DNA of 64,000 nt, taken from positions 1 to 64,000 of the forward strand of contig JANYEC010000007.1 of the NCBI GenBank assembly GCA_025363295.1. The letters run 5' to 3'. A model generated the notes under the pieces. That model saw only the letters and a list, made by a program, of their open reading frames with translations, was not told the origin of the DNA and did not search any database. Position 1 is the first letter of the stretch. Each line of letters opens with the position of its first letter. Below, piece by piece: positions 1 through 64,000 of the stretch. Source of the stretch: Akkermansiaceae bacterium (lineage in GTDB: Bacteria > Verrucomicrobiota > Verrucomicrobiia > Verrucomicrobiales > Akkermansiaceae). The position numbers and the translations under genes are program-made.

Positions 1-137
1 GCGCTACGCGGGCCTTGAATTCGGGGTCGTGTCTTCTTCGTTTGTCTTTCATTTTGTGTGTGTTCGGTTCGGTTTAAATGCCGTTCCCACACACCACAAT
101 CATAGCTTAGCCACTGGCCCGATTTTCTGGGTCCGCC
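1..137. other. Left-edge sequence with no recognisable gene
   Basis: I see no coding sequence I can support here. It begins directly after the premature stop of the kinase gene that ends at 138. In the minus-strand frame shifted by one from the kinase, a short run stays open to a stop at about 107, so the tail of another gene may be joined here. Nothing identifies it. Confidence 0.4.
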
Positions 138-647
138 TCAACCTGCGGCGTGTAGCCTTTTCGCTGCGCGTGCAATTTTGATGCAGATAGAAAGATAATT
201 TCTCCAATTGCCCCTTTCCCGCTGATCGATGAACTTTTGCTGGTGATGCGATGATGCAAACCATTTTCCTTCTTTATCACGCCCTTTGATACCGAGCATG
301 TCGTTATTTTGAGAGCCAAACTGAAAGAAAAACTCCTTGCGATAACAGGGCGCAATCAGTGCGACTTGTCCTGTGTTAGGTACAGTCACAATATCGGTGG
401 GCCAGCAATAGACGGTTTCCCAATAACTTCCTCCGGCTTGCTGAAAGATGCTCTCCTGATATTTACCAACAATGTTTTTGAGCCGCTCCAACTGATTGAC
501 ATCCTGTGTTGTTTTGAAAATCTGCACGACATAGCTACGGTCTGGCGAAAAATACACATCCTTCATTCCGCCGCTACCAGCGTGCATGTTTTTGTCATAC
601 TGATAGCTCTTCCCTGTCGTAAGGGATTTGACGGTGATGACGCTCAT
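138..647 (-). pseudogene. Truncated serine/threonine kinase of a TerY-P triad
   Basis: The ATG at 647 overlaps the PP2C stop codon by four bases (ATGA), so the two genes are translationally coupled. The 169-aa product has a kinase N-lobe: a glycine-rich loop (GSGGMK) near residue 25, then a strand reading VVQIFK. The protein stops after RLHAAG, which is where kinases of this type continue into the catalytic loop. There is no HxD loop and no DFG motif, and neither other frame restores one. Full kinases of TerY-phosphatase-kinase triads are much longer. I infer that a deletion or recombination cut the gene near 138 and that the product is inactive as a kinase. A functional N-lobe-only protein is possible but unlikely. 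Confidence 0.65.
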
Positions 648-2380
648 TCTTCTGAAGGGGTGGTAGCAGGAAGAATTGCGATGAGTGTGCGGTCGTCGTG
701 ATTTCCGGGTGAAAAGAAATTCATCCAATCGAGCAAAGATTTTGAGCTGACAAGTGCTGGTTCCAGTTCCTGCCAGAGTGATTGCCAACAGGCGGGATCG
801 GAGAAGGCAGCATCACTTGGAAATTTAGGGTCGGTGATGCCGTCGGTCATGACCAGAGCCGCCGTAAAGTCCATGGTGGTGGACATCTTGAAACGCTTAT
901 CTAGATTTTCCGGGGTATTGGAGACAGTTGAGGAAATTGTGACGAAAGTCGTTTGTCCCGCATGTTCTCCTCCATCGGCATGAGTCAGTGGTTCCGCGTA
1001 GTCGGGAGTGTCAAGAATTCCAGCCCCACCATCACCGATGGAGAATGTTGCCGTGAAACAGCCACGCTCCAGTTTCTTCATCACCAGAATGATTAGGGTG
1101 GTGTCGTAGTTGCGGATCGTGGGCGGCTCAGGAAGTGTTTCACTGGGCTGATCTGCTTCTCCCTGAATCTTGTAGTGGGCATCGAGAGCTGCTTCGTGGA
1201 GCAACTCCTTCAACCACTTCCTTGGCTTTACGGGTCCACCTTCAGCTTGCTCTATTTGCGGTGGGGAAATCGTTTGGTATTCAGGAGTATTTAGCGCTGC
1301 CACAAGCCTTTCACTAGTGACCATGCAGGCGATTTGTGAGCCTTTCCGGGAATACTTGGCTGAACCGGCACCATCGGCGACAACGACTACGAGCCAACCA
1401 GTCGAATCTGCATAGCCGACGGCGAAATCATCGTCGCGGAAATCGCCTTTGTTGGCATGAGACCGGCCACGGCGGCTGGCGGCGATGATTCGGAAATCGC
1501 CGAGCGTGTATTCCTTGTCGTCGAGCAAATCCTTTTGATAAGGAGCGTCTGCGGGCGGCGGTAGGTCTTTCCAGAGACTGGCGGGATCAGGATTGATCAG
1601 AAGGGAAACCTTGCAAGTGATGCTGGTCTCGTTCGGGGAAGGCACATAATCCAAGTGAAGTTGCTCTTCCAACGCCTTGATCGGTATTCCCGTGACCGCA
1701 CCTGTTTGTTCGTTGAATTGAAGGCCGCAACCATCTGGCAGTTGAAGGTGAGAAATGCGGGCTTTCTCTGGATCATCTTTCCGCTGATTTGCGATCGCCC
1801 TTGCGATGGCAGAAGGTTCAATTTCGTAAGGCTTACCCACAGTGCCATTGCGAAGGGCGATACTAAATTGCGTGTTGGCTGTGTGCGTTGATGGCGGTGG
1901 TGAAGCAGGTGGTGAAATCTGCGGAGGTTCCACGGGAGCTGCAGCATTGGGTTCTGGGGTTTGCTCAAGTGTTTTCACAAAGTCAGCCATTGTTCTCAAC
2001 GTGCTACCTGATTCTGGATTACAGCTCTCAAGGAACTTTAGAAAGAGCATTGGCAAATTTTTACCTTGATAGAGATCGGCTTTAAAATCTGCTTCCAAAG
2101 ATGCCGTTGGACTAGAAATCCAATATTTGGAACATGTAACAAAATTTTTAACGTCTTGCTGTATTTGCGCCTCTACGTCGTTACCTAGTTCAACAGCTGA
2201 AGACCTAAAATTATCTCTATCAAAATTTACACCGCTGGAATCCATCCACGGTTTGATCTCCTTGGAAATTTTCCCGTGGTATTTACCCTCCCGGTGCATG
2301 GCATCAAGTGTGCCAACTAAATTTCGGATGAAATCTGGAAGTGAGGGGGTAACAAATTTTTCCGACAGTAGATTGGACAT
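644..2380 (-). CDS. PP2C-family phosphatase with degenerate kinase-like N-terminus
   Basis: This 578-aa protein has three parts. Residues 15-140 resemble a worn kinase C-lobe: a catalytic-loop-like HGKISKEIKPW near 35, then a helical stretch. A proline-rich linker follows at about 140-170. Residues 171-265 look like a putative Ig (He_PIG-type) domain, with the pattern GLQFNEQTGAVTGIP. Residues 300-575 form a PP2C domain with RGRSHANKGDFRDDDF, VVADGAGSAKYS, GDGGAG, MTDGITD and a final DDRTL; the acidic residues are the metal ligands in this family. It starts 12 nt after the second vWA gene and overlaps the kinase start. In TerY-P triads the phosphatase and kinase are thought to act with the vWA protein in signalling. 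Confidence 0.82.
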   Translation of the reverse strand: MSNLLSEKFVTPSLPDFIRNLVGTLDAMHREGKYHGKISKEIKPWMDSSGVNFDRDNFRSSAVELGNDVEAQIQQDVKNFVTCSKYWISSPTASLEADFKADLYQGKNLPMLFLKFLESCNPESGSTLRTMADFVKTLEQTPEPNAAAPVEPPQISPPASPPPSTHTANTQFSIALRNGTVGKPYEIEPSAIARAIANQRKDDPEKARISHLQLPDGCGLQFNEQTGAVTGIPIKALEEQLHLDYVPSPNETSITCKVSLLINPDPASLWKDLPPPADAPYQKDLLDDKEYTLGDFRIIAASRRGRSHANKGDFRDDDFAVGYADSTGWLVVVVADGAGSAKYSRKGSQIACMVTSERLVAALNTPEYQTISPPQIEQAEGGPVKPRKWLKELLHEAALDAHYKIQGEADQPSETLPEPPTIRNYDTTLIILVMKKLERGCFTATFSIGDGGAGILDTPDYAEPLTHADGGEHAGQTTFVTISSTVSNTPENLDKRFKMSTTMDFTAALVMTDGITDPKFPSDAAFSDPACWQSLWQELEPALVSSKSLLDWMNFFSPGNHDDRTLIAILPATTPSEE

Positions 2381-2392
2381 GATAGCGTTTGA

Positions 2393-3034
2393 TTAGACAA
2401 CGATCTGGATTTCAGGAGGCGGAGGCGGGAGCGTGATACTGGAAGTCGCTCCCATGCTTCGATTGCCAGATGATACGGTGGAAGAAACCCATTGGAAAAG
2501 TTCGGCAAACGAATGGCCGTCCATGGTTTCAAGGTTGAAAATGTTGTGGGTCAGCTTTTTCAAAGGATCTAGCTTCGCTTTCGGGCCAGCCGCACAAGCA
2601 ATGACGGATGCGAAAGGGCGACGGTTCACCTCCTCCGTCATGCGATTGTAATGCGCCGTATCGTTAGGACTGCCATCGGTCATGAGAAAAGCAAGTGGCC
2701 TCCAGTCTCCCTTTTGCGTCTCGCTGTTTTTTCTGACATCCTTGTCCACACACTGACACAGCAGTTCGAGTGCTGATCCGGTCATGGTGGCACCGGACTG
2801 AGGGCAGTCGATGAGCGGAGTCTGGAAAGTTTCCAGACTTTCGAGAGGAGTTAGAATCCGCGCTTTGTTATCGAAGGTAATGATGCAAATGTGGACGGAT
2901 TCCAGAGCATGGGGATCTTGACGAAGCGAAGAAACAAGGGCTTGGACTCCGACCTTGAGCGCTTGGATTGGCTCGCCTCGCATCGAGCCGGATGTGTCCA
3001 AGAGAAGATAAACTGGTAGTCGTCGGATGGACAT
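2393..3034 (-). CDS. TerY-like von Willebrand factor A protein (second copy)
   Basis: This 213-aa vWA protein carries a complete MIDAS-type metal site: DTSGSM at residues 13-18, a Thr in the GATMTG segment and Asp in MTDGSPND. It is a paralogue of the gene just upstream in the operon; the two align through the core (SSLRQDP, ITFD, DWRP). Both end in the same proline-rich tail, LPPPPPEIQ followed by a hydrophobic VV. TerY proteins work with a PP2C phosphatase and a kinase, both encoded directly downstream. The ATG at 3034 follows the previous stop by 30 nt. It is probably cytoplasmic, with no signal peptide. Confidence 0.85.
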   Translation of the reverse strand: MSIRRLPVYLLLDTSGSMRGEPIQALKVGVQALVSSLRQDPHALESVHICIITFDNKARILTPLESLETFQTPLIDCPQSGATMTGSALELLCQCVDKDVRKNSETQKGDWRPLAFLMTDGSPNDTAHYNRMTEEVNRRPFASVIACAAGPKAKLDPLKKLTHNIFNLETMDGHSFAELFQWVSSTVSSGNRSMGATSSITLPPPPPEIQIVV

Positions 3035-3064
3035 AAAGATACGGTTGTTGCGGACGCGGCAAAA

Positions 3065-3700
3065 TCAGACAACGACCTGAATTTCCGGTGGTGGCGGTGG
3101 CAATTGGTTCAAACCCTCCAGCTCTTTACCACTTTGCACGCTTTTGCTTGAGAGGCCGATTGAAGCCGTCACCCATTTGAAAAAGGCAGACATGGATGCA
3201 CTATCTGATGTGTCGAGTTGGACTACAGATTCAGGTGCGATCCTTTGGAGTATGCTGACATCCGCATCATTTACAGCACAGGCAACAACCGCGCCCCATT
3301 TTTCCAGCTTGAAGCGGGCGAGTCCTTTTTCAAAATCATCGGTCGGGACACCATCGGACATAAGGAACACCATCGGGCGCCAGTCAGCTTTCTGCGTGGC
3401 ACTCGCCTTGACGACATCCCGTTTTGCACACTCGGCCACAAGGGAAAGAGCTTCACCCATAGCCGTTACACCGGTCGCAGAAATATTCGGTGCTTGGAAA
3501 GATGGTAGGTCAGTTAGAGGCACCAGCTCATGCGCTGATGAATCAAATGTGATCACGCTTAGAAAAGCGGTTTCCAATGCTTGGGGATCTTGGCGAAGTG
3601 AGGATACCAGCATTTGGACACCGTTTTTAACGGCTTGGATGGGTTCGCCGGACATGGAGCCGGAGGTATCGAGTACGAGATAGACGGGGAGGCGGCGCAT
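3065..3700 (-). CDS. TerY-like von Willebrand factor A protein (first copy)
   Basis: This is a 211-aa vWA protein with MIDAS residues DTSGSM at 11-16, a Thr in GVTAMG and MSDGVPTDD. The length and the fold without extra domains fit TerY. It lies 21 nt after a TerD-family gene and 30 nt before its paralogue, so the cluster makes two vWA proteins. The C-terminus LPPPPPEIQVVV is nearly identical to that of the paralogue although the preceding 30 residues differ, which suggests the tail is a binding peptide under selection. vWA domains bind partners through the metal; TerD proteins and the phosphatase are candidates. Confidence 0.85.
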   Translation of the reverse strand: MRRLPVYLVLDTSGSMSGEPIQAVKNGVQMLVSSLRQDPQALETAFLSVITFDSSAHELVPLTDLPSFQAPNISATGVTAMGEALSLVAECAKRDVVKASATQKADWRPMVFLMSDGVPTDDFEKGLARFKLEKWGAVVACAVNDADVSILQRIAPESVVQLDTSDSASMSAFFKWVTASIGLSSKSVQSGKELEGLNQLPPPPPEIQVVV

Positions 3701-3721
3701 TGTTGTGTTTTGTTGGTGTGG

Positions 3722-4360
3722 TTACTTCTGAATGTAGGATTTGAGGAGGTGGACAAAACTGTCGTAAGGGTGTGCATCGCCGAGTGCGCGAAACTTCCAG
3801 CCACCGTCGCGTCGATAGACCTCGCCGAAGACCATGGTACACTGGCCATCATAGGCGGATTCAGAGTTGAGCGAGTAACGTGCCATTTCCTTGCCTTTGC
3901 CATCGACCGCTCGGATGTAGGCGCTTTCTACCTGTCCGAAATGCTGATTTTGTGCGATTCCTTTGTAGATGCTAACAAGGAAGAGGATGCTATGATATTT
4001 CGCAGGCATAGCAGTGAGTTTCACGATGATCTGTTCATCGTCACTCGCACCAGTTCCACCTTTGCGTTCATCTCCGCTGTGGGTGACTACGCCTGTGGGA
4101 TGTTTCATGCTATTGAAAAACACGATGTCGCCACCAACAAGTTTTTCATTACCTACATCGCAAACCTTGCCGTTTTCATCCAAAAGGAAGGCAATGGCAT
4201 CAAGATCAAATTCGGCATCGTCCTTGCCTCCGAAAAGCCCGCCTAGCAGCTTTTTCTTTTTCTCCCGCACCTTCCAGCCAAGCCCGATGGTGATCTGGTC
4301 GAGATCGTTGTTGTCTTTGCGCAGATCAATCGTTTGCCCTTTGGTGAGGTTAATAGCCAT
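3722..4360 (-). CDS. TerD-family protein, TerZ-like variant
   Basis: This 212-aa protein begins with the family signature MAINLTKGQ. It keeps the acidic calcium-site motif DAEFDLDAIAF near residue 50 and the GDERKG segment. It differs from the two upstream TerD copies by a lysine- and glycine-rich insert around residues 33-46 (KKKKLLGGLFGG) and by a divergent C-terminal half. TerD-family proteins bind Ca2+ and are linked to tolerance of tellurite, phage and other stresses. It sits 10 nt after the preceding terD stop, inside the operon. Calling it TerZ-like rather than TerD is tentative. Confidence 0.8.
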   Translation of the reverse strand: MAINLTKGQTIDLRKDNNDLDQITIGLGWKVREKKKKLLGGLFGGKDDAEFDLDAIAFLLDENGKVCDVGNEKLVGGDIVFFNSMKHPTGVVTHSGDERKGGTGASDDEQIIVKLTAMPAKYHSILFLVSIYKGIAQNQHFGQVESAYIRAVDGKGKEMARYSLNSESAYDGQCTMVFGEVYRRDGGWKFRALGDAHPYDSFVHLLKSYIQK

Positions 4361-4370
4361 AAAATTTTTA

Positions 4371-4964
4371 TTAGGTGAATGCCTTTGCGTATTTTTTCAC
4401 GAAAGTCTCTAAGCCTCCCTTGTGACCATCTCCAATAGCTTCGAAACGCCATGCGTCGTTGCGCTTATATAAGCGCCCAAACTCGACAGCGGTTTCGACT
4501 GAGAAATCTTCGTCGAGTTCGTATTTACAGAGTTCTGCGTTATTATTCGCATTGTAAATGCGGATGAAGGAATTTTTCACCTGGCCGAAATTCTGCCGGC
4601 GTTCCCCGTATTCATGGATTGTCACGGTGAAAATTATTTGTTCAATGCGTGGGTCAATGCGTGAGAGATCCACCTCCAATGTCTCATCGTCTCCATCAGA
4701 ACTACCACCCGTGCGGTCGTCTTCGGCTCCAAGAACCGCTTTGTCGGGTGAGATAGGTCGGTTAGTAAGTGGATCTTTCGCTCCTCCGTAAAAAACGAAA
4801 AATCCCTCGGATGGAATCTGGCCGTTCGATCCAAGCATGAATGCAGATGCATCCAAGTCGAAGTCCTCGCCGGATTCCGTCTCGTTCGGATCCCATCCAA
4901 GTCCAATCCCGATTTTTTGAAGACCTATATCAACTCGTTGCCCCTTGCTCAAATTTATCGCCAT
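4371..4964 (-). CDS. TerD-family stress protein
   Basis: This 197-aa protein has MAINLSKGQRVDIGLQKIG at the start, the calcium-binding FDLDASAF near residue 35, a second acidic cluster (EDDRTGGSSDGDDE) around 80-95 and the conserved HEYGERRQNFGQV and GRLYKR segments. It is a close paralogue of the gene upstream, so the pair probably arose by tandem duplication. Spacing to that gene is 38 nt. In ter operons such proteins are thought to assemble with the membrane protein TerC. No signal peptide or membrane segment is visible. Confidence 0.9.
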   Translation of the reverse strand: MAINLSKGQRVDIGLQKIGIGLGWDPNETESGEDFDLDASAFMLGSNGQIPSEGFFVFYGGAKDPLTNRPISPDKAVLGAEDDRTGGSSDGDDETLEVDLSRIDPRIEQIIFTVTIHEYGERRQNFGQVKNSFIRIYNANNNAELCKYELDEDFSVETAVEFGRLYKRNDAWRFEAIGDGHKGGLETFVKKYAKAFT

Positions 4965-5002
4965 AACAATATAGTTTTAATTTTGAAAATTGACGAATCC
5001 GG

Positions 5003-5557
5003 TCACGAAAAACGATCCACCATCGCTTGTAGCCCTCCCTGATGGCCTCGGCCTATCGCTTCAAATTTCCATTGGCCATTGCGCCGATAAAGACGCCCAA
5101 ATTCTACAACTGATTCCGTGGAAAAATCCTCGTCGAGCTCGTATTTGCAGATTTCTTCATTGGTTGCTGCATCGTAGATGCGGATGAAAGATTCTCTGAC
5201 CTGACCAAAGTTTTGTTTTCGCTCTGCCGCTTCGTGGATCGTAACGACAATGATGATTTCCGAGATGCGCGAGTCCACTTTGCTAAGATCCGCCATCAGG
5301 GTTTCGTCGTCGCCATCGCCTTCGCCAGTTCGGTTGTCGCCAGTGCTTGACACGGCTGAATCAATCGACAGCGGGTTGTTGTAATAAACGATGAACCCAT
5401 TGTCTGGAATTTTGCCGTTTTCTGCTAGTAAGAACGCGCTGGCATCCAGATCGAATTCATCGCCGGAAGCCTGTTCATTGGGATTCCAGCCGAGGCCGAT
5501 TCCAACTTTTTGAAGTCCTATATCAACTCTTTGTCCCTTGGTGAGGTTAATGGCCAT
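5003..5557 (-). CDS. TerD-family stress protein
   Basis: This 184-aa protein is the first terD copy after terC. I chose the ATG at 5557 because it opens with the family start MAINLTKGQRVDIGLQ; the longer open frame upstream runs into terC and has no homology. It has the FDLDASAF calcium motif, a GDNRTGEGDGDDE acidic loop, HEAAERKQNFGQV and GRLYRR. The gap to terC is 37 nt. Function is as for other TerD proteins: Ca2+-binding component of a chemical-stress or envelope-linked response. The exact inducing stress cannot be read from the sequence. Confidence 0.9.
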   Translation of the reverse strand: MAINLTKGQRVDIGLQKVGIGLGWNPNEQASGDEFDLDASAFLLAENGKIPDNGFIVYYNNPLSIDSAVSSTGDNRTGEGDGDDETLMADLSKVDSRISEIIIVVTIHEAAERKQNFGQVRESFIRIYDAATNEEICKYELDEDFSTESVVEFGRLYRRNGQWKFEAIGRGHQGGLQAMVDRFS

Positions 5558-5594
5558 AATTTTGCGTGGTTTTATGAATGAGAGTGAGTGGAAA

Positions 5595-6545
5595 TTAGAC
5601 TTCTTCTGGAATTGGATTCGCAAGCGACCAAATGACACCTGCACCAAGAATGGCAGCGACGATCACAAGGCTGATCACATTGGGAAGATGGAACCCGAAT
5701 GCACTTCCGATTAACTTCCCTGACACAAAGATGAGGAGAAATAGAACTGCTTTTTCCAAAGCCCAGAATTTGTTCTGAGCAGCAATCAGAATGAAATATA
5801 GACTCCGCAACCCTGCTGCGGCCCACAGGCTGGAAGTAATCATCAAATATGGATCACGAACCACAGCGACGATGACAGGCATAGAATCAAATGCGAAAAT
5901 GACATCGCAAACTTCGATACAGACGAGGCAAAGGAAGAGCGGAGTGACGCCTTTGGAGAAAAAGCGACCAGTACTAATTGACGGGTTCACGGTCGAGAAA
6001 CGACGAACAAGGTTCACCGACCAGTGTTTTGAATAATCTACTTCATCGTCATCGCCTCCGCTCTTCCACATTTTGAAGACGGTCCATAGAACGATCATTG
6101 CAAAAAGGATTAGAACATAGGGACTGAGGTTCACGATGAAAGCTCCTGTTCCGAGAAAGACGACGCGGAATAGAATGGCACCAATAATTCCCCAATAGAG
6201 AATACGATGTTGTAGCGGCTGGTTCTGCTCAGTCGTTAGACCGAAGGATTTGAATATGAGGAAAAAGGCGAAAAGATTATCCACTGCAAGCGCCTTTTCC
6301 AGAACGTAGCCTGTGACATAGAGACTTGCGGCCTCTGGCCCCCGGTTCCAGAAAACGAAACCTGCAAATGCCAGAGAGCAGACGATCCAGATGACCGACC
6401 AGACAGCGGCGTCTTTCATAGACACCGCTTCACCCGATTTATGGGCGCGGAGATCGATCCATATTGCTGTTAGAAAGGGCGCCAGAAATCCAAAGATTTG
6501 GACAACGGTAATGTTAGCGAACGAGTCAATCGCTTGTTGGAACAT
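5595..6545 (-). CDS. terC: TerC-family integral membrane protein
   Basis: This 316-aa polytopic membrane protein has the TerC hallmark acidic residues inside helices: ALAVDNLFAFFLIF near residue 88 and DVIFAFDSMPVIVAV near 215. Both are thought to bind or carry divalent metal ions. It is the first gene of the eight-gene minus-strand operon, which fits the usual association of TerC with TerD. TerC homologues have been linked to tellurite resistance and to manganese export; nothing here decides between them. A palindrome lies about 90 nt upstream, between terC and the divergent HTH gene. Confidence 0.92.
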   Translation of the reverse strand: MFQQAIDSFANITVVQIFGFLAPFLTAIWIDLRAHKSGEAVSMKDAAVWSVIWIVCSLAFAGFVFWNRGPEAASLYVTGYVLEKALAVDNLFAFFLIFKSFGLTTEQNQPLQHRILYWGIIGAILFRVVFLGTGAFIVNLSPYVLILFAMIVLWTVFKMWKSGGDDDEVDYSKHWSVNLVRRFSTVNPSISTGRFFSKGVTPLFLCLVCIEVCDVIFAFDSMPVIVAVVRDPYLMITSSLWAAAGLRSLYFILIAAQNKFWALEKAVLFLLIFVSGKLIGSAFGFHLPNVISLVIVAAILGAGVIWSLANPIPEEV

Positions 6546-6632
6546 GATTTTGGGGAGATTTGATCGAACAATTTGATCTTTGAATGGACTATTTGTGTCA
6601 CCAATTTGCGCTAACTGTTAAAAACGCTAGTC

Positions 6633-6650
6633 TGTTGTTTATAGACAACA
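6633..6650. promoter_or_regulatory. Palindrome between terC and the HTH gene, possible operator
   Basis: TGTTGT and ACAACA form perfect 6-bp arms around a 6-bp spacer, TTATAG. The site is in the divergent intergenic region between terC (starts 6545, minus) and the small HTH gene (plus). Such a site is typical of a dimeric HTH repressor. That the neighbouring HTH protein binds it is inference. Confidence 0.45.
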
Positions 6651-6698
6651 AGCTAAAAATTGCTCCATGAAACAGACGGCATTTTCCATCTTGGTGGG

Positions 6699-6980
6699 AT
6701 GCCGCCTTTTCCCGGATCATCAATTCCTGATGGGACTCCATCAGGTGATCCAGATTTGGATGTGCTATTGAAATTTGTCCGAATTTTACGTGACACCCGC
6801 CGTCATAAAAAATTAACACTACGCGACTTAACCGGGAAAATGGGAATCAATTTTGCCCACCTTTCCAGAGCCGAGCGTGGTTTAACTCAGCCAGGTCTTG
6901 TCGTGCTCTTGCGGTGGTGCCGGGCTTTGGACCTTCAATTTGGGGAGGTTTGGCGGCAATCTTCCGGTGAAAGTGAATAA
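6699..6980 (+). CDS. Small XRE-type helix-turn-helix regulator
   Basis: The product is 93 aa if translated from the ATG at 6699; a TTG start at 6660 would add 13 residues. After a proline/glycine-rich leader, residues 20-80 form an XRE/Cro-type HTH: LRDTRRHKKLTLRDLTGKMG, then a recognition helix reading NFAHLSRAERG, then TQPGLVVLLRWCRALDL. It is divergent from terC with a palindrome between, so it is a good candidate for local control of the ter operon. It is the last island gene before the menB remnant. It has no effector domain. Confidence 0.72.
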   Translation: MPPFPGSSIPDGTPSGDPDLDVLLKFVRILRDTRRHKKLTLRDLTGKMGINFAHLSRAERGLTQPGLVVLLRWCRALDLQFGEVWRQSSGESE

Positions 6981-6992
6981 CTTATCAAACGC

Positions 6993-7199
6993 GCTCCCGA
7001 AATGCTCGCCCACTCCCCGCTCGCCTTGCGTTGCCTCAAGTCCGCTCTTAACGCCGACTGCGACGGCCAGATGGGCCTGCTAGATCTAGCAGGAAACGCG
7101 ACTCTACTCTACTACATGAGCGCGGAAGGTCGTGAAGGGAAACAAGCGTTCCTCGCAAAACGGAAGCCGGATTTCTCGAAATTCCCCCGCGTGCCTTGA
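6993..7199 (+). pseudogene. menB: 3' remnant of menB (dihydroxynaphthoyl-CoA synthase)
   Basis: This short frame encodes only the last 65-70 residues of a MenB-type crotonase. It shows the family's C-terminal hallmarks: [15 protein letters not shown], then [22 protein letters not shown], then [13 protein letters not shown] at the end. MenB is normally about 280 aa, so roughly three quarters, including the active site, is missing. The homology starts abruptly a few bases after the HTH gene stop. menA, of the same menaquinone pathway, lies 1.4 kb downstream. The likely history is that arrival of the Ter island, or a later deletion, removed the 5' part. A complete menB may exist elsewhere. Confidence 0.8.
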
Positions 7200-7216
7200 G
7201 CCATCGCTCGGCGTCG

Positions 7217-7807
7217 CTACTCCTCTCCCAACTCCTTGGCCTTCGCGTCCTTCATGGATCCCGGCTTCGTCCATTTTACCTGATCTAGGATTTTTCCCGG
7301 CTCATCGCTCTCCGCCCGGATCACGTAATAAACCGTCCCACCGTGGCCATCGGGCCAGGCGATCGGCTCCGTTGTAAAGATCGCATTTTCAGATCCGCCC
7401 GATCCGCTTTCGCAGTAGTAATGAACTTTTCGGCCTATCGCAGGGATGAAAATTTCTGGTGATAAGTCGATCGGTTTCTCCTCACTACTGTAGCCGTCCG
7501 GCTGATAGGTTTTTGGAATTTCATGACGGGTCCCGGAAGCATGGACGGAGAAGCTATAATGACCCTCTAACCGGGACTGGTTTTTCCTCCAGATCGAATA
7601 CGACGGGTTTCCGTCTTTATCGAATTCCAAGTTACGCAACCTCCATTCCGCAACCCTTCCCGCCGGAACGAGCATTGGGATATCCGTTTTTCCTGATAGA
7701 TTACTGCTGGCGGGAGGGCGCGCGGCGGTGGGACTCACACACGCCGGAACAGTTGCGGCACAAAGAAAGCTTAGAGCGAGCAACCAGGGGCGGATTGATC
7801 TTTTCAT
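7217..7807 (-). CDS. Predicted lipoprotein of unknown function
   Basis: The 196-aa product has a type II signal peptide: MKRSIRP, a hydrophobic stretch, and a lipobox VPAC with Cys23. The mature part is mostly polar and beta-rich, with no motif I recognise. It is likely anchored in the inner or outer membrane on the periplasmic side. It converges on the menB remnant (17 nt apart) and lies 8 nt after the Bax-inhibitor-like gene on the same strand, so the two are probably co-transcribed. Confidence 0.7.
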   Translation of the reverse strand: MKRSIRPWLLALSFLCAATVPACVSPTAARPPASSNLSGKTDIPMLVPAGRVAEWRLRNLEFDKDGNPSYSIWRKNQSRLEGHYSFSVHASGTRHEIPKTYQPDGYSSEEKPIDLSPEIFIPAIGRKVHYYCESGSGGSENAIFTTEPIAWPDGHGGTVYYVIRAESDEPGKILDQVKWTKPGSMKDAKAKELGEE

Positions 7808-7815
7808 AAGATCAA

Positions 7816-8535
7816 TTAGTTCCGATTCAAACTCATTAGCAAACGCAGCACATACCAGAACAGCAATGCCACACTCGCGAAAAGCGATAACGAAGCGGCA
7901 ACGTGCTGGCCGGGCTGATAGCGATGGACCAGGTTGCTCGTGTTATAGAGAATCGAGCCGGATGCAAAAATCACCATCGCTGCGGAAAACCACAGGCCAA
8001 GGGAAATCGGTAGGATGAACGAAGCCACAATCAATCCCAGCACCACGAACCCACCGATCTTGAGGAATCCGCCGAGGAAACTGAAATCCTTCTTCGTTGT
8101 CAGCGCCACCGCCGAGATCCCGATCACCATCGCTATCGTGACAAGCCCGGCCTGGAGAATGAGCGAACCATCTTGTGTCATCACCATGGCCAGCACGATC
8201 ATCGGCAGGAAAATCACCGCCTCCGCCACGGTGTAGAGCGCCAGTCCGGCGTATTGCATGGCTTGAGAGGATCCATTCGTCGCCCAGCGCTCGGCCACCC
8301 AGGAAATCGCCATGAAGGCACCCATCACCATCAACCATGAATACTTGCTGGCTCCGAGAAGTCCCAACGCCGTTTCTCCCAAGCCCATCCTGAGAAATAC
8401 CCATTCCAGCACTACAAAAAGGGCCACCGCCCCGGCTAGGTGCGCATAAGTCTTGCGGATAAATTCAGCACGCGCGGACTCCGGCGATTCGGAAACCATG
8501 CCGACGGCGTAAGGATTGTTAATGTGGGTATTCAT
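7816..8535 (-). CDS. Bax inhibitor-1 / YccA family membrane protein
   Basis: I start this at the ATG giving MNTHINNPYAVGM (239 aa). Seven hydrophobic helices run from about residue 30 to the end, with the family pattern of a soluble N-terminus containing FIRKTYAHLAGA and a charged C-terminal tail. Members (YccA, YbhL, BsYetJ) are pH-sensitive calcium leak channels or regulators of the FtsH protease. Which role applies here is not shown. It is divergent from menA, with only 70 nt between the starts. Confidence 0.85.
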   Translation of the reverse strand: MNTHINNPYAVGMVSESPESARAEFIRKTYAHLAGAVALFVVLEWVFLRMGLGETALGLLGASKYSWLMVMGAFMAISWVAERWATNGSSQAMQYAGLALYTVAEAVIFLPMIVLAMVMTQDGSLILQAGLVTIAMVIGISAVALTTKKDFSFLGGFLKIGGFVVLGLIVASFILPISLGLWFSAAMVIFASGSILYNTSNLVHRYQPGQHVAASLSLFASVALLFWYVLRLLMSLNRN

Positions 8536-8605
8536 AATTTTGAGTTGCTCCAAGGTTCCATGCCAGATCCCTATCAGTCAGGCAATCTCTAAAAACCTTT
8601 GGAAG

Positions 8606-9538
8606 ATGCGAAATGGGTCGATCTTCGTGCTTCGTTCGGGTTTCACTCACGCCGTGCCTGCCCTGTTCAAAGCCTGCCTGCTCGCCGCACGTCCGAAAAC
8701 GCTGCCCGCAGCCATCGTGCCGGTGTGGGCGGGGTGCGTGCTGGCATGGAAACTGAGTGGAAATTTTAATCTTCTGTTAGCGCTCTGCGCCGCCGGCGGG
8801 GCGATCTCGATTCAGATTGCTACGAACTTTTTCAACGATGCCATCGATGCGAAAAAAGGTGCGGACACCGTGCGCCGCCTCGGCCCGACGCGTGTGACCG
8901 CCTCGGGGATGATGGAATCGAAAACCGTGATGAGGCTCGCGACCTTGTTTCTCGGACTCGCCGTGGCTTGCGGCGTGGTGCTCTATCAGGCTCGTGGCTG
9001 GCCGATCATCGCCATTGGCATTCCGTCGTTGTTTCTCGCCTATGGATACACCGGTGGGCCATTTCCGTTAGCCTATCGAGGAATGGGCGAATTGTTCGTC
9101 ATTGTGTTCTTCGGCCTCGTCGCCGTGACGGGCACCGTATTCATCCAGACCGGTGGCTGGCCGCGCGAAGCATGGCTGTTAGGATTACAAATTGGGCTCC
9201 TATCTGCGGTGCTGATTTCTATCAACAACATGCGCGATCGTGAAGAAGACGCCACCACCGGCAAGCGCACTCTGGCTGTGCGCTTTGGCCCGAAAGTCGC
9301 CGTCGCAGTGATCTGGCTTGAAGTTAAAATCGCGGCATTCGCCGGTCTCGCTTGGATCGCCTTCGATCATCCGGCACTGGCGATCGCAGGAGCACCGGTA
9401 TTTTTGTTAGGCTTGCGAATCATGTGGGGTGTGATGACATTTCCTCCCGGCCCGGCGTTCAACCGCCTGCTTGCGCTTGGCGGTGTGCAGCTCATTATTT
9501 TCGCCGCTGCCTATCATGTCGCTGCGGTCTTCGGGTGA
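8606..9538 (+). CDS. menA: 1,4-dihydroxy-2-naphthoate prenyltransferase (UbiA family)
   Basis: MenA attaches the isoprenoid chain to dihydroxynaphthoate in menaquinone synthesis, in the inner membrane. Two Asp-rich motifs for Mg-prenyl-diphosphate are present: NFFNDAIDAKKGAD and NNMRDREEDATTGKRTLAV; the latter is characteristic of MenA. About eight membrane helices. I chose the ATG at 8606 (310 aa, GGAAG just upstream); a longer frame from a TTG at 8516 would overlap the divergent gene, and a GTG at 8654 is also possible. The menB fragment upstream shows this was once a men gene neighbourhood. Confidence 0.88.
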   Translation: MRNGSIFVLRSGFTHAVPALFKACLLAARPKTLPAAIVPVWAGCVLAWKLSGNFNLLLALCAAGGAISIQIATNFFNDAIDAKKGADTVRRLGPTRVTASGMMESKTVMRLATLFLGLAVACGVVLYQARGWPIIAIGIPSLFLAYGYTGGPFPLAYRGMGELFVIVFFGLVAVTGTVFIQTGGWPREAWLLGLQIGLLSAVLISINNMRDREEDATTGKRTLAVRFGPKVAVAVIWLEVKIAAFAGLAWIAFDHPALAIAGAPVFLLGLRIMWGVMTFPPGPAFNRLLALGGVQLIIFAAAYHVAAVFG

Positions 9539-9649
9539 AATGATCAAGGCCCCCGGGGATTTCTTTAGCTGAACAGTAAGAATTTTTTGGCACGCTGAAC
9601 CCGGACGTCGCTCATTCCGTCACCCCCTTCCGCACGGATCATTTTCAAT

Positions 9650-9780
9650 TGATCACCCAGCCAAAACCCGCAGCGGCGAAATGAGCTGTTGTTAGTTTAT
9701 GCTAGAAAGAGAATGAACCGCAGATAAACCTGATCTCAAGAGCCATGTGTAAAAGGGGGGATTAACCCTTTGGGTGATCA
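9650..9780. repeat. 10-bp inverted repeat in the menA-dabA intergenic region
   Basis: TGATCACCCA at 9650-9659 is repeated in inverse at 9771-9780, separated by 111 bp. The region 9539-9805 between the convergent menA and dabA genes otherwise holds no gene and no clear U-tract terminator. Confidence 0.35.
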
Positions 9781-9805
9781 GATTCTTCTAGGAAGGATGA
9801 TCTCC

Positions 9806-12172
9806 TTAGGCCATCGACCGCCAACCATCCGCCGAGTAGCGGTGGCAGCTTGTTCCTTCGAGGGCGGAGAGGTGGATCCAGCCGTGGTCGAAAAGCGCAC
9901 GCACGCCGGGCTGGACGGCGAGCACCGCGTCGATGTTTTCTCGTTTGGCATCGATGAACACCGTTAGGCGGCGTGGCTCGTGAATGAATTTTTCCCCATC
10001 GTGGATTGACTGCAGTGGGAGGCCGGTGCGTATATCACCGCCGTTGCCTTCGAAAACACCGAGGCCACCGGCGACGTTGTGCAGGGTCTTGTTACCGCTG
10101 CCGTAACGCTGCGGGTCCACCCTTGAGGCGTAATATTGCAAGTTGATCCAGCTTGCGACGACGACCGGAGCGCAGAGGATCAGCGTGAGCACCTTGTTAT
10201 CCGGATCAGCCGCTGCGTCGTAGTCGTGCAGGAAAACCCGGCCATCCAGCTTGAGCGCGGCAGTCCGGCTGCGTGGAGCGGCGACGAGTGCAGCGTTGTT
10301 AGCCAGTCCCCATTCAGGCCGAACTTCCGAGATATCCGCCGCGCGAGCATTCACGCTTGCGCGGAGTTTTCCGGCAGGCACGTCTGCTAGACCCAGCGAT
10401 GGCGCACGCTCGTACAATGCGCTGGCACCCGCAGCAGCGAGCGCGGAGCGCAGCGTGCTAACATCCGCCGCGTGGCTGGTTGGAACTCGCTCCAGATTGA
10501 AAAGTTCGACGCCGTCGGTGGAAGTGTTATGAAGGCCCGCGACGAAGACGGTGTCCGTAGGGATTTGAATTCCCTTGTCAGCAAGGTGGGAACGCACAGC
10601 GGGATCGTTGAGTGCGGTGGCGGCGAGCCGGGCATTCACATCGCCCGCGTGGCCACCGCAGGCGCCGCAATCGAGACCGGAGGCGTAGGGATTGTTAGCA
10701 CTTTGGCTGCCATGACCGCAGATGAGCACGAGTCGCGCGAAGTTTCTGGTTAGACTCATGTTGCGAAGTGCGCCTTCCGCCATCGCAGCCCGTGTTTCCG
10801 TGGAGGCATCGTCGCCGCCCTCGAATCCGGGAGCCACGGGTGAGCTGATAGATTCCGTAGCGGAACGGCGGCGGGCGAGCGCCGCTCCGAAGGCAAGACC
10901 GGCGGCCTCGACGAAAGAGAAGCACGAGGTGGCGGAGTTTTGAAATGCCTTCCATGCCCCGGCCTCGGCCCGTGTTGCCTTGGCGCTGGCGTTTAGTCCG
11001 GCGGGGAGTGGCTCGCAAGTCACTACAGGCGGCACTAACAGAACCGGGCAACGCGTGGCGGCGATGTCGGAACCCGCAGGCCGGTGGGCGACCGGGAAGC
11101 CGAAGAACCCTGCAAAGCCAATCGTTTGCGCGTATGGCGCGGCAGTTTCAAGGTGCCTACGGAAAACTTCCGAGCGCACGTCAATACAGAAAATTGCCTG
11201 AAACGGCGGCCTCTGCGTGGGGATCACCGAGGGCTGAGCGATAAGGGCTGCTGCTAGATTGCGTTGGTAGCCCATCTCGTAAGCGAGCTGCCAGCGGACG
11301 AGCGCTGCCAGATGGGTGGCGTCGTTTGTTGGGCTGAGCTGCTTTTTCCAATCGGCATGAAAAAGGCCGTCGTGCGCGAATGCATGGAAAAGCGCGGCAT
11401 CGTATGCCAAGCGAATGGCGAGCAAGTCACGCAGTGCGGAGTTTGCCCCGCCCCGCATCATATCCTCGCGGACGAGATACTGGGTGTAGCCGGCCCAGCC
11501 GGAAATCGTTGCGAGCTGGCGATGGAGAAAGTCGGTTAGATTGACATTTGAAGGGGCTAACATTTTCAAGCAATGCTCGGTGCAGGCGGTGGAGTCCGCT
11601 GGCAGGCTGGCGACAAAAGAACGGAAGCCCGTCAGCCCGAAGGCTTCCGGGTTCCGATCATGCGCGGCGGCCTCGCGCCAAGCGGCGTAGAGTCCTAACG
11701 ACTGCCAAGGCGAGCACCAGGTGGTTTGGTTTTCGTCAAACGTAATGGCGCACCACTTGGAAATTTCCTCGATGATGAAAACGCTCCAGTGAGCACGCGG
11801 CCGTTCGGAGTCCAGTAGATCCGCGACGGTAGCGATCGACTTGACCTCTGGCGAGGCGGATGCATTTTTCAGAGCTTCTATCAATTTCTCGACCGTCCAC
11901 TCGCCGTCTGCGGCTTCGGCGAGGTCTGCGGCTGAGATCGCACCGGATTTGAAGGCGGCGAGATAATCGGCGGCGGACTGGAGTGGCGCGGCACCTGTCG
12001 TGCGTTGGAGGAGTTCGCAAGCATCGGAAAACGAGCGGTCAGCCAGCCCGACGAATGGATTGACGGCGACGAAATGCTTGAGCGGCCAAAGCGGCGGGAT
12101 GCGGGAAAGAGCGCTTTCGATGGAGGCTTCCATGGCAGGCGTGGGGTGGGAAATTTCGGTTAGAGAAGTCAT
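9806..12172 (-). CDS. dabA: Inorganic carbon transporter subunit DabA (DUF2309)
   Basis: This 788-aa protein is DabA, the cytoplasmic carbonic-anhydrase-like subunit of the DAB bicarbonate/CO2 accumulation system. The zinc-site residues known for the family are visible: Cys329 and Asp331 in FCIDVRSE, His487 in CGHGSQSANNP, and Cys502/Cys505 in LDCGACGGHAG. Its partner, the NuoL-like DabB, is encoded 15 nt upstream in the same operon and should supply a coupling cation gradient. In heterotrophs DAB provides bicarbonate for anaplerotic and biosynthetic carboxylation. The start MTSLTEISHP is supported by the spacing to dabB. Confidence 0.93.
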   Translation of the reverse strand: MTSLTEISHPTPAMEASIESALSRIPPLWPLKHFVAVNPFVGLADRSFSDACELLQRTTGAAPLQSAADYLAAFKSGAISAADLAEAADGEWTVEKLIEALKNASASPEVKSIATVADLLDSERPRAHWSVFIIEEISKWCAITFDENQTTWCSPWQSLGLYAAWREAAAHDRNPEAFGLTGFRSFVASLPADSTACTEHCLKMLAPSNVNLTDFLHRQLATISGWAGYTQYLVREDMMRGGANSALRDLLAIRLAYDAALFHAFAHDGLFHADWKKQLSPTNDATHLAALVRWQLAYEMGYQRNLAAALIAQPSVIPTQRPPFQAIFCIDVRSEVFRRHLETAAPYAQTIGFAGFFGFPVAHRPAGSDIAATRCPVLLVPPVVTCEPLPAGLNASAKATRAEAGAWKAFQNSATSCFSFVEAAGLAFGAALARRRSATESISSPVAPGFEGGDDASTETRAAMAEGALRNMSLTRNFARLVLICGHGSQSANNPYASGLDCGACGGHAGDVNARLAATALNDPAVRSHLADKGIQIPTDTVFVAGLHNTSTDGVELFNLERVPTSHAADVSTLRSALAAAGASALYERAPSLGLADVPAGKLRASVNARAADISEVRPEWGLANNAALVAAPRSRTAALKLDGRVFLHDYDAAADPDNKVLTLILCAPVVVASWINLQYYASRVDPQRYGSGNKTLHNVAGGLGVFEGNGGDIRTGLPLQSIHDGEKFIHEPRRLTVFIDAKRENIDAVLAVQPGVRALFDHGWIHLSALEGTSCHRYSADGWRSMA

Positions 12173-12187
12173 GGTGAAAAGGAGATT

Positions 12188-13765
12188 TTAGGGCTGGATT
12201 GGAGCAGGAATGGCGATTCTAACTGACTCGGTAGCGTGGCGCGGCCAGAGGTGGCCTAGCAGTCGGTTAGCCCAGGTGCCGATGTAAAAGCCGTTCAGCG
12301 CGTGGATATAGAGCCTGCGACCGAGCGGATGGTGACCTGCGCGCCAGACGAAAGATTGAAAAAGGAAAAGGATAGTGAAAACGGCGCCCGTTGCGATGAC
12401 TAGGACCGGCGGTGGTGCGATGTGCGGCAGGTTTGAAAACAAGGCTGAGGCACCTGCATGGAGTGCAAAACTCGCACCCGCAATGCCCACAGCGGCCGCA
12501 GTTCCGAGCATGATGGTGCGCACGCCGCCACCTGCGGACCAGGCCCGGGCAAGACCGTATGCCAGCGCCAAAGCGAGCACCACCGCGAAGACACCGGATT
12601 CGTTTTTCGTGGCGGGGGAGAATACAGTTAGAGCGGTGGCCCCGGCGGCGACGAATAGGCTGCCTGTTAGCAATCCCAGCGCCAGCGCAGGAGTTTGCAA
12701 GTGGAGGGCGGCGCGCGGCACGGCACCCACGGTCGATCCTGCATGGAGGAAAGCGTGTGCTTTATAAAGCGAGTGCGCGACGATGTGGAGCAGTGCCAAC
12801 CCGAAGGCACCAAGCCCGCATTGTAGCAGCATGAAGCCCATTTGCGCGATGGTCGAGTAGGCGAGTGCGCGTTTCACACTCGGCTGGGCGAGCATCACCA
12901 CCGCGCCGAAAGCCGCCGTGATGGCACCTAGCACGGCGAGCGTGGCAAGTGCGGTAGGCGCGTGGACGAACAGCGGACTTAGACGCACCACCAAGAAGCC
13001 CCCGGCATTGATGATCCCGGCATGCATGAATGCGGAAACCGGTGTGGGCGTTTCCATGGTGTCCGGCAGCCAGCTATGGAAAGGAAATTGCGCGGACTTG
13101 AGCGCAGCGCACGCCGCTAACAGTAATCCAATCAGCGGCAAGCCCGCCGTATGTCCTGCCGCAATTGCAGTGAACAGTTTGTCAAATTCCCAAGTCCCAA
13201 AGTGGTGATAGACCAGCACCACGGCAGCGAGTAGGAACCCATCGCCCATCCGGCTAACAACGAATTTTTTCCGCGCCGAAAAGACCGCCCCCGCCCGCTC
13301 CGGGTAGTGCAGCAGTAAACGGTGCAAAAACAGGCTAGTGGCCACCCACGCCGCCATCAGCAGCAGCAGGTTTCCCGACAGCACGAGGGTCAGCACGGCG
13401 GCGAGAGTCAGACTCATCCATGAAAAAAACCGCGCCTGCTGCGGATCACCCGCGAGATACTGGCGGGAAAAGCGGATCACCATGAGTCCGAGAAAGGCGA
13501 CGAGCAATGCCATGACCGCCGCGACCACATCCACTCGCAGACTGAGCGCAATGTTGGATTCCATACCGAGCGGCGAAAGACGCACGCCATGCGGGCCTTG
13601 GAGAATCAGCCCGCCAATCACGACGAATACGAGGATCAACGAGCCGCTGGCCGCGCCGATAGTGAGTTTCCCCGCGGTGGTGGCGGAATGGCTGCGGGCG
13701 GCGAGTCCAGCAAGGAGCGGTAAGGCGGGAATGGCGAGGAGTGAAGTGGAGAGCAGTGCTTGCAT
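12188..13765 (-). CDS. dabB: NuoL-like cation-translocating subunit DabB
   Basis: I use the ATG at 13765 (MQALLSTSLLAIPALPLLAG, 525 aa); a TTG at 13801 would add 12 residues. It is a proton-conducting-membrane-transport protein with about 14 helices. Charged residues sit in helices as in NuoL/MrpA, for example HSWLPDTMETPTPVSAFMHAGIINAGGF in two segments, and KRALAYSTIAQMGF. It lacks the extended NuoL C-terminal arm. The pairing with dabA, not with nuo genes, identifies it as DabB. A LysR gene is divergent 80 nt away. Confidence 0.9.
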   Translation of the reverse strand: MQALLSTSLLAIPALPLLAGLAARSHSATTAGKLTIGAASGSLILVFVVIGGLILQGPHGVRLSPLGMESNIALSLRVDVVAAVMALLVAFLGLMVIRFSRQYLAGDPQQARFFSWMSLTLAAVLTLVLSGNLLLLMAAWVATSLFLHRLLLHYPERAGAVFSARKKFVVSRMGDGFLLAAVVLVYHHFGTWEFDKLFTAIAAGHTAGLPLIGLLLAACAALKSAQFPFHSWLPDTMETPTPVSAFMHAGIINAGGFLVVRLSPLFVHAPTALATLAVLGAITAAFGAVVMLAQPSVKRALAYSTIAQMGFMLLQCGLGAFGLALLHIVAHSLYKAHAFLHAGSTVGAVPRAALHLQTPALALGLLTGSLFVAAGATALTVFSPATKNESGVFAVVLALALAYGLARAWSAGGGVRTIMLGTAAAVGIAGASFALHAGASALFSNLPHIAPPPVLVIATGAVFTILFLFQSFVWRAGHHPLGRRLYIHALNGFYIGTWANRLLGHLWPRHATESVRIAIPAPIQP

Positions 13766-13811
13766 TCCCTCGACAATGCCCGATTGAGCAGTTTTAGACA
13801 AATAGATGCTT

Positions 13812-13833
13812 TAAAAGAACTGCATAAGTTTTA
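13812..13833. promoter_or_regulatory. Possible LysR-type operator between dabB and its regulator
   Basis: The short divergent gap contains TAAAA and TTTTA as inverted 5-bp arms separated by 12 bp, within an AT-rich stretch. This resembles the interrupted dyads that LysR regulators bind in divergent promoters. It could equally be chance in AT-rich promoter DNA. Confidence 0.3.
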
Positions 13834-13845
13834 TTTAATGCCGCC

Positions 13846-14736
13846 ATGCCGTTCCTGAACTACCACCACCTGCGATATTTTCGTGCAATAGCCCGCGATC
13901 TCAGCCTCGCGAGAGCGGCGGAAAAGCTCAATCTTTCTGCTCCCGCGTTGAGTCTGCAACTGAAGCAGTTAGAAGAAAGCCTCGGACACAAACTCTTCGA
14001 GCGTGCACCTGGGGGTCTCTTGCTCACCGAAGCAGGCCGCGTCGCGCTCGACTACGCGGAAACGATCGGTCGTGCAGGCGAAGAGCTGATGGACGTGATG
14101 CAGCACCGCCCGAGCGGCGGCCGACAAATCCTGCGTGTGGCGGCGGTGGCCACCATGTCGCGTAATTTTCAGTTAGAATTTCTCAAGCCAGCCCTGCACC
14201 GGGCGGATGTCGAGGTGGTGGTTCGTTCGGGCAACCTTCGTGATTTGTTAGCGATGCTGCACGCACATCAAGTGGACTTATTGCTTTCTAACCAGCCCGT
14301 CCGCCGCGATGCGGAAACTCCGTGGCATAGCCATCTGCTAGAGGAGCAACCTGTGAGTCTCGTGGGCACGGCAAAGTGGAAAAAGAAGCGGCTGCGTTTT
14401 CCCGAGGATTTCCGCGATGTGCCGGTAATGTTACCGAGCTTGGAAAGCAACACCCGCGCCGGTTTTGATCGCATACTCGCCGCAGCGAGCGTGCGGCCCT
14501 GCATCATGGCGGAGGTGGATGACATGGCAATGCTGCGTTTGTTAGCCCGTGAAGGTGATTGTCTCGCGCTCGTTCCGCCGGTGGTGGTGCGGGATGAAAT
14601 CGAACGCGGTGAACTGGTGGAAACCCATCGCATCCCGCAGTTGAAGGAAACGTTCTACGCCATCACTCCGAGTCGGCGTTTCCCAAATCCATTAGTAGGG
14701 GAGTTGGTCAAACGCATGGCGGGTAAAGGCAAATGA
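13846..14736 (+). CDS. LysR-family regulator next to dabAB
   Basis: This 296-aa LysR-type protein has an N-terminal HTH at residues 5-65 (YFRAIARDLSLARAAEKLNLSAP in two parts, then LKQLEESLGHKLFER). A substrate-binding domain follows from about 90. The closing segments (LLAREGDCLALVPPVVVRDEI) resemble NhaR-like members. It is divergent from dabB-dabA, the usual arrangement for a LysR protein controlling its neighbour, so regulation of inorganic carbon uptake is likely. It is not demonstrably CbbR. It ends one base before the convergent aspA fusion gene. Confidence 0.85.
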   Translation: MPFLNYHHLRYFRAIARDLSLARAAEKLNLSAPALSLQLKQLEESLGHKLFERAPGGLLLTEAGRVALDYAETIGRAGEELMDVMQHRPSGGRQILRVAAVATMSRNFQLEFLKPALHRADVEVVVRSGNLRDLLAMLHAHQVDLLLSNQPVRRDAETPWHSHLLEEQPVSLVGTAKWKKKRLRFPEDFRDVPVMLPSLESNTRAGFDRILAAASVRPCIMAEVDDMAMLRLLAREGDCLALVPPVVVRDEIERGELVETHRIPQLKETFYAITPSRRFPNPLVGELVKRMAGKGK

Positions 14737-14737
14737 C

Positions 14738-16585
14738 TTACCGCGGTCGTGTCATCTTCGCCGGGGTGAGTAGGTCGTCTAACTGCTCCTTGCTAAGCCA
14801 GCCTTTTTCGAGCACGAGATCATACACGCTGCCGCCGGTGGCGAGAGCTTCCTTGGCGATGGCGGCGCTGCGTTCGTAACCTAACACGGGATTGAGCGCG
14901 GTGACGAGTCCGATGGAATTCTGGACGTAGGCGAGGCAATGTTCGATGTTCGCCTGAATGCCGGAAATACAGCGGGTGTGCAGCGTGATGGCGGCGTTTC
15001 TCAAAAGCGTGAGGCCGAAGAGCAGATTGAAAGCGATGATCGGCTCCGCCATGTTCAGCTCCAGCTCGCTCGCTTCCGAGGCCATGGCGATGGTGACGTC
15101 CGCGCCGATAATCTGATAGCAAACTTGGCTAACAACTTCCGGGATGACGGGATTCACCTTGCCGGGCATGATCGATGAGCCAGGCTGCATCGCGGGCAAG
15201 CGGATTTCATAGAGGCCGCAGCGGGGCCCGGAGGAGAGCCAGCGCAGGTCGTTGCAGATTTTCGAGAGCTGCACAGCGGCGGCTTTCATCGCGCCACTCA
15301 ACAGGGAAAAAGCACCGCAGTCTTGGGTGGATTGCACAAGATTGGCTGCTAGATAGACGGGTAGTCCGCTGATTTCCGCGAGATAATTGGTGCAAAGGAC
15401 CGCATATCCTGGCGGGCTGTTAATCCCGGTTCCGATCGCCGTGGCTCCCATGTTGACGGATAGAAGCTCTTCCGAAGCACGTTCGAGATAGCGGATGCCA
15501 TCGCCGATGGAGGCAGCGTAAGCGCTGAATTCCTGACCGAGTGTCATCGGTACCGCGTCTTGGTTTTCCGTCCGGCCCATCTTTAGGATTTCGGAAAATT
15601 CGTTCGCCTTGTTTTCTAACGAAAGCTTCAGCTCGCGTAAAGCGGAGGTGGCATCGCGCAATGTTAGAATGACGCCGAGTTTGATGGCGGTGGGATAGGC
15701 GTCGTTAGTGGATTGCGAGCGGTTGACGTCGTCGTTCGGGTGGAGGAATTCGTATTGGCCCTTACGGTGGCCGAGGATTTCCAGCGAGCGGTTCGCGATG
15801 ACCTCGTTGGCATTCATGTTAGTCGAGGTGCCCGCGCCGCCTTGGATCATGTCGATAGTGAAATGCTCGTGCCATTTCCCGGCGATGATCTCGTCACAGG
15901 CCGTCATGATGGCATCAGCGCGCTCGGGCTTTACCACGCCGAGCTCCTTGTTGGCGGTGGCGGCGGCTTTTTTTACGTAGGCTAGGCTGCGGACGAAGTG
16001 GCCGAAGTGATTGAGTTGGATTCCGGAGATGGGAAAATTCTCCATGCCACGCAAGGTTTGCACGCCGTAGTAGGCATTATCCGGAAGCTCACGCTCACCT
16101 AACGAATCATGCTCTTTGCGCCACGTCGCCTCCTCGGGAGCCTTGCTGGAAGAGGTGCGCTCGTTAGCCGCACGCAGCCGGGTGCTCAAGCGGCGCGCGA
16201 TATGGCCGACCATCCGATAGAATATCTCCGGCTTGCTCGCGCGGAGTTCGTCAAACACCTCGCGCCGGATCAGCCAGACTTTCACATCGCTGAGCGCTAG
16301 CGCAGATGCGGAGTGAGGCAGATCATCTAACAATACTCCTTCACTGAATGCCGTCCCGGCGGTAAGCGTGGCAAGGCGGGTGGTGCTGCCGTGGTTGCCA
16401 CGAATGATTTCGACCTCGCCTTTTTCCACGATCGCCATCCATAGCCGCGGCGCAGATTCGTGGAATAAATACTCACCCGCTTTGTAAAAATGGGATGCTC
16501 CGTGGTTCATCAACGCGGAGAGATCCTCCGCCTCGATGGACATTGTTTTAGCCAGCGATGCGATTTGTTTTTCAGAAAAAATCAT
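14738..16585 (-). CDS. aspA: Aspartate ammonia-lyase with N-terminal cNMP-binding-like domain
   Basis: Residues 1-145 form a Crp-type cyclic-nucleotide-binding fold (YKAGEYLFHES, WMAIVEKGEVEIIRG, FSEGVLLDDLPHSASALA), followed by a Ser/Lys linker. From about 160 to the end (615 aa) is a full aspartase/fumarase-superfamily enzyme: GAGTSTNMNANEVIANR, HPNDDVNRSQSTNDAYPT and the signature GSSIMPGKVNP. The reaction is L-aspartate to fumarate plus ammonia. In the phosphate-binding cassette the usual Arg is His (PHSAS), so cAMP binding is uncertain. I start at the ATG at 16585; a TTG 36 nt upstream is possible. Such a fusion suggests ligand control of the lyase. Confidence 0.88.
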   Translation of the reverse strand: MIFSEKQIASLAKTMSIEAEDLSALMNHGASHFYKAGEYLFHESAPRLWMAIVEKGEVEIIRGNHGSTTRLATLTAGTAFSEGVLLDDLPHSASALALSDVKVWLIRREVFDELRASKPEIFYRMVGHIARRLSTRLRAANERTSSSKAPEEATWRKEHDSLGERELPDNAYYGVQTLRGMENFPISGIQLNHFGHFVRSLAYVKKAAATANKELGVVKPERADAIMTACDEIIAGKWHEHFTIDMIQGGAGTSTNMNANEVIANRSLEILGHRKGQYEFLHPNDDVNRSQSTNDAYPTAIKLGVILTLRDATSALRELKLSLENKANEFSEILKMGRTENQDAVPMTLGQEFSAYAASIGDGIRYLERASEELLSVNMGATAIGTGINSPPGYAVLCTNYLAEISGLPVYLAANLVQSTQDCGAFSLLSGAMKAAAVQLSKICNDLRWLSSGPRCGLYEIRLPAMQPGSSIMPGKVNPVIPEVVSQVCYQIIGADVTIAMASEASELELNMAEPIIAFNLLFGLTLLRNAAITLHTRCISGIQANIEHCLAYVQNSIGLVTALNPVLGYERSAAIAKEALATGGSVYDLVLEKGWLSKEQLDDLLTPAKMTRPR

Positions 16586-16650
16586 GTGAATTGAAATTGG
16601 CGATGAACGGGCGGGCGTCAATACAACCTGAGGACGAAGGAGAGATTGAG

Positions 16651-16792
16651 GGAACCGCGAATTTGGCGAATCGAGCGTATCTTTTTAAGAAAAATCAACA
16701 AGAGCGCCACCGATGACCATGATGTCTCATGAGCGCGGGATGGAAATTTCACGACCTCTCTGATTCGCAAGATTCGCCAAATTCGCGGTGCC
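16651..16792. repeat. Long imperfect hairpin, GCGAATC-type dispersed repeat
   Basis: Left arm 16651-16678 and right arm 16760-16792 are inverted copies sharing CCGCGAATTTGGCGAATC exactly, with weaker pairing beyond. The right arm, read in reverse, begins GGCACCGCGAAT and has GCGAATC units. The same unit forms the hairpin at 47360-47466. It fills the gap between divergent aspA and holA, and may be a non-autonomous mobile repeat. Confidence 0.65.
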
Positions 16793-16852
16793 TCTCTCCA
16801 ATCCGAAATTCGCGGATCAGCAGCGGCGGAGTTTCCCAACGATTTTTAAAGC

Positions 16853-18067
16853 ATGCGCCGCGTTCACCCGCTCGACAGGCTTGCCGCCGATGTTTCCTCC
16901 CGCTACGAAATCTACGTGGCCGCCAAATCAAAGACTCCCCCTAAAAACGCCGGTAATTTTTTCGCCGTCGTCGGCAGCGATGAGGGACTTGTCCGCGAAA
17001 AGGCGCTCGTCCTCTACAACCAGCTCACCGGCGGCGTGGACGATGGCTTCACCCACGAGACCATCGACGGCATCGCAGACAACTCCGAGTCCGCCTTCGA
17101 GATCTGCTCCTCCACGGTGCAAGCCCTGCTCACCATCCCGATGTTCGGCGGAGACAAAGTGGTCTGGCTGCGCAACGCAAATTTCCTCGCCGACAACGTC
17201 ACCGGCCGCTCGCAGCGCACTGAAGCCGGCGTCGAAAGTCTCAAGGCCACTCTCGAACGCGGCATCCCTAACGGCGTGAAATTCCTCATGACCGCCCATG
17301 GCGTGGACAAGCGCCGGGGTTTTTGGAAATTTATCGAAAAAGCCGCCGACGTCCAAGTCCACGACCGCATCGATACCAGTCGAGAGGGTTGGCAAGACGG
17401 CGTCGCCTCGTTCGTCACCAAGCGGGCTCGTGAGCTAAACCTCAGTTTTGAGTCGGACGCCATGGCTCTCTTTGTCATGCTTGCCGGTGAGCAGTCCCAA
17501 CAGATCGGCAACGAACTGGAAAAACTCGATCTCTATCTCGGCACGGAACGCCGCGAAGTCACGGAGGACGACGTCCGCGTGCTCGTTCCGCTCAGCCGCG
17601 CCGCCGCGGTTTTTGAAATCGGTAAGGCCATCCAGTTAGGCAACGCCGCCCGCGCCATCCAGCTCATCGACCAACAGCTCGAAGCCGACGAATCCGCCAT
17701 CGGCATCATGCGCGCTTCCATCATCGGTGTTGTTAGAAACCTGTTCATGGCGAAGCTGATCATCGAAAAATTTAAAGTCCCGACCGGCAACTACAACGCC
17801 TTCTCCGGCGGCCTCAACCGCCTCCCAGAATCCGACCGCGCCTGGCTCCCGCAGAAAAAAGACGGCTCCGGCGTCAATGTCTTCCCCATCTTCCTCGCCG
17901 CCGAGAACGCGAAAAACTTCGAGCTCTCCGGTCTGCAACATGTCATGGAAGCGACCTTGAAAGCCGATCAAGCCTTAGTCACCACCAGCCTCGACCATCG
18001 ACTCATTTTGCACCGTTTGATTGTGGAAATCGCGTCTGCTAGAAAAGCTCCGGCGAGGCGGCGGTAG
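16853..18067 (+). CDS. holA: DNA polymerase III delta subunit
   Basis: HolA is the clamp-loader subunit that opens the beta sliding clamp. The 404-aa product has the N-terminal RecA-like fold with the early motif FFAVVGSDEGLVREKA (residues 36-51), then GDKVVWLRNANF, and the helical C-terminal domain with EQSQQIGNELEKLDLYLG and LMAGEQ-like context typical of delta. It is longer than the roughly 340 aa usual in the family, and the first 20 residues look unstructured; a GTG at 16916 may be the true start. The clamp itself (dnaN) is encoded at 31.9 kb. Confidence 0.85.
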   Translation: MRRVHPLDRLAADVSSRYEIYVAAKSKTPPKNAGNFFAVVGSDEGLVREKALVLYNQLTGGVDDGFTHETIDGIADNSESAFEICSSTVQALLTIPMFGGDKVVWLRNANFLADNVTGRSQRTEAGVESLKATLERGIPNGVKFLMTAHGVDKRRGFWKFIEKAADVQVHDRIDTSREGWQDGVASFVTKRARELNLSFESDAMALFVMLAGEQSQQIGNELEKLDLYLGTERREVTEDDVRVLVPLSRAAAVFEIGKAIQLGNAARAIQLIDQQLEADESAIGIMRASIIGVVRNLFMAKLIIEKFKVPTGNYNAFSGGLNRLPESDRAWLPQKKDGSGVNVFPIFLAAENAKNFELSGLQHVMEATLKADQALVTTSLDHRLILHRLIVEIASARKAPARRR

Positions 18068-18127
18068 AAATTACAATGAGCATGTCAACGCATCCGCGCC
18101 TGTCGTCGCAGACTGACACTACAGACA

Positions 18128-19402
18128 TTACCGGTCTTTCACCCGCTCGACGTTTGCTCCGAGCATCAGGAGTTTTTCATCGATATGCTCGTAGCCGCGA
18201 TCAATGTGATAGAGGCGGCTGATTTCGGTGGAGCCTTTCGCAGTGAGCGCGGCTAACACCAGCGCGGCGGAGGCGCGGAGATCGGAGGCCATGACGGGGG
18301 CGGCGGAGAGCTGGGCGACGCCGCGAACAACGGCGGTACCATTGTCCACTTTGACGTCGGCACCCATGCGCTTCAGCTCGGCGCAATGCATAAATCGCTG
18401 TGGGAAAATGGTGTCCTTAATCACGCTGATGCCAGGAGTGGTCACTAACAAGGCGGTCATTTGCGCCTGCATGTCGGTAGGGTAGGCCGGGTAAGGAGCG
18501 GTGCTGATTTCCACGCCTTGGAGGCTGCCCTCGCCGCGGTGCACGGTGCAAATGTCTCCGGCTTCATTGAAATCAACACGATGCCCGGATTGTTCGATGG
18601 CTGCAGTGATCGCTTTCAAGTGCTCGCGGCAAACGCGACGCAGCGTGACTCCTTCACCTGCCAGAGCGGCGGCGCACATGAAGGTGCCAGCCTCGATTCG
18701 GTCTGGAATGACGGTGTGCTCGACGCCATGCAGTTCCTTTACACCCTCGATCACGATGCGGCGGGTGCCGGCTCCGGTGATTTTCGCGCCCATGGAGTTA
18801 AGGAAATTCGCGAGATCGAGCACTTCCGGCTCGGCAGCAGCGGACTCGATGACAGTGATGCCTTCTGCTAGAGTGGCAGCCATCATCACGTTGTCGGTTC
18901 CGAGAACGGTCGGGCCGTGGGTGCCACGCAGGTCGATTTCCGCGCCGCGCAGGCCGTTAGGAGCGGTGAGGGTGATGTTTCCGCCTTCGAATTCGACTTT
19001 CGCCCCGAGTGCTTCGAAGCCGCGCAAGTGCAGATCAATCGGACGATCCCCGATGACGCAGCCGCCGGGAAGGGAGACCACGCAGCGGCCTTTTCTCGCA
19101 AGCAGTGGGCCCATCACGCAGATTGAAGCGCGCATCCGGCGGACTAGTTCGTAGGGCGCTTCTTCAATGATATCCGCACAAGTGATGCGGACGGTGCCGG
19201 ACGAGCGCTCGACGTCAGCACCGAGGGCGCTGAGAATTTGGATCATATAGTTCGTGTCTGAAACGTCCGGCACGCGGCGGATGATGCAGTCATCGCTGGT
19301 GAGCAGGGCGGCGGCGAGAATGGGCAGCGAGGCGTTTTTCGAGCCAGAAACGTTGATGGTGCCGCGCAGAGTTGAGCCGCCGTGAACTACGAGTTTGTCC
19401 AT
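18128..19402 (-). CDS. murA: UDP-N-acetylglucosamine 1-carboxyvinyltransferase
   Basis: MurA adds enolpyruvate from PEP to UDP-GlcNAc, the first committed step of peptidoglycan synthesis. The 424-aa protein begins MDKLVVHGGSTLRGTINVSG, followed by SKNASLPILAAALL. It has the catalytic Cys115 in LPGGCVIGDRPIDLHL, at the same number as in E. coli. Cys rather than Asp implies the fosfomycin-sensitive form. It lies 40 nt after prmC on the same strand, so the two are probably transcribed together. It converges with holA. Confidence 0.96.
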   Translation of the reverse strand: MDKLVVHGGSTLRGTINVSGSKNASLPILAAALLTSDDCIIRRVPDVSDTNYMIQILSALGADVERSSGTVRITCADIIEEAPYELVRRMRASICVMGPLLARKGRCVVSLPGGCVIGDRPIDLHLRGFEALGAKVEFEGGNITLTAPNGLRGAEIDLRGTHGPTVLGTDNVMMAATLAEGITVIESAAAEPEVLDLANFLNSMGAKITGAGTRRIVIEGVKELHGVEHTVIPDRIEAGTFMCAAALAGEGVTLRRVCREHLKAITAAIEQSGHRVDFNEAGDICTVHRGEGSLQGVEISTAPYPAYPTDMQAQMTALLVTTPGISVIKDTIFPQRFMHCAELKRMGADVKVDNGTAVVRGVAQLSAAPVMASDLRASAALVLAALTAKGSTEISRLYHIDRGYEHIDEKLLMLGANVERVKDR

Positions 19403-19442
19403 GAGGAATTTGAAATTTGAGATCTGAGATTTGAAATTGGCG

Positions 19443-20279
19443 TCATGGACGCCGGGCGAAGGGGAAGCGGGGGATTCCAGAGAGATCGGTTTTTACTTCA
19501 ATGTCTGCGAAGGCGGTAGTTTTGAGAATTTCGACGACTTGTGAAGCCTGATCATGGCCAATTTCCAAAACCAGCCAGCCGCCGGGTTTCAAGTGTCTGA
19601 ATGTCTCTGGAATGAAGCGCCGGATGAGGTCCAATCCGTCGTGGCCGGAAAAAAGCGCGAGTGCCGGATCGTGGCTGACCTCGCGGGAAATCGTCGATCG
19701 CTCGGAATCCGGGACGTAAGGGAGATTCGCGACGATGCCATCGAATGTGCCGCTGACGGCGGAAAATAGATCACTGTGGAGGAAAGCGGCGTTTTTCACC
19801 TCAAGAGCTGTCGCATTTTCTTCGGCGAGAGAGAGAGCGTCCGGGGAAACATCCGCGAGTGTGACTTGCCAGCCGGGCCGTTCGCTGGCGAGTGTGAGAC
19901 CGAGCACGCCCGAGCCGCAACCCATATCGAGGATTTGGGAATCCGGGGGCAGATCCCATTTTAAGATCCATTCGGCAAGTTCTTCGGTCTCCGGGCGCGG
20001 GATTAGGGCACGTACATCGGTTTTAAATTCGTATTTATGGAAATAAACCGTGCCGAGCAAATATTGGAGCGGAATGCCCTCGCCGCGTCTTTTCAGAGTT
20101 TCGCGCAGCGGCACCAAGTCGGATTCCTCGATGAGATGGTCGAAACGGAGATAAAGGTCCATCCGCGTGCAGCTCAGTTGGCGGGCGACGAGCATCTGCA
20201 TGTTTCGCCGGGCGTCTTCGATTCCGCGTTTTTCGAGATAGCGTGTGCCGCCATCGATAGTTTCCAGAACCGTGCTCAT
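19443..20279 (-). CDS. prmC: Release-factor glutamine N5-methyltransferase PrmC
   Basis: PrmC methylates the GGQ glutamine of peptide release factors. The start is the ATG at 20279 (278 aa, MSTVLETIDGG). The N-terminal helical domain spans residues 1-75, with GIPLQYLLGTVYFHKYEF and PRPETEELAEW marking the family. The SAM loop is DMGCGSGVLGLTLA at 118-131. The substrate motif reads NLPY at 185-188 instead of the canonical NPPY. The Leu in place of Pro is unusual, though I believe relatives in this lineage share it. It stands upstream of murA in the same direction. Confidence 0.9.
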   Translation of the reverse strand: MSTVLETIDGGTRYLEKRGIEDARRNMQMLVARQLSCTRMDLYLRFDHLIEESDLVPLRETLKRRGEGIPLQYLLGTVYFHKYEFKTDVRALIPRPETEELAEWILKWDLPPDSQILDMGCGSGVLGLTLASERPGWQVTLADVSPDALSLAEENATALEVKNAAFLHSDLFSAVSGTFDGIVANLPYVPDSERSTISREVSHDPALALFSGHDGLDLIRRFIPETFRHLKPGGWLVLEIGHDQASQVVEILKTTAFADIEVKTDLSGIPRFPFARRP

Positions 20280-20501
20280 TCGTAAAGACGGCCGGAGATT
20301 GCGTGGGTGATGCAAAATTACAAAAGAAAACTGAGATGATGGGTGACTCGGGAAAATAGCGGGGGCGGACCGCCGAGGTGCACGAAACACATTTTTTGAG
20401 AAAAATACAATATGAGTAAAAAAATCTTGCGCAGGGGGATGGGCCGTGGTGTTCTCCCCGCCCGCCCAACTGGGTGGATTCATTCATTTCCCATTACGGC
20501 C

Positions 20502-20813
20502 ATGGCCTACGCAGTGATCAAAACCGGCGGTAAACAATACCGCATCCAAGAAGGCGACAAATTCGATGTCGAGAAGCTCGACCTTGATGTCGATTCCACA
20601 ATCACGTTTGACGCGCTGATCGTCGGTGAAGGCGACTCCGTGAAAATCGGTGCTCCTCTTGTCGAAGGTGCTTCCGTGACTGCCAAGGTCATCAACCAAT
20701 ATCGCGGACCCAAGGGCGTTGCCTTCAAGTTCAAGCGCCGCAAGGGCTTTCACAAAACGATCGGCTTTCGCCGTGCTCTAACCACGCTCGAGATCACCTC
20801 GATCGCTGGCTGA
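20502..20813 (+). CDS. rplU: 50S ribosomal protein L21
   Basis: The 103-aa protein begins [20 protein letters not shown] and contains [18 protein letters not shown], both diagnostic of bacterial L21, a 23S rRNA-binding protein of the large subunit. The frame is open for 30 codons upstream, but the ATG at 20502 matches the family start. rpmA follows after 25 nt, the conserved L21-L27 pair. Confidence 0.97.
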
Positions 20814-20838
20814 TTCAACCCCTCACTCACCTACTTCC

Positions 20839-21102
20839 ATGGCCCATAAAAAAGGACAAGGCTCCGTCAAGAACGGTCGCGACTCACGCAGCAAGCGCCT
20901 CGGCGTGAAAAAATTCGGCAGCCAAGCTGTCATTGCGGGTAACATCATCATCCGCCAGCGCGGCACGAAAGTGCATCCCGGCCTTGGCGTCGGAATCGGC
21001 AAAGATCACACGCTTTTCGCTCTCGTGGATGGCCGCGTATTCTTCGACAAAGACGGTCGCCGCGTGAATGTGGTGGTTCCTGCCGCCGTCGCAGCAAACT
21101 GA
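20839..21102 (+). CDS. rpmA: 50S ribosomal protein L27
   Basis: The 87-aa protein starts [16 protein letters not shown] and has [21 protein letters not shown] split by nothing unusual, then [22 protein letters not shown]27 reaches toward the peptidyl-transferase centre with its N-terminus. No cleavable N-terminal extension like that of Firmicutes is present. A strong intrinsic terminator follows 20 nt after the stop. Confidence 0.97.
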
Positions 21103-21121
21103 TCCGCGCATCATTATTTTT

Positions 21122-21156
21122 AAAAGGCTGCTTCCGATTTGGAGGCAGCCTTTTTT
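21122..21156 (+). terminator. Rho-independent terminator after rplU-rpmA
   Basis: A 13-bp stem with one G-T wobble, AAAGGCTGCTTCC pairing with GGAGGCAGCCTTT, encloses a GATTT loop and runs into six T residues. Confidence 0.92.
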
Positions 21157-21215
21157 ATGTCATGAAATATAGCGGCGTGTCTGTGGCCGCCGCTGCCTTT
21201 AGAGCGATCTACACT

Positions 21216-22154
21216 ATGGGACGCGCACTTCATTTTCTCCTATTAGCGCTCGGTGTGGCGTGCCTATCCGACTGCCAGCGCAGTCGGACCATGGCCTTAC
21301 CGAAATCAGTGCCCATGAGGCCAGATGGGGCATTAGAACTGCGGCTGATAAGTTTCAACGTGCGCTATGAAAACGATGGAGACACTGGTTCTCGGGCCTG
21401 GCGACAGCGGGTGTTAGGTTCGGTGCATCTGTTACGTGCGCGGAGCCCCGACGTTATTGGTGTGCAGGAAGCCTTGCATGGACAAGCGGCTGATTTGTGG
21501 GCATCGCTCCCGGAATATGAGTTTTTTGGTGTGGGCCGTGATGATGGAAAAAGGGCGGGAGAATATTCCGGATTATTCTATCAACGCGATCGCTTCGAAG
21601 CGGATGCTGCTGACTGTGGGACATTCTGGCTTTCTGATACGCCGGAAGTTGTGGCTTCAAAAACTTGGGGGAATGAGATTCCGCGCGTGGCGGTTTGGCT
21701 GCATTTGTTAGATCGTTCGACCGGGCGCGGGTTTTATGTATTCAACACGCACTGGGACCACAAGAACCAGGCATCACGCGAAAAAGCGGCCATCCTGATT
21801 GCTGATAGAATCGATGCCCGGAAACATGCTGATCAGCCGGTGATTCTGCTAGGTGACTTCAATTCAAACGAGTCGAACGCCGGAATGGCCTATCTAGTTG
21901 GCAAGCGAACGCGCCTGGCGGGAAGTGAGAGGATGTGGCAAAATGGGCTGCTAGATACATTTCAGGCCTTGCATCCGGGTGAGAAAAACTGCCGGACACT
22001 GCACTTCTGGACGGGTAGTACCGAGGGCAATCTGAAGATAGATCATATCTTGGTGAGCAAGGGTGCGAGAATTGCGGACGCAGAAATCCTCTCGGGAGAT
22101 CGACCGATGGTTTCCGACCACTTCCCTGTTATCTCGCGGGTGGTTTTCCCCTAA
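21216..22154 (+). CDS. Exported endonuclease/exonuclease/phosphatase-family protein
   Basis: I start at the ATG at 21216 (312 aa) because it gives a clean lipoprotein leader: MGRALHFLLLALGVACLSDC with Cys20. The mature domain has the EEP-fold metal and catalytic motifs: ISFNVRYEN, GVQEAL, NTHWDHKNQASR, LLGDFNSNE and, near the end, SDHFPVI. The family hydrolyses phosphodiesters or phosphomonoesters (DNase I, sphingomyelinase, inositol phosphatases). A periplasmic or surface lipoprotein of this type likely acts on extracellular nucleic acid or lipid head groups. It begins shortly after the rpmA terminator and has no obvious partner gene. Confidence 0.82.
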   Translation: MGRALHFLLLALGVACLSDCQRSRTMALPKSVPMRPDGALELRLISFNVRYENDGDTGSRAWRQRVLGSVHLLRARSPDVIGVQEALHGQAADLWASLPEYEFFGVGRDDGKRAGEYSGLFYQRDRFEADAADCGTFWLSDTPEVVASKTWGNEIPRVAVWLHLLDRSTGRGFYVFNTHWDHKNQASREKAAILIADRIDARKHADQPVILLGDFNSNESNAGMAYLVGKRTRLAGSERMWQNGLLDTFQALHPGEKNCRTLHFWTGSTEGNLKIDHILVSKGARIADAEILSGDRPMVSDHFPVISRVVFP

Positions 22155-22195
22155 AAATAACACAGAGAGGTTCCTGTCACCGCCAAACGAATGTC

Positions 22196-22522
22196 TTAGA
22201 GTACGCCTTGCTCGCGAAGTTCTTTATCCACACCGTCGTAGTCTGAGGATACGATTCCTGCATCGCGGATGCGTTGGATGTTCCGGCGAACACCAAATTT
22301 GCTGCGTGGACCGGTCACCAAGCCAGTCACTCCGCCGACTACGAATGGCAGCAACGCAGCGATTCCCAGAGCGCCCAGCGCAATTCCGACGCCACGGCGA
22401 GCACCTCGGTGCATCAAATCTCCCAATAGCAGACCCGCCGCCGCGCCGAGCAATGCGGGTGCGGTGAGAGCGCTGTTTTCAATCCACGCGGGGGTCGCCA
22501 ATTCGGAATACTCATCTGCCAT
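22196..22522 (-). CDS. Small membrane protein of unknown function
   Basis: A 108-aa product with two hydrophobic glycine/alanine-rich helices (about residues 18-40 and 45-72: APALLGAAAGLLLGDLMH, VGIALGALGIAALLPFVVGG) and a charged C-terminal tail (RRNIQRIRDAGIVSSDYDG). I do not recognise a family. Codon use resembles the neighbours. It converges on the nuclease-like gene and is divergent from manC. Confidence 0.6.
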   Translation of the reverse strand: MADEYSELATPAWIENSALTAPALLGAAAGLLLGDLMHRGARRGVGIALGALGIAALLPFVVGGVTGLVTGPRSKFGVRRNIQRIRDAGIVSSDYDGVDKELREQGVL

Positions 22523-22626
22523 GCCTTTTGATTACTCTTTTCCGGGACTAACCACAACCTTGGAAAAGGAAAATGTTACAGATTCCCGCTTTTCCAACTC
22601 GCTCGATTAAGACAAGCTTCCGACAT

Positions 22627-23709
22627 ATGCCCGCTATTGAAAACATCTACGCACTGATTCTTGCTGGTGGCTCTGGGACCCGATTTTGGCCCCTAAGCCG
22701 CAATGCGCGCCCGAAGCAGTTACTGGACCTTTTCGGAGACGGAACCCTTCTGGAGCAAACGATTAGACGACTCGAAGGCCTTGTTCCTTTGGAAAATATT
22801 CTCATCCTCACCAACGCCCAACAGATTCAGGGAGTGCGTGAAATCGCGACCATGCTGCCGCCGGAAAACATTTTCTCCGAGCCAGCAAAACGCGATACCG
22901 CGCCCGCGGTCGCCCTTGGCATCGGTCTGATCGCTGCTCGCAATCCCGATGCGCTCATGATGGTGCTGCCCGCCGATCAGCTCATCCAAGACACCGTCGC
23001 TTACCACTCCGTGATGCGCGATGCGCTCGCCGCCGCCCTGAAATCTAACGGACTAGTCACCATTGGCATTAAACCGACGTGGCCGTGCCCATCATACGGA
23101 TACATCGAACGCGGCGGACGTGCTAACATTCCAGGCCTCCAGTGCGAACACTCACCCGTGGAAGTGACTCGCTTTCGGGAAAAACCCAATCCCGAGCTCG
23201 CTGAGAAATTTCTCGCACAGGGAAATTTCTCATGGAACGCGGGCATGTTTGTGTGGTCGCTCCCCACCGTGATCAAGCAGCTCACCAGCCATGCGCCGCA
23301 GCTTTCGAATTTCATCTCAGAACTGCGCAGATCCAATGACATCCCGGCCACCGTGGCCGCGCAATTTCCCAAGCTCACCCCGATCTCGATCGATTACGCG
23401 CTCATGGAAAAGGCCGACCGCGTCCTTAACATCGAGGCCACCTTTGATTGGGACGACGTCGGTTCGTGGATCTCCGTTGCGAAATACCTCGATCAAACCG
23501 GCAATGACAACCGCTCTAACGAACCAATCACTGAAATCGGTTCAGAAAAAAATATCGTGTTCAACGCTCGTCCTGGTTCACGCATCACCTTGTTAGGCGT
23601 GCATGATCTCATTATCGTCCAGACGGAAGATGCCATCCTCATCGCCAACCGACACCAAGCAGATGCGATTAAAAAACTCTCCGCCGTCCTACCACCGGCA
23701 CTCCTTTAA
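22627..23709 (+). CDS. manC: Mannose-1-phosphate guanylyltransferase
   Basis: The enzyme makes GDP-mannose from mannose-1-phosphate and GTP for surface polysaccharides. The start ATG at 22627 gives MPAIENIYALILAGGSGTRF; the nucleotide loop GGSGTRFWPLSR and PKQLL, then FREKPNP and the EKADRV-W-DVGSW region, are all present. At 360 aa it is the monofunctional form, without the C-terminal isomerase domain of ManC/AlgA bifunctional enzymes. ruvX and truA follow on the same strand, each preceded by hairpin repeats. Confidence 0.92.
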   Translation: MPAIENIYALILAGGSGTRFWPLSRNARPKQLLDLFGDGTLLEQTIRRLEGLVPLENILILTNAQQIQGVREIATMLPPENIFSEPAKRDTAPAVALGIGLIAARNPDALMMVLPADQLIQDTVAYHSVMRDALAAALKSNGLVTIGIKPTWPCPSYGYIERGGRANIPGLQCEHSPVEVTRFREKPNPELAEKFLAQGNFSWNAGMFVWSLPTVIKQLTSHAPQLSNFISELRRSNDIPATVAAQFPKLTPISIDYALMEKADRVLNIEATFDWDDVGSWISVAKYLDQTGNDNRSNEPITEIGSEKNIVFNARPGSRITLLGVHDLIIVQTEDAILIANRHQADAIKKLSAVLPPALL

Positions 23710-23832
23710 AGTTGATGCTTGAGAGCTGATAGTTGATAGAAAAATTAAAATCGTACAAAACGGACCGTGGGATTCATCCCGGCCTTCATTCATTCATCCT
23801 CTTCCAATCTAACCATCAACTCTCAACCCACA
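23710..23832. repeat. GTTGAT-type imperfect hairpin upstream of ruvX
   Basis: A left arm at about 23712-23740 (GTTGATGCTTGAGAG, then CTGATAGTTGATAG) is inversely repeated at about 23804-23832 with roughly three quarters identity. A similar pair stands on the other side of ruvX. The right arm overlaps the N-terminal codons of ruvX. Confidence 0.5.
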
Positions 23833-24249
23833 ACCTCCCTACACCCCGCGCTCGGCATCGATCATGGCGACGCCCGCATTGGAATCGCGGCGACCGATGA
23901 CTTCGGCATCCTCGCGCACCCCGTCGAGACCATCGATCAAAGCAAGGGAAACCCCATCGAGCGCATCGCACGTCTTGTGGAACTTCGCAAAATCCAAACC
24001 CTCGTGCTCGGCCTGCCCATTCGCATGGATGGCAGCGAAGGAACCTCTGCTGCCAAAGTGCGCGCGTTCGCCGATCTCCTGCGCGAGCGGGTTCCGACGA
24101 TCCCGCTGATCTTTGTGGATGAAACACTCACAACCTCCAGCGCCGCCGCAAAACTCCGCGAAGCCGGTCGCAATGCGAAACAGCAAAAAGCCATCATCGA
24201 CCAAGCTGCCGCTGTGGAAATTCTCAATATCTGGATGGGGGAGGGTTGA
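23767..24249 (+). CDS. ruvX: Putative pre-16S rRNA nuclease / Holliday resolvase-like RuvX (YqgF)
   Basis: YqgF-family proteins have an RNase H fold and mature 16S rRNA ends. The core runs from GIDHGDARIGIAATDDFG through LVLGLPIRMDGSEG to IFVDETLTTSSAAAKL and a terminal DQAAAVEIL; these carry the acidic catalytic residues. The start is uncertain. The only candidate I find is a GTG at 23767, which adds about 28 residues with no homology, partly encoded by an inverted repeat. The repeat may have replaced the native start region. Confidence 0.82.
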   Translation: MGFIPAFIHSSSSNLTINSQPTTSLHPALGIDHGDARIGIAATDDFGILAHPVETIDQSKGNPIERIARLVELRKIQTLVLGLPIRMDGSEGTSAAKVRAFADLLRERVPTIPLIFVDETLTTSSAAAKLREAGRNAKQQKAIIDQAAAVEILNIWMGEG

Positions 24250-24331
24250 TAGTCGATAGTTGTTCGCGAAGAATAAATGCTCACCTCTTGATCTTTCAAT
24301 CAACTATCAACTTTGAACCATCAACATCTTC
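24243..24331. repeat. GTTGAT-type imperfect hairpin between ruvX and truA
   Basis: GTTGATAGTCGATAGTTG at about 24245-24262 is mirrored by TCAACTATCAACTTTGAACC and CATCAAC at about 24299-24326. It is the same family as the repeat upstream of ruvX, so ruvX is framed by two copies. Confidence 0.5.
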
Positions 24332-25090
24332 ATGCGCCTCAAACTAACAACCGCCTACGATGGTCGCCCCTATAACGGATGGCAAAAGCAGGTTGGCGGG
24401 AACACCGTGCAGGACATCCTCGAAGTGGCGATCGCGGAGGTCGCAAAACAGCCAATTCGACTTCACGGCTCCGGGCGGACGGACACCGGAGTGCATGCGC
24501 TCGCGCAGATCGCCCATTTCGACGCGCCGCCGGAACTCACCATGAATCCCTTTAACTGGGTGCCTGCGCTCAATTGTAAACTTCCCGCCACCATCCGTGT
24601 GATGGCTTGCGAGGAAGTGCCGGCGGATTTCCATAGTCGCTTTTCTGCTAGCGGAAAAATCTATCATTTCGATCTCTGCACTGATCCTATCTTGCCGCCG
24701 CTCAAGGCAGGGCTCGCATGGCACATTCCGCGCCAGCTCGATGCAGATGTTCTTTGGGACGCTCTCGCACTTTTTATTGGCCGCCATGACTTTCACGCTT
24801 TCGCCGCCTATCGAGGTAATGAGACGCCGGAAATCGACTGGTATCGCACGATTGAATCCGTGGAACTCACGACTCTCCAAGACGGCTATCAGATCAGCTA
24901 CAAAGGCGATGGTTTCCTCTATAAAATGGTCCGTCTCCTCACTGGTGGCGCCGTCCATGCCGCACAAGGTCGAATCCGGTTAGATGACTTCGCCGCCCTG
25001 CTCGATCAAGCTCCGGGGCTTCCGTTAGGAAAATCTCCGCTCTGTGCTCCCGCAGATGGGCTCTTTCTCAAGGAAGTCATTTATCCGTGA
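24332..25090 (+). CDS. truA: tRNA pseudouridine(38-40) synthase
   Basis: TruA isomerises uridines 38-40 of the tRNA anticodon arm. The 252-aa protein has the catalytic Asp51 in HGSGRTDTGVHALAQ, plus YDGRPYNGWQKQ at the N-terminus and FLYKMVRLLTGG near 205, all standard. The length is typical. It lies 82 nt after ruvX, separated by a hairpin repeat. Confidence 0.95.
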   Translation: MRLKLTTAYDGRPYNGWQKQVGGNTVQDILEVAIAEVAKQPIRLHGSGRTDTGVHALAQIAHFDAPPELTMNPFNWVPALNCKLPATIRVMACEEVPADFHSRFSASGKIYHFDLCTDPILPPLKAGLAWHIPRQLDADVLWDALALFIGRHDFHAFAAYRGNETPEIDWYRTIESVELTTLQDGYQISYKGDGFLYKMVRLLTGGAVHAAQGRIRLDDFAALLDQAPGLPLGKSPLCAPADGLFLKEVIYP

Positions 25091-25223
25091 TTTCCTCGGT
25101 GTTGGCTACCTCTGCGAATTTTGTATTCGTTCTTATGTGACGAAATCGCCACAAACGGGGACCTGTTTGCAATGCTTGGATAATGTTTTATGGAGTTGAA
25201 ATTTATAAAGATTTCACCCCCTG

Positions 25224-27203
25224 ATGAAAATCGATGTCGTAACAGATACCTTTGCCCCAGACGTGAACGGAGTGGCGATGACTCTAGGGCGACTGTGTGA
25301 TGGGATGCGCAGGCGGGGCCACCGAGTGCATGTGATCCATACCGGGGGATTCGCCAAGCAGGGGGAAACATGTTCGCCCTCAGTTGCCCTTCCGGGATAT
25401 AAGGAAGTTAGAGTCGGATTGCCGGAGCCTTTCAAATTGCGCGCACGGTGGATGAAAAAACGTCCAGATGCGATTTACGTGGCGACGGAAAGCCCGCTTG
25501 GCAAGTCTGCTTTGAAAGCTGCCAATGCTCTGGGCATTCCGGTGGCAACTGGATTTCATACAAATTTTCATCAATACATGGAGCAATATCGCATGGGCGG
25601 ATTGCAACCCGTCGCGATGGCTTATCTGAAAAAATTCCACCAACGTGCAGACTGCACACTCACTCCTTCGCGCGATGTGATGGATAAACTGGTGGCTGAA
25701 GGATTTGAGAAAGTATATTTGTTAGGCAGAGGTGTGGATACTGAGCTGTATACCCCCGGAAAACGCAGTGATCGTCTCCGCTCCGAGTGGGGTGCCCGTG
25801 CTGGGGCACCTGTGGCCATGATCGTCGGGCGGGTGGCGGCCGAAAAAAACTTTGACCTTGCCATGATCACGTTCGAGCAATTGCGTCAGACGGTCCCTGA
25901 TGTGCAATGCGTGGTGGTGGGCGATGGACCGCTGAGAGAGAAATTGGCCGAAAGATATAACTGGGTGCATTTCGTGGGTGTCAAATTGGGAGAAGAATTG
26001 GCCCATCACTATGCATCTGCGGATGTGCTGATTTTCCCGAGTGAAACTGAGACATTCGGGAACGTGCTGCTAGAGGGCATGGCCAGTGGCTTAGTCACGG
26101 TTAGTTATGATTATGCGGCTTCTGCAGTTCACGTGAAATCAGGCGAAAATGGATTCAAGGCGGTTAAGGGAGATGCTGCGGAATTCGTGAAGCTCGCGGT
26201 ATGCGGGCTCAGCTTGCGCCCTAACCACGGCATGCGCCAGGCCGCGCGTGAAGCGGCACAAGCCCTAGGGTGGGATCAGGTGGTGAAGGAATTTGAGCAT
26301 CGCCTCAAGGATATTTCCATCAGCCGTCCGTCAAGCGCTGCGCCGTCCTACAAGCTCGGAAAGCGACCGAAGTATTCTTGCCGCACGGTTTTTCTATCAG
26401 ACATTCATCTCGGCACACCTGCTTGTAAAGCGAGCGAAGTTGTGGAGTTTCTCAAGCACATCCGCTGTGATAAGTTAGTGTTGAATGGGGATATCATCGA
26501 CGGTTGGGCATTGCGCCGGGGTGGTAAATGGAGCGGACGCCATAGCCGCGTGATCCGCAAAATCCTGAAGATGATCGAACGTGATAATACAGAAGTCATC
26601 TATCTGCGCGGCAACCATGATGATATTCTGGAACGTTTCCTGCCTCTAGCATTCGGGAAATTGAGAGTACTCAAAGAGCACATTCACACCACATTTGCCG
26701 GGCGCCGCTATTTGGTGGTGCATGGTGATGGATTCGACAGTGTATCCACCAATCACCGTTGGCTGGCATCACTGGGTGCCGTAGGTTATGACTTCCTACT
26801 GAAGGTAAACCGCTTTTACAATCAATGGCGGGCGTGGCGGGGGAAGGAATACTTTTCCCTCAGCAAACACGTGAAGTCGAAGGTGAAATCGGCAGTAAGC
26901 TTTGTGGACCGATACGAGCAACTCTTGCAGGAACTGGCCCGCCACAAGAAATGCGATGGAATCATCTGTGGCCACATTCACACACCCGAGGATAAGCAAG
27001 TGGGGGAGATACACTATCTCAACTCAGGCGACTGGGTTGAAAGCCTAACGGGAATCATTGAGCATCACGACGGCCAGATGGAACTAATCGAATATGAGAA
27101 GTTTATCAGGACGCTTACCCAAAGAATCCCTTCGCACACAGGGCTAAATCAAGGTAGCTTAGAATTTTCTAACGAAATACGAGAAACCGTCATCCGGGCC
27201 TAA
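25224..27203 (+). CDS. Fusion of GT4 glycosyltransferase and LpxH-like metallophosphoesterase
   Basis: Residues 1-370 form a GT-B glycosyltransferase of family 4: TDTFAPDVNGVAMTL at the start, GFHTNFHQY, GRVAAEKNFDLA and the donor-site FPSETETFGNVLLEGMASG near 275. A linker of about 20 residues follows. Residues 385-640 are a calcineurin-like phosphoesterase of the UDP-2,3-diacylglucosamine hydrolase type: FLSDIHLGTPA, NGDIIDGW, LRGNHDD, HGDGFD and GHIHTPE supply the two-metal ligands. The GT half resembles transferases that glycosylate diacylglycerol or phosphoinositides. I infer a coupled step in glycolipid synthesis; the substrates are unknown. There is no stop or frameshift at the junction. 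Confidence 0.87.
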   Translation: MKIDVVTDTFAPDVNGVAMTLGRLCDGMRRRGHRVHVIHTGGFAKQGETCSPSVALPGYKEVRVGLPEPFKLRARWMKKRPDAIYVATESPLGKSALKAANALGIPVATGFHTNFHQYMEQYRMGGLQPVAMAYLKKFHQRADCTLTPSRDVMDKLVAEGFEKVYLLGRGVDTELYTPGKRSDRLRSEWGARAGAPVAMIVGRVAAEKNFDLAMITFEQLRQTVPDVQCVVVGDGPLREKLAERYNWVHFVGVKLGEELAHHYASADVLIFPSETETFGNVLLEGMASGLVTVSYDYAASAVHVKSGENGFKAVKGDAAEFVKLAVCGLSLRPNHGMRQAAREAAQALGWDQVVKEFEHRLKDISISRPSSAAPSYKLGKRPKYSCRTVFLSDIHLGTPACKASEVVEFLKHIRCDKLVLNGDIIDGWALRRGGKWSGRHSRVIRKILKMIERDNTEVIYLRGNHDDILERFLPLAFGKLRVLKEHIHTTFAGRRYLVVHGDGFDSVSTNHRWLASLGAVGYDFLLKVNRFYNQWRAWRGKEYFSLSKHVKSKVKSAVSFVDRYEQLLQELARHKKCDGIICGHIHTPEDKQVGEIHYLNSGDWVESLTGIIEHHDGQMELIEYEKFIRTLTQRIPSHTGLNQGSLEFSNEIRETVIRA

Positions 27204-27216
27204 CAACTTTTACGCC

Positions 27217-27726
27217 TCATTTGGCATTGAGGATCTTAAGCACATCTTCCGCTTGCTTGTCGGTGGCTGCACTTAGGTCACGCCAAACCAGTTTCCCGTT
27301 TTTGAAAAGGAAAGCCTGCCGTTTAGAGAATCCCATCGCGTTGGGCACCCCGAAGGCATTTACAACTTTACCATCCGAATCCGCTAGAAGATCGAAGGGC
27401 AGTTTGTATTTGTCCTTAAAGGCTTTCTGCGCAGGAACCTTGTCCATGCTTACACCAAAAATCTTGACGCCTTTGTCGGTGAGAGCCGCATAAGAATCTC
27501 GAAGGCTGCACGCCTGCTTGGTGCAGCCGGGGGTATCGGCTTTCGGATAAAAGTAAACTAGCAGATAACCAGCACTTCCAACTTCGGCGAGTTTCACGGC
27601 GTGATCGTCTTGGTTCTTTTGTTCAATGACGGGCAGGGCGGCCCCGACGTCCAATGGCTCGGCCAGTGCGGCACTGGAGAAGATTCCTGCGGAGATGGTG
27701 GTGAGAATTTGAGAGATCGCTTTCAT
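27217..27726 (-). CDS. Exported peroxiredoxin, BCP type
   Basis: The start ATG at 27726 gives a signal peptide ending SSAALAEP, so the 169-aa enzyme is probably periplasmic. The catalytic Cys68 lies in FYPKADTPGCTKQAC, with the resolving Cys73 five residues later, as in atypical 2-Cys Bcp/PrxQ enzymes. It reduces peroxides with thiol electrons; the DsbD-like protein at 61.4 kb could supply reducing power in the periplasm (inference). It converges with the glycosyltransferase fusion, 13 nt apart. Confidence 0.9.
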   Translation of the reverse strand: MKAISQILTTISAGIFSSAALAEPLDVGAALPVIEQKNQDDHAVKLAEVGSAGYLLVYFYPKADTPGCTKQACSLRDSYAALTDKGVKIFGVSMDKVPAQKAFKDKYKLPFDLLADSDGKVVNAFGVPNAMGFSKRQAFLFKNGKLVWRDLSAATDKQAEDVLKILNAK

Positions 27727-27880
27727 GATGTGGAACCTTACAGCATCTCTGAGATACGCAACCCATTGTTGCGTCAAAAGTCCGTTTTTTACATGCACCC
27801 AAGCGGCAATCGGCCGCAAAAATTCCGGGAAATTGTGTCTTGAACCTCGCCCCGAATCGGAAGCACTATGCCTTTAGGAC

Positions 27881-29647
27881 ATGCCAAAAGCCGGAATTCA
27901 GCCAGAAGTGATCTATGAGGGAATCCCCGCCTCTCCCGGGATTGCCATTGCTCCGGTTCATGTCGTAGCGCGGGGATTCACGGCTCCTGAGATTTATGAA
28001 ATCACCGAAGCCGAGGTCAGCCGTGAACAAGAACGCTTTAAAGCAGCGCTTGAAGCGACTAAGCGCCAATTGATCGAATTACAAAGTCGTCTTGAAGATC
28101 TCGCCGGAGACAACGAGGCGGGAATTTTTGAGGCTCACGTCATGATTTTGGAAGATCGCTCGGTCGTGGATCGAGTGCACAATGCCATTGCCAGCCGCCA
28201 ACAGAACGCCGAATATGCGTTTTATGCGGTGATGCAAAATTTCCTCGAAGCGATGAGGCGCATTCCCGATCCCTATCTGCGGGAGCGTACCGTGGACATT
28301 GAGGATGTGGCCCAGCGGGTGCTGAGAAATTTCAGTGACGATGGCGACAGTCGCCCACAGGGCCCTGATGTTTCGCACATCCTCGTGGCCTATGATTTGG
28401 CGCCCTCGGACACCGCCTCGATGAATCGAAAGCACGTGCTCGGATTTGCAACCGAACAGGGTAGCGTTAATTCACACACGGCGATTCTCGCACGGGCTTT
28501 TGGTATTCCCGCCGTCGTGGGACTTGAGGGAGTCGTGATCGACGTGATCGCCCTCGCTCCGGCGATCCTCGATGGTTATACCGGCAAACTTATTCTTCAT
28601 CCCACCGCCGAGACGTTAGAGCGCTACAAAAGTCTCAGTGACATCAAAGCCAAAGTCCGCAGCTCTCTCGAGGCGATGCGCGGTGCCGCGACCGCGACGG
28701 TGGATGGTCGCGAGCTAACTGTTTCGGCGAATATCGAGATCATTGAAGAATTGCCTTTGGTGAAACGCAGTGGAGCCAAAGGCATCGGACTCTATCGGAC
28801 GGAGTTCCTTCTCCTCAATGGCGAGGAGATGCCGGACGAAAAACGTCAGACCGAAGTTTATTCTCGGGTCGCTTCGGAAATGCAGCCGCACACCGTGATC
28901 ATTCGCACGCTTGATGCCGGCGGTGATAAATTACCCGTGGAGCCGCTAACCGATCCCGAGCCTAACCCATTTCTCGGCTGGCGGGGCATTCGGGTTTCGT
29001 TAGCGCGTCCAGCGATGTTTCGTGAACAAATTCGGGCCATCTTGCGGGCGAGTGCATTCGGTAAAGTTGCTGTGATGTTTCCCATGATCTCCGGTCTATC
29101 CGAAGTTTGGCGGAGCAAAGAAATGGTCCGGCGTTGCATGGATGAGCTAGATAAGGAAGGGGTAGCGTTTGATGAACACCTGCCGGTAGGGATCATGATC
29201 GAAGTTCCCGCCGCTGCCATTTGTGCAGATATTCTTGCGCCAGAAGTGGACTTCTTTTCTATCGGCACCAATGATCTCATTCAATACACCGTCGCCGCAG
29301 ACCGCGTGAATCCGCACGTCGCGGAGCTCTATCGCCCCACCCACCCGGCGGTCATTCGTCTGATCAAACGGACCATCGATGCCGCGACGGACAACGGGAT
29401 CTGGACGGGAATCTGCGGCGAAATGGCAGGAGACATTCGCCTAACACCCTTGCTCATCGGTTTGGGTGTAGAGGAGTTATCGGTGGGGCCCCAACAGGTG
29501 CCTAGGGTCGGCCATGCGATCCGTTCATTAAGTTATGCCGAGTGCGCGGCTATGTCAGACGAAGCCTTGCGACACACGCGTAGCCAAGGGATTCTCGACC
29601 TATCCATGTCCCTCGCCCGCAAGCATTATGGAAATCTGCTGGATTGA
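27881..29647 (+). CDS. ptsI: Phosphoenolpyruvate-protein phosphotransferase (PTS enzyme I)
   Basis: The 588-aa protein has the N-terminal phosphohistidine domain, with His199 in GSVNSHTAILARAFGIPAVV. The C-terminal PEP-binding TIM barrel contains GLYRTEFLLL, RTLDAGGDK, PNPFLGWRGIR, FFSIGTNDLIQY and the active Cys in GICGEMAGD. The usual GGRTSH context of the His reads GSVNSH here. No HPr or EII genes are nearby. Verrucomicrobia commonly have incomplete PTS used for regulation; whether this is a sugar transporter part cannot be told here. Confidence 0.93.
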   Translation: MPKAGIQPEVIYEGIPASPGIAIAPVHVVARGFTAPEIYEITEAEVSREQERFKAALEATKRQLIELQSRLEDLAGDNEAGIFEAHVMILEDRSVVDRVHNAIASRQQNAEYAFYAVMQNFLEAMRRIPDPYLRERTVDIEDVAQRVLRNFSDDGDSRPQGPDVSHILVAYDLAPSDTASMNRKHVLGFATEQGSVNSHTAILARAFGIPAVVGLEGVVIDVIALAPAILDGYTGKLILHPTAETLERYKSLSDIKAKVRSSLEAMRGAATATVDGRELTVSANIEIIEELPLVKRSGAKGIGLYRTEFLLLNGEEMPDEKRQTEVYSRVASEMQPHTVIIRTLDAGGDKLPVEPLTDPEPNPFLGWRGIRVSLARPAMFREQIRAILRASAFGKVAVMFPMISGLSEVWRSKEMVRRCMDELDKEGVAFDEHLPVGIMIEVPAAAICADILAPEVDFFSIGTNDLIQYTVAADRVNPHVAELYRPTHPAVIRLIKRTIDAATDNGIWTGICGEMAGDIRLTPLLIGLGVEELSVGPQQVPRVGHAIRSLSYAECAAMSDEALRHTRSQGILDLSMSLARKHYGNLLD

Positions 29648-29767
29648 GTGCGCAAGCAAGCGATTGGGCGGATGATTAAAATCCGGCGTAATTTTCCCCG
29701 TCATCTCGCGGAAATATGTCAGTGTTTCCGTTTGACCTGAGGTGAATCGCATCAAAGGTAAGGCACC

Positions 29768-30835
29768 ATGATTGATCCACTTTTTCAAACTCTCAAAGCC
29801 GGAGCCTTTACGTTTCCCAACCGAATTGTGATGGCTCCGCTCACCCGGACACGCGCATCCGCCGGGCGGGTCCCGAATGCGATGATGGCGGAGTACTATG
29901 CCCAGCGTAGTTCGTTTGGGATGATTCTCTCAGAAGCGACCTCCATCTCGCCGCAGGGCGTGGGCTATCCGAACACGCCGGGCATTTGGTCCGCAGAACA
30001 GGTGGAAGGGTGGAAGTTGGTGACGCAGGCTGTGCACGATGTCGGCGGACAGATTCTACTCCAACTTTGGCACGTGGGTCGCATTTCGGACCCAATCTAT
30101 CTGAATGGAGACTTGCCGGTTGCGCCCAGCGCGATCGCGGCGGAAGGCCATGTCAGTTTGATTCGACCAATGAAAAATTTCGTCACTCCCCGCGCGCTGT
30201 CGTTAGAGGAACTTCCGGGGATCATCGACGATTATCGCCGCGCTGCGGAAAACGCGAAAGCCGCCGGGTTCGACGGTGTTGAGATTCATGGTGCAAACGG
30301 ATATTTGCTGGACCAGTTTCTTCAGGACTCCTCTAACAAACGCATAGATGAATATGGTGGCTCCATCGAAAACCGCGCGCGTCTAATGTTAGAGGTGTCC
30401 GATGCGGTCATCTCCGTCTGGGGTTCGGATCGCGTGGGAATGCATCTCGCTCCTCGCGGTGATGCCCATGGTGTGGGTGACTCGAACATCTCGGCGGTTT
30501 TCCATCACGTTGCGAGCGAACTCGGAAAACGAAAGATTGCCTTCATTTGTGCTCGTGAGTCTTTCGACAATCCCGCGCTCGGCCCATCCCTGAAGGATTC
30601 GTTCGGTGGGGTTTACATTGCTAACGAAAGCTTCTCCGCAGAAAGCGCCCGTGCAGCCATCCGGTCAGGCGCGGTGGATGCGGTGGCATGGGGTAAGGCC
30701 GCCATCGCCAATCCCGATCTGGTAGAACGCTTCAGAACAGGAGCGCCCTTGAACGATCCCGATCCTTCCACTTTTTACGCCGATGGCCCGGCCGGCTACA
30801 CGGACTATCCATTTCTCGAAACCACAAACGCCTGA
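29768..30835 (+). CDS. Ene-reductase, Old Yellow Enzyme family
   Basis: This 355-aa FMN-dependent TIM barrel resembles NemA/XenB alkene reductases. Motifs include FPNRIVMAPLTRTRA near the N-terminus, LQLWHVGRIS, GVEIHGANGYLLDQFLQD, YGGSIENRARL and the C-terminal YTDYPFL. The active-site Tyr/His pair typical of the family is compatible with HGANGY. It reduces electrophilic alkenes or nitro compounds with NAD(P)H. A flavin reductase gene begins 7 nt after its stop, which suggests a co-transcribed redox pair. Confidence 0.9.
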   Translation: MIDPLFQTLKAGAFTFPNRIVMAPLTRTRASAGRVPNAMMAEYYAQRSSFGMILSEATSISPQGVGYPNTPGIWSAEQVEGWKLVTQAVHDVGGQILLQLWHVGRISDPIYLNGDLPVAPSAIAAEGHVSLIRPMKNFVTPRALSLEELPGIIDDYRRAAENAKAAGFDGVEIHGANGYLLDQFLQDSSNKRIDEYGGSIENRARLMLEVSDAVISVWGSDRVGMHLAPRGDAHGVGDSNISAVFHHVASELGKRKIAFICARESFDNPALGPSLKDSFGGVYIANESFSAESARAAIRSGAVDAVAWGKAAIANPDLVERFRTGAPLNDPDPSTFYADGPAGYTDYPFLETTNA

Positions 30836-30842
30836 ATCTATC

Positions 30843-31412
30843 ATGACACGTCCACGCATACTTGTATTCAGCGGTAGCCTTCGCGCCGCATCCTACAATC
30901 AGAAACTTGCTGCCATCGCCGCGAATGCTGCACGTGATGTCGGTGCTGAAGTCACGCTGATCTCGCTCCGGGATTTTCGCATGCCTTTGTTTGATGAAGA
31001 TCTAGAAGCAGAACAGGGCATGCCAGAAGCTGCTCAAAAACTGAAAGCCCTTTTTGCCTCCCATGACGGGCTGATCATCGCATCACCTGAGTATAACAGC
31101 ACGATCACCGCAGCATTGAAGAATGCGATTGATTGGGTGTCACGCTCGACATCGCCGGATGAAAAACCGCTCTTGGTTCTCAGTGGAAAAAAAGCTGCCA
31201 TTCTATCAGCTTCACCTGGTGGCTATGGAGGAGCGCGCAGTCTAGTCCAGCTACGTCCGTTTTTGGAAAACATTCATATCACGGTGATTCCGGAGCAGGT
31301 CAGTGTTGGGAAGGCTTACGAGGCATTCACTGAAGATGGGCATTTGATAGATCCGACGCAAACCGCCGCGATCCATGATATGGCCGTGAAACTGGTCGCT
31401 AGTTTCGCCTGA
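30843..31412 (+). CDS. NADPH-dependent FMN reductase
   Basis: The ATG at 30843 gives a 189-aa flavodoxin-like protein. It opens RILVFSGSLRAASYNQKLA (the phosphate loop for FMN) and has SPEYNSTITAALKNAIDW near 80-97 and the glycine-rich SASPGGYGGARSLVQLR. It matches the azoreductase/chromate reductase group (ArsH/YieF-like). Its tight spacing after the OYE gene suggests it either supplies reduced flavin or acts on the same xenobiotics. Confidence 0.9.
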   Translation: MTRPRILVFSGSLRAASYNQKLAAIAANAARDVGAEVTLISLRDFRMPLFDEDLEAEQGMPEAAQKLKALFASHDGLIIASPEYNSTITAALKNAIDWVSRSTSPDEKPLLVLSGKKAAILSASPGGYGGARSLVQLRPFLENIHITVIPEQVSVGKAYEAFTEDGHLIDPTQTAAIHDMAVKLVASFA

Positions 31413-31476
31413 CCATACCAAACAACTGGCTGGATTTTTAATCGCGTGAACGTTGCGGATATCGCAAAGTCCGTGC

Positions 31477-31875
31477 ATGAGCGAAATGAAAGCGGAGACG
31501 CATCTGAAATCAATGGGCTACCTTTTGTGGATTTTCGGATTCACCGGTGCGCACCGTTTTTATTTTGGCAAGCCTGTCACCGGGGCAATCTGGCTTTTCA
31601 CCGGTGGATTGTTAGGCGTCGGCTGGTTGATCGATCTCTTTTTGATTCCCGGGATGTATCGCAACGCAAATCACCGTTTCACTGCAGGGACTTACGACTA
31701 CTCATTGGCGTGGATTTTTCAGACCTTTTTTGGGGTCTTTGGCATCCACCGTTTTTACATGGGCAAGATCGGCACCGGGATTATCTGGCTCCTCACAGGC
31801 GGCCTATTTCTCGTCGGCTGGATCTATGATTTTTTTACTCTCAACGAGCAGGTGGATGAACTGAATCGCAGATGA
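31477..31875 (+). CDS. Membrane protein with two tandem TM2 domains
   Basis: I start at MSEMKAETHLKSMGY (132 aa). The TM2 pattern of FG-x2-G-x-HRFY-x-GK followed by two helices and a GW-x2-D turn occurs twice. The first is GFTGAHRFYFGKPVTG to GVGWLIDLF (residues 20-55); the second is GVFGIHRFYMGKIGTG to LVGWIYDFF (80-120). Duplication gives four helices. TM2 proteins are of unclear role, possibly in membrane signalling. It converges with dnaN 12 nt away. Confidence 0.82.
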   Translation: MSEMKAETHLKSMGYLLWIFGFTGAHRFYFGKPVTGAIWLFTGGLLGVGWLIDLFLIPGMYRNANHRFTAGTYDYSLAWIFQTFFGVFGIHRFYMGKIGTGIIWLLTGGLFLVGWIYDFFTLNEQVDELNRR

Positions 31876-31887
31876 AGCCTGCTAGAA

Positions 31888-32997
31888 TCAGTTCGTCACT
31901 CGCATCGGCATGAGGACGTATAGGAAAGTGCCTTCGATGCGAAGAACTCCGGGGCTCATTTCATCAATGAGATCCAGATAGATATCGGAGGTGTCCAAGG
32001 CGCGAAGCGGTGCCTGAAGGAACTCTGGGTTGAAAGCGATTTGCATCGGCGGGCCTTGGTAGATCACGTCCATCGATTCCTGCGCTTCACCAACGTCGGG
32101 TGAGTTCGCAGTGACTTCGATGTGATTCTCACTGAAGACGAGTTTGACGGAGTTTGACTTGTCCGAGGAGAGCAGGGAAACGCGGCGGACGGTTTCTAGC
32201 AGAGCCTCGCGGGAAATCACCACGCGCTCATTGCTGTCGCCCGGAATGACCTGACGATAGTTCGGATAGTTCCCTTCGATTAGCTTGCTGGCGAGCAGGC
32301 TGTCACCGACAGTGAAGGAAATCTGGCTGTCACTCAGCTTGACGATCACCTCGCCGGCATCACCGAGAAGGCGCTGAAGTTCTTGGACGGCCTTGGTCGG
32401 AATGATGACGTCGGTTTCGTGGGAAGCGGGGAATTCGAGGTCGGCATCGACCATCGCGAGTCGGCGTCCGTCGGTGGCCACGAGGGTCATTTTGCCATCG
32501 CGAAATGAAGTGAAAATCCCGTTGAGCACGTAGCGTGTCTCGTCGGTGGAAATGGCGTAAGAAGTCTTTTTGAGGCCATCGCGGAGGGTGGCCTGTGGTA
32601 TTTTAAAAACCTTGGCTCCCTCAAAATCCGGGAGTGGCGGGAATTCCGCTTCACCGAGGCCGATGATTTTGAAAAACGATGGGCCGCAACGAATGGAGGC
32701 GTGGTTTTTCGCGTCCACGGAAACTTCCACTTCACTGGCGGGCAATTCGCGGATGATGCTCACAAGGCGCTTTGCGGGCAGAGTCGTGGCTCCTTCTTTT
32801 TCGACTTGGGCCTCGACGGAGCCAGTGATCCCGACGTCCAAATCGGTAGTCGTGAACTGGATGCGACCATCCTTGGCCACGATCAAGACGTTTGAGAGAA
32901 TCGGCAGGGTCGTGCGTGAGCTGACCACATGCTGGACCTTTTGTAGGCCGTCGAGAAATGCTTCCTTGGAGATGCGAAACTTCATAGCTGTTGCCAT
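31888..32997 (-). CDS. dnaN: DNA polymerase III beta subunit (sliding clamp)
   Basis: DnaN is the ring clamp that tethers the replicative polymerase. The 369-aa protein starts MATAMKFRISKEAFLDGLQ; the inner Met (32985) is an alternative start. Three repeated clamp domains are present, and the C-terminus ends in LYVLMPMRVTN, resembling the usual MPMR-x-x end. It follows dnaA by 62 nt in the same direction, the classic dnaA-dnaN order near replication origins. Confidence 0.95.
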   Translation of the reverse strand: MATAMKFRISKEAFLDGLQKVQHVVSSRTTLPILSNVLIVAKDGRIQFTTTDLDVGITGSVEAQVEKEGATTLPAKRLVSIIRELPASEVEVSVDAKNHASIRCGPSFFKIIGLGEAEFPPLPDFEGAKVFKIPQATLRDGLKKTSYAISTDETRYVLNGIFTSFRDGKMTLVATDGRRLAMVDADLEFPASHETDVIIPTKAVQELQRLLGDAGEVIVKLSDSQISFTVGDSLLASKLIEGNYPNYRQVIPGDSNERVVISREALLETVRRVSLLSSDKSNSVKLVFSENHIEVTANSPDVGEAQESMDVIYQGPPMQIAFNPEFLQAPLRALDTSDIYLDLIDEMSPGVLRIEGTFLYVLMPMRVTN

Positions 32998-33059
32998 GGA
33001 GTTTCTGTTTTCGCTGCGCCTTGGCAAGCCTTCTGTGAAGTTTCCTGAACCGAATGTTT

Positions 33060-34484
33060 TTAGCGCCGGAGTTGGGACTCAATCCGGGCGATGGATTCTT
33101 TCAATCCGGGCTCGTCGCTAATCCGCTCGGTCACTTTTTTGCAGGCGTGGATCACGGTCCCATGATCGCGGCCACCGAAAGCCTCGCCGATTTCCATGAG
33201 CGAGCCCTTGGTGAGTGAACGGCTGAGAAACATAGCGACTTGGCGGGGAAAGGCGATGCTGGCAGGGCGGCGGCGGCTAGTCATGTCGGCCAAGCGGACG
33301 TCGAAATGCTCGGCGACCACTTTTTGGATAGAGTCGATGCTGACTTGGCGGCTCGCCTCCTCGCGGATGAGGTCGCGCAGCAGGTGCTCGACTTTTTCGA
33401 CGGTCACACTTTCTCCGGCGAGCGACGCGTAAGTGGCCACCCGCATGAGGGCACCTTCGAGGCGGCGGACGTTGGTTCGGATTTTTTCGGCGAGGAAACT
33501 CAGGATGGACTCGTCCACGCGAATTTTCCAATCGAGCGATTTTTTCTTGAGAATGGCCATCCGCGTTTCCATCTGCGGCGGCTGAATTTCTACGGTGAGC
33601 CCACACTCGAACCGGGAAATGAGACGCGGCTCGAGGCTCTTGATTTCGCAGGCTGGGCGGTCACAAGTGAGGACGACTTGGTTGCGGCCATCCAGCAGGG
33701 TGTTGAAAGTGTGGAAAAATTCCTCCTGCGAGCGTTCCTTACCGGCGAGAAATTGAACATCGTCGATGAGCAGCACATCCGAGCTGCGGTAGCGGCGGCG
33801 GAATTTTTCGATGTCGCCACGGCGCACGGAGTCGATGAATTCGTTCGTGAATTTTTCGCACGTTAGATAGATCACTCGGGAACCCGGTTGGCGGCGGAGC
33901 AACTCCTGGCCGATCGCCTGCATGAGGTGGGTTTTACCCAGTCCCGGGCCGCCGTAGATGAAGAGTGGATTGTAACCGATGCCGGATTTTTTAGCGACCG
34001 CTTCCGATGCGGCGTGGGCGAATTGGCTGTTCGCGCCGACGACAAAACTGGCGAAGGTGTGCGCCGGATTTAAGCCAGCGATTTTAATGCGTTTGTCGAG
34101 TGCCTCTCCCTCAAGTGTGGCCGCTTTTGTGGGGCGAAAGTGCGAGCTGCTAGAATTTGAGTGGCCGTTTTCAGGGGAAGACAAGTTCTCGCTAACCGTC
34201 ACTCGCACTTCACGTACGTCTTCAAAGACTCCGGTGACTGCCATGGTTAGTTCTGGCAGATAATTTGTCTCGATCCAGACCTGATGAATTTCACCAGGAA
34301 CGGCAATTGAGCCCACGTCATCTTCCACGCCCATCCAGTTAGCGTTGCCGAACCAGCGCTGAAAAGCATCTGGACTTACCATGACGCGCAAGGCCTCACA
34401 AACCTCCGTCCAGCCTCGGCCATTCGCCGCACACTCTTCGGGTTCGATCATCATCTCCTGCGCTGCCATATCCTCGGATTCCAT
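33060..34484 (-). CDS. dnaA: Chromosomal replication initiator DnaA
   Basis: I start at MESEDMAAQEMMIEPEE (474 aa); the open frame upstream adds 41 residues without homology. Domain I spans roughly residues 20-90, followed by a Ser-rich linker. The AAA+ domain has Walker A GGPGLGKTH near 180, Walker B LLIDDVQFLAGKE and RLISRFECG. The C-terminal DNA-binding domain contains the signature of DnaA-box recognition, GGRDHGTVIHACKKV. It binds the origin and loads the helicase. dnaN follows; recF and gyrB do not. Confidence 0.96.
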   Translation of the reverse strand: MESEDMAAQEMMIEPEECAANGRGWTEVCEALRVMVSPDAFQRWFGNANWMGVEDDVGSIAVPGEIHQVWIETNYLPELTMAVTGVFEDVREVRVTVSENLSSPENGHSNSSSSHFRPTKAATLEGEALDKRIKIAGLNPAHTFASFVVGANSQFAHAASEAVAKKSGIGYNPLFIYGGPGLGKTHLMQAIGQELLRRQPGSRVIYLTCEKFTNEFIDSVRRGDIEKFRRRYRSSDVLLIDDVQFLAGKERSQEEFFHTFNTLLDGRNQVVLTCDRPACEIKSLEPRLISRFECGLTVEIQPPQMETRMAILKKKSLDWKIRVDESILSFLAEKIRTNVRRLEGALMRVATYASLAGESVTVEKVEHLLRDLIREEASRQVSIDSIQKVVAEHFDVRLADMTSRRRPASIAFPRQVAMFLSRSLTKGSLMEIGEAFGGRDHGTVIHACKKVTERISDEPGLKESIARIESQLRR

Positions 34485-34867
34485 TTTTGATAGTTTTTTG
34501 AAATTTGGTTTTGTTCGTTCCGCTACCAGCCTTTCGAGAGGCTCAACACCGCGAGGAGGAGAAGATGGAGGATCATTTACGCTTATGGGAAATCTTTTTG
34601 AGATCACCTAACAGTTGGTGGATGGATGCCGTATTCCACAAGGGTTCCACGGATCATTTTTTTAAAAACTTGACCTCCGATTTGCTTAGGCTTCGTGAAG
34701 TATCAGTGGTGCCGATTTTGTTAAATCGTCGTATTCCTTTGAAAACAAAGCATTAGCGATGTGACGATTTGGTTATATTTCGTCACAGTCTCGAAAAGGT
34801 CGTGCAGATCGTGCTGTGTCTCACGATTGCCGCTGCAGAAAACCGATCAGATTCGGAATCTCACGGA
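34485..34867. other. 383-bp gene-free region upstream of dnaA
   Basis: This lies between dnaA and the symporter gene. It has an AT-rich patch around 34660-34675 and a hairpin at 34761-34786. The nearest thing to a DnaA box is TATTCCACA near 34631, two mismatches from the consensus. I do not see the cluster of boxes expected of an origin, so oriC here is possible but not shown. The dnaA promoter should be within it. Confidence 0.4.
34761..34786. promoter_or_regulatory. Hairpin in the dnaA upstream region
   Basis: GTGACGA and TCGTCAC form perfect 7-bp arms around a 12-nt AT-rich spacer. It could be an operator or a stem. It has no U-tract on either strand, so it is not an obvious terminator. 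The same GTGACGA word occurs upstream of the gene at 25224. Confidence 0.4.
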
Positions 34868-36505
34868 TCAAGCTGCGTTCTTACCGCGAGACACTGGTGT
34901 TTTAAAACAGACCGCCACTGCTACGGTGATCAGCGTACCTGCCATGATGCGCCATGGGAATTCGATCACGGGTAGCCATGAAAAATTCGTGTAGAGCACG
35001 GAGCCGGAGATCATTTTCCAGAGGTCGTTAGGTAGATTGCTCAGATAGGCCACGCCGATAATTCCGGCCACCATCGCGATTAGATTCCCCACTTCGGTGC
35101 CACGTGTTTTCGTGAACAAGCCCACCACAAAAATTCCTAACAACGAACCGTAAGTGTAGCCGAAACTTCCGAGGATAATCCCGATGATGCTCAGGCTGGG
35201 GTTGTGCGCCTTGACGAATGCAGTCGCCAGTCCGACAAAAATCAACACCAGCGCGAAGGCTACCGTGCTAAGCTTGATGATTCGCACGCGTGCTTGATCA
35301 TCGTCTGGAGTCTTGAACCAGCGGAAATGGAAATCCCGCGAATAACTGGTGGCCAGGGAATTCATCGCCGTGCCTAACGAACCCATTGTCGTCGCTAACA
35401 CCCCAGCGATTACCAGTCCGCGCAATCCGCCCGGCATCACATCCACGACAAAGTAGGGGAAAATCCGGGTGTTGTCCGGCCCGTTCGGTGTCATCGGCAG
35501 ATTTGGATCATGCACGACATGGCCGTAATAGACCGAAAGTAGGATGCCGATGGTTAGAACCGCGAAAGTCACCGGAATATCCGCAAGCCCTGATAGAATC
35601 GTGGCCACTGCGCTCTGGCGTTTGTTTTTCGCCGTGAGCATGCGCTGAACCATGTCTTGGTCCGTGCCGTGCGTGGCCAGTGTTACGAAAAGTGAGCCGA
35701 AAAACCCGGCCCAGACGGTAAACTCGCTTTCCAGCACGCTCTTGATCTTGCCCCAAGGTGTGTCCGCTGGCGCATCTCCCTGCCACTCCCACAGCTTCAG
35801 ATCGTGCGGTCCGGTGAGGTGGGTTTTGGCGCCTTCCCAGCCGCCGGGGATGTGGCCTAACAAATACCAGACGGAGAACCCGAGCGCACCGAACAGCACT
35901 GCGATTTGCAGCACATCCGTCCAGATGACCGCCTTGATTCCGCCAACCGCCGTGTAGGCCGCAGTGAGAATCGTGATCAGCACAAGCGCACCCCCGGTGA
36001 ACCAGAATTGTTGCCAATTTCCCAACGGATTTCCCGGATTCATGTGATTCCAAATCACGACTAACAAAAGTGTCGGCACCCACAAGCGGGACCCGCTCGC
36101 CAGTGAACGAGTCAACAGAAAAATCACGCTCGCCATTCGACGGGTGCGCGGTCCGAAGCGCAGTTCGAGAAATTCATAGATGCTCACCACGTTGTATTTG
36201 TAATACGCCGGGATAAAAACGGCGCTGACCACCACTCGCGCTAACAGGTAGCCCATCATCAACTGCGCGTAGGTGTAATTTCTCAGGCGAAATCCTTCCC
36301 CCGGTGTTCCGAAAAAAGTGCCAGCACTGATTTCTGAAGCGAGAATCGATGCCAGCACCGCCCACCATGGAATCGAGCGCCCACCGAGCGCGAAGTCCGA
36401 TACATCCCGGTTCAATCGGCTGAAATGCACCCCGATGCCGATGATGATGGCAAAATAAATTCCGATGATAAACAGATCCAAGCCCAAATGCGCCATGTGC
36501 GGCAT
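34868..36505 (-). CDS. Sodium/solute symporter (SSS family)
   Basis: I start at MPHMAHLGLDLFIIG (545 aa), just before the first helix; the longer frame would overlap the divergent glgB. It has about 13-14 membrane helices with family motifs: DFALGGRSIPWWAV after helix 1, SEISAGTFFGTPGEGF, YTAVGGIKAVIWTDVLQ near helix 6 and GTDQDMVQRMLTAK (the SSS cytoplasmic loop). It resembles SGLT-like sugar or N-acylneuraminate carriers more than proline transporters, but the solute is not decided by sequence. Confidence 0.88.
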   Translation of the reverse strand: MPHMAHLGLDLFIIGIYFAIIIGIGVHFSRLNRDVSDFALGGRSIPWWAVLASILASEISAGTFFGTPGEGFRLRNYTYAQLMMGYLLARVVVSAVFIPAYYKYNVVSIYEFLELRFGPRTRRMASVIFLLTRSLASGSRLWVPTLLLVVIWNHMNPGNPLGNWQQFWFTGGALVLITILTAAYTAVGGIKAVIWTDVLQIAVLFGALGFSVWYLLGHIPGGWEGAKTHLTGPHDLKLWEWQGDAPADTPWGKIKSVLESEFTVWAGFFGSLFVTLATHGTDQDMVQRMLTAKNKRQSAVATILSGLADIPVTFAVLTIGILLSVYYGHVVHDPNLPMTPNGPDNTRIFPYFVVDVMPGGLRGLVIAGVLATTMGSLGTAMNSLATSYSRDFHFRWFKTPDDDQARVRIIKLSTVAFALVLIFVGLATAFVKAHNPSLSIIGIILGSFGYTYGSLLGIFVVGLFTKTRGTEVGNLIAMVAGIIGVAYLSNLPNDLWKMISGSVLYTNFSWLPVIEFPWRIMAGTLITVAVAVCFKTPVSRGKNAA

Positions 36506-36601
36506 GCTAAGGCCCGGAACCGCTGTTCCAAGCCCCAAGTTTGATCCACTACGCGGAATTATCTTTTCGATATCGCCACGATCCGCCATCTCTAGAGCGC
36601 A

Positions 36602-38593
36602 ATGACAGACACTCCCAAGCTCGTCCGCGATGATCCATGGCTTGAACCCCATCAAGGTGCGATTGAGCGGCGGATGAAACAATTTTCTGAAGCCCTTGCA
36701 TCCATCCAACAGGGTTCGAAGTCCCTCGCCTCCTATGCCACTGGCCACAAATACGTGGGCATCCATTTCCATCCGACTACTAACAACTGGACAGTCCGTG
36801 AGTGGGCACCCGCAGCCAAAGCGGTCTCACTGATCGGTGATTTCAACAACTGGGACCGCGATGCAAATCCGCTAGATCCTTCTAACGGTGGCGTCTGGCA
36901 GCTCGAGCTTCCTGGCGATGCACTCGCCCATGGACAAAAGGTGAAAATTCACATTCACGGCGCGGATGACTCACGGCGCGACCGGATTCCAGCCTGCATC
37001 CGCCGCACCGTGCAGGATCCGACGACGCACGATTACTGCGGGCAGATCTGGAACACTCCGCACCCGTATGTTTGGAAACATGAGTTCGATCCATCTTCTA
37101 TCAAAGCGCCGCTCATTTACGAATCCCATGTTGGCATGGCCGGTGAAGAGCCGCGCGTCCACAGCTACCGCGAATTTGCGGATTCCGTTTTACCTCGAGT
37201 AATTAAAGGGGGATACAACACCGTGCAGTTGATGGCCGTGCAGGAGCATCCTTATTATGGCTCGTTCGGCTATCATGTTTCCTCGTTCTTCGCGCCGTGC
37301 TCGCGCTTCGGCACGCCGGAGGATTTGAAATATCTAATTGATACCGCACACGGCCTTGGGCTGGCAGTCCTGTTGGACGTTGTCCACTCGCACGCGGTGA
37401 AAAACATCGCGGAAGGGCTTAATAATTTCGACGGCTCCGGCCACCAATATTTCCACGATGGCCCGCTTGGCGACCATCCGGGCTGGGACTCGAAATGTTT
37501 CGATTACGGTCGCCCGGAAGTGCGCCAATTTCTACTTTCTAACGTCCGTTATTGGCTTGAGGAATTCCGTTTCGATGGTTTCCGTTTTGATGGCGTCACC
37601 TCGATGCTCTACTACTCACGCGGAAACAAGTCGTTCGGCAGCTACGACGATTATTTCGGCGGCGATGCGGATGATTCGGCGATTCTCTATCTGAAACTGG
37701 CGAACCAGCTCATCCAAGAGTTTAAGCCCGGTGCCATCTCCATCGGTGAAGACATGTCCGGCATGCCGGGGCTTTGCAGGCCCATCGCGGATGGCGGTGT
37801 CGGTTTCTCTTTTCGACTCGCGATGGGCATTCCGGATTATTGGATCAAGCTGCTCAAACACAGCCGCGACGAGGATTGGAACATCGATGAACTCTGGGGC
37901 GTGCTCGCTAATCGCCGCTATGGAGAAGCCACCATCGCCTACGCCGAAAGCCACGATCAGGCGCTCGTCGGCGATAAGACACTCGCCTTCTGGCTGATGG
38001 ACAAGGAAATGTACTGGCACATGGGTAAGAAAGACCCACATCCGGCCATTGAGCGCGGCATCGCCCTGCACAAGCTCATCCGGCTCGTCACACTGGTGTT
38101 AGGGGGCGAAGGTTTCCTCACTTTCATGGGCAATGAATTCGGACATCCCGAGTGGTTAGATTTTCCGCGTGAGGGCAACGGTTGGTCCTATCATTATTGC
38201 CGCCGTCAGTGGTCTTTGGTGGACAACCCCGATTTGAAATACGCTTGGCTTGCCGAGTTTGACCAGCAGCTGATGGAATTCGCAAAAAAATACGAGATCC
38301 TCTCCAAGCCACCCGCGCAGTGCCTCTACATCGATCACGAAAAAAAGATCCTCGTCGCAGAACGCGGCAATCTCATTTTCGTTTTCAACTTTTCTGTTGG
38401 GGACTCGGTCTTCGGCTACCCGATTCATGTGCCGAGTGGGGAAGTTCGCGAAATCATTCTCGATACCGACCTAACCGAAACTGGCGGTCACGGACGGGTC
38501 GATCACAACTTTGACTACCCCGTCACACCAGACGGAGTGATGCAAATCTACACGCCATCACGTTCAGGATTGGTGTTTGCGAAAAAATCCTAA
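36602..38593 (+). CDS. glgB: 1,4-alpha-glucan branching enzyme (GH13)
   Basis: This 663-aa enzyme makes alpha-1,6 branches in glycogen. An N-terminal CBM48 domain (WTVREWAPAAKAVSLIGDFNNW, in pieces, residues 65-150) precedes a GH13 barrel. Catalytic residues are visible: nucleophile Asp330 in FRFDGVTSM, acid/base Glu383 in IGEDMSGMP and Asp452 in AESHDQALVG. The short N-terminus and DGFRFDGVTSMLYYSRG resemble the eukaryote-like GH13_8 type rather than the longer E. coli GlgB. A zinc-ribbon gene follows 9 nt later. Confidence 0.92.
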   Translation: MTDTPKLVRDDPWLEPHQGAIERRMKQFSEALASIQQGSKSLASYATGHKYVGIHFHPTTNNWTVREWAPAAKAVSLIGDFNNWDRDANPLDPSNGGVWQLELPGDALAHGQKVKIHIHGADDSRRDRIPACIRRTVQDPTTHDYCGQIWNTPHPYVWKHEFDPSSIKAPLIYESHVGMAGEEPRVHSYREFADSVLPRVIKGGYNTVQLMAVQEHPYYGSFGYHVSSFFAPCSRFGTPEDLKYLIDTAHGLGLAVLLDVVHSHAVKNIAEGLNNFDGSGHQYFHDGPLGDHPGWDSKCFDYGRPEVRQFLLSNVRYWLEEFRFDGFRFDGVTSMLYYSRGNKSFGSYDDYFGGDADDSAILYLKLANQLIQEFKPGAISIGEDMSGMPGLCRPIADGGVGFSFRLAMGIPDYWIKLLKHSRDEDWNIDELWGVLANRRYGEATIAYAESHDQALVGDKTLAFWLMDKEMYWHMGKKDPHPAIERGIALHKLIRLVTLVLGGEGFLTFMGNEFGHPEWLDFPREGNGWSYHYCRRQWSLVDNPDLKYAWLAEFDQQLMEFAKKYEILSKPPAQCLYIDHEKKILVAERGNLIFVFNFSVGDSVFGYPIHVPSGEVREIILDTDLTETGGHGRVDHNFDYPVTPDGVMQIYTPSRSGLVFAKKS

Positions 38594-38602
38594 GCACTGG
38601 AA

Positions 38603-39133
38603 ATGAAAGTCACCAAAGTTTGCTGCCAAGGCTGCGGCGCGGACCTGCAGATCGACGAATCGATCCGCTATGTCACCTGCAACTACTGCCATGTACAACT
38701 CGAAGTGGTCCATGATGCCAGCGTGACCCACACCCGGCAGCTGGATAAAATCGAGCGCACGTCGGATCAACTGGCGAGCAACCTCAAAGTGATCGCACTC
38801 CAAAACGATCTTGAAAGGCTCGACCGAGAGTGGGACCATCTCCGTGGGTCGCTGCTCAGTCGCGATAAAAACGGAAATGTTTCCGAGCCCTCCCTAACGG
38901 CAGCGATCATCGGGGGTTCGCTCTTCGCTGGGAGTGGGCTTTTTTGTATCGCCGCTGGTGCAGTACAGGGTAGCGGAGCGCTCGCGTTTTTTGGGCTTAT
39001 CCCCATTTTAATAAGCATCTACTTATACATTTTCGAAACGAGCAAAGCGAGCGACTATCAGGATTTACAGCAACGCTACACGTCCTATCGCCGGAAGTTG
39101 ACCAAGCGTATCAACGACGAGCGGGTAGGTTGA
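38603..39133 (+). CDS. Zinc-ribbon, coiled-coil, membrane protein of unknown function
   Basis: This 176-aa protein has three visible parts. An N-terminal zinc ribbon has CxxC knuckles (CCQGCGADLQI at 7-17; VTCNYCHVQLEV at 29-40). A predicted coiled coil runs over about residues 48-90 (DKIERTSDQLASNLKVIALQ, then NDLERLDREW). Two hydrophobic helices span about 97-145, followed by a basic tail. It follows the branching enzyme closely. I do not recognise a family. The order suggests a cytoplasmic metal-binding head on a membrane anchor. Confidence 0.7.
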   Translation: MKVTKVCCQGCGADLQIDESIRYVTCNYCHVQLEVVHDASVTHTRQLDKIERTSDQLASNLKVIALQNDLERLDREWDHLRGSLLSRDKNGNVSEPSLTAAIIGGSLFAGSGLFCIAAGAVQGSGALAFFGLIPILISIYLYIFETSKASDYQDLQQRYTSYRRKLTKRINDERVG

Positions 39134-39148
39134 AACGCGACCCGCTCG

Positions 39149-39191
39149 GGCCGCCGCCGCCCCAAGCTTGTGAAACCCTGAGGCGGCGGCC
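39149..39191. repeat. GC-rich inverted repeat after the zinc-ribbon gene
   Basis: GGCCGCCGCC and GGCGGCGGCC form a perfect 10-bp stem with a 23-nt loop, followed by CACCTTTTG. It may act as a weak terminator or be a REP-like palindrome. Confidence 0.5.
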
Positions 39192-39274
39192 ACCTTTTGA
39201 GTGAGCCAACGGCGCATGTTAAGCGCATTTACGAGGACTCGCGAAACATTCCTCGGTGACAGTTTTTTCACCTG

Positions 39275-39297
39275 GCCATTGCGGTCTGGGCAATGGC
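39275..39297. repeat. Hairpin upstream of the rhomboid gene
   Basis: GCCATTGC and GCAATGGC pair perfectly around a 7-nt loop, 20 nt before the rhomboid start. It could hinder or regulate translation initiation, or be incidental. Confidence 0.4.
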
Positions 39298-39316
39298 GTG
39301 GTAACCCCTCAGCCAC

Positions 39317-40195
39317 ATGGGCATGGCCGACCGAGATTACTACCGCAAACCCAATCACTCGGGTAATGGCATGATGTCGCAGGTCACTCCTGTGGTGAAA
39401 TGGTTGCTGATCCTTAACCTCGGGATCTATTTTCTCGATACTCTCATTTTGAAAGGCGACATGCCGAATGGTCCGATCCGTAGTTTCGGCGCATTTGCGA
39501 TTCAGTCGGCGGTATTTGAGTGGAAAATCTGGGAATTTTTCACCTTCCAATTCATCCACGGATTCGTCGGTCATGTGTTTTTTAATTGCTTGGGTATTTT
39601 CTTTTTTGGCCCATGGATGGAACGCTGGTGGGGGTCGAGGAAATTTCTGATTTTCTATCTGTTATGCGGCGCTGCAGGAGCGGTGTTTTTCACGCTTCTC
39701 GTTTTTCTCGGAATATTGCCATATAACAACTATGGGAGTGGCCTAGTGGGTGCTTCTGCTGGAATTTACGGAATCCTCATCGGCGTGGCGGTGATCGCTC
39801 CGAGCTTGCGGGTGGCTCTGCTGTTTCCTCCGATCGAACTTTCAATGCGTCAGCTCGCGATGGCGTTGATGGCCATTTCTATCGGTTCGATCCTCCTCAA
39901 GTTAGGTGGCAACGAAGGGGGGGAAGCCGGGCATCTTGGTGGAGCAATTTTGGGTTTCATCCTCGTAAAATATCCATGGCTGTTAGGTGGTGGTAGCGAA
40001 GTGGAAATTTTTCGGCCCAAAGCGTTTTCCCATCCCGCCGAGACAAAAATCAGACCGCGCAGCTCGTTGGAAAAGGAACAAGATTCGGAGTTGGATCGCA
40101 TTCTTGATAAAATCTCCGCCCAAGGATTTCAGAGCCTCACAGACGAGGAGCGCATGACCCTTCAAAAAGTATCTGATAGCCAGAAAGCCCCCTAA
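39317..40195 (+). CDS. Rhomboid-family intramembrane serine protease
   Basis: The 292-aa protein has six helices. The catalytic dyad is Ser147 in GASAGIYG and His206 in AGHLGGAILG, with the helix-2 His/Asn region in HVFFNCLG and the L1-loop WMERWWGSRKF. A cytoplasmic tail after residue 225 is charged and ends in a helical EEERMTLQK-like segment. Rhomboids cleave substrates inside the inner membrane. Its stop overlaps the mazG start (TAATG), so the two are translationally coupled. A second Met two codons on is an alternative start. Confidence 0.92.
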   Translation: MGMADRDYYRKPNHSGNGMMSQVTPVVKWLLILNLGIYFLDTLILKGDMPNGPIRSFGAFAIQSAVFEWKIWEFFTFQFIHGFVGHVFFNCLGIFFFGPWMERWWGSRKFLIFYLLCGAAGAVFFTLLVFLGILPYNNYGSGLVGASAGIYGILIGVAVIAPSLRVALLFPPIELSMRQLAMALMAISIGSILLKLGGNEGGEAGHLGGAILGFILVKYPWLLGGGSEVEIFRPKAFSHPAETKIRPRSSLEKEQDSELDRILDKISAQGFQSLTDEERMTLQKVSDSQKAP

Positions 40196-41007
40196 TGACT
40201 GACGCTGAAATGATCGACTCCCCAGACGCCGGGAATCAACTCGCCCGCTTGCGCGCAATCATGCACCGCCTACGCGCCCCCGGTGGTTGCCCGTGGGATG
40301 CCGAGCAGACGCACGAATCCATCGTTCCGAATCTCATCGAGGAGGCTTACGAAACGGTAGATACCATCCAACGTGGCGATCACGAACACCTCAAGGAAGA
40401 GCTCGGAGATCTGTTATTGCAGGTCGTTTTTCATAGCGAAATTGCTGAAGAAACCGGGCGCTTCAATCTGGACGACGTCGCCCGGGGCATCTGTGAAAAA
40501 CTCATTCGCCGCCATCCGCATGTTTATGGAGGGAGCGATGTCGCCACCAGCGATGGCGTTTTGCGGCAGTGGGACGAAATCAAACGCGCTGAGAAAGGCG
40601 AGCAGGAAACCGCCTATCTCCATGGTATTGGCAAGGGATTGCCCGCCTTGATCCGTGGCGCAAAACTTCAGAAAAAAGCCGCGAAAGTCGGTTTTGATTG
40701 GCCAGATGAATCCGGAGTTCTCGACAAAATCCGTGAGGAATTACTCGAACTGCAATCCGCTATCGATGGGCACGATGTCGCCGCCATTTCCGAGGAAATG
40801 GGCGACCTCATGTTTTCCCTCGTGAATCTCGCCCGCTTCCGAAACGCCGATCCGGAAGTGATCATGGCATCCGCGAATGTGAAATTTGAAAGCCGCTTCG
40901 GAGAAATGGAACGCATTCTAGCAGCCTCCAGCCTTTCCCTTGAGGCCGCGACTCCAGCTCAGATGGAAGACGCTTGGGATGAGGCTAAACGTCTGTCTCT
41001 CTGCTAG
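40195..41007 (+). CDS. mazG: Nucleoside triphosphate pyrophosphohydrolase MazG
   Basis: MazG hydrolyses non-canonical or surplus NTPs to NMP and pyrophosphate. The 270-aa protein has two MazG helical domains. The first carries RAPGGCPWDAEQTHESIVPN and the metal-binding EEAYE and EELGDLLLQVVFH (residues 25-85). The second has EEMGDLMFSLVNLAR near 200. Length and motifs are typical of full MazG. The overlap with the rhomboid gene marks an operon. Confidence 0.94.
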   Translation: MTDAEMIDSPDAGNQLARLRAIMHRLRAPGGCPWDAEQTHESIVPNLIEEAYETVDTIQRGDHEHLKEELGDLLLQVVFHSEIAEETGRFNLDDVARGICEKLIRRHPHVYGGSDVATSDGVLRQWDEIKRAEKGEQETAYLHGIGKGLPALIRGAKLQKKAAKVGFDWPDESGVLDKIREELLELQSAIDGHDVAAISEEMGDLMFSLVNLARFRNADPEVIMASANVKFESRFGEMERILAASSLSLEAATPAQMEDAWDEAKRLSLC

Positions 41008-41186
41008 AGAATCACCGTTATCCCGCGCTGCTTCTTTCCTGTTTCACTGCCGCAGGCCCGGGCGGAAATTTTCACCCCGTCGATGACGTAAGTTTATAAC
41101 TCCCTTATCCCCGTCTTCCGGTTCGACGATCGGTTCTCCCAATGGCTCTCATCTCAAAAGCAGATTTCTATCAATACAGACAATAT

Positions 41187-41900
41187 ATGAAAAATATCTT
41201 TCTCGGAGCCGCGCTATTGATAACTGGAACGGCAATTAGTTTTGCAGCAAGTTACACGCTAGATGCGGGAAATCGTGGCCACTACCAGAACAACGGAGGC
41301 ACCCTATCCGGAAATTATATCGCGGGCAATGCGGGTCATAACGAGTATTTCCGTAATTATTTCGTTTTCGACCTATCCACGATTCCAAGTAGTGACGCAA
41401 TCACAGGCGCAGCATTGAGACTGTTCAATCCTAGCACCGGGTACCATAGTGTTGACTCTTCAGAAATCTATACCAATTTTGCCCTCGAAAGCACTAGTAT
41501 CTCGTCGCTGATTACGGGGAATGGAAGCAATGTTTTGAACGTAGCTATCTATAACGACCTCGGCGACGGCATAGCTTACAGTTCAAGAGTTAACCTTTCT
41601 TCCGGCAGCGACGGAACGTTTATCCAAATAACGCTTAACACCAACTTTCTAAGTTACGCGCAATCTAATTTCGGAAGCACACTTGCGATCGGCGGTGCGC
41701 TCACGACACTCGACAACAGTAACGACAACAATGAACTTGTCTTTGAATCTACCACAGCCATCAATCCTTCAAATTCTCAGCTTATTATTAACACCGTGCC
41801 TGAAGTTTCAACCAACGGATTATTGATCGTCACCGCTGTTCTGTTGGGCTCAGGAATACGTAGCCGAACCATATCAAAAGTTGACAGGGTTAGTCCTTAG
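41187..41900 (+). CDS. Exported PEP-CTERM-like protein, single repeat-type domain
   Basis: I start at MKNIFLGAALLITGTAISFAA, a clear signal peptide (237 aa). The mature part begins YTLDAGNRGHYQNNGG and contains YFRNYFVFDLSTIP, resembling domains in surface proteins that end in sorting signals. The C-terminus has VPEVSTNGLLIVTAVLLGSG followed by basic residues, matching the PEP-CTERM layout (VPEP, hydrophobic helix, Arg cluster) with Val for the second Pro. It is probably processed by an exosortase and secreted or surface-retained. Its lower GC and Asn/Ser richness differ from the neighbours. Confidence 0.75.
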   Translation: MKNIFLGAALLITGTAISFAASYTLDAGNRGHYQNNGGTLSGNYIAGNAGHNEYFRNYFVFDLSTIPSSDAITGAALRLFNPSTGYHSVDSSEIYTNFALESTSISSLITGNGSNVLNVAIYNDLGDGIAYSSRVNLSSGSDGTFIQITLNTNFLSYAQSNFGSTLAIGGALTTLDNSNDNNELVFESTTAINPSNSQLIINTVPEVSTNGLLIVTAVLLGSGIRSRTISKVDRVSP

Positions 41901-42067
41901 ATTTTTTCTAACATTGAGTGATCAAAAGTCCCAGATATTTTGTCAGAACCTTTCGTCCTCACCCATGACGGTTAGGCGCTTACCGTTGAGATCCTCGATT
42001 CGCTGAAAAACTTGCTTGATAATGGAGCCTCGTCCGCTCCGTCTTCGCCTTACCGCCTTCAAGGGGA

Positions 42068-42086
42068 AATGTTTTTGAGAAACATT
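42068..42086. repeat. Short hairpin downstream of the oxidoreductase gene
   Basis: AATGTTT and AAACATT form a perfect 7-bp stem with a TTGAG loop, 20 nt past the stop of the minus-strand gene ending at 42106. The T-run is weak, so a terminator role is only possible. Confidence 0.4.
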
Positions 42087-42105
42087 CTAACAATATATTC
42101 GTCGT

Positions 42106-43149
42106 TTACAGGTAAACTCTCGCCCCGCCATTCGCTGCGCTTTGATAGATCGCTTCGATCAGCGCTACGGATTTTCGCGCTTCCTGCGATGAAGTCGTGG
42201 GCTCGCGTCCTTCGCGGATAGCAGAAATCACCTCCTCAAAGTTCCGCTGATGTTGGAGGTACTTGATCGCCTTTGGATCATTCGCGCCGAGGCCGGCTTC
42301 GCTTCCACGCATGAGTTTTTCATGGATCTCAGCATCGTGAGGAAAAGGATTTTTGAAATCCCATATTTCAAATGTTTCATCTGCTAGAAACGACGAGCCC
42401 TCCGTCCCACAAAGCTGGATGCGGGCAGGATGACCCGTGGTGGACCAATTGCATGTGGAGCCCTCGACCACGCCGTAGGCACCATTTTCAAATTCTAACA
42501 ACACAAGGGCAGTGTCTTCGACTTCGATTCGCTCATGTGCGAGGCAAGCAGTGGCGGCTTGCACGGATTTCACCGGACCGGCAAGGTAGAGTAGCGCATC
42601 GATGCTGTGGATGCCTTGGTTCATCAGCGCGCCACCGCCGTCGAGAGCCCAAGTGCCACGCCAGTCGGCGGAGTCATAGTAGGCTTGGTCGCGGAACCAT
42701 TTAATATAACAGGACGCGGAAGTGAGTTTGCCGAAGCGACCTTGTTCGCAGGCGGTTTTGAAAGCATCCATTGCCGGGTGGAAACGGCGGTTGAGAATGG
42801 CGGCAAGGACTTTTCCGGTGGCCTCTGCCATTGCAATTAATTCATCAATGCGGGCGGTAGTGATTTCCAAAGGTTTCTCACAGATCACATGTTTGCCGGC
42901 TTTTAGCGCAGCCATCGCCGAATCGAAGTGCGCACCGGATGGTGTGGCAATGGTGACGATTTCTAACTGAGGATCGGCAAGGAATTTATCCAGATCCGAA
43001 AATCCCTTCACTCCATATTCAGACCCGAGCTTTTCAGCGCTTTCAAGACGATGATTATAAACAGAGTGCAGCGTAGAATCTTCCATCGCAGCGATGGCCT
43101 TGGCGTGGATCGCACTGATGCTGCCTGTTCCGACGATACCGAAATTCAT
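42106..43149 (-). CDS. Gfo/Idh/MocA-family oxidoreductase
   Basis: The 347-aa protein has an N-terminal Rossmann fold (FGIVGTGSISAIHAKAIA) and the family motif GKHVICEKPLEIT near residue 90, with the Lys-Pro that shapes the NAD(P) site. The C-terminal alpha/beta domain carries DGGGALMNQGIHSIDALLYLAG, with the substrate-site Asp/His. Members oxidise or reduce sugars and inositols. The substrate cannot be told. It lies 12 nt before (downstream of) a Kef-type antiporter gene on the same strand. Confidence 0.9.
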   Translation of the reverse strand: MNFGIVGTGSISAIHAKAIAAMEDSTLHSVYNHRLESAEKLGSEYGVKGFSDLDKFLADPQLEIVTIATPSGAHFDSAMAALKAGKHVICEKPLEITTARIDELIAMAEATGKVLAAILNRRFHPAMDAFKTACEQGRFGKLTSASCYIKWFRDQAYYDSADWRGTWALDGGGALMNQGIHSIDALLYLAGPVKSVQAATACLAHERIEVEDTALVLLEFENGAYGVVEGSTCNWSTTGHPARIQLCGTEGSSFLADETFEIWDFKNPFPHDAEIHEKLMRGSEAGLGANDPKAIKYLQHQRNFEEVISAIREGREPTTSSQEARKSVALIEAIYQSAANGGARVYL

Positions 43150-43161
43150 GGTTTTTAGAAC

Positions 43162-44424
43162 CTATCCGTCGATGCCACCGAGCCCAAGCGCACCTGCCTT
43201 CCGCGCATGGCGGCCGTAAACATATTCGAAAATCGGGCTGGCCATCAGGGTGGTTACGACGGCCATGATCACGAGAATCGCGAACAGTCCACTGCCGATC
43301 ACCCCTTTCTGCAAGCCAATGTTGATGATGATCAACTCCATCAGGCCACGGGAATTCATCAGCGCTCCCACTGCGAGGGCGGTGCGGTTATCCTCGCCGG
43401 TCAATCTAGCAGCAGCCCAACAGGCGACACCCTTGCCCACCATCGAGGCGACCAGAATTGCGATAGCGACGAGCATCATCGAAGGCTGGAACACCACCGC
43501 GAGGCGCGTGTTGAGGCCGGAGTAGGTGAAAAACATCGGTAGCAGGAAAATCACGGTAAATGGCTCGAGCTTTTTCGTTAGATCTTGGGTGATCACGCCG
43601 CGTGGCATGGCGATTCCCAGAATAAATCCACCAAAGACCGTGTGGATTCCGATGGTGTCAGTGAACCAAGCGCTCAGGCAAAACAGCATTAAAATGATCG
43701 CCATCAGGGTGGGATTCACTTTGCCTTCGCGCTCGGCGATAGTCCCTAACTTAGCGAGCAGCTTCTTGCCAACCGTGAGCATCAGCCCCGCGAAAAGCGT
43801 GCCCCCGGCGATGGCGATGATCGCCATTTTTGAATCCCCGCTGAAGCTGGCTAGCACAATCGCCAGCACACACCATGCCGCGGCATCGTCGATCGCACCT
43901 GCTGCTAGAGCCAGGGTGCCTAGTGATGTTCCAGAAAGGCCGCGCTCGTAAATGATCCGCGCCAACATCGGGAATGCGGTGATAGCGATGGCCGCGCCCA
44001 TGAAGAGCCCCGCTTCGTAAACTTTCGTCGTCGGAGAGAACAAGCCGGGAATTTTTATCAGCCATGGAGCCAGCAATGCTCCAAGGATGAAGGGCACCAC
44101 CATTCCGGCGATTGAGACACTCGCCGCACTTCGGACTCGGCTCCGGAAGAGCTCCGTTTTGAATTCCATCCCTACCAGAAACATATAAAGCCCCACACCT
44201 AACTGGGACCCGATGAAAAGCATGCCCCGCGTGTCCGCGGTGAAAAGTTGGGCGCTTTGAGTCGGGAAAAAATAGCCGAAAAGTGAGGGCCCTAGAAGCA
44301 CACCTGCGATCATTTCACCCACCACTTGCGGCTGCCCGATTTTCCGCCCCACCCAACCTACCACCCGGCACGCGAGTAAGATTGCGGCCATTTGTAAAAA
44401 GAAGGAAGCGGGGAGATGTTGCAT
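43162..44424 (-). CDS. Cation/proton antiporter, CPA2 (Kef-type) family
   Basis: I use the ATG giving MQHLPASFFLQMAAILLAC (420 aa). About 12 helices with GRKIGQPQVVGEMIAGVLLGP near the start, the ion-binding GAIDDAAAWCVLAI (Asp-Asp in helix 5) and GALMNSRGLMELIIINIGL near 360. It has no C-terminal RCK/TrkA domain, unlike KefB/C, so it is closer to NapA-type Na+/H+ antiporters. The likely role is pH and sodium or potassium homeostasis. Confidence 0.9.
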   Translation of the reverse strand: MQHLPASFFLQMAAILLACRVVGWVGRKIGQPQVVGEMIAGVLLGPSLFGYFFPTQSAQLFTADTRGMLFIGSQLGVGLYMFLVGMEFKTELFRSRVRSAASVSIAGMVVPFILGALLAPWLIKIPGLFSPTTKVYEAGLFMGAAIAITAFPMLARIIYERGLSGTSLGTLALAAGAIDDAAAWCVLAIVLASFSGDSKMAIIAIAGGTLFAGLMLTVGKKLLAKLGTIAEREGKVNPTLMAIILMLFCLSAWFTDTIGIHTVFGGFILGIAMPRGVITQDLTKKLEPFTVIFLLPMFFTYSGLNTRLAVVFQPSMMLVAIAILVASMVGKGVACWAAARLTGEDNRTALAVGALMNSRGLMELIIINIGLQKGVIGSGLFAILVIMAVVTTLMASPIFEYVYGRHARKAGALGLGGIDG

Positions 44425-44573
44425 GCGGCAGCTTCCTAGCGCCCTGCCATTTTTTAGCAACTCTCAATGCGAAGCCTTCGAACGGGCCACCTGATGGGGT
44501 GGTTATTTCTGGGTGTCTGCCGCATTAGCTTTGCAATTCCACCCTGTTTTCGATGAGGTTCAGCCGTGGTCCT

Positions 44574-47309
44574 ATGAAAGTTTTTCGTCTCTTGTTCTTA
44601 CTTCTCTCTTCGCTGTCCGCACTCACTGGCGGCACCTTGGATTTTCAGCCTGACCCGGCAACCGTCCAGCGCTCCGGTGCTGGCTATCGATATCCGCAGG
44701 CGGGATGGACGGTGTTGCACATCGAGGGCAATCCCTATGAGCGGGGACTACAACACGGGCGGTTGATGGCTCCAGAAATTGCGGGCTACATCGGTGTCCT
44801 CGCGGCAGCAGGAGATCCCGCATCGCCTCAGGAAAATTGGGCGGTGAGGCGTGAGTTCGTCAACACGATGTTCGCGCGGAAGTTCACTCCGGAACTGTTG
44901 GAAGAGATGAAGGGAATCGCCGATGGGGCAGCGGCAGCGGGCGCAAAATATGCCGGGCATCCGCTCGATTTGTCAGACATCGTCATGCTAAACATGTCGA
45001 TCGAAATTGAGGCGCTGAACATTGCCGTGGCGGCTACACCTAACATCACCGATGACTTTCATCCGCCCGCCCCGCGCCGCCGACCACCGGGGCACTGTGC
45101 CGCATTTGCTGCGAATGGTGCCGCGACCCGGGACGGGAAAATTGTATTCGGTCATGTCACGACGGATGATCTACGACCTGCCTGTTATTTTAATGTATGG
45201 CTCGATCTTCAACCGGCTTCCGGCCACCGCTTTGTCATGCAGACGGTGCCCGGTGGGATCTACAGCGGCATGGATTATTCTATCAGCGAAAGCGGGATTC
45301 TGATGGCGGAAACGAACGTCTCTCAGACTCCTTTTGAAATGACAGGAACGCCGCTGGCCTCGCGGGTGCGACAAGTGGCACAATATGCGGAAAGCCTAGA
45401 TCAAGTAGTCTCCATCATGACGGAAAATTCTAACGGTCTTGGTTCTGCGGAGTGGCTGTTAGCGGATCTTAAGTGTAATGAGATCGGGCTACTCATGTTA
45501 GGAACCCGGCAACATCGGTTGTTCCGCAGCAGCAAGCATGAGTGGATCGACGGAGCGGAAGGATTTTATTGGAGCTGCGACAACTGCAAAGATCTGGGGG
45601 TGCGCTTGGATAGTGTCGCCGCGCTGAACGGGCCGCCGACTGCGGTGGCCTCGCCGGTCACCACTTATAAGGACGCGATCTGGCTGGATCTTTATGAAAA
45701 GAACAAGGGGCGCATCGACGCGGATTTCGGTAAGCGGGCTTTCACCACACCCGGCTTGGTGAGCGCCTTCGCGGTGGATGGGTTAGTCACGACGACCGAT
45801 CTCGGCTTACAAATGCGAAGCTGGGCTTGCTTCGGGCCGCCGGTCGGAAACATCCGCTTACCCCAGTTTGGCGATCGGCAGAAGTTCCCTGAAATCCGCC
45901 CCTTAGTGGTGAATCCTTGGACGATTCTCCATTCATCGCGGCCCGCAACCGAGCCGCAGGCGTTAGGCGCTCTAGCAGTGGACCTGCATGATCCTGATAC
46001 TGGTGAATATCCCGGGCGAATCGAAAGCGCGGCTGAGCCGCCGCACCCGCATCTCTGGCATGGAACCTTACTGCCTGCGGAGGATGCTGACATTTGGTTA
46101 GCAAATGGTTTTGCCTTTTATGAAGGGTTAGCCATGCGCGGAAAGTATTTGGAAGAGAAAGCACGTGAGTCCGGTAACGACGTGGGTGGGCGGGATGATC
46201 TAGCAACCGAGTTGAGTAATTTTCGCTGCACCTATGAACGTGGTGCAAGGAGTGGTGAGGAGCTACCACTTTCGAAATTGCGCGTGAGTTATCATGATGT
46301 CGCGTGGAATCAGATTTCTTCCGGTAAGGGTGTGCTTCTTTTGCACAGTCTGAGGGGCTTGGTGGGGGGAGAAAAATTCGATGCACTGATGGATGAATTC
46401 GGGCAGGCAAACGCGGGCAAACCGGTGAGTTCCAGACAGTTTCAGGCATTCATCGAGAAAGGCACCGGCCGGAGTTGGTCCGGGTTTTTCGACGCTTGGC
46501 TCGACCACCCCGGGCTTCCCGTGTTAGAGCTTGGGAAAATAGAAATCCACCGAGACGGTGATCGTTGGAGCACCAAGATCAACGTCCGGCGCGGTGAAGC
46601 GAGCGCTCCTCTAACCGTGGACGTCACGGTGGAAACCGCCGACGGGGAGAGTTCTAACGTTTCCCGGTTAGAAAAATTGGAGAATACGCTTGAGTTCATC
46701 ACGAAAGCTGCTCCGCGCCGAGTAGTGGTGGATAAATACCGGATTTCATCGTATGGCAATGGCGTGCCTTTTACGGTTCTGGGCTATGAAGATGAGATGG
46801 AGGACTCGCTCATTCTGTATGGCACGCTCGACGAAGTAGGTGCGAATCGTGAGGCCGCCATGATGTTACAAGACGTGCTGCGCCGCCGATCACATGGACT
46901 CGTGGTGCCGGTGAAGGCGGATACCGGAGCGAGTGAGGATGAGCTGAAGAATCACCATCTCATTCTGTTGGGGCATCCGGGTAACAATTCGTTGGCAGCC
47001 CGGTTTCAAAAACTGATTCCGATTTCGTTTGGCCCGCACTCGTTTATGCTACGCGGGGCCACTTACGCCCACCCAGAAAGTGCGGTGCTGGTGGCTGCGG
47101 AAAACCCTTTGAACCGCCGTTTCTCGCTCGTGCTTTATGCGGGCCTCGGCACCCTTGGAACGATCGGCCTCATCACTGACCTCGATGAAGACAAGATCAC
47201 CGATGCGCCGGTGGTGCTGCTGCCGGCCGGGGAGGCGCCGCATACCATGGTCTTGGTGCCGGATGATTTGGTCCGCGAGATCGCGCCGGCGGATGCTTCG
47301 CAAAAATGA
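44574..47309 (+). CDS. Exported C45-type Ntn-hydrolase fused to a peptidase-M1-like C-terminal domain
   Basis: The start ATG at 44574 gives a signal peptide (MKVFRLLFLLLSSLSALTGG); the product is 911 aa. Residues 40-420 match C45 autoproteolytic acyltransferases/amidohydrolases: GNPYERGLQHGRLMAPEI, then Cys175 in PGHCAAFAANG, the expected N-terminal nucleophile after self-cleavage. Residues 560-680 resemble the helical C-terminal part of M1 aminopeptidases (GVLLLHSLRGLVGGEKFDAL and WSGFFDAWLDHPGLPVLEL). The zinc motif HExxH of M1 enzymes is not present. A further beta-rich domain ends the protein. The substrate is unknown; it likely acts on amides or peptides in the periplasm. Confidence 0.78.
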   Translation: MKVFRLLFLLLSSLSALTGGTLDFQPDPATVQRSGAGYRYPQAGWTVLHIEGNPYERGLQHGRLMAPEIAGYIGVLAAAGDPASPQENWAVRREFVNTMFARKFTPELLEEMKGIADGAAAAGAKYAGHPLDLSDIVMLNMSIEIEALNIAVAATPNITDDFHPPAPRRRPPGHCAAFAANGAATRDGKIVFGHVTTDDLRPACYFNVWLDLQPASGHRFVMQTVPGGIYSGMDYSISESGILMAETNVSQTPFEMTGTPLASRVRQVAQYAESLDQVVSIMTENSNGLGSAEWLLADLKCNEIGLLMLGTRQHRLFRSSKHEWIDGAEGFYWSCDNCKDLGVRLDSVAALNGPPTAVASPVTTYKDAIWLDLYEKNKGRIDADFGKRAFTTPGLVSAFAVDGLVTTTDLGLQMRSWACFGPPVGNIRLPQFGDRQKFPEIRPLVVNPWTILHSSRPATEPQALGALAVDLHDPDTGEYPGRIESAAEPPHPHLWHGTLLPAEDADIWLANGFAFYEGLAMRGKYLEEKARESGNDVGGRDDLATELSNFRCTYERGARSGEELPLSKLRVSYHDVAWNQISSGKGVLLLHSLRGLVGGEKFDALMDEFGQANAGKPVSSRQFQAFIEKGTGRSWSGFFDAWLDHPGLPVLELGKIEIHRDGDRWSTKINVRRGEASAPLTVDVTVETADGESSNVSRLEKLENTLEFITKAAPRRVVVDKYRISSYGNGVPFTVLGYEDEMEDSLILYGTLDEVGANREAAMMLQDVLRRRSHGLVVPVKADTGASEDELKNHHLILLGHPGNNSLAARFQKLIPISFGPHSFMLRGATYAHPESAVLVAAENPLNRRFSLVLYAGLGTLGTIGLITDLDEDKITDAPVVLLPAGEAPHTMVLVPDDLVREIAPADASQK

Positions 47310-47359
47310 TGATAGGTGGAATTCGCGGGCCAATCGACGACCGAGGATGAAGAGCTTTA

Positions 47360-47466
47360 GGCACGGCGAATCATGTGAATCGAGCGAATCATAAAAGACA
47401 GCTCTCGTTTTTTCCTTATTCACCATCCTCTCTTCATTCGCCAGATTCGCATGATTCGCGGTGCCT
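47360..47466. repeat. Long imperfect hairpin, GCGAATC-type dispersed repeat
   Basis: Left arm 47360-47392 (GGCACGGCGAATCATGTGAA onward) pairs with right arm 47433-47466, which in reverse reads GGCACCGCGAATCATGCGAA followed by TCTGGCGAAT. About 28 of 33 positions match. The same unit makes the hairpin at 16651-16792, so this is a dispersed structured repeat. Confidence 0.65.
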
Positions 47467-47569
47467 GAATCTTCCCTTTGAATAGATATTATCCCCATGG
47501 CAGAGCCCAGGAACCGGCCACCCGCATTTCCAGCTTCCCTCTGGCGTATTCCGCTTCACTCTTTTTTCA

Positions 47570-48307
47570 ATGCGCCGCACCGAGATCGTTCAAACTCATT
47601 TTCAAGCGCTGGAAATCTGGAAATCGGATCTGGCGGTGGAGTTCCGCGTGGCGGGGGCGATCCATGCTTTGTATCACCGGAATCGTTTTCTAACGGGGTT
47701 GGCGTGGGATCTCATCGCGGCTGCGGCACTGCTGCGCAAGGACGGGCCTCCACGGTCAATCCTGATGTTAGGGCTCGCGGGTGGAACGGCCTATCGAGTG
47801 TTGCGGCATTTGCTGCCGGATTGCAAACTCACTGCGATTGATATTGATGTGGAAATCGTGGACCTGGCACGGAAGCATATGGAGTTAGAAGCGTTAGGGA
47901 TCGAGGTGATCATCGGCGATGCTTATGCGTGGCTGGAGAGGAACAAGCGAAAGTTTGATGTGGTGTTTGATGATATTTACTTGGCTGGGAAGACCGATGT
48001 CTTTCGCCCAAAGGCATGGAATCCGGAGTTGATGATGCATTTGCGCAAGGCGATGGCTCCGGGGGGCTTGTTAGCGTTGAACCTCGTGACCGGTGCCGGG
48101 CATCGCACGATGCAATCGCTGACTCGAAAAATTCTATCAGATAAATTCCCAGTGGTGCGCAGCCTGCGGACGGCGGAGGGCATGAACGAGGTGCTGGTGG
48201 CGGGCGAGGCCGTGGGCACAGGGCGTCAACTGGATCCTTACCAAGAAGTTTTCAAAAATTGGCGGGACCGGATGTATTGGGATCGGGTGGATGTGCGGCG
48301 AATCTAA
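47570..48307 (+). CDS. Spermidine-synthase-like methyltransferase-fold protein
   Basis: The 245-aa protein has a Rossmann fold with SILMLGLAGGTAYRVLRHL as the nucleotide loop, LTAIDIDVEIVDLARKH as the acidic second motif, and VVFDDIYLAG in place of the spermidine synthase active-site Asp region. It resembles short SpeE-like proteins; the N-terminal tetramerisation strand domain of true polyamine synthases is reduced. It may transfer aminopropyl or methyl groups. A second methyltransferase follows 6 nt later. Confidence 0.75.
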   Translation: MRRTEIVQTHFQALEIWKSDLAVEFRVAGAIHALYHRNRFLTGLAWDLIAAAALLRKDGPPRSILMLGLAGGTAYRVLRHLLPDCKLTAIDIDVEIVDLARKHMELEALGIEVIIGDAYAWLERNKRKFDVVFDDIYLAGKTDVFRPKAWNPELMMHLRKAMAPGGLLALNLVTGAGHRTMQSLTRKILSDKFPVVRSLRTAEGMNEVLVAGEAVGTGRQLDPYQEVFKNWRDRMYWDRVDVRRI

Positions 48308-48313
48308 CTTATC

Positions 48314-49675
48314 ATGAAAGATCCCATCCACTCGCTTTACGAAACTCAGGTGTATCCGGCCATGAGTCACCCCCTATCAGATCCGGCGGTGAGTGCGGTG
48401 GCGGCGTTGCTGGGCGGCCTAGAAACACCGGCTCCCGCCCGGGCGCGGATTTTGGAGATCGGTTGTTGCTCTGGACATAATTTGATTCCGCTGGCGATGC
48501 GATGGCCGGAGAGCGAATGCATCGGTATCGATCTGGCAGAAACTTCGGTTAGGGAAGCGACGGTACGCGCGACGGCGGCGGGTGTTACGAACGTGGTTTT
48601 CCAAGCGGCGGGTCTCCGTGACTACAAGCCTGAGGGTGGTGCTGGCTTTGATTTTATCATCGCCCACGGTTTTTTTTCGTGGGTGCCGGATGAAGTGAAG
48701 GAGGTATTGCTGGCCTTTTGCCGTGAAAACCTCAGTCATTCAGGAATCGCGACGATCAGTTTCAATCTTGAATGCGGTTGGGCGGCGCGGTTTCCGGTGA
48801 TTCGGAAGGTGAAGGCGATTCAGCAGGCGAGGGGAGGGGATTTGATCCAAGCGCTTGAGATTTTGCGTTTCGTGACGGAACCCGATTCCCCTGAAGTTGC
48901 AATCATCGATGACATGTTAGCGAAAGGGCCGGCGATTCTTGCTTTCGATGATTTCGGTCCGGTCAATGATCCATGGCCGTTAGATCGATTCGTAAGAGCA
49001 GCATCAAACGCAGGGCTGCGTTGGATAGGTGAAACCGATCCTGCGGAAAACATTCCGTCCATTCTCAGTGACGAGTTGGTGGAACATCTAGCGGAAACGA
49101 TCCCAGAGCCATTCGCTTTTCAGCTCGCTGCGGATGCGGCTGCAGGGCGGACATTCCGCTCGGGGGTGTTGTGTCGCGCCGATGCCCCGCTGATGACGCA
49201 AATCCGTTCTGATGTCATGTTAGACTTTTCGGTGAGGGCAGGAAAGGAGCCTGCCGGAGAGAGTGCAATGGAAATCTGGCGGGCCATCAGGTCGTGTGCT
49301 CCGGCGTGTGTGGCGATGCGCGAGGTGATGGTGAAGCTGCCGGAATGGGATCCACCCGAACTGGCAAACCTCGTGTGTAATGGAATCACGAATGGTTGGA
49401 TTTTGCCCCGGATTGAATCTTTGGGTTTTGAATCGCAACCTGCGACTTTTCCCCGCCTCAATGCGTTTCGCATGCTGTGCGCGCGCGAAGGTTTGCCCTT
49501 GGTGGATGCGTGGCACAAGCCGTGCCTTTTTCCAGAAAAGCACTATGCGGTACTTGCTGCGATGGATGGCTCGCGGAGTCGAACGGAGCTCGCTGCATTT
49601 TCACAAAACCACTGCCCGGAGTTGGCATTCGAACCATGGCTCCGGCATCTCGCCGCGCGCGGGATGTTTGCCTAA
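48314..49675 (+). CDS. SAM-dependent methyltransferase with methyltransferase regulatory domain
   Basis: The 453-aa protein begins with a class I methyltransferase domain (residues 40-190): RILEIGCCSGHNLIPLAMRW is the SAM loop, then ECIGIDLAETSVREA and FDFIIAHGFFSWVPDEV. The middle and C-terminal parts match the regulatory region described for this family (about 220-350), then a winged-helix-like end with LAAMDGSRSRTELAAF. The N-terminal phrase NSYETQVYP-like (LYETQVYPAMSHPLSDP) is typical. Targets are unknown. It is coupled to the SpeE-like gene upstream. Confidence 0.8.
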   Translation: MKDPIHSLYETQVYPAMSHPLSDPAVSAVAALLGGLETPAPARARILEIGCCSGHNLIPLAMRWPESECIGIDLAETSVREATVRATAAGVTNVVFQAAGLRDYKPEGGAGFDFIIAHGFFSWVPDEVKEVLLAFCRENLSHSGIATISFNLECGWAARFPVIRKVKAIQQARGGDLIQALEILRFVTEPDSPEVAIIDDMLAKGPAILAFDDFGPVNDPWPLDRFVRAASNAGLRWIGETDPAENIPSILSDELVEHLAETIPEPFAFQLAADAAAGRTFRSGVLCRADAPLMTQIRSDVMLDFSVRAGKEPAGESAMEIWRAIRSCAPACVAMREVMVKLPEWDPPELANLVCNGITNGWILPRIESLGFESQPATFPRLNAFRMLCAREGLPLVDAWHKPCLFPEKHYAVLAAMDGSRSRTELAAFSQNHCPELAFEPWLRHLAARGMFA

Positions 49676-49685
49676 CAGGCGGGCA

Positions 49686-49850
49686 TTACTTAGTGCCAAT
49701 CACTTCTCCGCAAGGGTCATGCGGGTGCATGTTGTGCGGGAGGCATCTGCAGGAAGGCTTCATCGTCATCGGGTCGATCGGAGTGGCCGTGCGGCAGGAG
49801 GTGGCGATGAGGGCAAGTCCAAGGAGCGGAAGCAGCAGTAGGGATTTCAT
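49686..49850 (-). CDS. 54-residue lipoprotein rich in Cys and His
   Basis: A short gene that is easily missed. The ATG at 49850 opens MKSLLLLPLLGLALIATSC, a textbook type II signal peptide with Cys19. The mature 36 residues contain SCRCLPHNMHPHDPCGE: three Cys and three His within 15 residues, suggesting metal or haem-free ligand binding. The stop is TAA at 49686. It converges on the methyltransferase gene and lies upstream of nothing obvious. I know no family. Codon use and the intact leader argue that it is real. Confidence 0.65.
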   Translation of the reverse strand: MKSLLLLPLLGLALIATSCRTATPIDPMTMKPSCRCLPHNMHPHDPCGEVIGTK

Positions 49851-49919
49851 CAATTTGAGTGGGTGCAGATCACTCCTAGCAACGTGCTGTGGAAAACTCC
49901 AGAAATCTCTTTTACTCGA

Positions 49920-50495
49920 TCACGTGATCGGCTGCACGTTTGGCACTGATGGGCCTTCAGCCTGTTTGAAATGGGTTTTGGCACGGGCCATGAAGGTCCC
50001 AAGGCAGAGATCGGCGACTGGCAATACCACGTTGAAATTTTTATGCATATAGCGGTGATGCAGCAGATGATGACCATTCAGACGGCGGAACCACCAAGGC
50101 TTTTCGACCCGGCGGGCCTTAGGCAAGTGCATGCACCAATGGATGTATTCGTAGAAACAATAGTAAGAGGTGAAGGCGCTAAATCCACCAATGACGAAGG
50201 CCCAATGACCGGTAAAGTAGGACAAAATTGAAAATGGCGTCACCCCAATCAGAATGATTACCGGGCCGTTCCACCATGCCATCGGGATAGTTTCTTTATC
50301 CTTTTCATCAATGAGATGGTAGGTGTGGTTTGCTCTGAACGTCCCGTGATGCACGACCGCGTGGGCTTGGAAGGCGTAACGGAAATTTCCGACTGGGCGG
50401 TGCATCACGTATTTATGAAGCGTCCATTCAAAAAAGGAGGCGAATACGACGCCTACAACGAAGCCAACGAGACACCAAAGAGTAAAAATGAGCAT
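49920..50495 (-). CDS. Fatty acid hydroxylase / sterol desaturase superfamily protein
   Basis: The 191-aa membrane protein has the di-iron histidine boxes of the family: EWTLHKYVMH near 23-32, HAVVHH near 45-50, HWCMH near 119 and HHLLHHRYMHKNFNVV at about 142-157. Three or four helices lie between. The last box resembles FA2H-like hydroxylases of lipid chains. It uses O2 and electrons to hydroxylate or desaturate membrane lipids. No redox partner is adjacent. Confidence 0.85.
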   Translation of the reverse strand: MLIFTLWCLVGFVVGVVFASFFEWTLHKYVMHRPVGNFRYAFQAHAVVHHGTFRANHTYHLIDEKDKETIPMAWWNGPVIILIGVTPFSILSYFTGHWAFVIGGFSAFTSYYCFYEYIHWCMHLPKARRVEKPWWFRRLNGHHLLHHRYMHKNFNVVLPVADLCLGTFMARAKTHFKQAEGPSVPNVQPIT

Positions 50496-50667
50496 GGAAT
50501 TTTAGAGGATGTTCTTGAACTGAGGCACGGCTACACAGGCGCGGTGCGGCTGACAAGTCCAATCATGCACCGGGACTGTCACAAATCCAGTGGGAGAATT
50601 CGCTCATGGGTTGCGGGTTGGCGGAGGCGATGAGAAGCTCGCCGCTGAAGCCCGCAAGGACAAGACA

Positions 50668-51633
50668 ATGCCAGTGATCGAGAATTCCAGTTACAATGCC
50701 CCTTCATGGCTGCCGGGTGGGCACATGCAGACGATTTTCCCCGCGCTTTTCAGAAAACTGCCCCGTGTAACGACGCGTGCGGAGCGGCTCGAACTGCCGG
50801 ACGAGGATTTTCTCGATCTTGAATGGGCGGACCAAGGTCGCTCGCGCCTGGCGATTTTGTCCCACGGCCTGGAAGCGCATTGCGGCACGGAATACATCCA
50901 AGGCATGGCCGCCGCGCTGATCCGCTGCGGTTGGGATGTGCTGGTTTGGAATTTTCGGGGTTGTGGTGACGAGCCAAACCGACTGCTGCGGATGTATCAC
51001 AGCGGCGCGACGGAGGATTTGGATGCGGTTGTTTCCCACGCATTGGTCACCCATCCCGCCGCAAGCGTCGATCTCATCGGCTTCAGTTTGGGCGGAAATC
51101 TCGTTTTGAAATACCTCGGAGAAAACCCTGTGGTCCTCTCGCCACGGCTGCACCGGGCGGTGGTATTTTCCGTGCCCTGCGATCTCGCGTGCTCATCGCG
51201 CACACTCTCAAAGCCGTCTAACAAAATCTACATGGAGCGCTTTCTCATCAACATGCGGGCGAAAATCCGGGTGAAAAAGCGAATGTTTCCCGAGCTGCTC
51301 GATCTTTCCGGGCTCAATCGGATTCGCACGTTTCAGGAGTTCGATGATCGTTTCACCGCTCCCATCCATGGCTTCCGTAACGCTGCGGACTATTGGAAGC
51401 GCAACAGCTCGCGCCAGTTTATCCCAGCAATTACATTACCTACCTTGCTCGTGAGCGCGGAAAACGATCCGTTTCTTGGCCCGGATTGTTACCCGCGTGA
51501 TGAAGCGGTGGCGAGTGGGTCATTCCACTTCGAAGCCCCGAAAACGGGCGGGCATGTGGGGTTTTCGTCCGCTGGAAGAGCACCTGAATATTGGTCGGAA
51601 ATCCGCGCCCTCAGTTTTTTGAGCGAGCCGTGA
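50668..51633 (+). CDS. YheT-like alpha/beta hydrolase
   Basis: The start ATG at 50668 gives MPVIENSSYNAPSWLPGGHM (321 aa). The hallmark N-terminal WLPGGHMQTIFPAL is followed by LSHGLEAHCGTEYIQGMA and the nucleophile elbow GFSLGGNLVLKYLGE, with Ser as nucleophile. The acid and His lie in SAENDPFLG and KTGGHVGF near the end. The YheT/ABHD1-3 family are esterases or lipases; the substrate is not known. Downstream of it is the chimeric remnant at 51756. Confidence 0.88.
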   Translation: MPVIENSSYNAPSWLPGGHMQTIFPALFRKLPRVTTRAERLELPDEDFLDLEWADQGRSRLAILSHGLEAHCGTEYIQGMAAALIRCGWDVLVWNFRGCGDEPNRLLRMYHSGATEDLDAVVSHALVTHPAASVDLIGFSLGGNLVLKYLGENPVVLSPRLHRAVVFSVPCDLACSSRTLSKPSNKIYMERFLINMRAKIRVKKRMFPELLDLSGLNRIRTFQEFDDRFTAPIHGFRNAADYWKRNSSRQFIPAITLPTLLVSAENDPFLGPDCYPRDEAVASGSFHFEAPKTGGHVGFSSAGRAPEYWSEIRALSFLSEP

Positions 51634-51755
51634 GCGACAAATGATAGAGGCTGCCTCACTTTTCGTCGAAGCGTTATTGAGCATCCGCGGCGCTTGCCAT
51701 GGATACGGCTTGGCTGCTTACTCTTTTGCGTGTCCATTTTTATCCCATATGAACC

Positions 51756-52184
51756 ATGACAAAACGCCTACGTTTCATTTTCCGGTTTCTGCTACTAGCA
51801 GTGCCCTCGTTATTCCTGTTAGGTAGTCTCGCTTGGGCATTCGGCGCGCTTTGGTATGATTTCCCGATTCCGGCTGCACGCCATCTGCTGGCGATCTTTT
51901 TTGCGGTGAGCACGGTGGCAGTAGCGATTCTGTTACCTACCTGTTGGAAAGCGAAGGCAGGCATGGCAGTTGCCATCCTAGCAGCGAAAGGCGACGTCGG
52001 AGGATTTGGCGTGAGCTCCGATCTGGCGTGGACTCTCCAAGGCACGATCGGATACCCGTTTACTCCGAATGTTTCGTCAGAAATCGGTTATCGGTATCTC
52101 CACACGGACTACACCGATGGGGGTTTCAAATACGATGTCGCCCAAGCCGGACTCTACACAGGGCATAATATTAAGTTCTGCTAG
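51756..52184 (+). pseudogene. Chimeric remnant: membrane-protein start joined to outer-membrane-barrel end
   Basis: The 142-aa frame looks like two genes joined. Residues 1-68 are an N-terminal membrane region (two helices, FRFLLLAVPSLFLLGSLAWA and HLLAIFFAVSTVAVAILLP). Residues 72-142 are a typical end of an outer-membrane beta-barrel (DLAWTLQGTIGYPFTPN, GYRYLHTDYTDGGFKYDV, GLYTGHNIKF), with an extra Cys after the terminal Phe. Each half lacks the rest of its family: the membrane protein its body, the barrel nine tenths. A deletion between two genes, near 51960, is the likely cause. It is probably not functional. Confidence 0.62.
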
Positions 52185-52301
52185 CGTGACACCTTCGCTT
52201 TATCCCTTCGTAATGGAGGGGGGGACCTTTGCTAGATAACACTGGGGATAATCTTTCCGCTTGCCACGGCGGGGAGAAATTTCCAGTGTTTTGCTGTTCA
52301 C

Positions 52302-53837
52302 ATGATTACCCGTTTGTTTTCAGCCGCTTTACGCGGTGTCGATGCCCAGGAAGTCGAGGTCGAGGTCAACGCCCGTGGCGCTGACAAGCCGATCGTGATT
52401 ATTGTGGGGCTGCCAGATGCGGCTGTTAGGGAGTCATCACAGCGGGTGATTTCCGCTATCGGCGCGTCGGCGTTGTATTTGGATGATGGGGTCAAGACAG
52501 TGAACCTAGCGCCGGCAGATTTGAAAAAGGAAGGGCCGTCATTTGACCTCCCGATCGCGCTGGCCATGATCGCCGCCAGCGGGACCAAACCTTTCAATGC
52601 GGACGATTGTTGTGTCGTCGGCGAACTCGGTCTGGATGGAGCGGTGAGGCCCGTGAAAGGTGTTTTATCAATCGCCCTAGAGGCGAAACGCAGCGGGAGA
52701 ACTCGCTTGTTTGTACCCGAGGCAAACGCTCCGGAAGCGGCGATTATCGAAGGGATTCAAGTTTTTCCAATCCGCAATCTTAAGCAAGCGTGGGATTTTC
52801 TAAACGGGGATATCATCATTCCGCCATTTCATCTGGATCGCCGGGCGTTTTTTAATTCCCACCGGAGCTACGAAGTGGATTTCGACGAAGTGAGAGGCCA
52901 GCATCATGTGAAGCGCGCTCTAGAAGTCGCCGCGGCAGGCGGGCATAATCTCATCATGGTGGGCCCTCCGGGCACCGGGAAGTCGATGTTAGCGAAACGA
53001 CTGCCTACGATCATGCCGGACATGACTGAGGATGATGCGATTGAAACGACGAAAATTCATTCAATTACCGGCTTGCTAGATCCTAAGCGGTCATTTCTAA
53101 CGACTCGACCCTTTCGCGCACCACATCACACGATTTCCGATGCCGGTCTTCTCGGTGGCGGTACCAATCCAGGTCCCGGCGAGGTTTCACTGGCCCATCA
53201 CGGTGTACTATTTCTCGACGAGCTGCCGGAATTTCGGCGGCAAACGCTGGAAGTCCTGCGCGGTCCGTTAGAAGATTTTCAAGTGACGATTTCACGTGCA
53301 GCCGGTTCGCTGACTTTTCCCTCGCAATTCATGATGGTCGCCGCAATGAACCCGTGTCCATGTGGCTATTATGGTGATGTGAAACGCGAGTGCCGCTGCT
53401 CGACTCGGCAGATCGAAAACTACAGGCAGAAAATTTCTGGGCCGCTGCTAGATCGAATCGATCTCCACGTCGAAGTGCCGCTTGTCGATTTTCGCGAGCT
53501 TTCATCCAATACCAATCCCGGCGAAAAATCCGAGGTGATTCGCAGTCGGGTCAAGGCAGCTCGCGAAATTCAGACCGAGCGTTTCAAGAAATCCTCAAAT
53601 TCGACGAACTCTTCGATGGGCTCCCGCCAAGTCAGGCAACATTGCCAATTGGATGCGGAAAGCAACGGCTACCTCGAACACGCGATGGGAGAAATGAACT
53701 TCTCCGCCCGCGCCCACGACCGGATTCTGAAAGTCGCGCGGACCCTCGCCGATCTGGCGGGTGCCGCAGACATCCGCCCGAACGATATTCTTGAAGCCAT
53801 CCAATACCGCTCGTTGGATCGGAAGTTGTTCAGTTGA
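52302..53837 (+). CDS. comM: YifB/ComM-family Mg-chelatase-like AAA+ ATPase
   Basis: The 511-aa protein has the N-terminal Lon-like fold ([33 protein letters not shown] and [14 protein letters not shown]). The AAA+ module has Walker [17 protein letters not shown] and Walker [10 protein letters not shown], then the family's zinc-like CPCGYYGD and C-terminal Mg_chelatase_C. ComM is a hexameric helicase that extends branch migration during natural transformation. A remote possibility is a different chelatase-like role, but the motif set is standard. Confidence 0.93.
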
Positions 53838-53847
53838 GGATACACAT

Positions 53848-53912
53848 CGCGTTATTTGCGATTACCCATCGTCATATCTTGATATGAAGATTTGTTTCTT
53901 GAAGTGGGTAAT
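53848..53912 (+). promoter_or_regulatory. Structured leader upstream of metH
   Basis: Three nested or adjacent stems lie in the 95 nt before metH: CGC/GCG at 53848-53860, an outer stem ATTACCCA (53861-53868) with TGGGTAAT (53905-53912), and an inner hairpin CATATC-TT-GATATG (53873-53886). AGGG and the start follow. The layout suits a translational switch. It does not match the cobalamin, SAM-I or SAM-II consensus as I know them. Confidence 0.4.
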
Positions 53913-53932
53913 TTTAGGGCTAGCATCTGGCC

Positions 53933-55027
53933 ATGCCACAGGCTGATGCAACTGATGAAATTCAAAACGCCCTCGCAGAGCGAATTTTTGTCCTCGATGG
54001 GGCCATGGGAACCACGATCCGGACCTACGGACTCAACGAGGCCGATGCCCGCGGCCCACGATTTGCTGACAATGAGAAGGATTTGCTGAACAATGGGGAC
54101 ATTCTATCAATCACCCGCCCGGAAGTCATCGGGGACATTCATAAACGTTTTTACGAAGCGGGTTCGGATATTTGTGAGACGAATACTTTCTCCGCCACCG
54201 GCATCGCGCAGAGTGAATTTTTTGTCGAAGATCCCCGCGAAAAAGGTGGCCGTAAGGACCCAGAATTTTTCCAGAAGATCCTCGAAGATCCATTCCTGAA
54301 TGACCTCTCTTGGGAAATGAACGTCGAGTCCTCGCGGCTATGCCGCACATGGGCAGATAACATCGGGACGGACACCGGTCGTAAGCGTTACGTGGCCGGG
54401 GCGATTGGACCTCTAACGGTTTCTCTCAGCAACTCGCCGGATGCCAATGATTCCGGGTTCCGGGTGGTGACATTTGATCAAGTGCTCGCCGCGTATCGCC
54501 ATCAGATCCTCGGATTGATTGAAGGTGGTTGTGACATTCTGATGGTGGAGACGATTTTTGATTCGCTCAATGCCAAGGCGGCTTGTGTGGCAATCGAGGA
54601 GATTTTCGCTGAAAAAAACTATCGCCTGCCCGTGATCGTTTCTGCAGCAGTCGGGCTTGGTGGAGAAACGATGATTTCCGCGCAAAAAGTTGAAGCGCTT
54701 TGGAATGCATTCGCTCATGTGAAGCCTCTGGCGATCGGGCTGAATTGCTCGCTCGGACCCGATTTGATGCGTCCGCATTTGGAAGAACTTTCGGCCTGTG
54801 CTCCGACCTGTATTTCCTGTTATCCGAACGCGGGTTTGCCAAATCCGTTAGCCCCCACCGGCTTCGACCTAGAGCCAAAGCACATGCATGACTACATGGC
54901 GGAATTTGCCAAAGCTGGCCTGCTTAATCTAGCAGGTGGTTGCTGCGGAAATACGCCCGAGCATGTTGCTGCGATCGCGCAGGCCGTGGCGAATTTCGCA
55001 CCGCGCGAGGTTCCAGTGATTCGGTAA
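53933..55027 (+). CDS. metH: Methionine synthase, homocysteine-binding half (split metH, part 1)
   Basis: This 364-aa frame is the first domain of cobalamin-dependent methionine synthase, which transfers a methyl group to homocysteine. It has FVLDGAMGTTIRTYGL at residues 18-33, ETNTFSATGIAQ and the zinc cysteines Cys272 (IGLNCSLG), Cys337 and Cys338 (GGCCGNTPEH). It ends PREVPVIR, exactly where intact MetH continues into the pterin-binding domain. The usual TDxSGRTLSGQ segment is replaced by VGLGGETMISAQK. A GxxExxY element follows at once, then the rest of metH at 55559. I infer an interrupted gene; the halves may still work as separate polypeptides. Confidence 0.9.
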   Translation: MPQADATDEIQNALAERIFVLDGAMGTTIRTYGLNEADARGPRFADNEKDLLNNGDILSITRPEVIGDIHKRFYEAGSDICETNTFSATGIAQSEFFVEDPREKGGRKDPEFFQKILEDPFLNDLSWEMNVESSRLCRTWADNIGTDTGRKRYVAGAIGPLTVSLSNSPDANDSGFRVVTFDQVLAAYRHQILGLIEGGCDILMVETIFDSLNAKAACVAIEEIFAEKNYRLPVIVSAAVGLGGETMISAQKVEALWNAFAHVKPLAIGLNCSLGPDLMRPHLEELSACAPTCISCYPNAGLPNPLAPTGFDLEPKHMHDYMAEFAKAGLLNLAGGCCGNTPEHVAAIAQAVANFAPREVPVIR

Positions 55028-55030
55028 GAT

Positions 55031-55543
55031 AACCGCAAAGGCGCTAAGGTCGCGGAGTGATCGCGAAGGATCAAAGCAAATAACACCATGAAGCGATGAA
55101 GGAGTATTTGAACAAATTATCAAACGAGGTGATTGGGGCGGCGATTGAGGTCCATCAGGATTTGGGGCCTGGACTGCTTGAGTCATCCTATGAGGCCAGT
55201 TTGCAGCACGAGCTGAGCCTGCGTGAGATTGGATCTGTGCGGCAATTACTACTTGCTATCACTAACCAAGGACTGGTGATCCCCGATGCCTATCGCATCG
55301 ACCTGCTGGTCGAGGGCTGCCTTGTGGTCGAACTGAAGACGGTCGAAGCTTTGGTCCAGATTCACTCTTCGCAAGTGCTCACCTATTTGCGCATGTCCAA
55401 CAATCATCTCGGATTGCTCATCAATTTCCGCACAGTGCTCCTCAAAGACGGTATCAAACGCCTCGTGCACAATTTCCCATCCTAATCTTATATTCTTCTT
55501 TTCTTCGCGATCCCTTCACGATCTTCGCGCCTCTGCGGTTCCA
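55031..55543. mobile_element. GxxExxY element bounded by long inverted repeats, inserted in metH
   Basis: AACCGCAAAGGCGCTAAGG at 55031 onward and its inverse ending at 55543 form an imperfect repeat: about 31 of 37 positions match through the AACCGC...GATCGCGAAG core. Between them lies one gene, encoding a GxxExxY protein. The left arm begins 3 nt after the stop of metH part 1 and the right arm ends 15 nt before part 2. GxxExxY genes are often seen with such repeats in diverse bacteria. Whether the unit moves itself is unknown. Confidence 0.7.
55096..55485 (+). CDS. GxxExxY protein, nuclease-like fold
   Basis: The 129-aa protein has the family motif in [22 protein letters not shown] (residues 19-40, where GLLESSY gives GxxExxY). 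It then has [19 protein letters not shown] (66-84), whose Asp and Glu-x-Lys pattern resembles a PD-(D/E)xK nuclease core, and a C-terminal [22 protein letters not shown]. The segment between is slightly shorter than usual. The function of this family is not established. Its presence inside a repeat-bounded insert suggests a role in mobility or repair. Confidence 0.85.
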
Positions 55544-55558
55544 ATCTTCCTTCTCCAA

Positions 55559-58500
55559 ATGAAAACCATCCCCCACGCCCTCCGTCTCTCCGGCACCGAG
55601 GCCTACAACCACACTTCCGATAAGCGCTTCCTGATGATCGGCGAGCGCGCGAACGTCGCGGGTTCACCGCAGTTTGCAAAGTTAGTTAGGGCTGGCGATC
55701 TGGAAGCCGCCGTTGAAGTGGCGCGCCAACAAGTGGCTAACGGTGCGAATGTCATCGATATCTGTTTCGACGACGGCCTGATCGATGGGAAGGCAATGAT
55801 GGCGCGTTTCCTCAGCCTGTTGCAGGGGGAGCCGGATGTCGCGAAAGTGCCGATCATGGTGGACTCCTCGAAGTGGGAAATCCTTGAGGAAGGCCTTAAA
55901 TACCTTCAGGGAAAGGGGATTGTGAATTCAATCTCGCTCAAGGAGGGCGAGGAAAATTTCAAGAAACAAGCCCGACACATCATGCGCTACGGCGCGGCAG
56001 TGGTGGTCATGGCTTTTGACGAAAACGGCCAAGCGGCAAGCTATGAGGAAAAAATCCGAATTTGCGAACGTGCCTATCGGATTCTTGTCGATGAGGTAGG
56101 CTTCAATCAAGATGATATCATTTTCGATCCGAATATTCTAACCGTGGCGACCGGAATCGAGGAACATAACAACTATGCGATCGATTTCATCGAGGCCACT
56201 CGTTGGATCAAGGAGAACCTGCCTGGTGCCAAAGTATCTGGTGGCGTTTCAAATATATCATTCTCATTCCGCGGCAACAACAAAGTTCGCGAGGCGATGC
56301 ACTCGGCGTTTCTCTATCATGCGGGGAATGCTGGCATGGATATGGGCATCGTGAATGCTGGAATGTTAGAGCTTTACGATGAGATTCCCAAAGAGCTCCT
56401 CGACTGCGTGGAAGACGTGCTTCTCAACCGCCGCTCGGATTCCACCGAGCGCCTACTCGATCTAGCGGAGAGCTACAAAAATGTGAGCGGTAAGAAGATC
56501 GAGGAGGATCTCAGTTGGCGTGACGCGCCAGTGGAAAAGCGGTTAGAGCATGCGCTGCTGCGGGGAATCGACAAATACATCGACGAAGACACTGAGGAAG
56601 CACGGATCAAGTACGTGCGCCCGTTAAAAGTCATCGAGGGGCCTTTGATGGATGGTATGGGTGTCGTTGGAGATTTGTTCGGAGCGGGGAAAATGTTTCT
56701 GCCGCAGGTGGTAAAATCTGCCCGTGTGATGAAGAAAGCGGTCGCTTGGCTTTTTCCTTACATGGAAGCGGATAAAGCGGAGTATCTAGCAGGTGACATT
56801 GCCGCTCTTATGGAGGAGAACCCGGCACTGACCGATGACGAGGCCCTCAAGCTTGCAGAACGCGGCCGCTCGGCAGGACGTTTCCTGATTGCTACAGTGA
56901 AAGGCGATGTGCATGACATTGGGAAAAATATCGTGGGTGTAGTACTTTCCTGCAATGGCTTCGAAGTCACTGACATGGGCGTGATGGTTTCGTGCGATAA
57001 GATTCTAGCAAAAGCCGTCGAACTGGGTGCTGATGTCATTGGTCTATCAGGTTTGATCACGCCATCGCTCGATGAAATGGTCCACGTCGCGAAGGAAATG
57101 GAGCGTCTCGGTTTCAAGGTGCCGTTGCTCATCGGCGGCGCGACGACTTCTGCGGCGCACACTGCTATCAAGATCGCGCAGCATTATTCCGGGCAAGTTG
57201 TGCATGTTCTCGATGCATCGCGTTCGGTGCCTGTCACCACGTCATTGCTTTCCAAGGACCAGCGCGACGCTTTTGGCATTGAGAATAAAGCGAAGCAGCA
57301 AGTCCTTCGCGACAATTTCCTCGGTGGGCCAAAAAAGGAAACTCTAACACTCGCCGACGCCCGCGCTGCAGGGCCGAAGTTCGATTGGACAAGTTATGCG
57401 CCGCCTGTGCCGTCTTTCACCGGTACCCGAATCCTCAAGAGCCCATCGCTGCGTGAACTAACAAAGTTCATCGACTGGACGCCATTTTTCCACGCGTGGG
57501 AACTGCGCGGCGTGTGGGACCGTAAGACCGACACGTTGAAGACGAAAAACGAGGCGGGTGCCGCCGAAGCCGCAAAGCTCTATCAGGACGCGCTGTTTTG
57601 GGTGGATCGAATCATCAACGAAAACCGTTGTCATGCGGAAGGCATCTACGGGTTTTTTCCCGCGAACTCAGAAGGCGACGATATCATTGTTTGGACGGAT
57701 GAGTCTCGCAGCACTGAGCGCACTCGCTTCCATACTCTCCGCCAGCAGCTTAAAAAAGATTCCGGGAAACCGAACGTCGCACTAGCAGATTGGGTGGCTC
57801 CCGTGGCGGCGGTTTGCAACCGCGAGCCATTCATCCCGACCTTCGCCAAAACCAAAACACGCAGCGAAAAGACTACTTGGGGCGATCTCCCACATTGGTA
57901 TCGCGAGAGATCGACCTACGCGATCACCTTTCGCTTGGAGGATTCATTTCCAGAAGGTCTGCTAAAAAGTTATCTTCGCGAAAAGGAATCGCTTAAGCTA
58001 AAGATGGAAGACGCGGAAAAAGCCGGAGATATCAATACGGTTGCCTCGGCGAGAACCGAACTCGGCCTGCTCTATCGAAGCAGGGTCGAGTCCGTCTTGG
58101 ATGAGGGGCAGGGTGAAGCGTGGATGAAAAACCCGCCAATTGCGCGGATCGTCGCTGACAGCATACTCCATTTCGCGGGGGAACGCTACGATTTGGGCGC
58201 ATGGTGCGTGATGCCAAATCATGTCCATCTAATCATTTCTCCCAAAGCTGGGCATGACCTGCCAGAGATTTTACACAGTATCAAACGACACAGTGCCAAT
58301 CAGGCTAACAAGCTATTAGGCAGGTCCGGCGCGTTCTGGCAGAAGGAGTCCTATGACCACATCATTCGGGACGCGGATGATTATTGGAACCAGCGGGATT
58401 ATATTTTGAGTAATCCGAAAGCGGCTAGATTGGTGGATTGGGAGTTTTATGGGGAGGGGGCTTGGCGGTTGGAAACCGCCGCCACGGCGGACTACATCGG

Positions 58501-58999
58501 TGGCTTCGTTGTGGGTATCCATGGCGCGCACGAGTTTGCTGAAGAGCTGGATAAGGAAATCGATCCGTACGGTGCGATCATGGTCAAAGCCATAGCAGAT
58601 CGCTTTGCCGAGGCGTTTGCGGAATTTCTTCACCACAAGGCACGTGTCGAGTGGGGTTATGAAGGCGAGGACGAGCTCACCCACGACCAACTCATCCACG
58701 AGAACTATCAGGGCATCCGCCCAGCGCCGGGATACCCCGCGCAGCCGGACCATACGGAAAAGCCAATTCTATTTGATTTGTTAGGTGCGTCATCGGAAAC
58801 CGGCGTGACTCTCACCGAAAGCTGTGCCATGCACCCGGGCGCTGCAGTTTGCGGGCTGTATTTTTCCCATCCGGAGAGTCATTATTTTGCGATTTCCGAG
58901 CTGCAGAAGGACCAGATCGAGGACTACGCACGGCGCAAGGGTATGAGCCTGGCTGAAGCTGAAAAATGGCTAGGCCCGTGGCTCGGTTACGTTTCATGA
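55559..58999 (+). CDS. metH: Methionine synthase, folate/cobalamin/activation part (split metH, part 2) with inserted transposase domain
   Basis: The 1146-aa frame starts [22 protein letters not shown], the point where MetH domain 2 begins. Domains in order: pterin-binding (25-290; [12 protein letters not shown]), cobalamin cap (about 310-400), B12-binding with the cobalt ligand His452 in GDVHDIGKN, and AdoMet-activation (from about 610). The activation domain is split: LADWVAP at 742-748 and [10 protein letters not shown] at 977-986 should be almost adjacent, but about 228 residues of an HUH transposase intervene. After it the domain continues normally to the [12 protein letters not shown] and [13 protein letters not shown] ends. 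The reading frame is unbroken. Activity with the insert present is uncertain. Confidence 0.9.
57802..57823 (+). repeat. Left REP-like palindrome of the RAYT element
   Basis: The 22-bp boundary contains the hairpin GCGGTT-TGC-AACCGC preceded by CGTGGCG. It is translated as part of the metH frame (VAAVCNR). Its inverted partner is at 58465-58486. Confidence 0.8.
58465..58486 (-). repeat. Right REP-like palindrome of the RAYT element
   Basis: Inverted copy of the left boundary with one difference, at the loop. The hairpin is GGCGGTT-GGA-AACCGCC, then GCCACG. It is translated as WRLETAAT in metH. Confidence 0.8.
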
Positions 59000-59050
59000 A
59001 TTGAAGAAATCACCTCGACGGTGTCGTTTCCCGTGGTAGAAATTCACGTC

Positions 59051-60016
59051 ATGAAAATTCATATGAAACTCGGTGTTGCGTTCGTCGCTCTTCATTGTGT
59101 CGGGGCGGCTCTCGCTGGCGGTGAAGGTTGGACTTCCGATTTTGCTGCTGCAAAAAAGGAAGCGGTGGCTTCCAAAAAAGATCTGTTAATCGATTTCACC
59201 GGTTCCGATTGGTGTGCATGGTGCATCAAGCTTAAGGAGGAAGTTTTTAGCAAAGACGCGTTCAAGGTCGGAGTGAAGGACAAGTTTGTTTTGCTCGAAA
59301 TAGATTCCCCGAAAGACAAATCCAAGCTTTCCGAAGCGACGATCAAACAAAATGATGAGTTAGAAAAAAAGTATCAGATTCAAGGTTACCCTACGATCTT
59401 GCTATGCGATGCCGATGGAAAACCGTTTGCGGCCACTGGATACCAAGCCGGAGGTCCTGAATCCTACGTCAAAAAACTAGATGAATTGCGTGGCAAGAAA
59501 GCGGCGAGAGACGAGTCATTAAAATCCGCAGCGAAACTCACAGGGCCTGAAAAAGCCAAATTGCTTGTAGCGGCTCTCAAGGGCATGGAACTCGAAGACA
59601 CATTACTTGTTAGTTTCTATAGCAATGTGATTGAGGATATTAAAGCCGCCGATCCGAAAGATGAAACCGGATTCGGCAAGGCGGCGGCGGCGAAGGGACG
59701 CATCGCCAAGTTCCAAGAAGAGTTAAGCGAAATTGCCCAAAAGCAGGACTTTGATGGTGCTCTCGCGCTGGTTGATAAAACACTTAAAGAAGGCGGATTT
59801 CCACCAGACGAAACCCAGCAGTTGATGGCGACCCGGGCGATGATTTTCGTCCAACAGAAGAAGTTTGATGAAGCGATCAAAGCGGTGGATGAAGCAAAAG
59901 CTTTTTCCCCTGATAGCCAGATCGGAGCCAGTCTGGATGATTTCAAAAAAAGTCTCGTTGACCAAAAAATGAAGGCCGCACAAGAAGGCAAGCCTGCGCA
60001 ATCGGAAGCCAAATAA
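59051..60016 (+). CDS. Exported thioredoxin-fold protein
   Basis: I start at MKIHMKLGVAFVALHCVGAA (321 aa), a signal peptide; the Met at 59063 is an alternative. The thioredoxin domain (residues 26-140) has the active site Cys55-Ala-Trp-Cys58 in GSDWCAWCIKLKEEV, of the WCxWC type common to DUF899/thiol reductases in this lineage, and a cis-Pro in YPTILLCDADG. The rest (150-321) is helical with TPR-like spacing (QDFDGALALVDKTLKEGGFP, KKFDEAIKAVDEAKAF). It probably reduces or isomerises disulfides in the periplasm. It ends before a strong terminator. Confidence 0.83.
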   Translation: MKIHMKLGVAFVALHCVGAALAGGEGWTSDFAAAKKEAVASKKDLLIDFTGSDWCAWCIKLKEEVFSKDAFKVGVKDKFVLLEIDSPKDKSKLSEATIKQNDELEKKYQIQGYPTILLCDADGKPFAATGYQAGGPESYVKKLDELRGKKAARDESLKSAAKLTGPEKAKLLVAALKGMELEDTLLVSFYSNVIEDIKAADPKDETGFGKAAAAKGRIAKFQEELSEIAQKQDFDGALALVDKTLKEGGFPPDETQQLMATRAMIFVQQKKFDEAIKAVDEAKAFSPDSQIGASLDDFKKSLVDQKMKAAQEGKPAQSEAK

Positions 60017-60038
60017 CTCCACGCGTTACTTTTCAATG

Positions 60039-60070
60039 AGCGCCACCCCGCCACGCAGGGCGGCGCTTTT
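60039..60070 (+). terminator. Rho-independent terminator after the thioredoxin gene
   Basis: AGCGCC and the GC-rich run after it pair with GGGCGGCGCT, followed by TTTT, 22 nt past the stop codon at 60016. Confidence 0.8.
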
Positions 60071-60139
60071 ATGTTCGCCCTACTTTGAAAAAACAGATCC
60101 AGCCTTGAACGGATGCGCCCACTGTCTGATGTTGCGGGT

Positions 60140-61372
60140 ATGCAAATTGAGATACTCAACACTGGCACCGAGCTGCTGCTAGGAAATACCGTGAATACCC
60201 ACGCCGCGTGGTTTGGTCGCGAGTTGTTTAAGCTGGGCTTGCGCATCTCGCGCCAGACTACTGTCCCAGACGGCGATGCGATCCGCGATGCTATGACCGA
60301 GTCTTGTGATCGTGCGGATGTCCTGATCGTCACCGGCGGCCTCGGCCCGACGAGCGATGATCTCACCCGCGAGATTACCGCTGAGGTGCTCGGGCTGGAA
60401 TTGATTACGGACGAGGCATCGCTCCGCTCTTTGGAAAATTTCTTTGCCCTGCGTGGGAAGTTAATGGTGGATGCAAACCTGAAACAGGCGCTTACCCCAG
60501 TCGGCGCGGATGTATTACCTAACCCTAACGGCACTGCTCCAGGCGTTTACATCCCGCCGCGTTTAAATGGTGTTTCGAGTTGCGCGGTCTTCCTACTGCC
60601 TGGCCCACCGCGCGAACTCTATCCGATGGTGCATGCCGAAGTGATCCCACGGCTGCGTGCGCTCTTTGGCGTGGAAACTGCGCACGACGCGCTTGAGCTC
60701 AAATTCACCGGAATTGGCGAGAGCGATTTTCATCAGGGGATCGATGCCCTTCTTGCCGCTGTCCCAGGCCTTGAATATGGCTACTGCGCCCACATCGGTG
60801 AGGTGGATCTGCGTTTAATCGGCCCACCCGAAGCACTCCAGCAGGGGCGCGCGATCGCTTTATCCCATTTCGAAAAATTCCTCATCAGTGATGACGGCTC
60901 ATCCCTTGAGGCCACCGTCGTTCGTTTGCTCGCGGAGAAAAACTTAAAGTTCGCCACTGCGGAGAGCTGCACGGGCGGTCTCATTTCTAGCAGAATCACT
61001 GATGTCCCCGGGGCCAGTGAAGTCTTTACCCACGGCTTGATCACTTATGCGAATGCCGCGAAAATTTCTCTGTTAGGCGTTTCACCCGCAGCTCTTGAAA
61101 CAGAAGGTGCGGTGAGTGAAATGGTCGCCTGCCAGATGGCTGTTGGGGCTTTGCACGCAAGTGGCGTGGATATCGCCGTGTCTGTGACTGGCATTGCTGG
61201 GCCGGGTGGCGGGAGCCCGGAAAAACCCGTGGGTACTGCTTGGATCGGTCTTGCAACGAAAGGCTCTTCTGCCACGGCCTTCAAGGTCTTCCACCCTCGC
61301 AACCGGCTCGATTTCAAACTTGCTGTTAGCCAAGCTGCGCTTGAGGCCGTGCGCCGGAAACTCGTTGGGTGA
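60140..61372 (+). CDS. cinA: CinA-family nicotinamide-nucleotide amidase / competence-damage protein
   Basis: The ATG at 60140 gives MQIEILNTGTELLLGNTVNT (410 aa). An N-terminal MoaB/MoeA-like domain has TGGLGPTSDDLTREITAE and LPGPPRELYPM. The C-terminal amidase (PncC-type) domain has TAESCTGGLISSRITDVPGA from about 275 and GIAGPGGGSPEKPVGTAWIG near 350. The enzyme deamidates NMN and may hydrolyse ADP-ribose in NAD salvage. The two-domain length is standard. It follows a terminator, so it probably has its own promoter, and it converges with dsbD. Confidence 0.93.
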   Translation: MQIEILNTGTELLLGNTVNTHAAWFGRELFKLGLRISRQTTVPDGDAIRDAMTESCDRADVLIVTGGLGPTSDDLTREITAEVLGLELITDEASLRSLENFFALRGKLMVDANLKQALTPVGADVLPNPNGTAPGVYIPPRLNGVSSCAVFLLPGPPRELYPMVHAEVIPRLRALFGVETAHDALELKFTGIGESDFHQGIDALLAAVPGLEYGYCAHIGEVDLRLIGPPEALQQGRAIALSHFEKFLISDDGSSLEATVVRLLAEKNLKFATAESCTGGLISSRITDVPGASEVFTHGLITYANAAKISLLGVSPAALETEGAVSEMVACQMAVGALHASGVDIAVSVTGIAGPGGGSPEKPVGTAWIGLATKGSSATAFKVFHPRNRLDFKLAVSQAALEAVRRKLVG

Positions 61373-61391
61373 TCGTAGCAGGTTCAAGGAA

Positions 61392-63443
61392 TCACAGCTT
61401 TTCCAGCGCTGCTTTCACATCATCTGGCGATAGTAGCTCGGGCAGGATGATAGGGTCCTTGCCGGGAGCGAGCAGGACGTTCACAGGGATGGCGCTGCGG
61501 CCAAGCTTCCTGAGGGCGTCCTCGATTTTAGGATCGGGCTTGGTTTTGTCGCCCTTGAGCAGGACGACGCCTTTCTGTTTCATGAGGGCGATGACTTCCG
61601 GGGTGTAGGCGCGCTTTTTGTTGAACTGGCAAGTGGCGCACCACTTCGCGGTGAAATCGATGTAAACGGGTTTCCCTTCTGCTAGGACTGATTCAACGCG
61701 TTCTTGCGACCAGTGCTCCCATTCGATAGCCGCTTTTCCCGGAGGTTTTGCCAGATAGAAACCACCGGCAGCGAAGAGCAATGTGAGGGCAAGCGCGGTG
61801 AGACGGGTGCCCTGCTTGAGGTGGGGTAGGTTCCAGCGACCATGAATCCAGAAGGCCACGGCGATGGCGCTTAGGCCGAAGATGGGGCCGAGCATGTTAT
61901 CGAAATCGATGATGCCAGCATAGACCCATAACAGGTATCCGGCGGTGGCGAAGAGCAGGAAGGACATCGCCTGCTTGAAGCTCTCCATCCACGCGCCTGG
62001 GCGGGGGAGGAGGTCGATGAGTTTCGGGAAAATGGATAGAATCAGATAGGGGAGAGCCAGCCCGATGGCCATCGACCCGAAGGCGGAGAAAAACTGGAAC
62101 GCTGGCAGCGCGATGGCTGCGCCGATGGCCGCACCGAGGAAGGGCGCCGAACATGGCGTGGCGACGACGGTGGCGAGGACACCGGAAAAGAACGAACCGG
62201 AGAGCCCTTGTTTCGACTGGAGTGAGCCTCCGACGGAGGTGGCGGAGGTACCCATTTCAAAAACCCCGAACATGTTGAGCGCGAGCACGAACATGAGCAG
62301 CATGAGTGCAAGCACAACCCAGGGATTCTGGAGCTGATAGCCCCAGCCAATCTGATCGCCACTGCCGGCGGCTTCGCGGGCGGCGAAGAGGATGCCGCTG
62401 AGCACGCCGAATGAGGCGAGCACACCGAGCGCGAAAGTGATGCCATGGAGGGCGATTTTCTTCCGGTCGGCCCCGGCCTGTTGGACGAAGCCCATGATTT
62501 TCAGGCCGATGACGGGGAAAACGCATGGCATCAGATTTAGGATAAGTCCGCCTAACAGCATCCCGCCGAGGATCGGTAGAAATTTCAAAAATGATAGAGA
62601 TTGGGCGGGCGCACTTCCGATTAGAGTCTCGGAAATTTCTATCGGTTTTGGGCCGATTAGTATGCCTGAGAATGACTTTCCTTGCGGGATCGGTTGATCC
62701 AAAGCGTCTTTGGCGGCCCGCTTGAGGCTGACTTGCCAAGCGTTGCCATCGTGAGTGATTTTTCCGCCTGCGCTGGCAGGTAGGAGGAAGGTTTGATCGG
62801 GGATGAAATCGGTGGGGGTTTCTTTGAAGTCGCGATCCGGCTCGATGCGGAGCTTGACTTCGTCGGCAGTGGCAGTCGCGAAGAATTTCCACGAGGGAAC
62901 TTTGGTCGCTTGGCTGGCGCGGGCTTTTTTGAAAAACCCAGCGGTGGCGGGATCTTTTTCAGCGGCTGAGGCGACGCCTAATGACAGCGACAAGGACTTC
63001 TTTTCATTGATGCAACTGTCCTTGCAAATTTGCCACTGCGCATTGGCAGTTAGAGTGATAGTTCCGCCGACTTTCAGGGAAGCGGGTGCGGTGAGATCAA
63101 CGATGAAAACGGGACTACCAAGATACACGAAACTTTTCCCGAAAAAGCCTTCTTTCACCTCTGGAACTGGCCATTGGATGGAACCGGCGGCAAATCCTTC
63201 AGACAGTTTCCACTCGATGGTGGGTGCAAGTTCCACGCCACCGGAATTCTGATAGTAGCTGTGCCATTCCGCAGGATGGGCGAGCTGAAGCGCGACACTG
63301 AAAGTCTGGCCGGGTGCGATGGTTTTCATCTCTGAAACGAGGGTCGCAGTCGATGAGGGGGTGCCGGTTAGATTTCCGAATTGTCCCTTTGCAACGGAGG
63401 AGCAGGCAATCAGGGAAAATAGAAAAATGGTGAAGCGGTGCAT
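61392..63443 (-). CDS. dsbD: DsbD-like thiol:disulfide interchange protein
   Basis: I start at MHRFTIFLFSLIACSSVAKG, a signal peptide (683 aa). The N-terminal periplasmic domain (residues 25-270) matches DsbD-alpha/DUF255-like exporters, with WQICKDSCINEKKSLSL carrying two Cys. The membrane domain (about 285-555) has eight helices with PCVFPVIGLKIMGF and TPCSAPFLGAAIG, the two Cys that pass electrons through the membrane. The C-terminal thioredoxin domain has WCATC in DFTAKWCATCQFNKK. It moves electrons from cytoplasmic thioredoxin to periplasmic proteins, plausibly including the exported thioredoxin and peroxiredoxin here. Confidence 0.92.
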   Translation of the reverse strand: MHRFTIFLFSLIACSSVAKGQFGNLTGTPSSTATLVSEMKTIAPGQTFSVALQLAHPAEWHSYYQNSGGVELAPTIEWKLSEGFAAGSIQWPVPEVKEGFFGKSFVYLGSPVFIVDLTAPASLKVGGTITLTANAQWQICKDSCINEKKSLSLSLGVASAAEKDPATAGFFKKARASQATKVPSWKFFATATADEVKLRIEPDRDFKETPTDFIPDQTFLLPASAGGKITHDGNAWQVSLKRAAKDALDQPIPQGKSFSGILIGPKPIEISETLIGSAPAQSLSFLKFLPILGGMLLGGLILNLMPCVFPVIGLKIMGFVQQAGADRKKIALHGITFALGVLASFGVLSGILFAAREAAGSGDQIGWGYQLQNPWVVLALMLLMFVLALNMFGVFEMGTSATSVGGSLQSKQGLSGSFFSGVLATVVATPCSAPFLGAAIGAAIALPAFQFFSAFGSMAIGLALPYLILSIFPKLIDLLPRPGAWMESFKQAMSFLLFATAGYLLWVYAGIIDFDNMLGPIFGLSAIAVAFWIHGRWNLPHLKQGTRLTALALTLLFAAGGFYLAKPPGKAAIEWEHWSQERVESVLAEGKPVYIDFTAKWCATCQFNKKRAYTPEVIALMKQKGVVLLKGDKTKPDPKIEDALRKLGRSAIPVNVLLAPGKDPIILPELLSPDDVKAALEKL

Positions 63444-63657
63444 GGGGCGGGTGGGCTGACTGAGTATGTGAGGCATGAACGAGGAGAATTCATCCCAAAA
63501 AAACGAGATAAGCGAAAGCTGGCGCTGCCGTGAAATCACACAAGATGGAATTCGTAACAAAGATGCAGCTTATTATTTGAGGATTGGAAGCAAATTGAGA
63601 GGGTGACTTACCTGAGTTCGGACTTCATTGTCCGAGAATTTCTGGATAGAACGGGAA

Positions 63658-64000
63658 ATGACACTCGAGGTTTCCACACCCGCATTACTGTTTCCGGCGA
63701 TCAGCCTGCTTTTTCTATCTTACACGAATCGGTTTCTGCACTTGTCCGCTTTGATCCGAGACCTGCATCACGATTGGCTGAAAAATAGGGACGCGACGCT
63801 AGGTGCGCAGATCGACAATCTGAGACGTCGGCTTACCTTGATCAGGACGATGCAGTTATTTGGTGCAATCAGTCTGTTCCTGTGCGTGCTTGCGATGTTT
63901 GGCGTAATTGGTGGACTGAAAGTCGCGTCGATTATGGCATTTGTGGCCGCACTGGCATTGATGGGGGTATCGCTAGGTTGTTTGATTTATGAGGTGTGGA
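63658..64000 (+). CDS. DUF2721 membrane protein, runs off the right edge
   Basis: A partial gene of which 114 codons are visible. From the ATG at 63658 it reads MTLEVSTPALLFPAISLLFL, then SYTNRFLHLSALIRDLHHDW, a charged stretch and a long second hydrophobic region (FGAISLFLCVLAMFGVIGGL). The start PALLFPAISLL and YTNRFL are typical of DUF2721 proteins, small membrane proteins of unknown function with a cytoplasmic loop between helices. It is divergent from dsbD. The stop codon lies outside the window. Confidence 0.78.
   Translation, partial: MTLEVSTPALLFPAISLLFLSYTNRFLHLSALIRDLHHDWLKNRDATLGAQIDNLRRRLTLIRTMQLFGAISLFLCVLAMFGVIGGLKVASIMAFVAALALMGVSLGCLIYEVW

Follow-up and report, generated by a model that had tools for sequence, protein, structure and literature searches.

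The methionine synthase gene metH of an Akkermansiaceae bacterium lies in two pieces, and between them sits a small gene of the GxxExxY family within inverted repeats. Did this insert break metH, and is it mobile? The window analysed here is a 64,000 nt stretch of contig JANYEC010000007.1, part of a 3.48 Mb draft genome (G000) of Verrucomicrobiota; the named contigs nearest to it come from Verrucomicrobiales, Prosthecobacter and Akkermansia MAGs. Most of the genomes compared with it are also draft MAGs. To our knowledge, GxxExxY (TIGR04256/PF13366) is a very common family without an assigned function. Literature searches with the family names and the arm sequences returned no paper on an arm-bounded, exchangeable GxxExxY cassette. 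The features of the locus are listed in Table 1.

Table 1. Features of the metH locus in the window
Feature	Position	Strand	Description
metH part 1	53933..55027	+	364 aa, homocysteine S-methyltransferase domain; S-methyl_trans E 3.7e-74; Zn-binding Cys 272/337/338 present
Left arm	55031..55068	+	AACCGCAAAGGCGCTAAGGTCGCGGAGTGATCGCGAAG; tandem ~8-9 nt units, CGCNAAGG type
GxxExxY gene	55096..55485	+	129 aa; TIGR04256/PF13366; predicted PD-(D/E)XK nuclease, E29, D69, E79-x-K81
Right arm	55503..55540	-	Inverted copy of left arm, 32/38 positions alike
metH part 2	55559..58999	+	1146 aa; Pterin_bind, B12-binding, Met_synt_B12 (activation); contains in-frame insert
RAYT (REP-associated tyrosine transposase) insert	57801..58487	+	In frame in MetH activation domain; HUH H888/H890, Y948 kept
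Inverted REP-like repeats bounding RAYT	57801-57823 / 58465-58487		

Age and function of the split in metH

A sequence-only reading of the window had described a GxxExxY gene in inverted repeats between two metH pieces. This arrangement was recovered, with arms of 38 nt whose score is far above chance. The left arm begins 3 nt past the end of metH part 1, and metH part 2 starts 18 nt past position 55540. By profile match the two pieces cover TIGR02082 positions of about 83-322 (part 1) and 323-1060 (part 2), which are consecutive stretches, and the proposal that they are consecutive domains of one protein is upheld.

The same reading attributed the split to the insert in the window, and in that form the attribution finds no support. 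metH is in two genes at 31/31 genus loci with a readable site (L007-L018, L020-L035 and L289-L291; part 1 of L008 runs off its contig), and 7/31 of these loci have a split metH without GxxExxY. MetH is fused in 13 genomes of the sister genus, with frames of 1246-1331 aa, and in six genomes of other families, where it occupies one frame (L019, L036 and L293-L296). Since every readable genus locus is split and the sister-genus and other-family proteins are fused, the split is evidently an old trait, ancestral to the genus, and not a recent product of the insertion in the window. An uninterrupted metH, sought among relatives, exists in the sister genus and the other families and at none of the genus loci. 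The genus-wide extent of the split had gone unremarked in the sequence-only reading, as had the in-frame transposase of part 2 (57801-58487). An assembly or binning artefact might be suspected in a collection made up mostly of draft MAGs. However, the split is common to 31 genus genomes, and a one-contig genome (G004, locus L015) has part 1, cassette and part 2 together; we regard the likelihood of an artefact as negligible.

Both halves keep their catalytic residues, the three zinc cysteines and the cobalamin Asp/His, at every locus that covers them, in agreement with the earlier placement of the insertion at a domain boundary. dN/dS is mostly 0.02-0.07 over the first 740 residues of metH part 2. 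The retention of these residues and the low dN/dS suggest that two-piece MetH is very probably functional. Either the cassette broke metH or it entered a metH that was already broken. metH is the only cassette slot seen within one gene, so both orders of events are possible.

One locus, L289 (G018:C34), has a further in-frame insert of ~320 aa at about residues 406-420 of MetH part 2, between MetH domains. It contains a P-loop (GFNAGGQGSGKT) and is zeta-toxin-like by eye.

The GxxExxY protein and its arms

The window protein scores well above the family cut-offs for TIGR04256 (126.9 bits, cut-off 35) and PF13366 (123.9, cut-off 22). Among 10 diverse GxxExxY members E29, D69 and K81 are invariant, and position 79 is E or D. 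The structural model has a confident fold (pLDDT 94.7). Its nearest PDB structure is the Cas4 protein SSO0001 (Foldseek E 6.6e-4, Z 9.7), and Cas4/restriction-like nucleases are closest overall; a sequence-profile search of solved structures with GxxExxY gave no match. The protein has the motif and, in the model, the restriction-endonuclease-like fold that mark the PD-(D/E)XK superfamily, and we predict that it is a nuclease of this type. No transposase domain was found in it, PDDEXK_3 being the only match, and TIGR02436 (S23) was also absent, TIGR04256 being the sole NCBIfam match at E<=0.001. Between GxxExxY copies at the metH site dN/dS is 0.05-0.20 where calculable, which points to strong purifying selection.

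The arm pair of the window has 6 mismatches in 38 nt (84% alike) and can be extended to 66 nt at 73%. Its local alignment score of 23 compares with a maximum of 11.5 in 405 shuffles (shuffled flanks, genus set). Arm scores around 168 control ORFs from the window and neighbouring loci had a median of 8.0; six exceeded 11.5, and the top score was that of the window GxxExxY gene. Matched arms accompany 73/81 GxxExxY genes in the genus. A wide genome scan was carried out with a 5-member GxxExxY alignment, as the 10-member one was too diverse, and 57/77 testable genes from it have matched arms, in at least 12 named phyla, including archaeal Methanothrix. The arms start near (A)ACC, after which three or four units are repeated in tandem every 8-10 nt. 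The unit type is the same within one cassette and varies between cassettes. The edge of the left arm often adjoins or provides a stop codon.

Arm type follows the protein. On the GxxExxY protein tree the unit type changes 13 times, versus at least 32 times in 1000 shuffles. Because flank clustering in the genus places most protein clades at one shared locus, clade-specific arms were not taken as independent evidence of recognition, and only GxxExxY pairs at different loci were compared in an across-locus test. Protein identity correlated with arm similarity in these pairs (rho 0.30, 0/500 permutations), in the worldwide set alone (rho 0.26, 0/500 permutations) and with one gene per genus locus (rho 0.32, 0/2000 permutations). 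Within the genus, clades mostly keep to one locus, so that cognate recognition can be separated only in part from simple joint inheritance.

Each cassette has arms that match in inverted orientation, so a metH-gxx-metH transcript might be processed or regulated through a stem formed by them, as in 23S rRNA intervening sequences, and the gene would be a regulator inherited vertically. Wobble-compatible mismatches between arms are not in excess, however (67 versus 85 within the genus and 62 versus 67 in the global set), which argues against selection for an mRNA stem. Rfam gave no match at E<=1 to a self-splicing intron or any other known RNA element. Arms acting as an RNA stem are supported neither by wobble asymmetry nor by Rfam, and close relatives have the cassette absent or exchanged. 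This explanation is highly improbable.

Some arm-like sequences stand alone or form pairs with no gene between them. The sequence-only reading had proposed a search for the arm elsewhere, and arms were found in other parts of the genome, with a gene-less pair on contig C31 near 50637-50780. The window itself has a gene-less pair of CGCGAAT type (16651-16681 / 16762-16792, 80 nt apart) and a lone unit resembling CGCGAAT-type arms (47436-47466). The CGCGAAT-type gene-less arms in the window look like MITE-like relics of cassettes, and at L002 the GxxExxY gene lies between arms similar to them.

Gain, loss and exchange of the inserts

The 31 split metH loci comprise 19 with an intact GxxExxY gene, 5 with a decayed cassette (L022, L027, L028, L029 and L034) and 7 with none, whose gaps are about 25-80 nt. 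The sequence-only reading had weighed a case against itself in which all relatives have a split metH with unrelated DNA between the halves. The split is indeed present throughout the genus, but what lies between the halves is in most cases a GxxExxY cassette, and frequently one of a different type.

In the MetH tree L011 groups with L008-L010, L020 lies beside the window and L012 lies beside L013, and the cassettes of these neighbours differ. Forcing MetH to follow cassette type, with L007, L021, L011 and L023 together, was rejected (AU p=0.0004). The metH cassette of L025 belongs to a clade otherwise found between pheS and pheT. Between L012 and L013 identity is 95% over the 60 nt that flank the cassette on each side and 47-59% within it; L010 and L011 are 98-99% alike just past the cassette and 48-59% inside. 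These comparisons indicate that cassettes at metH have been replaced exactly at the arms, against the MetH tree.

Other pairs have the reverse pattern. The cassettes of L032 and L017 are 97-99% alike and ~80 nt of the left flank is 95% alike, while metH further out is mostly 74-89% alike apart from a second stretch, around the RAYT site, at 95-99%. For L009 and L010 most of the cassette is 99-100% alike, versus 74-94% in metH. The synonymous difference between L008 and L009 is 0.10 in GxxExxY versus 0.36 in metH. Judging from these identities, some cassettes have recently passed from one species to another, with co-conversion of short flanking tracts. High-identity islands with short co-converted flanks would be the trace of homing, and other recombination could leave the same. 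The metH site has the features expected of a homing gene: occupied, decayed and empty alleles, and same-site horizontal gain with flank co-conversion. Mobility, which had been suggested from the repeats around this copy, gains from the empty, decayed and swapped cassettes here and at other sites, the exchange exactly at the arms, the recent transfers and the arms elsewhere in the genome, and we consider it very likely that the cassette is mobile.

Exchange could ride on ordinary homologous recombination plus selection for the gene. The cassette would then be passive cargo, swapped by recombination in its conserved flanks and kept as its protein is useful, for example in defence or repair. Purifying selection on GxxExxY fits this explanation, and the flanking conserved essential genes provide the homology. 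On the other hand, beside a cassette 97-99% alike the co-converted flank can be as short as about 60-90 nt, decay and loss are frequent, and the arms are left unexplained. We consider passive cargo improbable.

Other cassette sites in the genus are junctions of conserved operons: hisS-aspS, pheS-pheT, carA-purA, peptidase-glnS and nuoJ-nuoL. The hisS-aspS and carA-purA slots are patchy, with occupied, decayed, lone-arm and empty relatives; empty examples are L124, whose aspS is 96% identical, and L161 beside L160. Lone arms of CGAAT, CGGAT and CAGATG type (L140, L146 and L134) occur at hisS-aspS, where other species have a CAGATG-type cassette, which suggests that several cassette types have visited this site. 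At L005 (G000:C106) a GxxExxY cassette lies beside glnS, and the first ~150 nt of glnS recur upstream of the cassette as a broken second copy.

The distribution of copies bears on whether the cassette is a minimal transposon, in which GxxExxY would be a transposase-like nuclease that cuts at the arms as terminal inverted repeats and pastes into new sites. Such an element is consistent with matched arms on most copies, arms that are clade-specific, gene-less arm pairs and several genomic loci per genome. A target-site duplication had been looked for on the strength of the sequence-only reading, but the positions just beyond the arms (55027/55544) have no direct repeat, and neither do the empty sites that were compared. 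Across the genus most copies are concentrated at a few shared junctions rather than scattered, and the protein has a nuclease-like fold, with no transposase domain found. A minimal transposon is therefore unlikely, although less so than passive cargo.

MetH part 2 carries an insert of another kind, a RAYT placed before a stretch of 12 residues. It is present in L007-L019 and L033 and cleanly missing from most others. H888, H890 and Y948 are kept in 14/14 bearing loci. The insert has the Y1 HUH motif with its Tyr and REP-like ends, and five more copies occur in the genome; it scores 69.8 bits with NF047646, below the cut-off of 80, and is above the cut-off of Pfam Y1_Tnp. The RAYTs of L012 and L013 are 97-100% alike versus mostly 72-87% in the surrounding metH. 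The RAYT is a second, separate mobile insert, patchy and recently transferred between L012 and L013. The MetH RAYT of L010 resembles L011 in its N-terminal half and L009 in its C-terminal half, a mosaic which suggests that inserts at this site have recombined. The model of the MetH C-terminus with the RAYT insert is poor (pLDDT 54.8). RAYTs are also in frame within IspG (own genome, L120:529-3135; many relatives, L300 and L302-L315), within CarB (L316-L318), both hosts being named from reading the sequences, and within another large protein (L299 and L301). A survey of the RAYT protein family reported no evidence that RAYT genes are mobile (PMC6006769), so in-frame RAYTs merit separate study.

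A candidate homing-like cassette and its relatives

The insert is probably a free-standing, homing-endonuclease-like selfish cassette within a functional two-piece MetH. The cassette would consist of one GxxExxY nuclease gene between matched inverted arms of tandem units, lodged in the gap of a long-split MetH. Its nuclease would recognise a cognate site or the arms and cut alleles that are cassette-free or carry a foreign cassette. Double-strand-break repair from a cassette-bearing copy would then install the cassette. Both MetH halves would assemble into a working enzyme, so that the host tolerates the cassette, and a stop codon at or from the left arm edge would make insertion at a coding boundary harmless. 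The chances that the cassette homes in the strict sense appear evenly divided.

We know of no matched arms on classical homing endonuclease genes, and this counts against the homing explanation. In Aeromonas phage Aeh1 the endonuclease gene mobE lies within nrdA, and the split NrdA is reported to be functional; in T4 the free-standing homing endonuclease gene mobA created a gene in pieces in gene 60 (PMC2988022). Like these, the metH cassette places a nuclease gene between the pieces of a conserved enzyme gene, with patchy occupancy of the same site and co-conversion of flanks. Unlike them, it would encode a PD-(D/E)XK rather than an HNH or GIY-YIG enzyme, of which cleavage is inferred, it resides in bacterial chromosomes with matched inverted arms, and the metH split is fixed in a whole genus. 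For gene 43 of phage 25/44RR, as for metH, the gene may have been split before the nuclease arrived (PMC2988022), and the two cases share the doubt over which came first.

Insertion sequences with terminal inverted repeats likewise enclose one gene in inverted ends, and they too have several copies in a genome as well as solo ends. The cassette differs from them in having no transposase domain, no target duplication and few, shared sites, and its ends consist of tandem units whose type varies from locus to locus. The split methionine synthase MtgBCDE of the Roseobacter group has subunits that evolved separately from classical MetH (PMC12478193). Here too MetH functions are on separate polypeptides, whereas the metH of this genus is a classical MetH broken in two.

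S23 genes (TIGR02436, four-helix-bundle) resemble the cassette in layout, being small genes with matched arms of tandem 7-10 nt units; about 20/28 (from L319-L348) have matched inverted arms above the shuffle maximum. They differ from GxxExxY genes in protein fold and in unit grammar (GTTGATAG, AAGTTTC and others). In the window, inverted repeats of S23-arm type with GTTGATAG units (23711-23748 / 24288-24325) surround a RuvX/YqgF-like ORF (23767-24249).

It is about an even call that GxxExxY genes in general encode the enzymes of a mobile-element class that is widespread and undescribed, each element being a single PD-(D/E)XK nuclease gene between cognate inverted arms of tandem units, homing into operon junctions and sometimes gene bodies in bacteria and archaea. 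S23 genes may represent a parallel element with this architecture. The genus offers a natural series (fused, split-empty, split-occupied and split-swapped) for studying how essential enzymes survive breakage in two. If GxxExxY is the nuclease of a homing-like cassette with cognate arms, the family would gain testable biochemistry, there would be an explanation for a type of short inverted repeat, made of tandem units, that many genomes contain, and the nuclease-plus-arms architecture would join the known homing elements.
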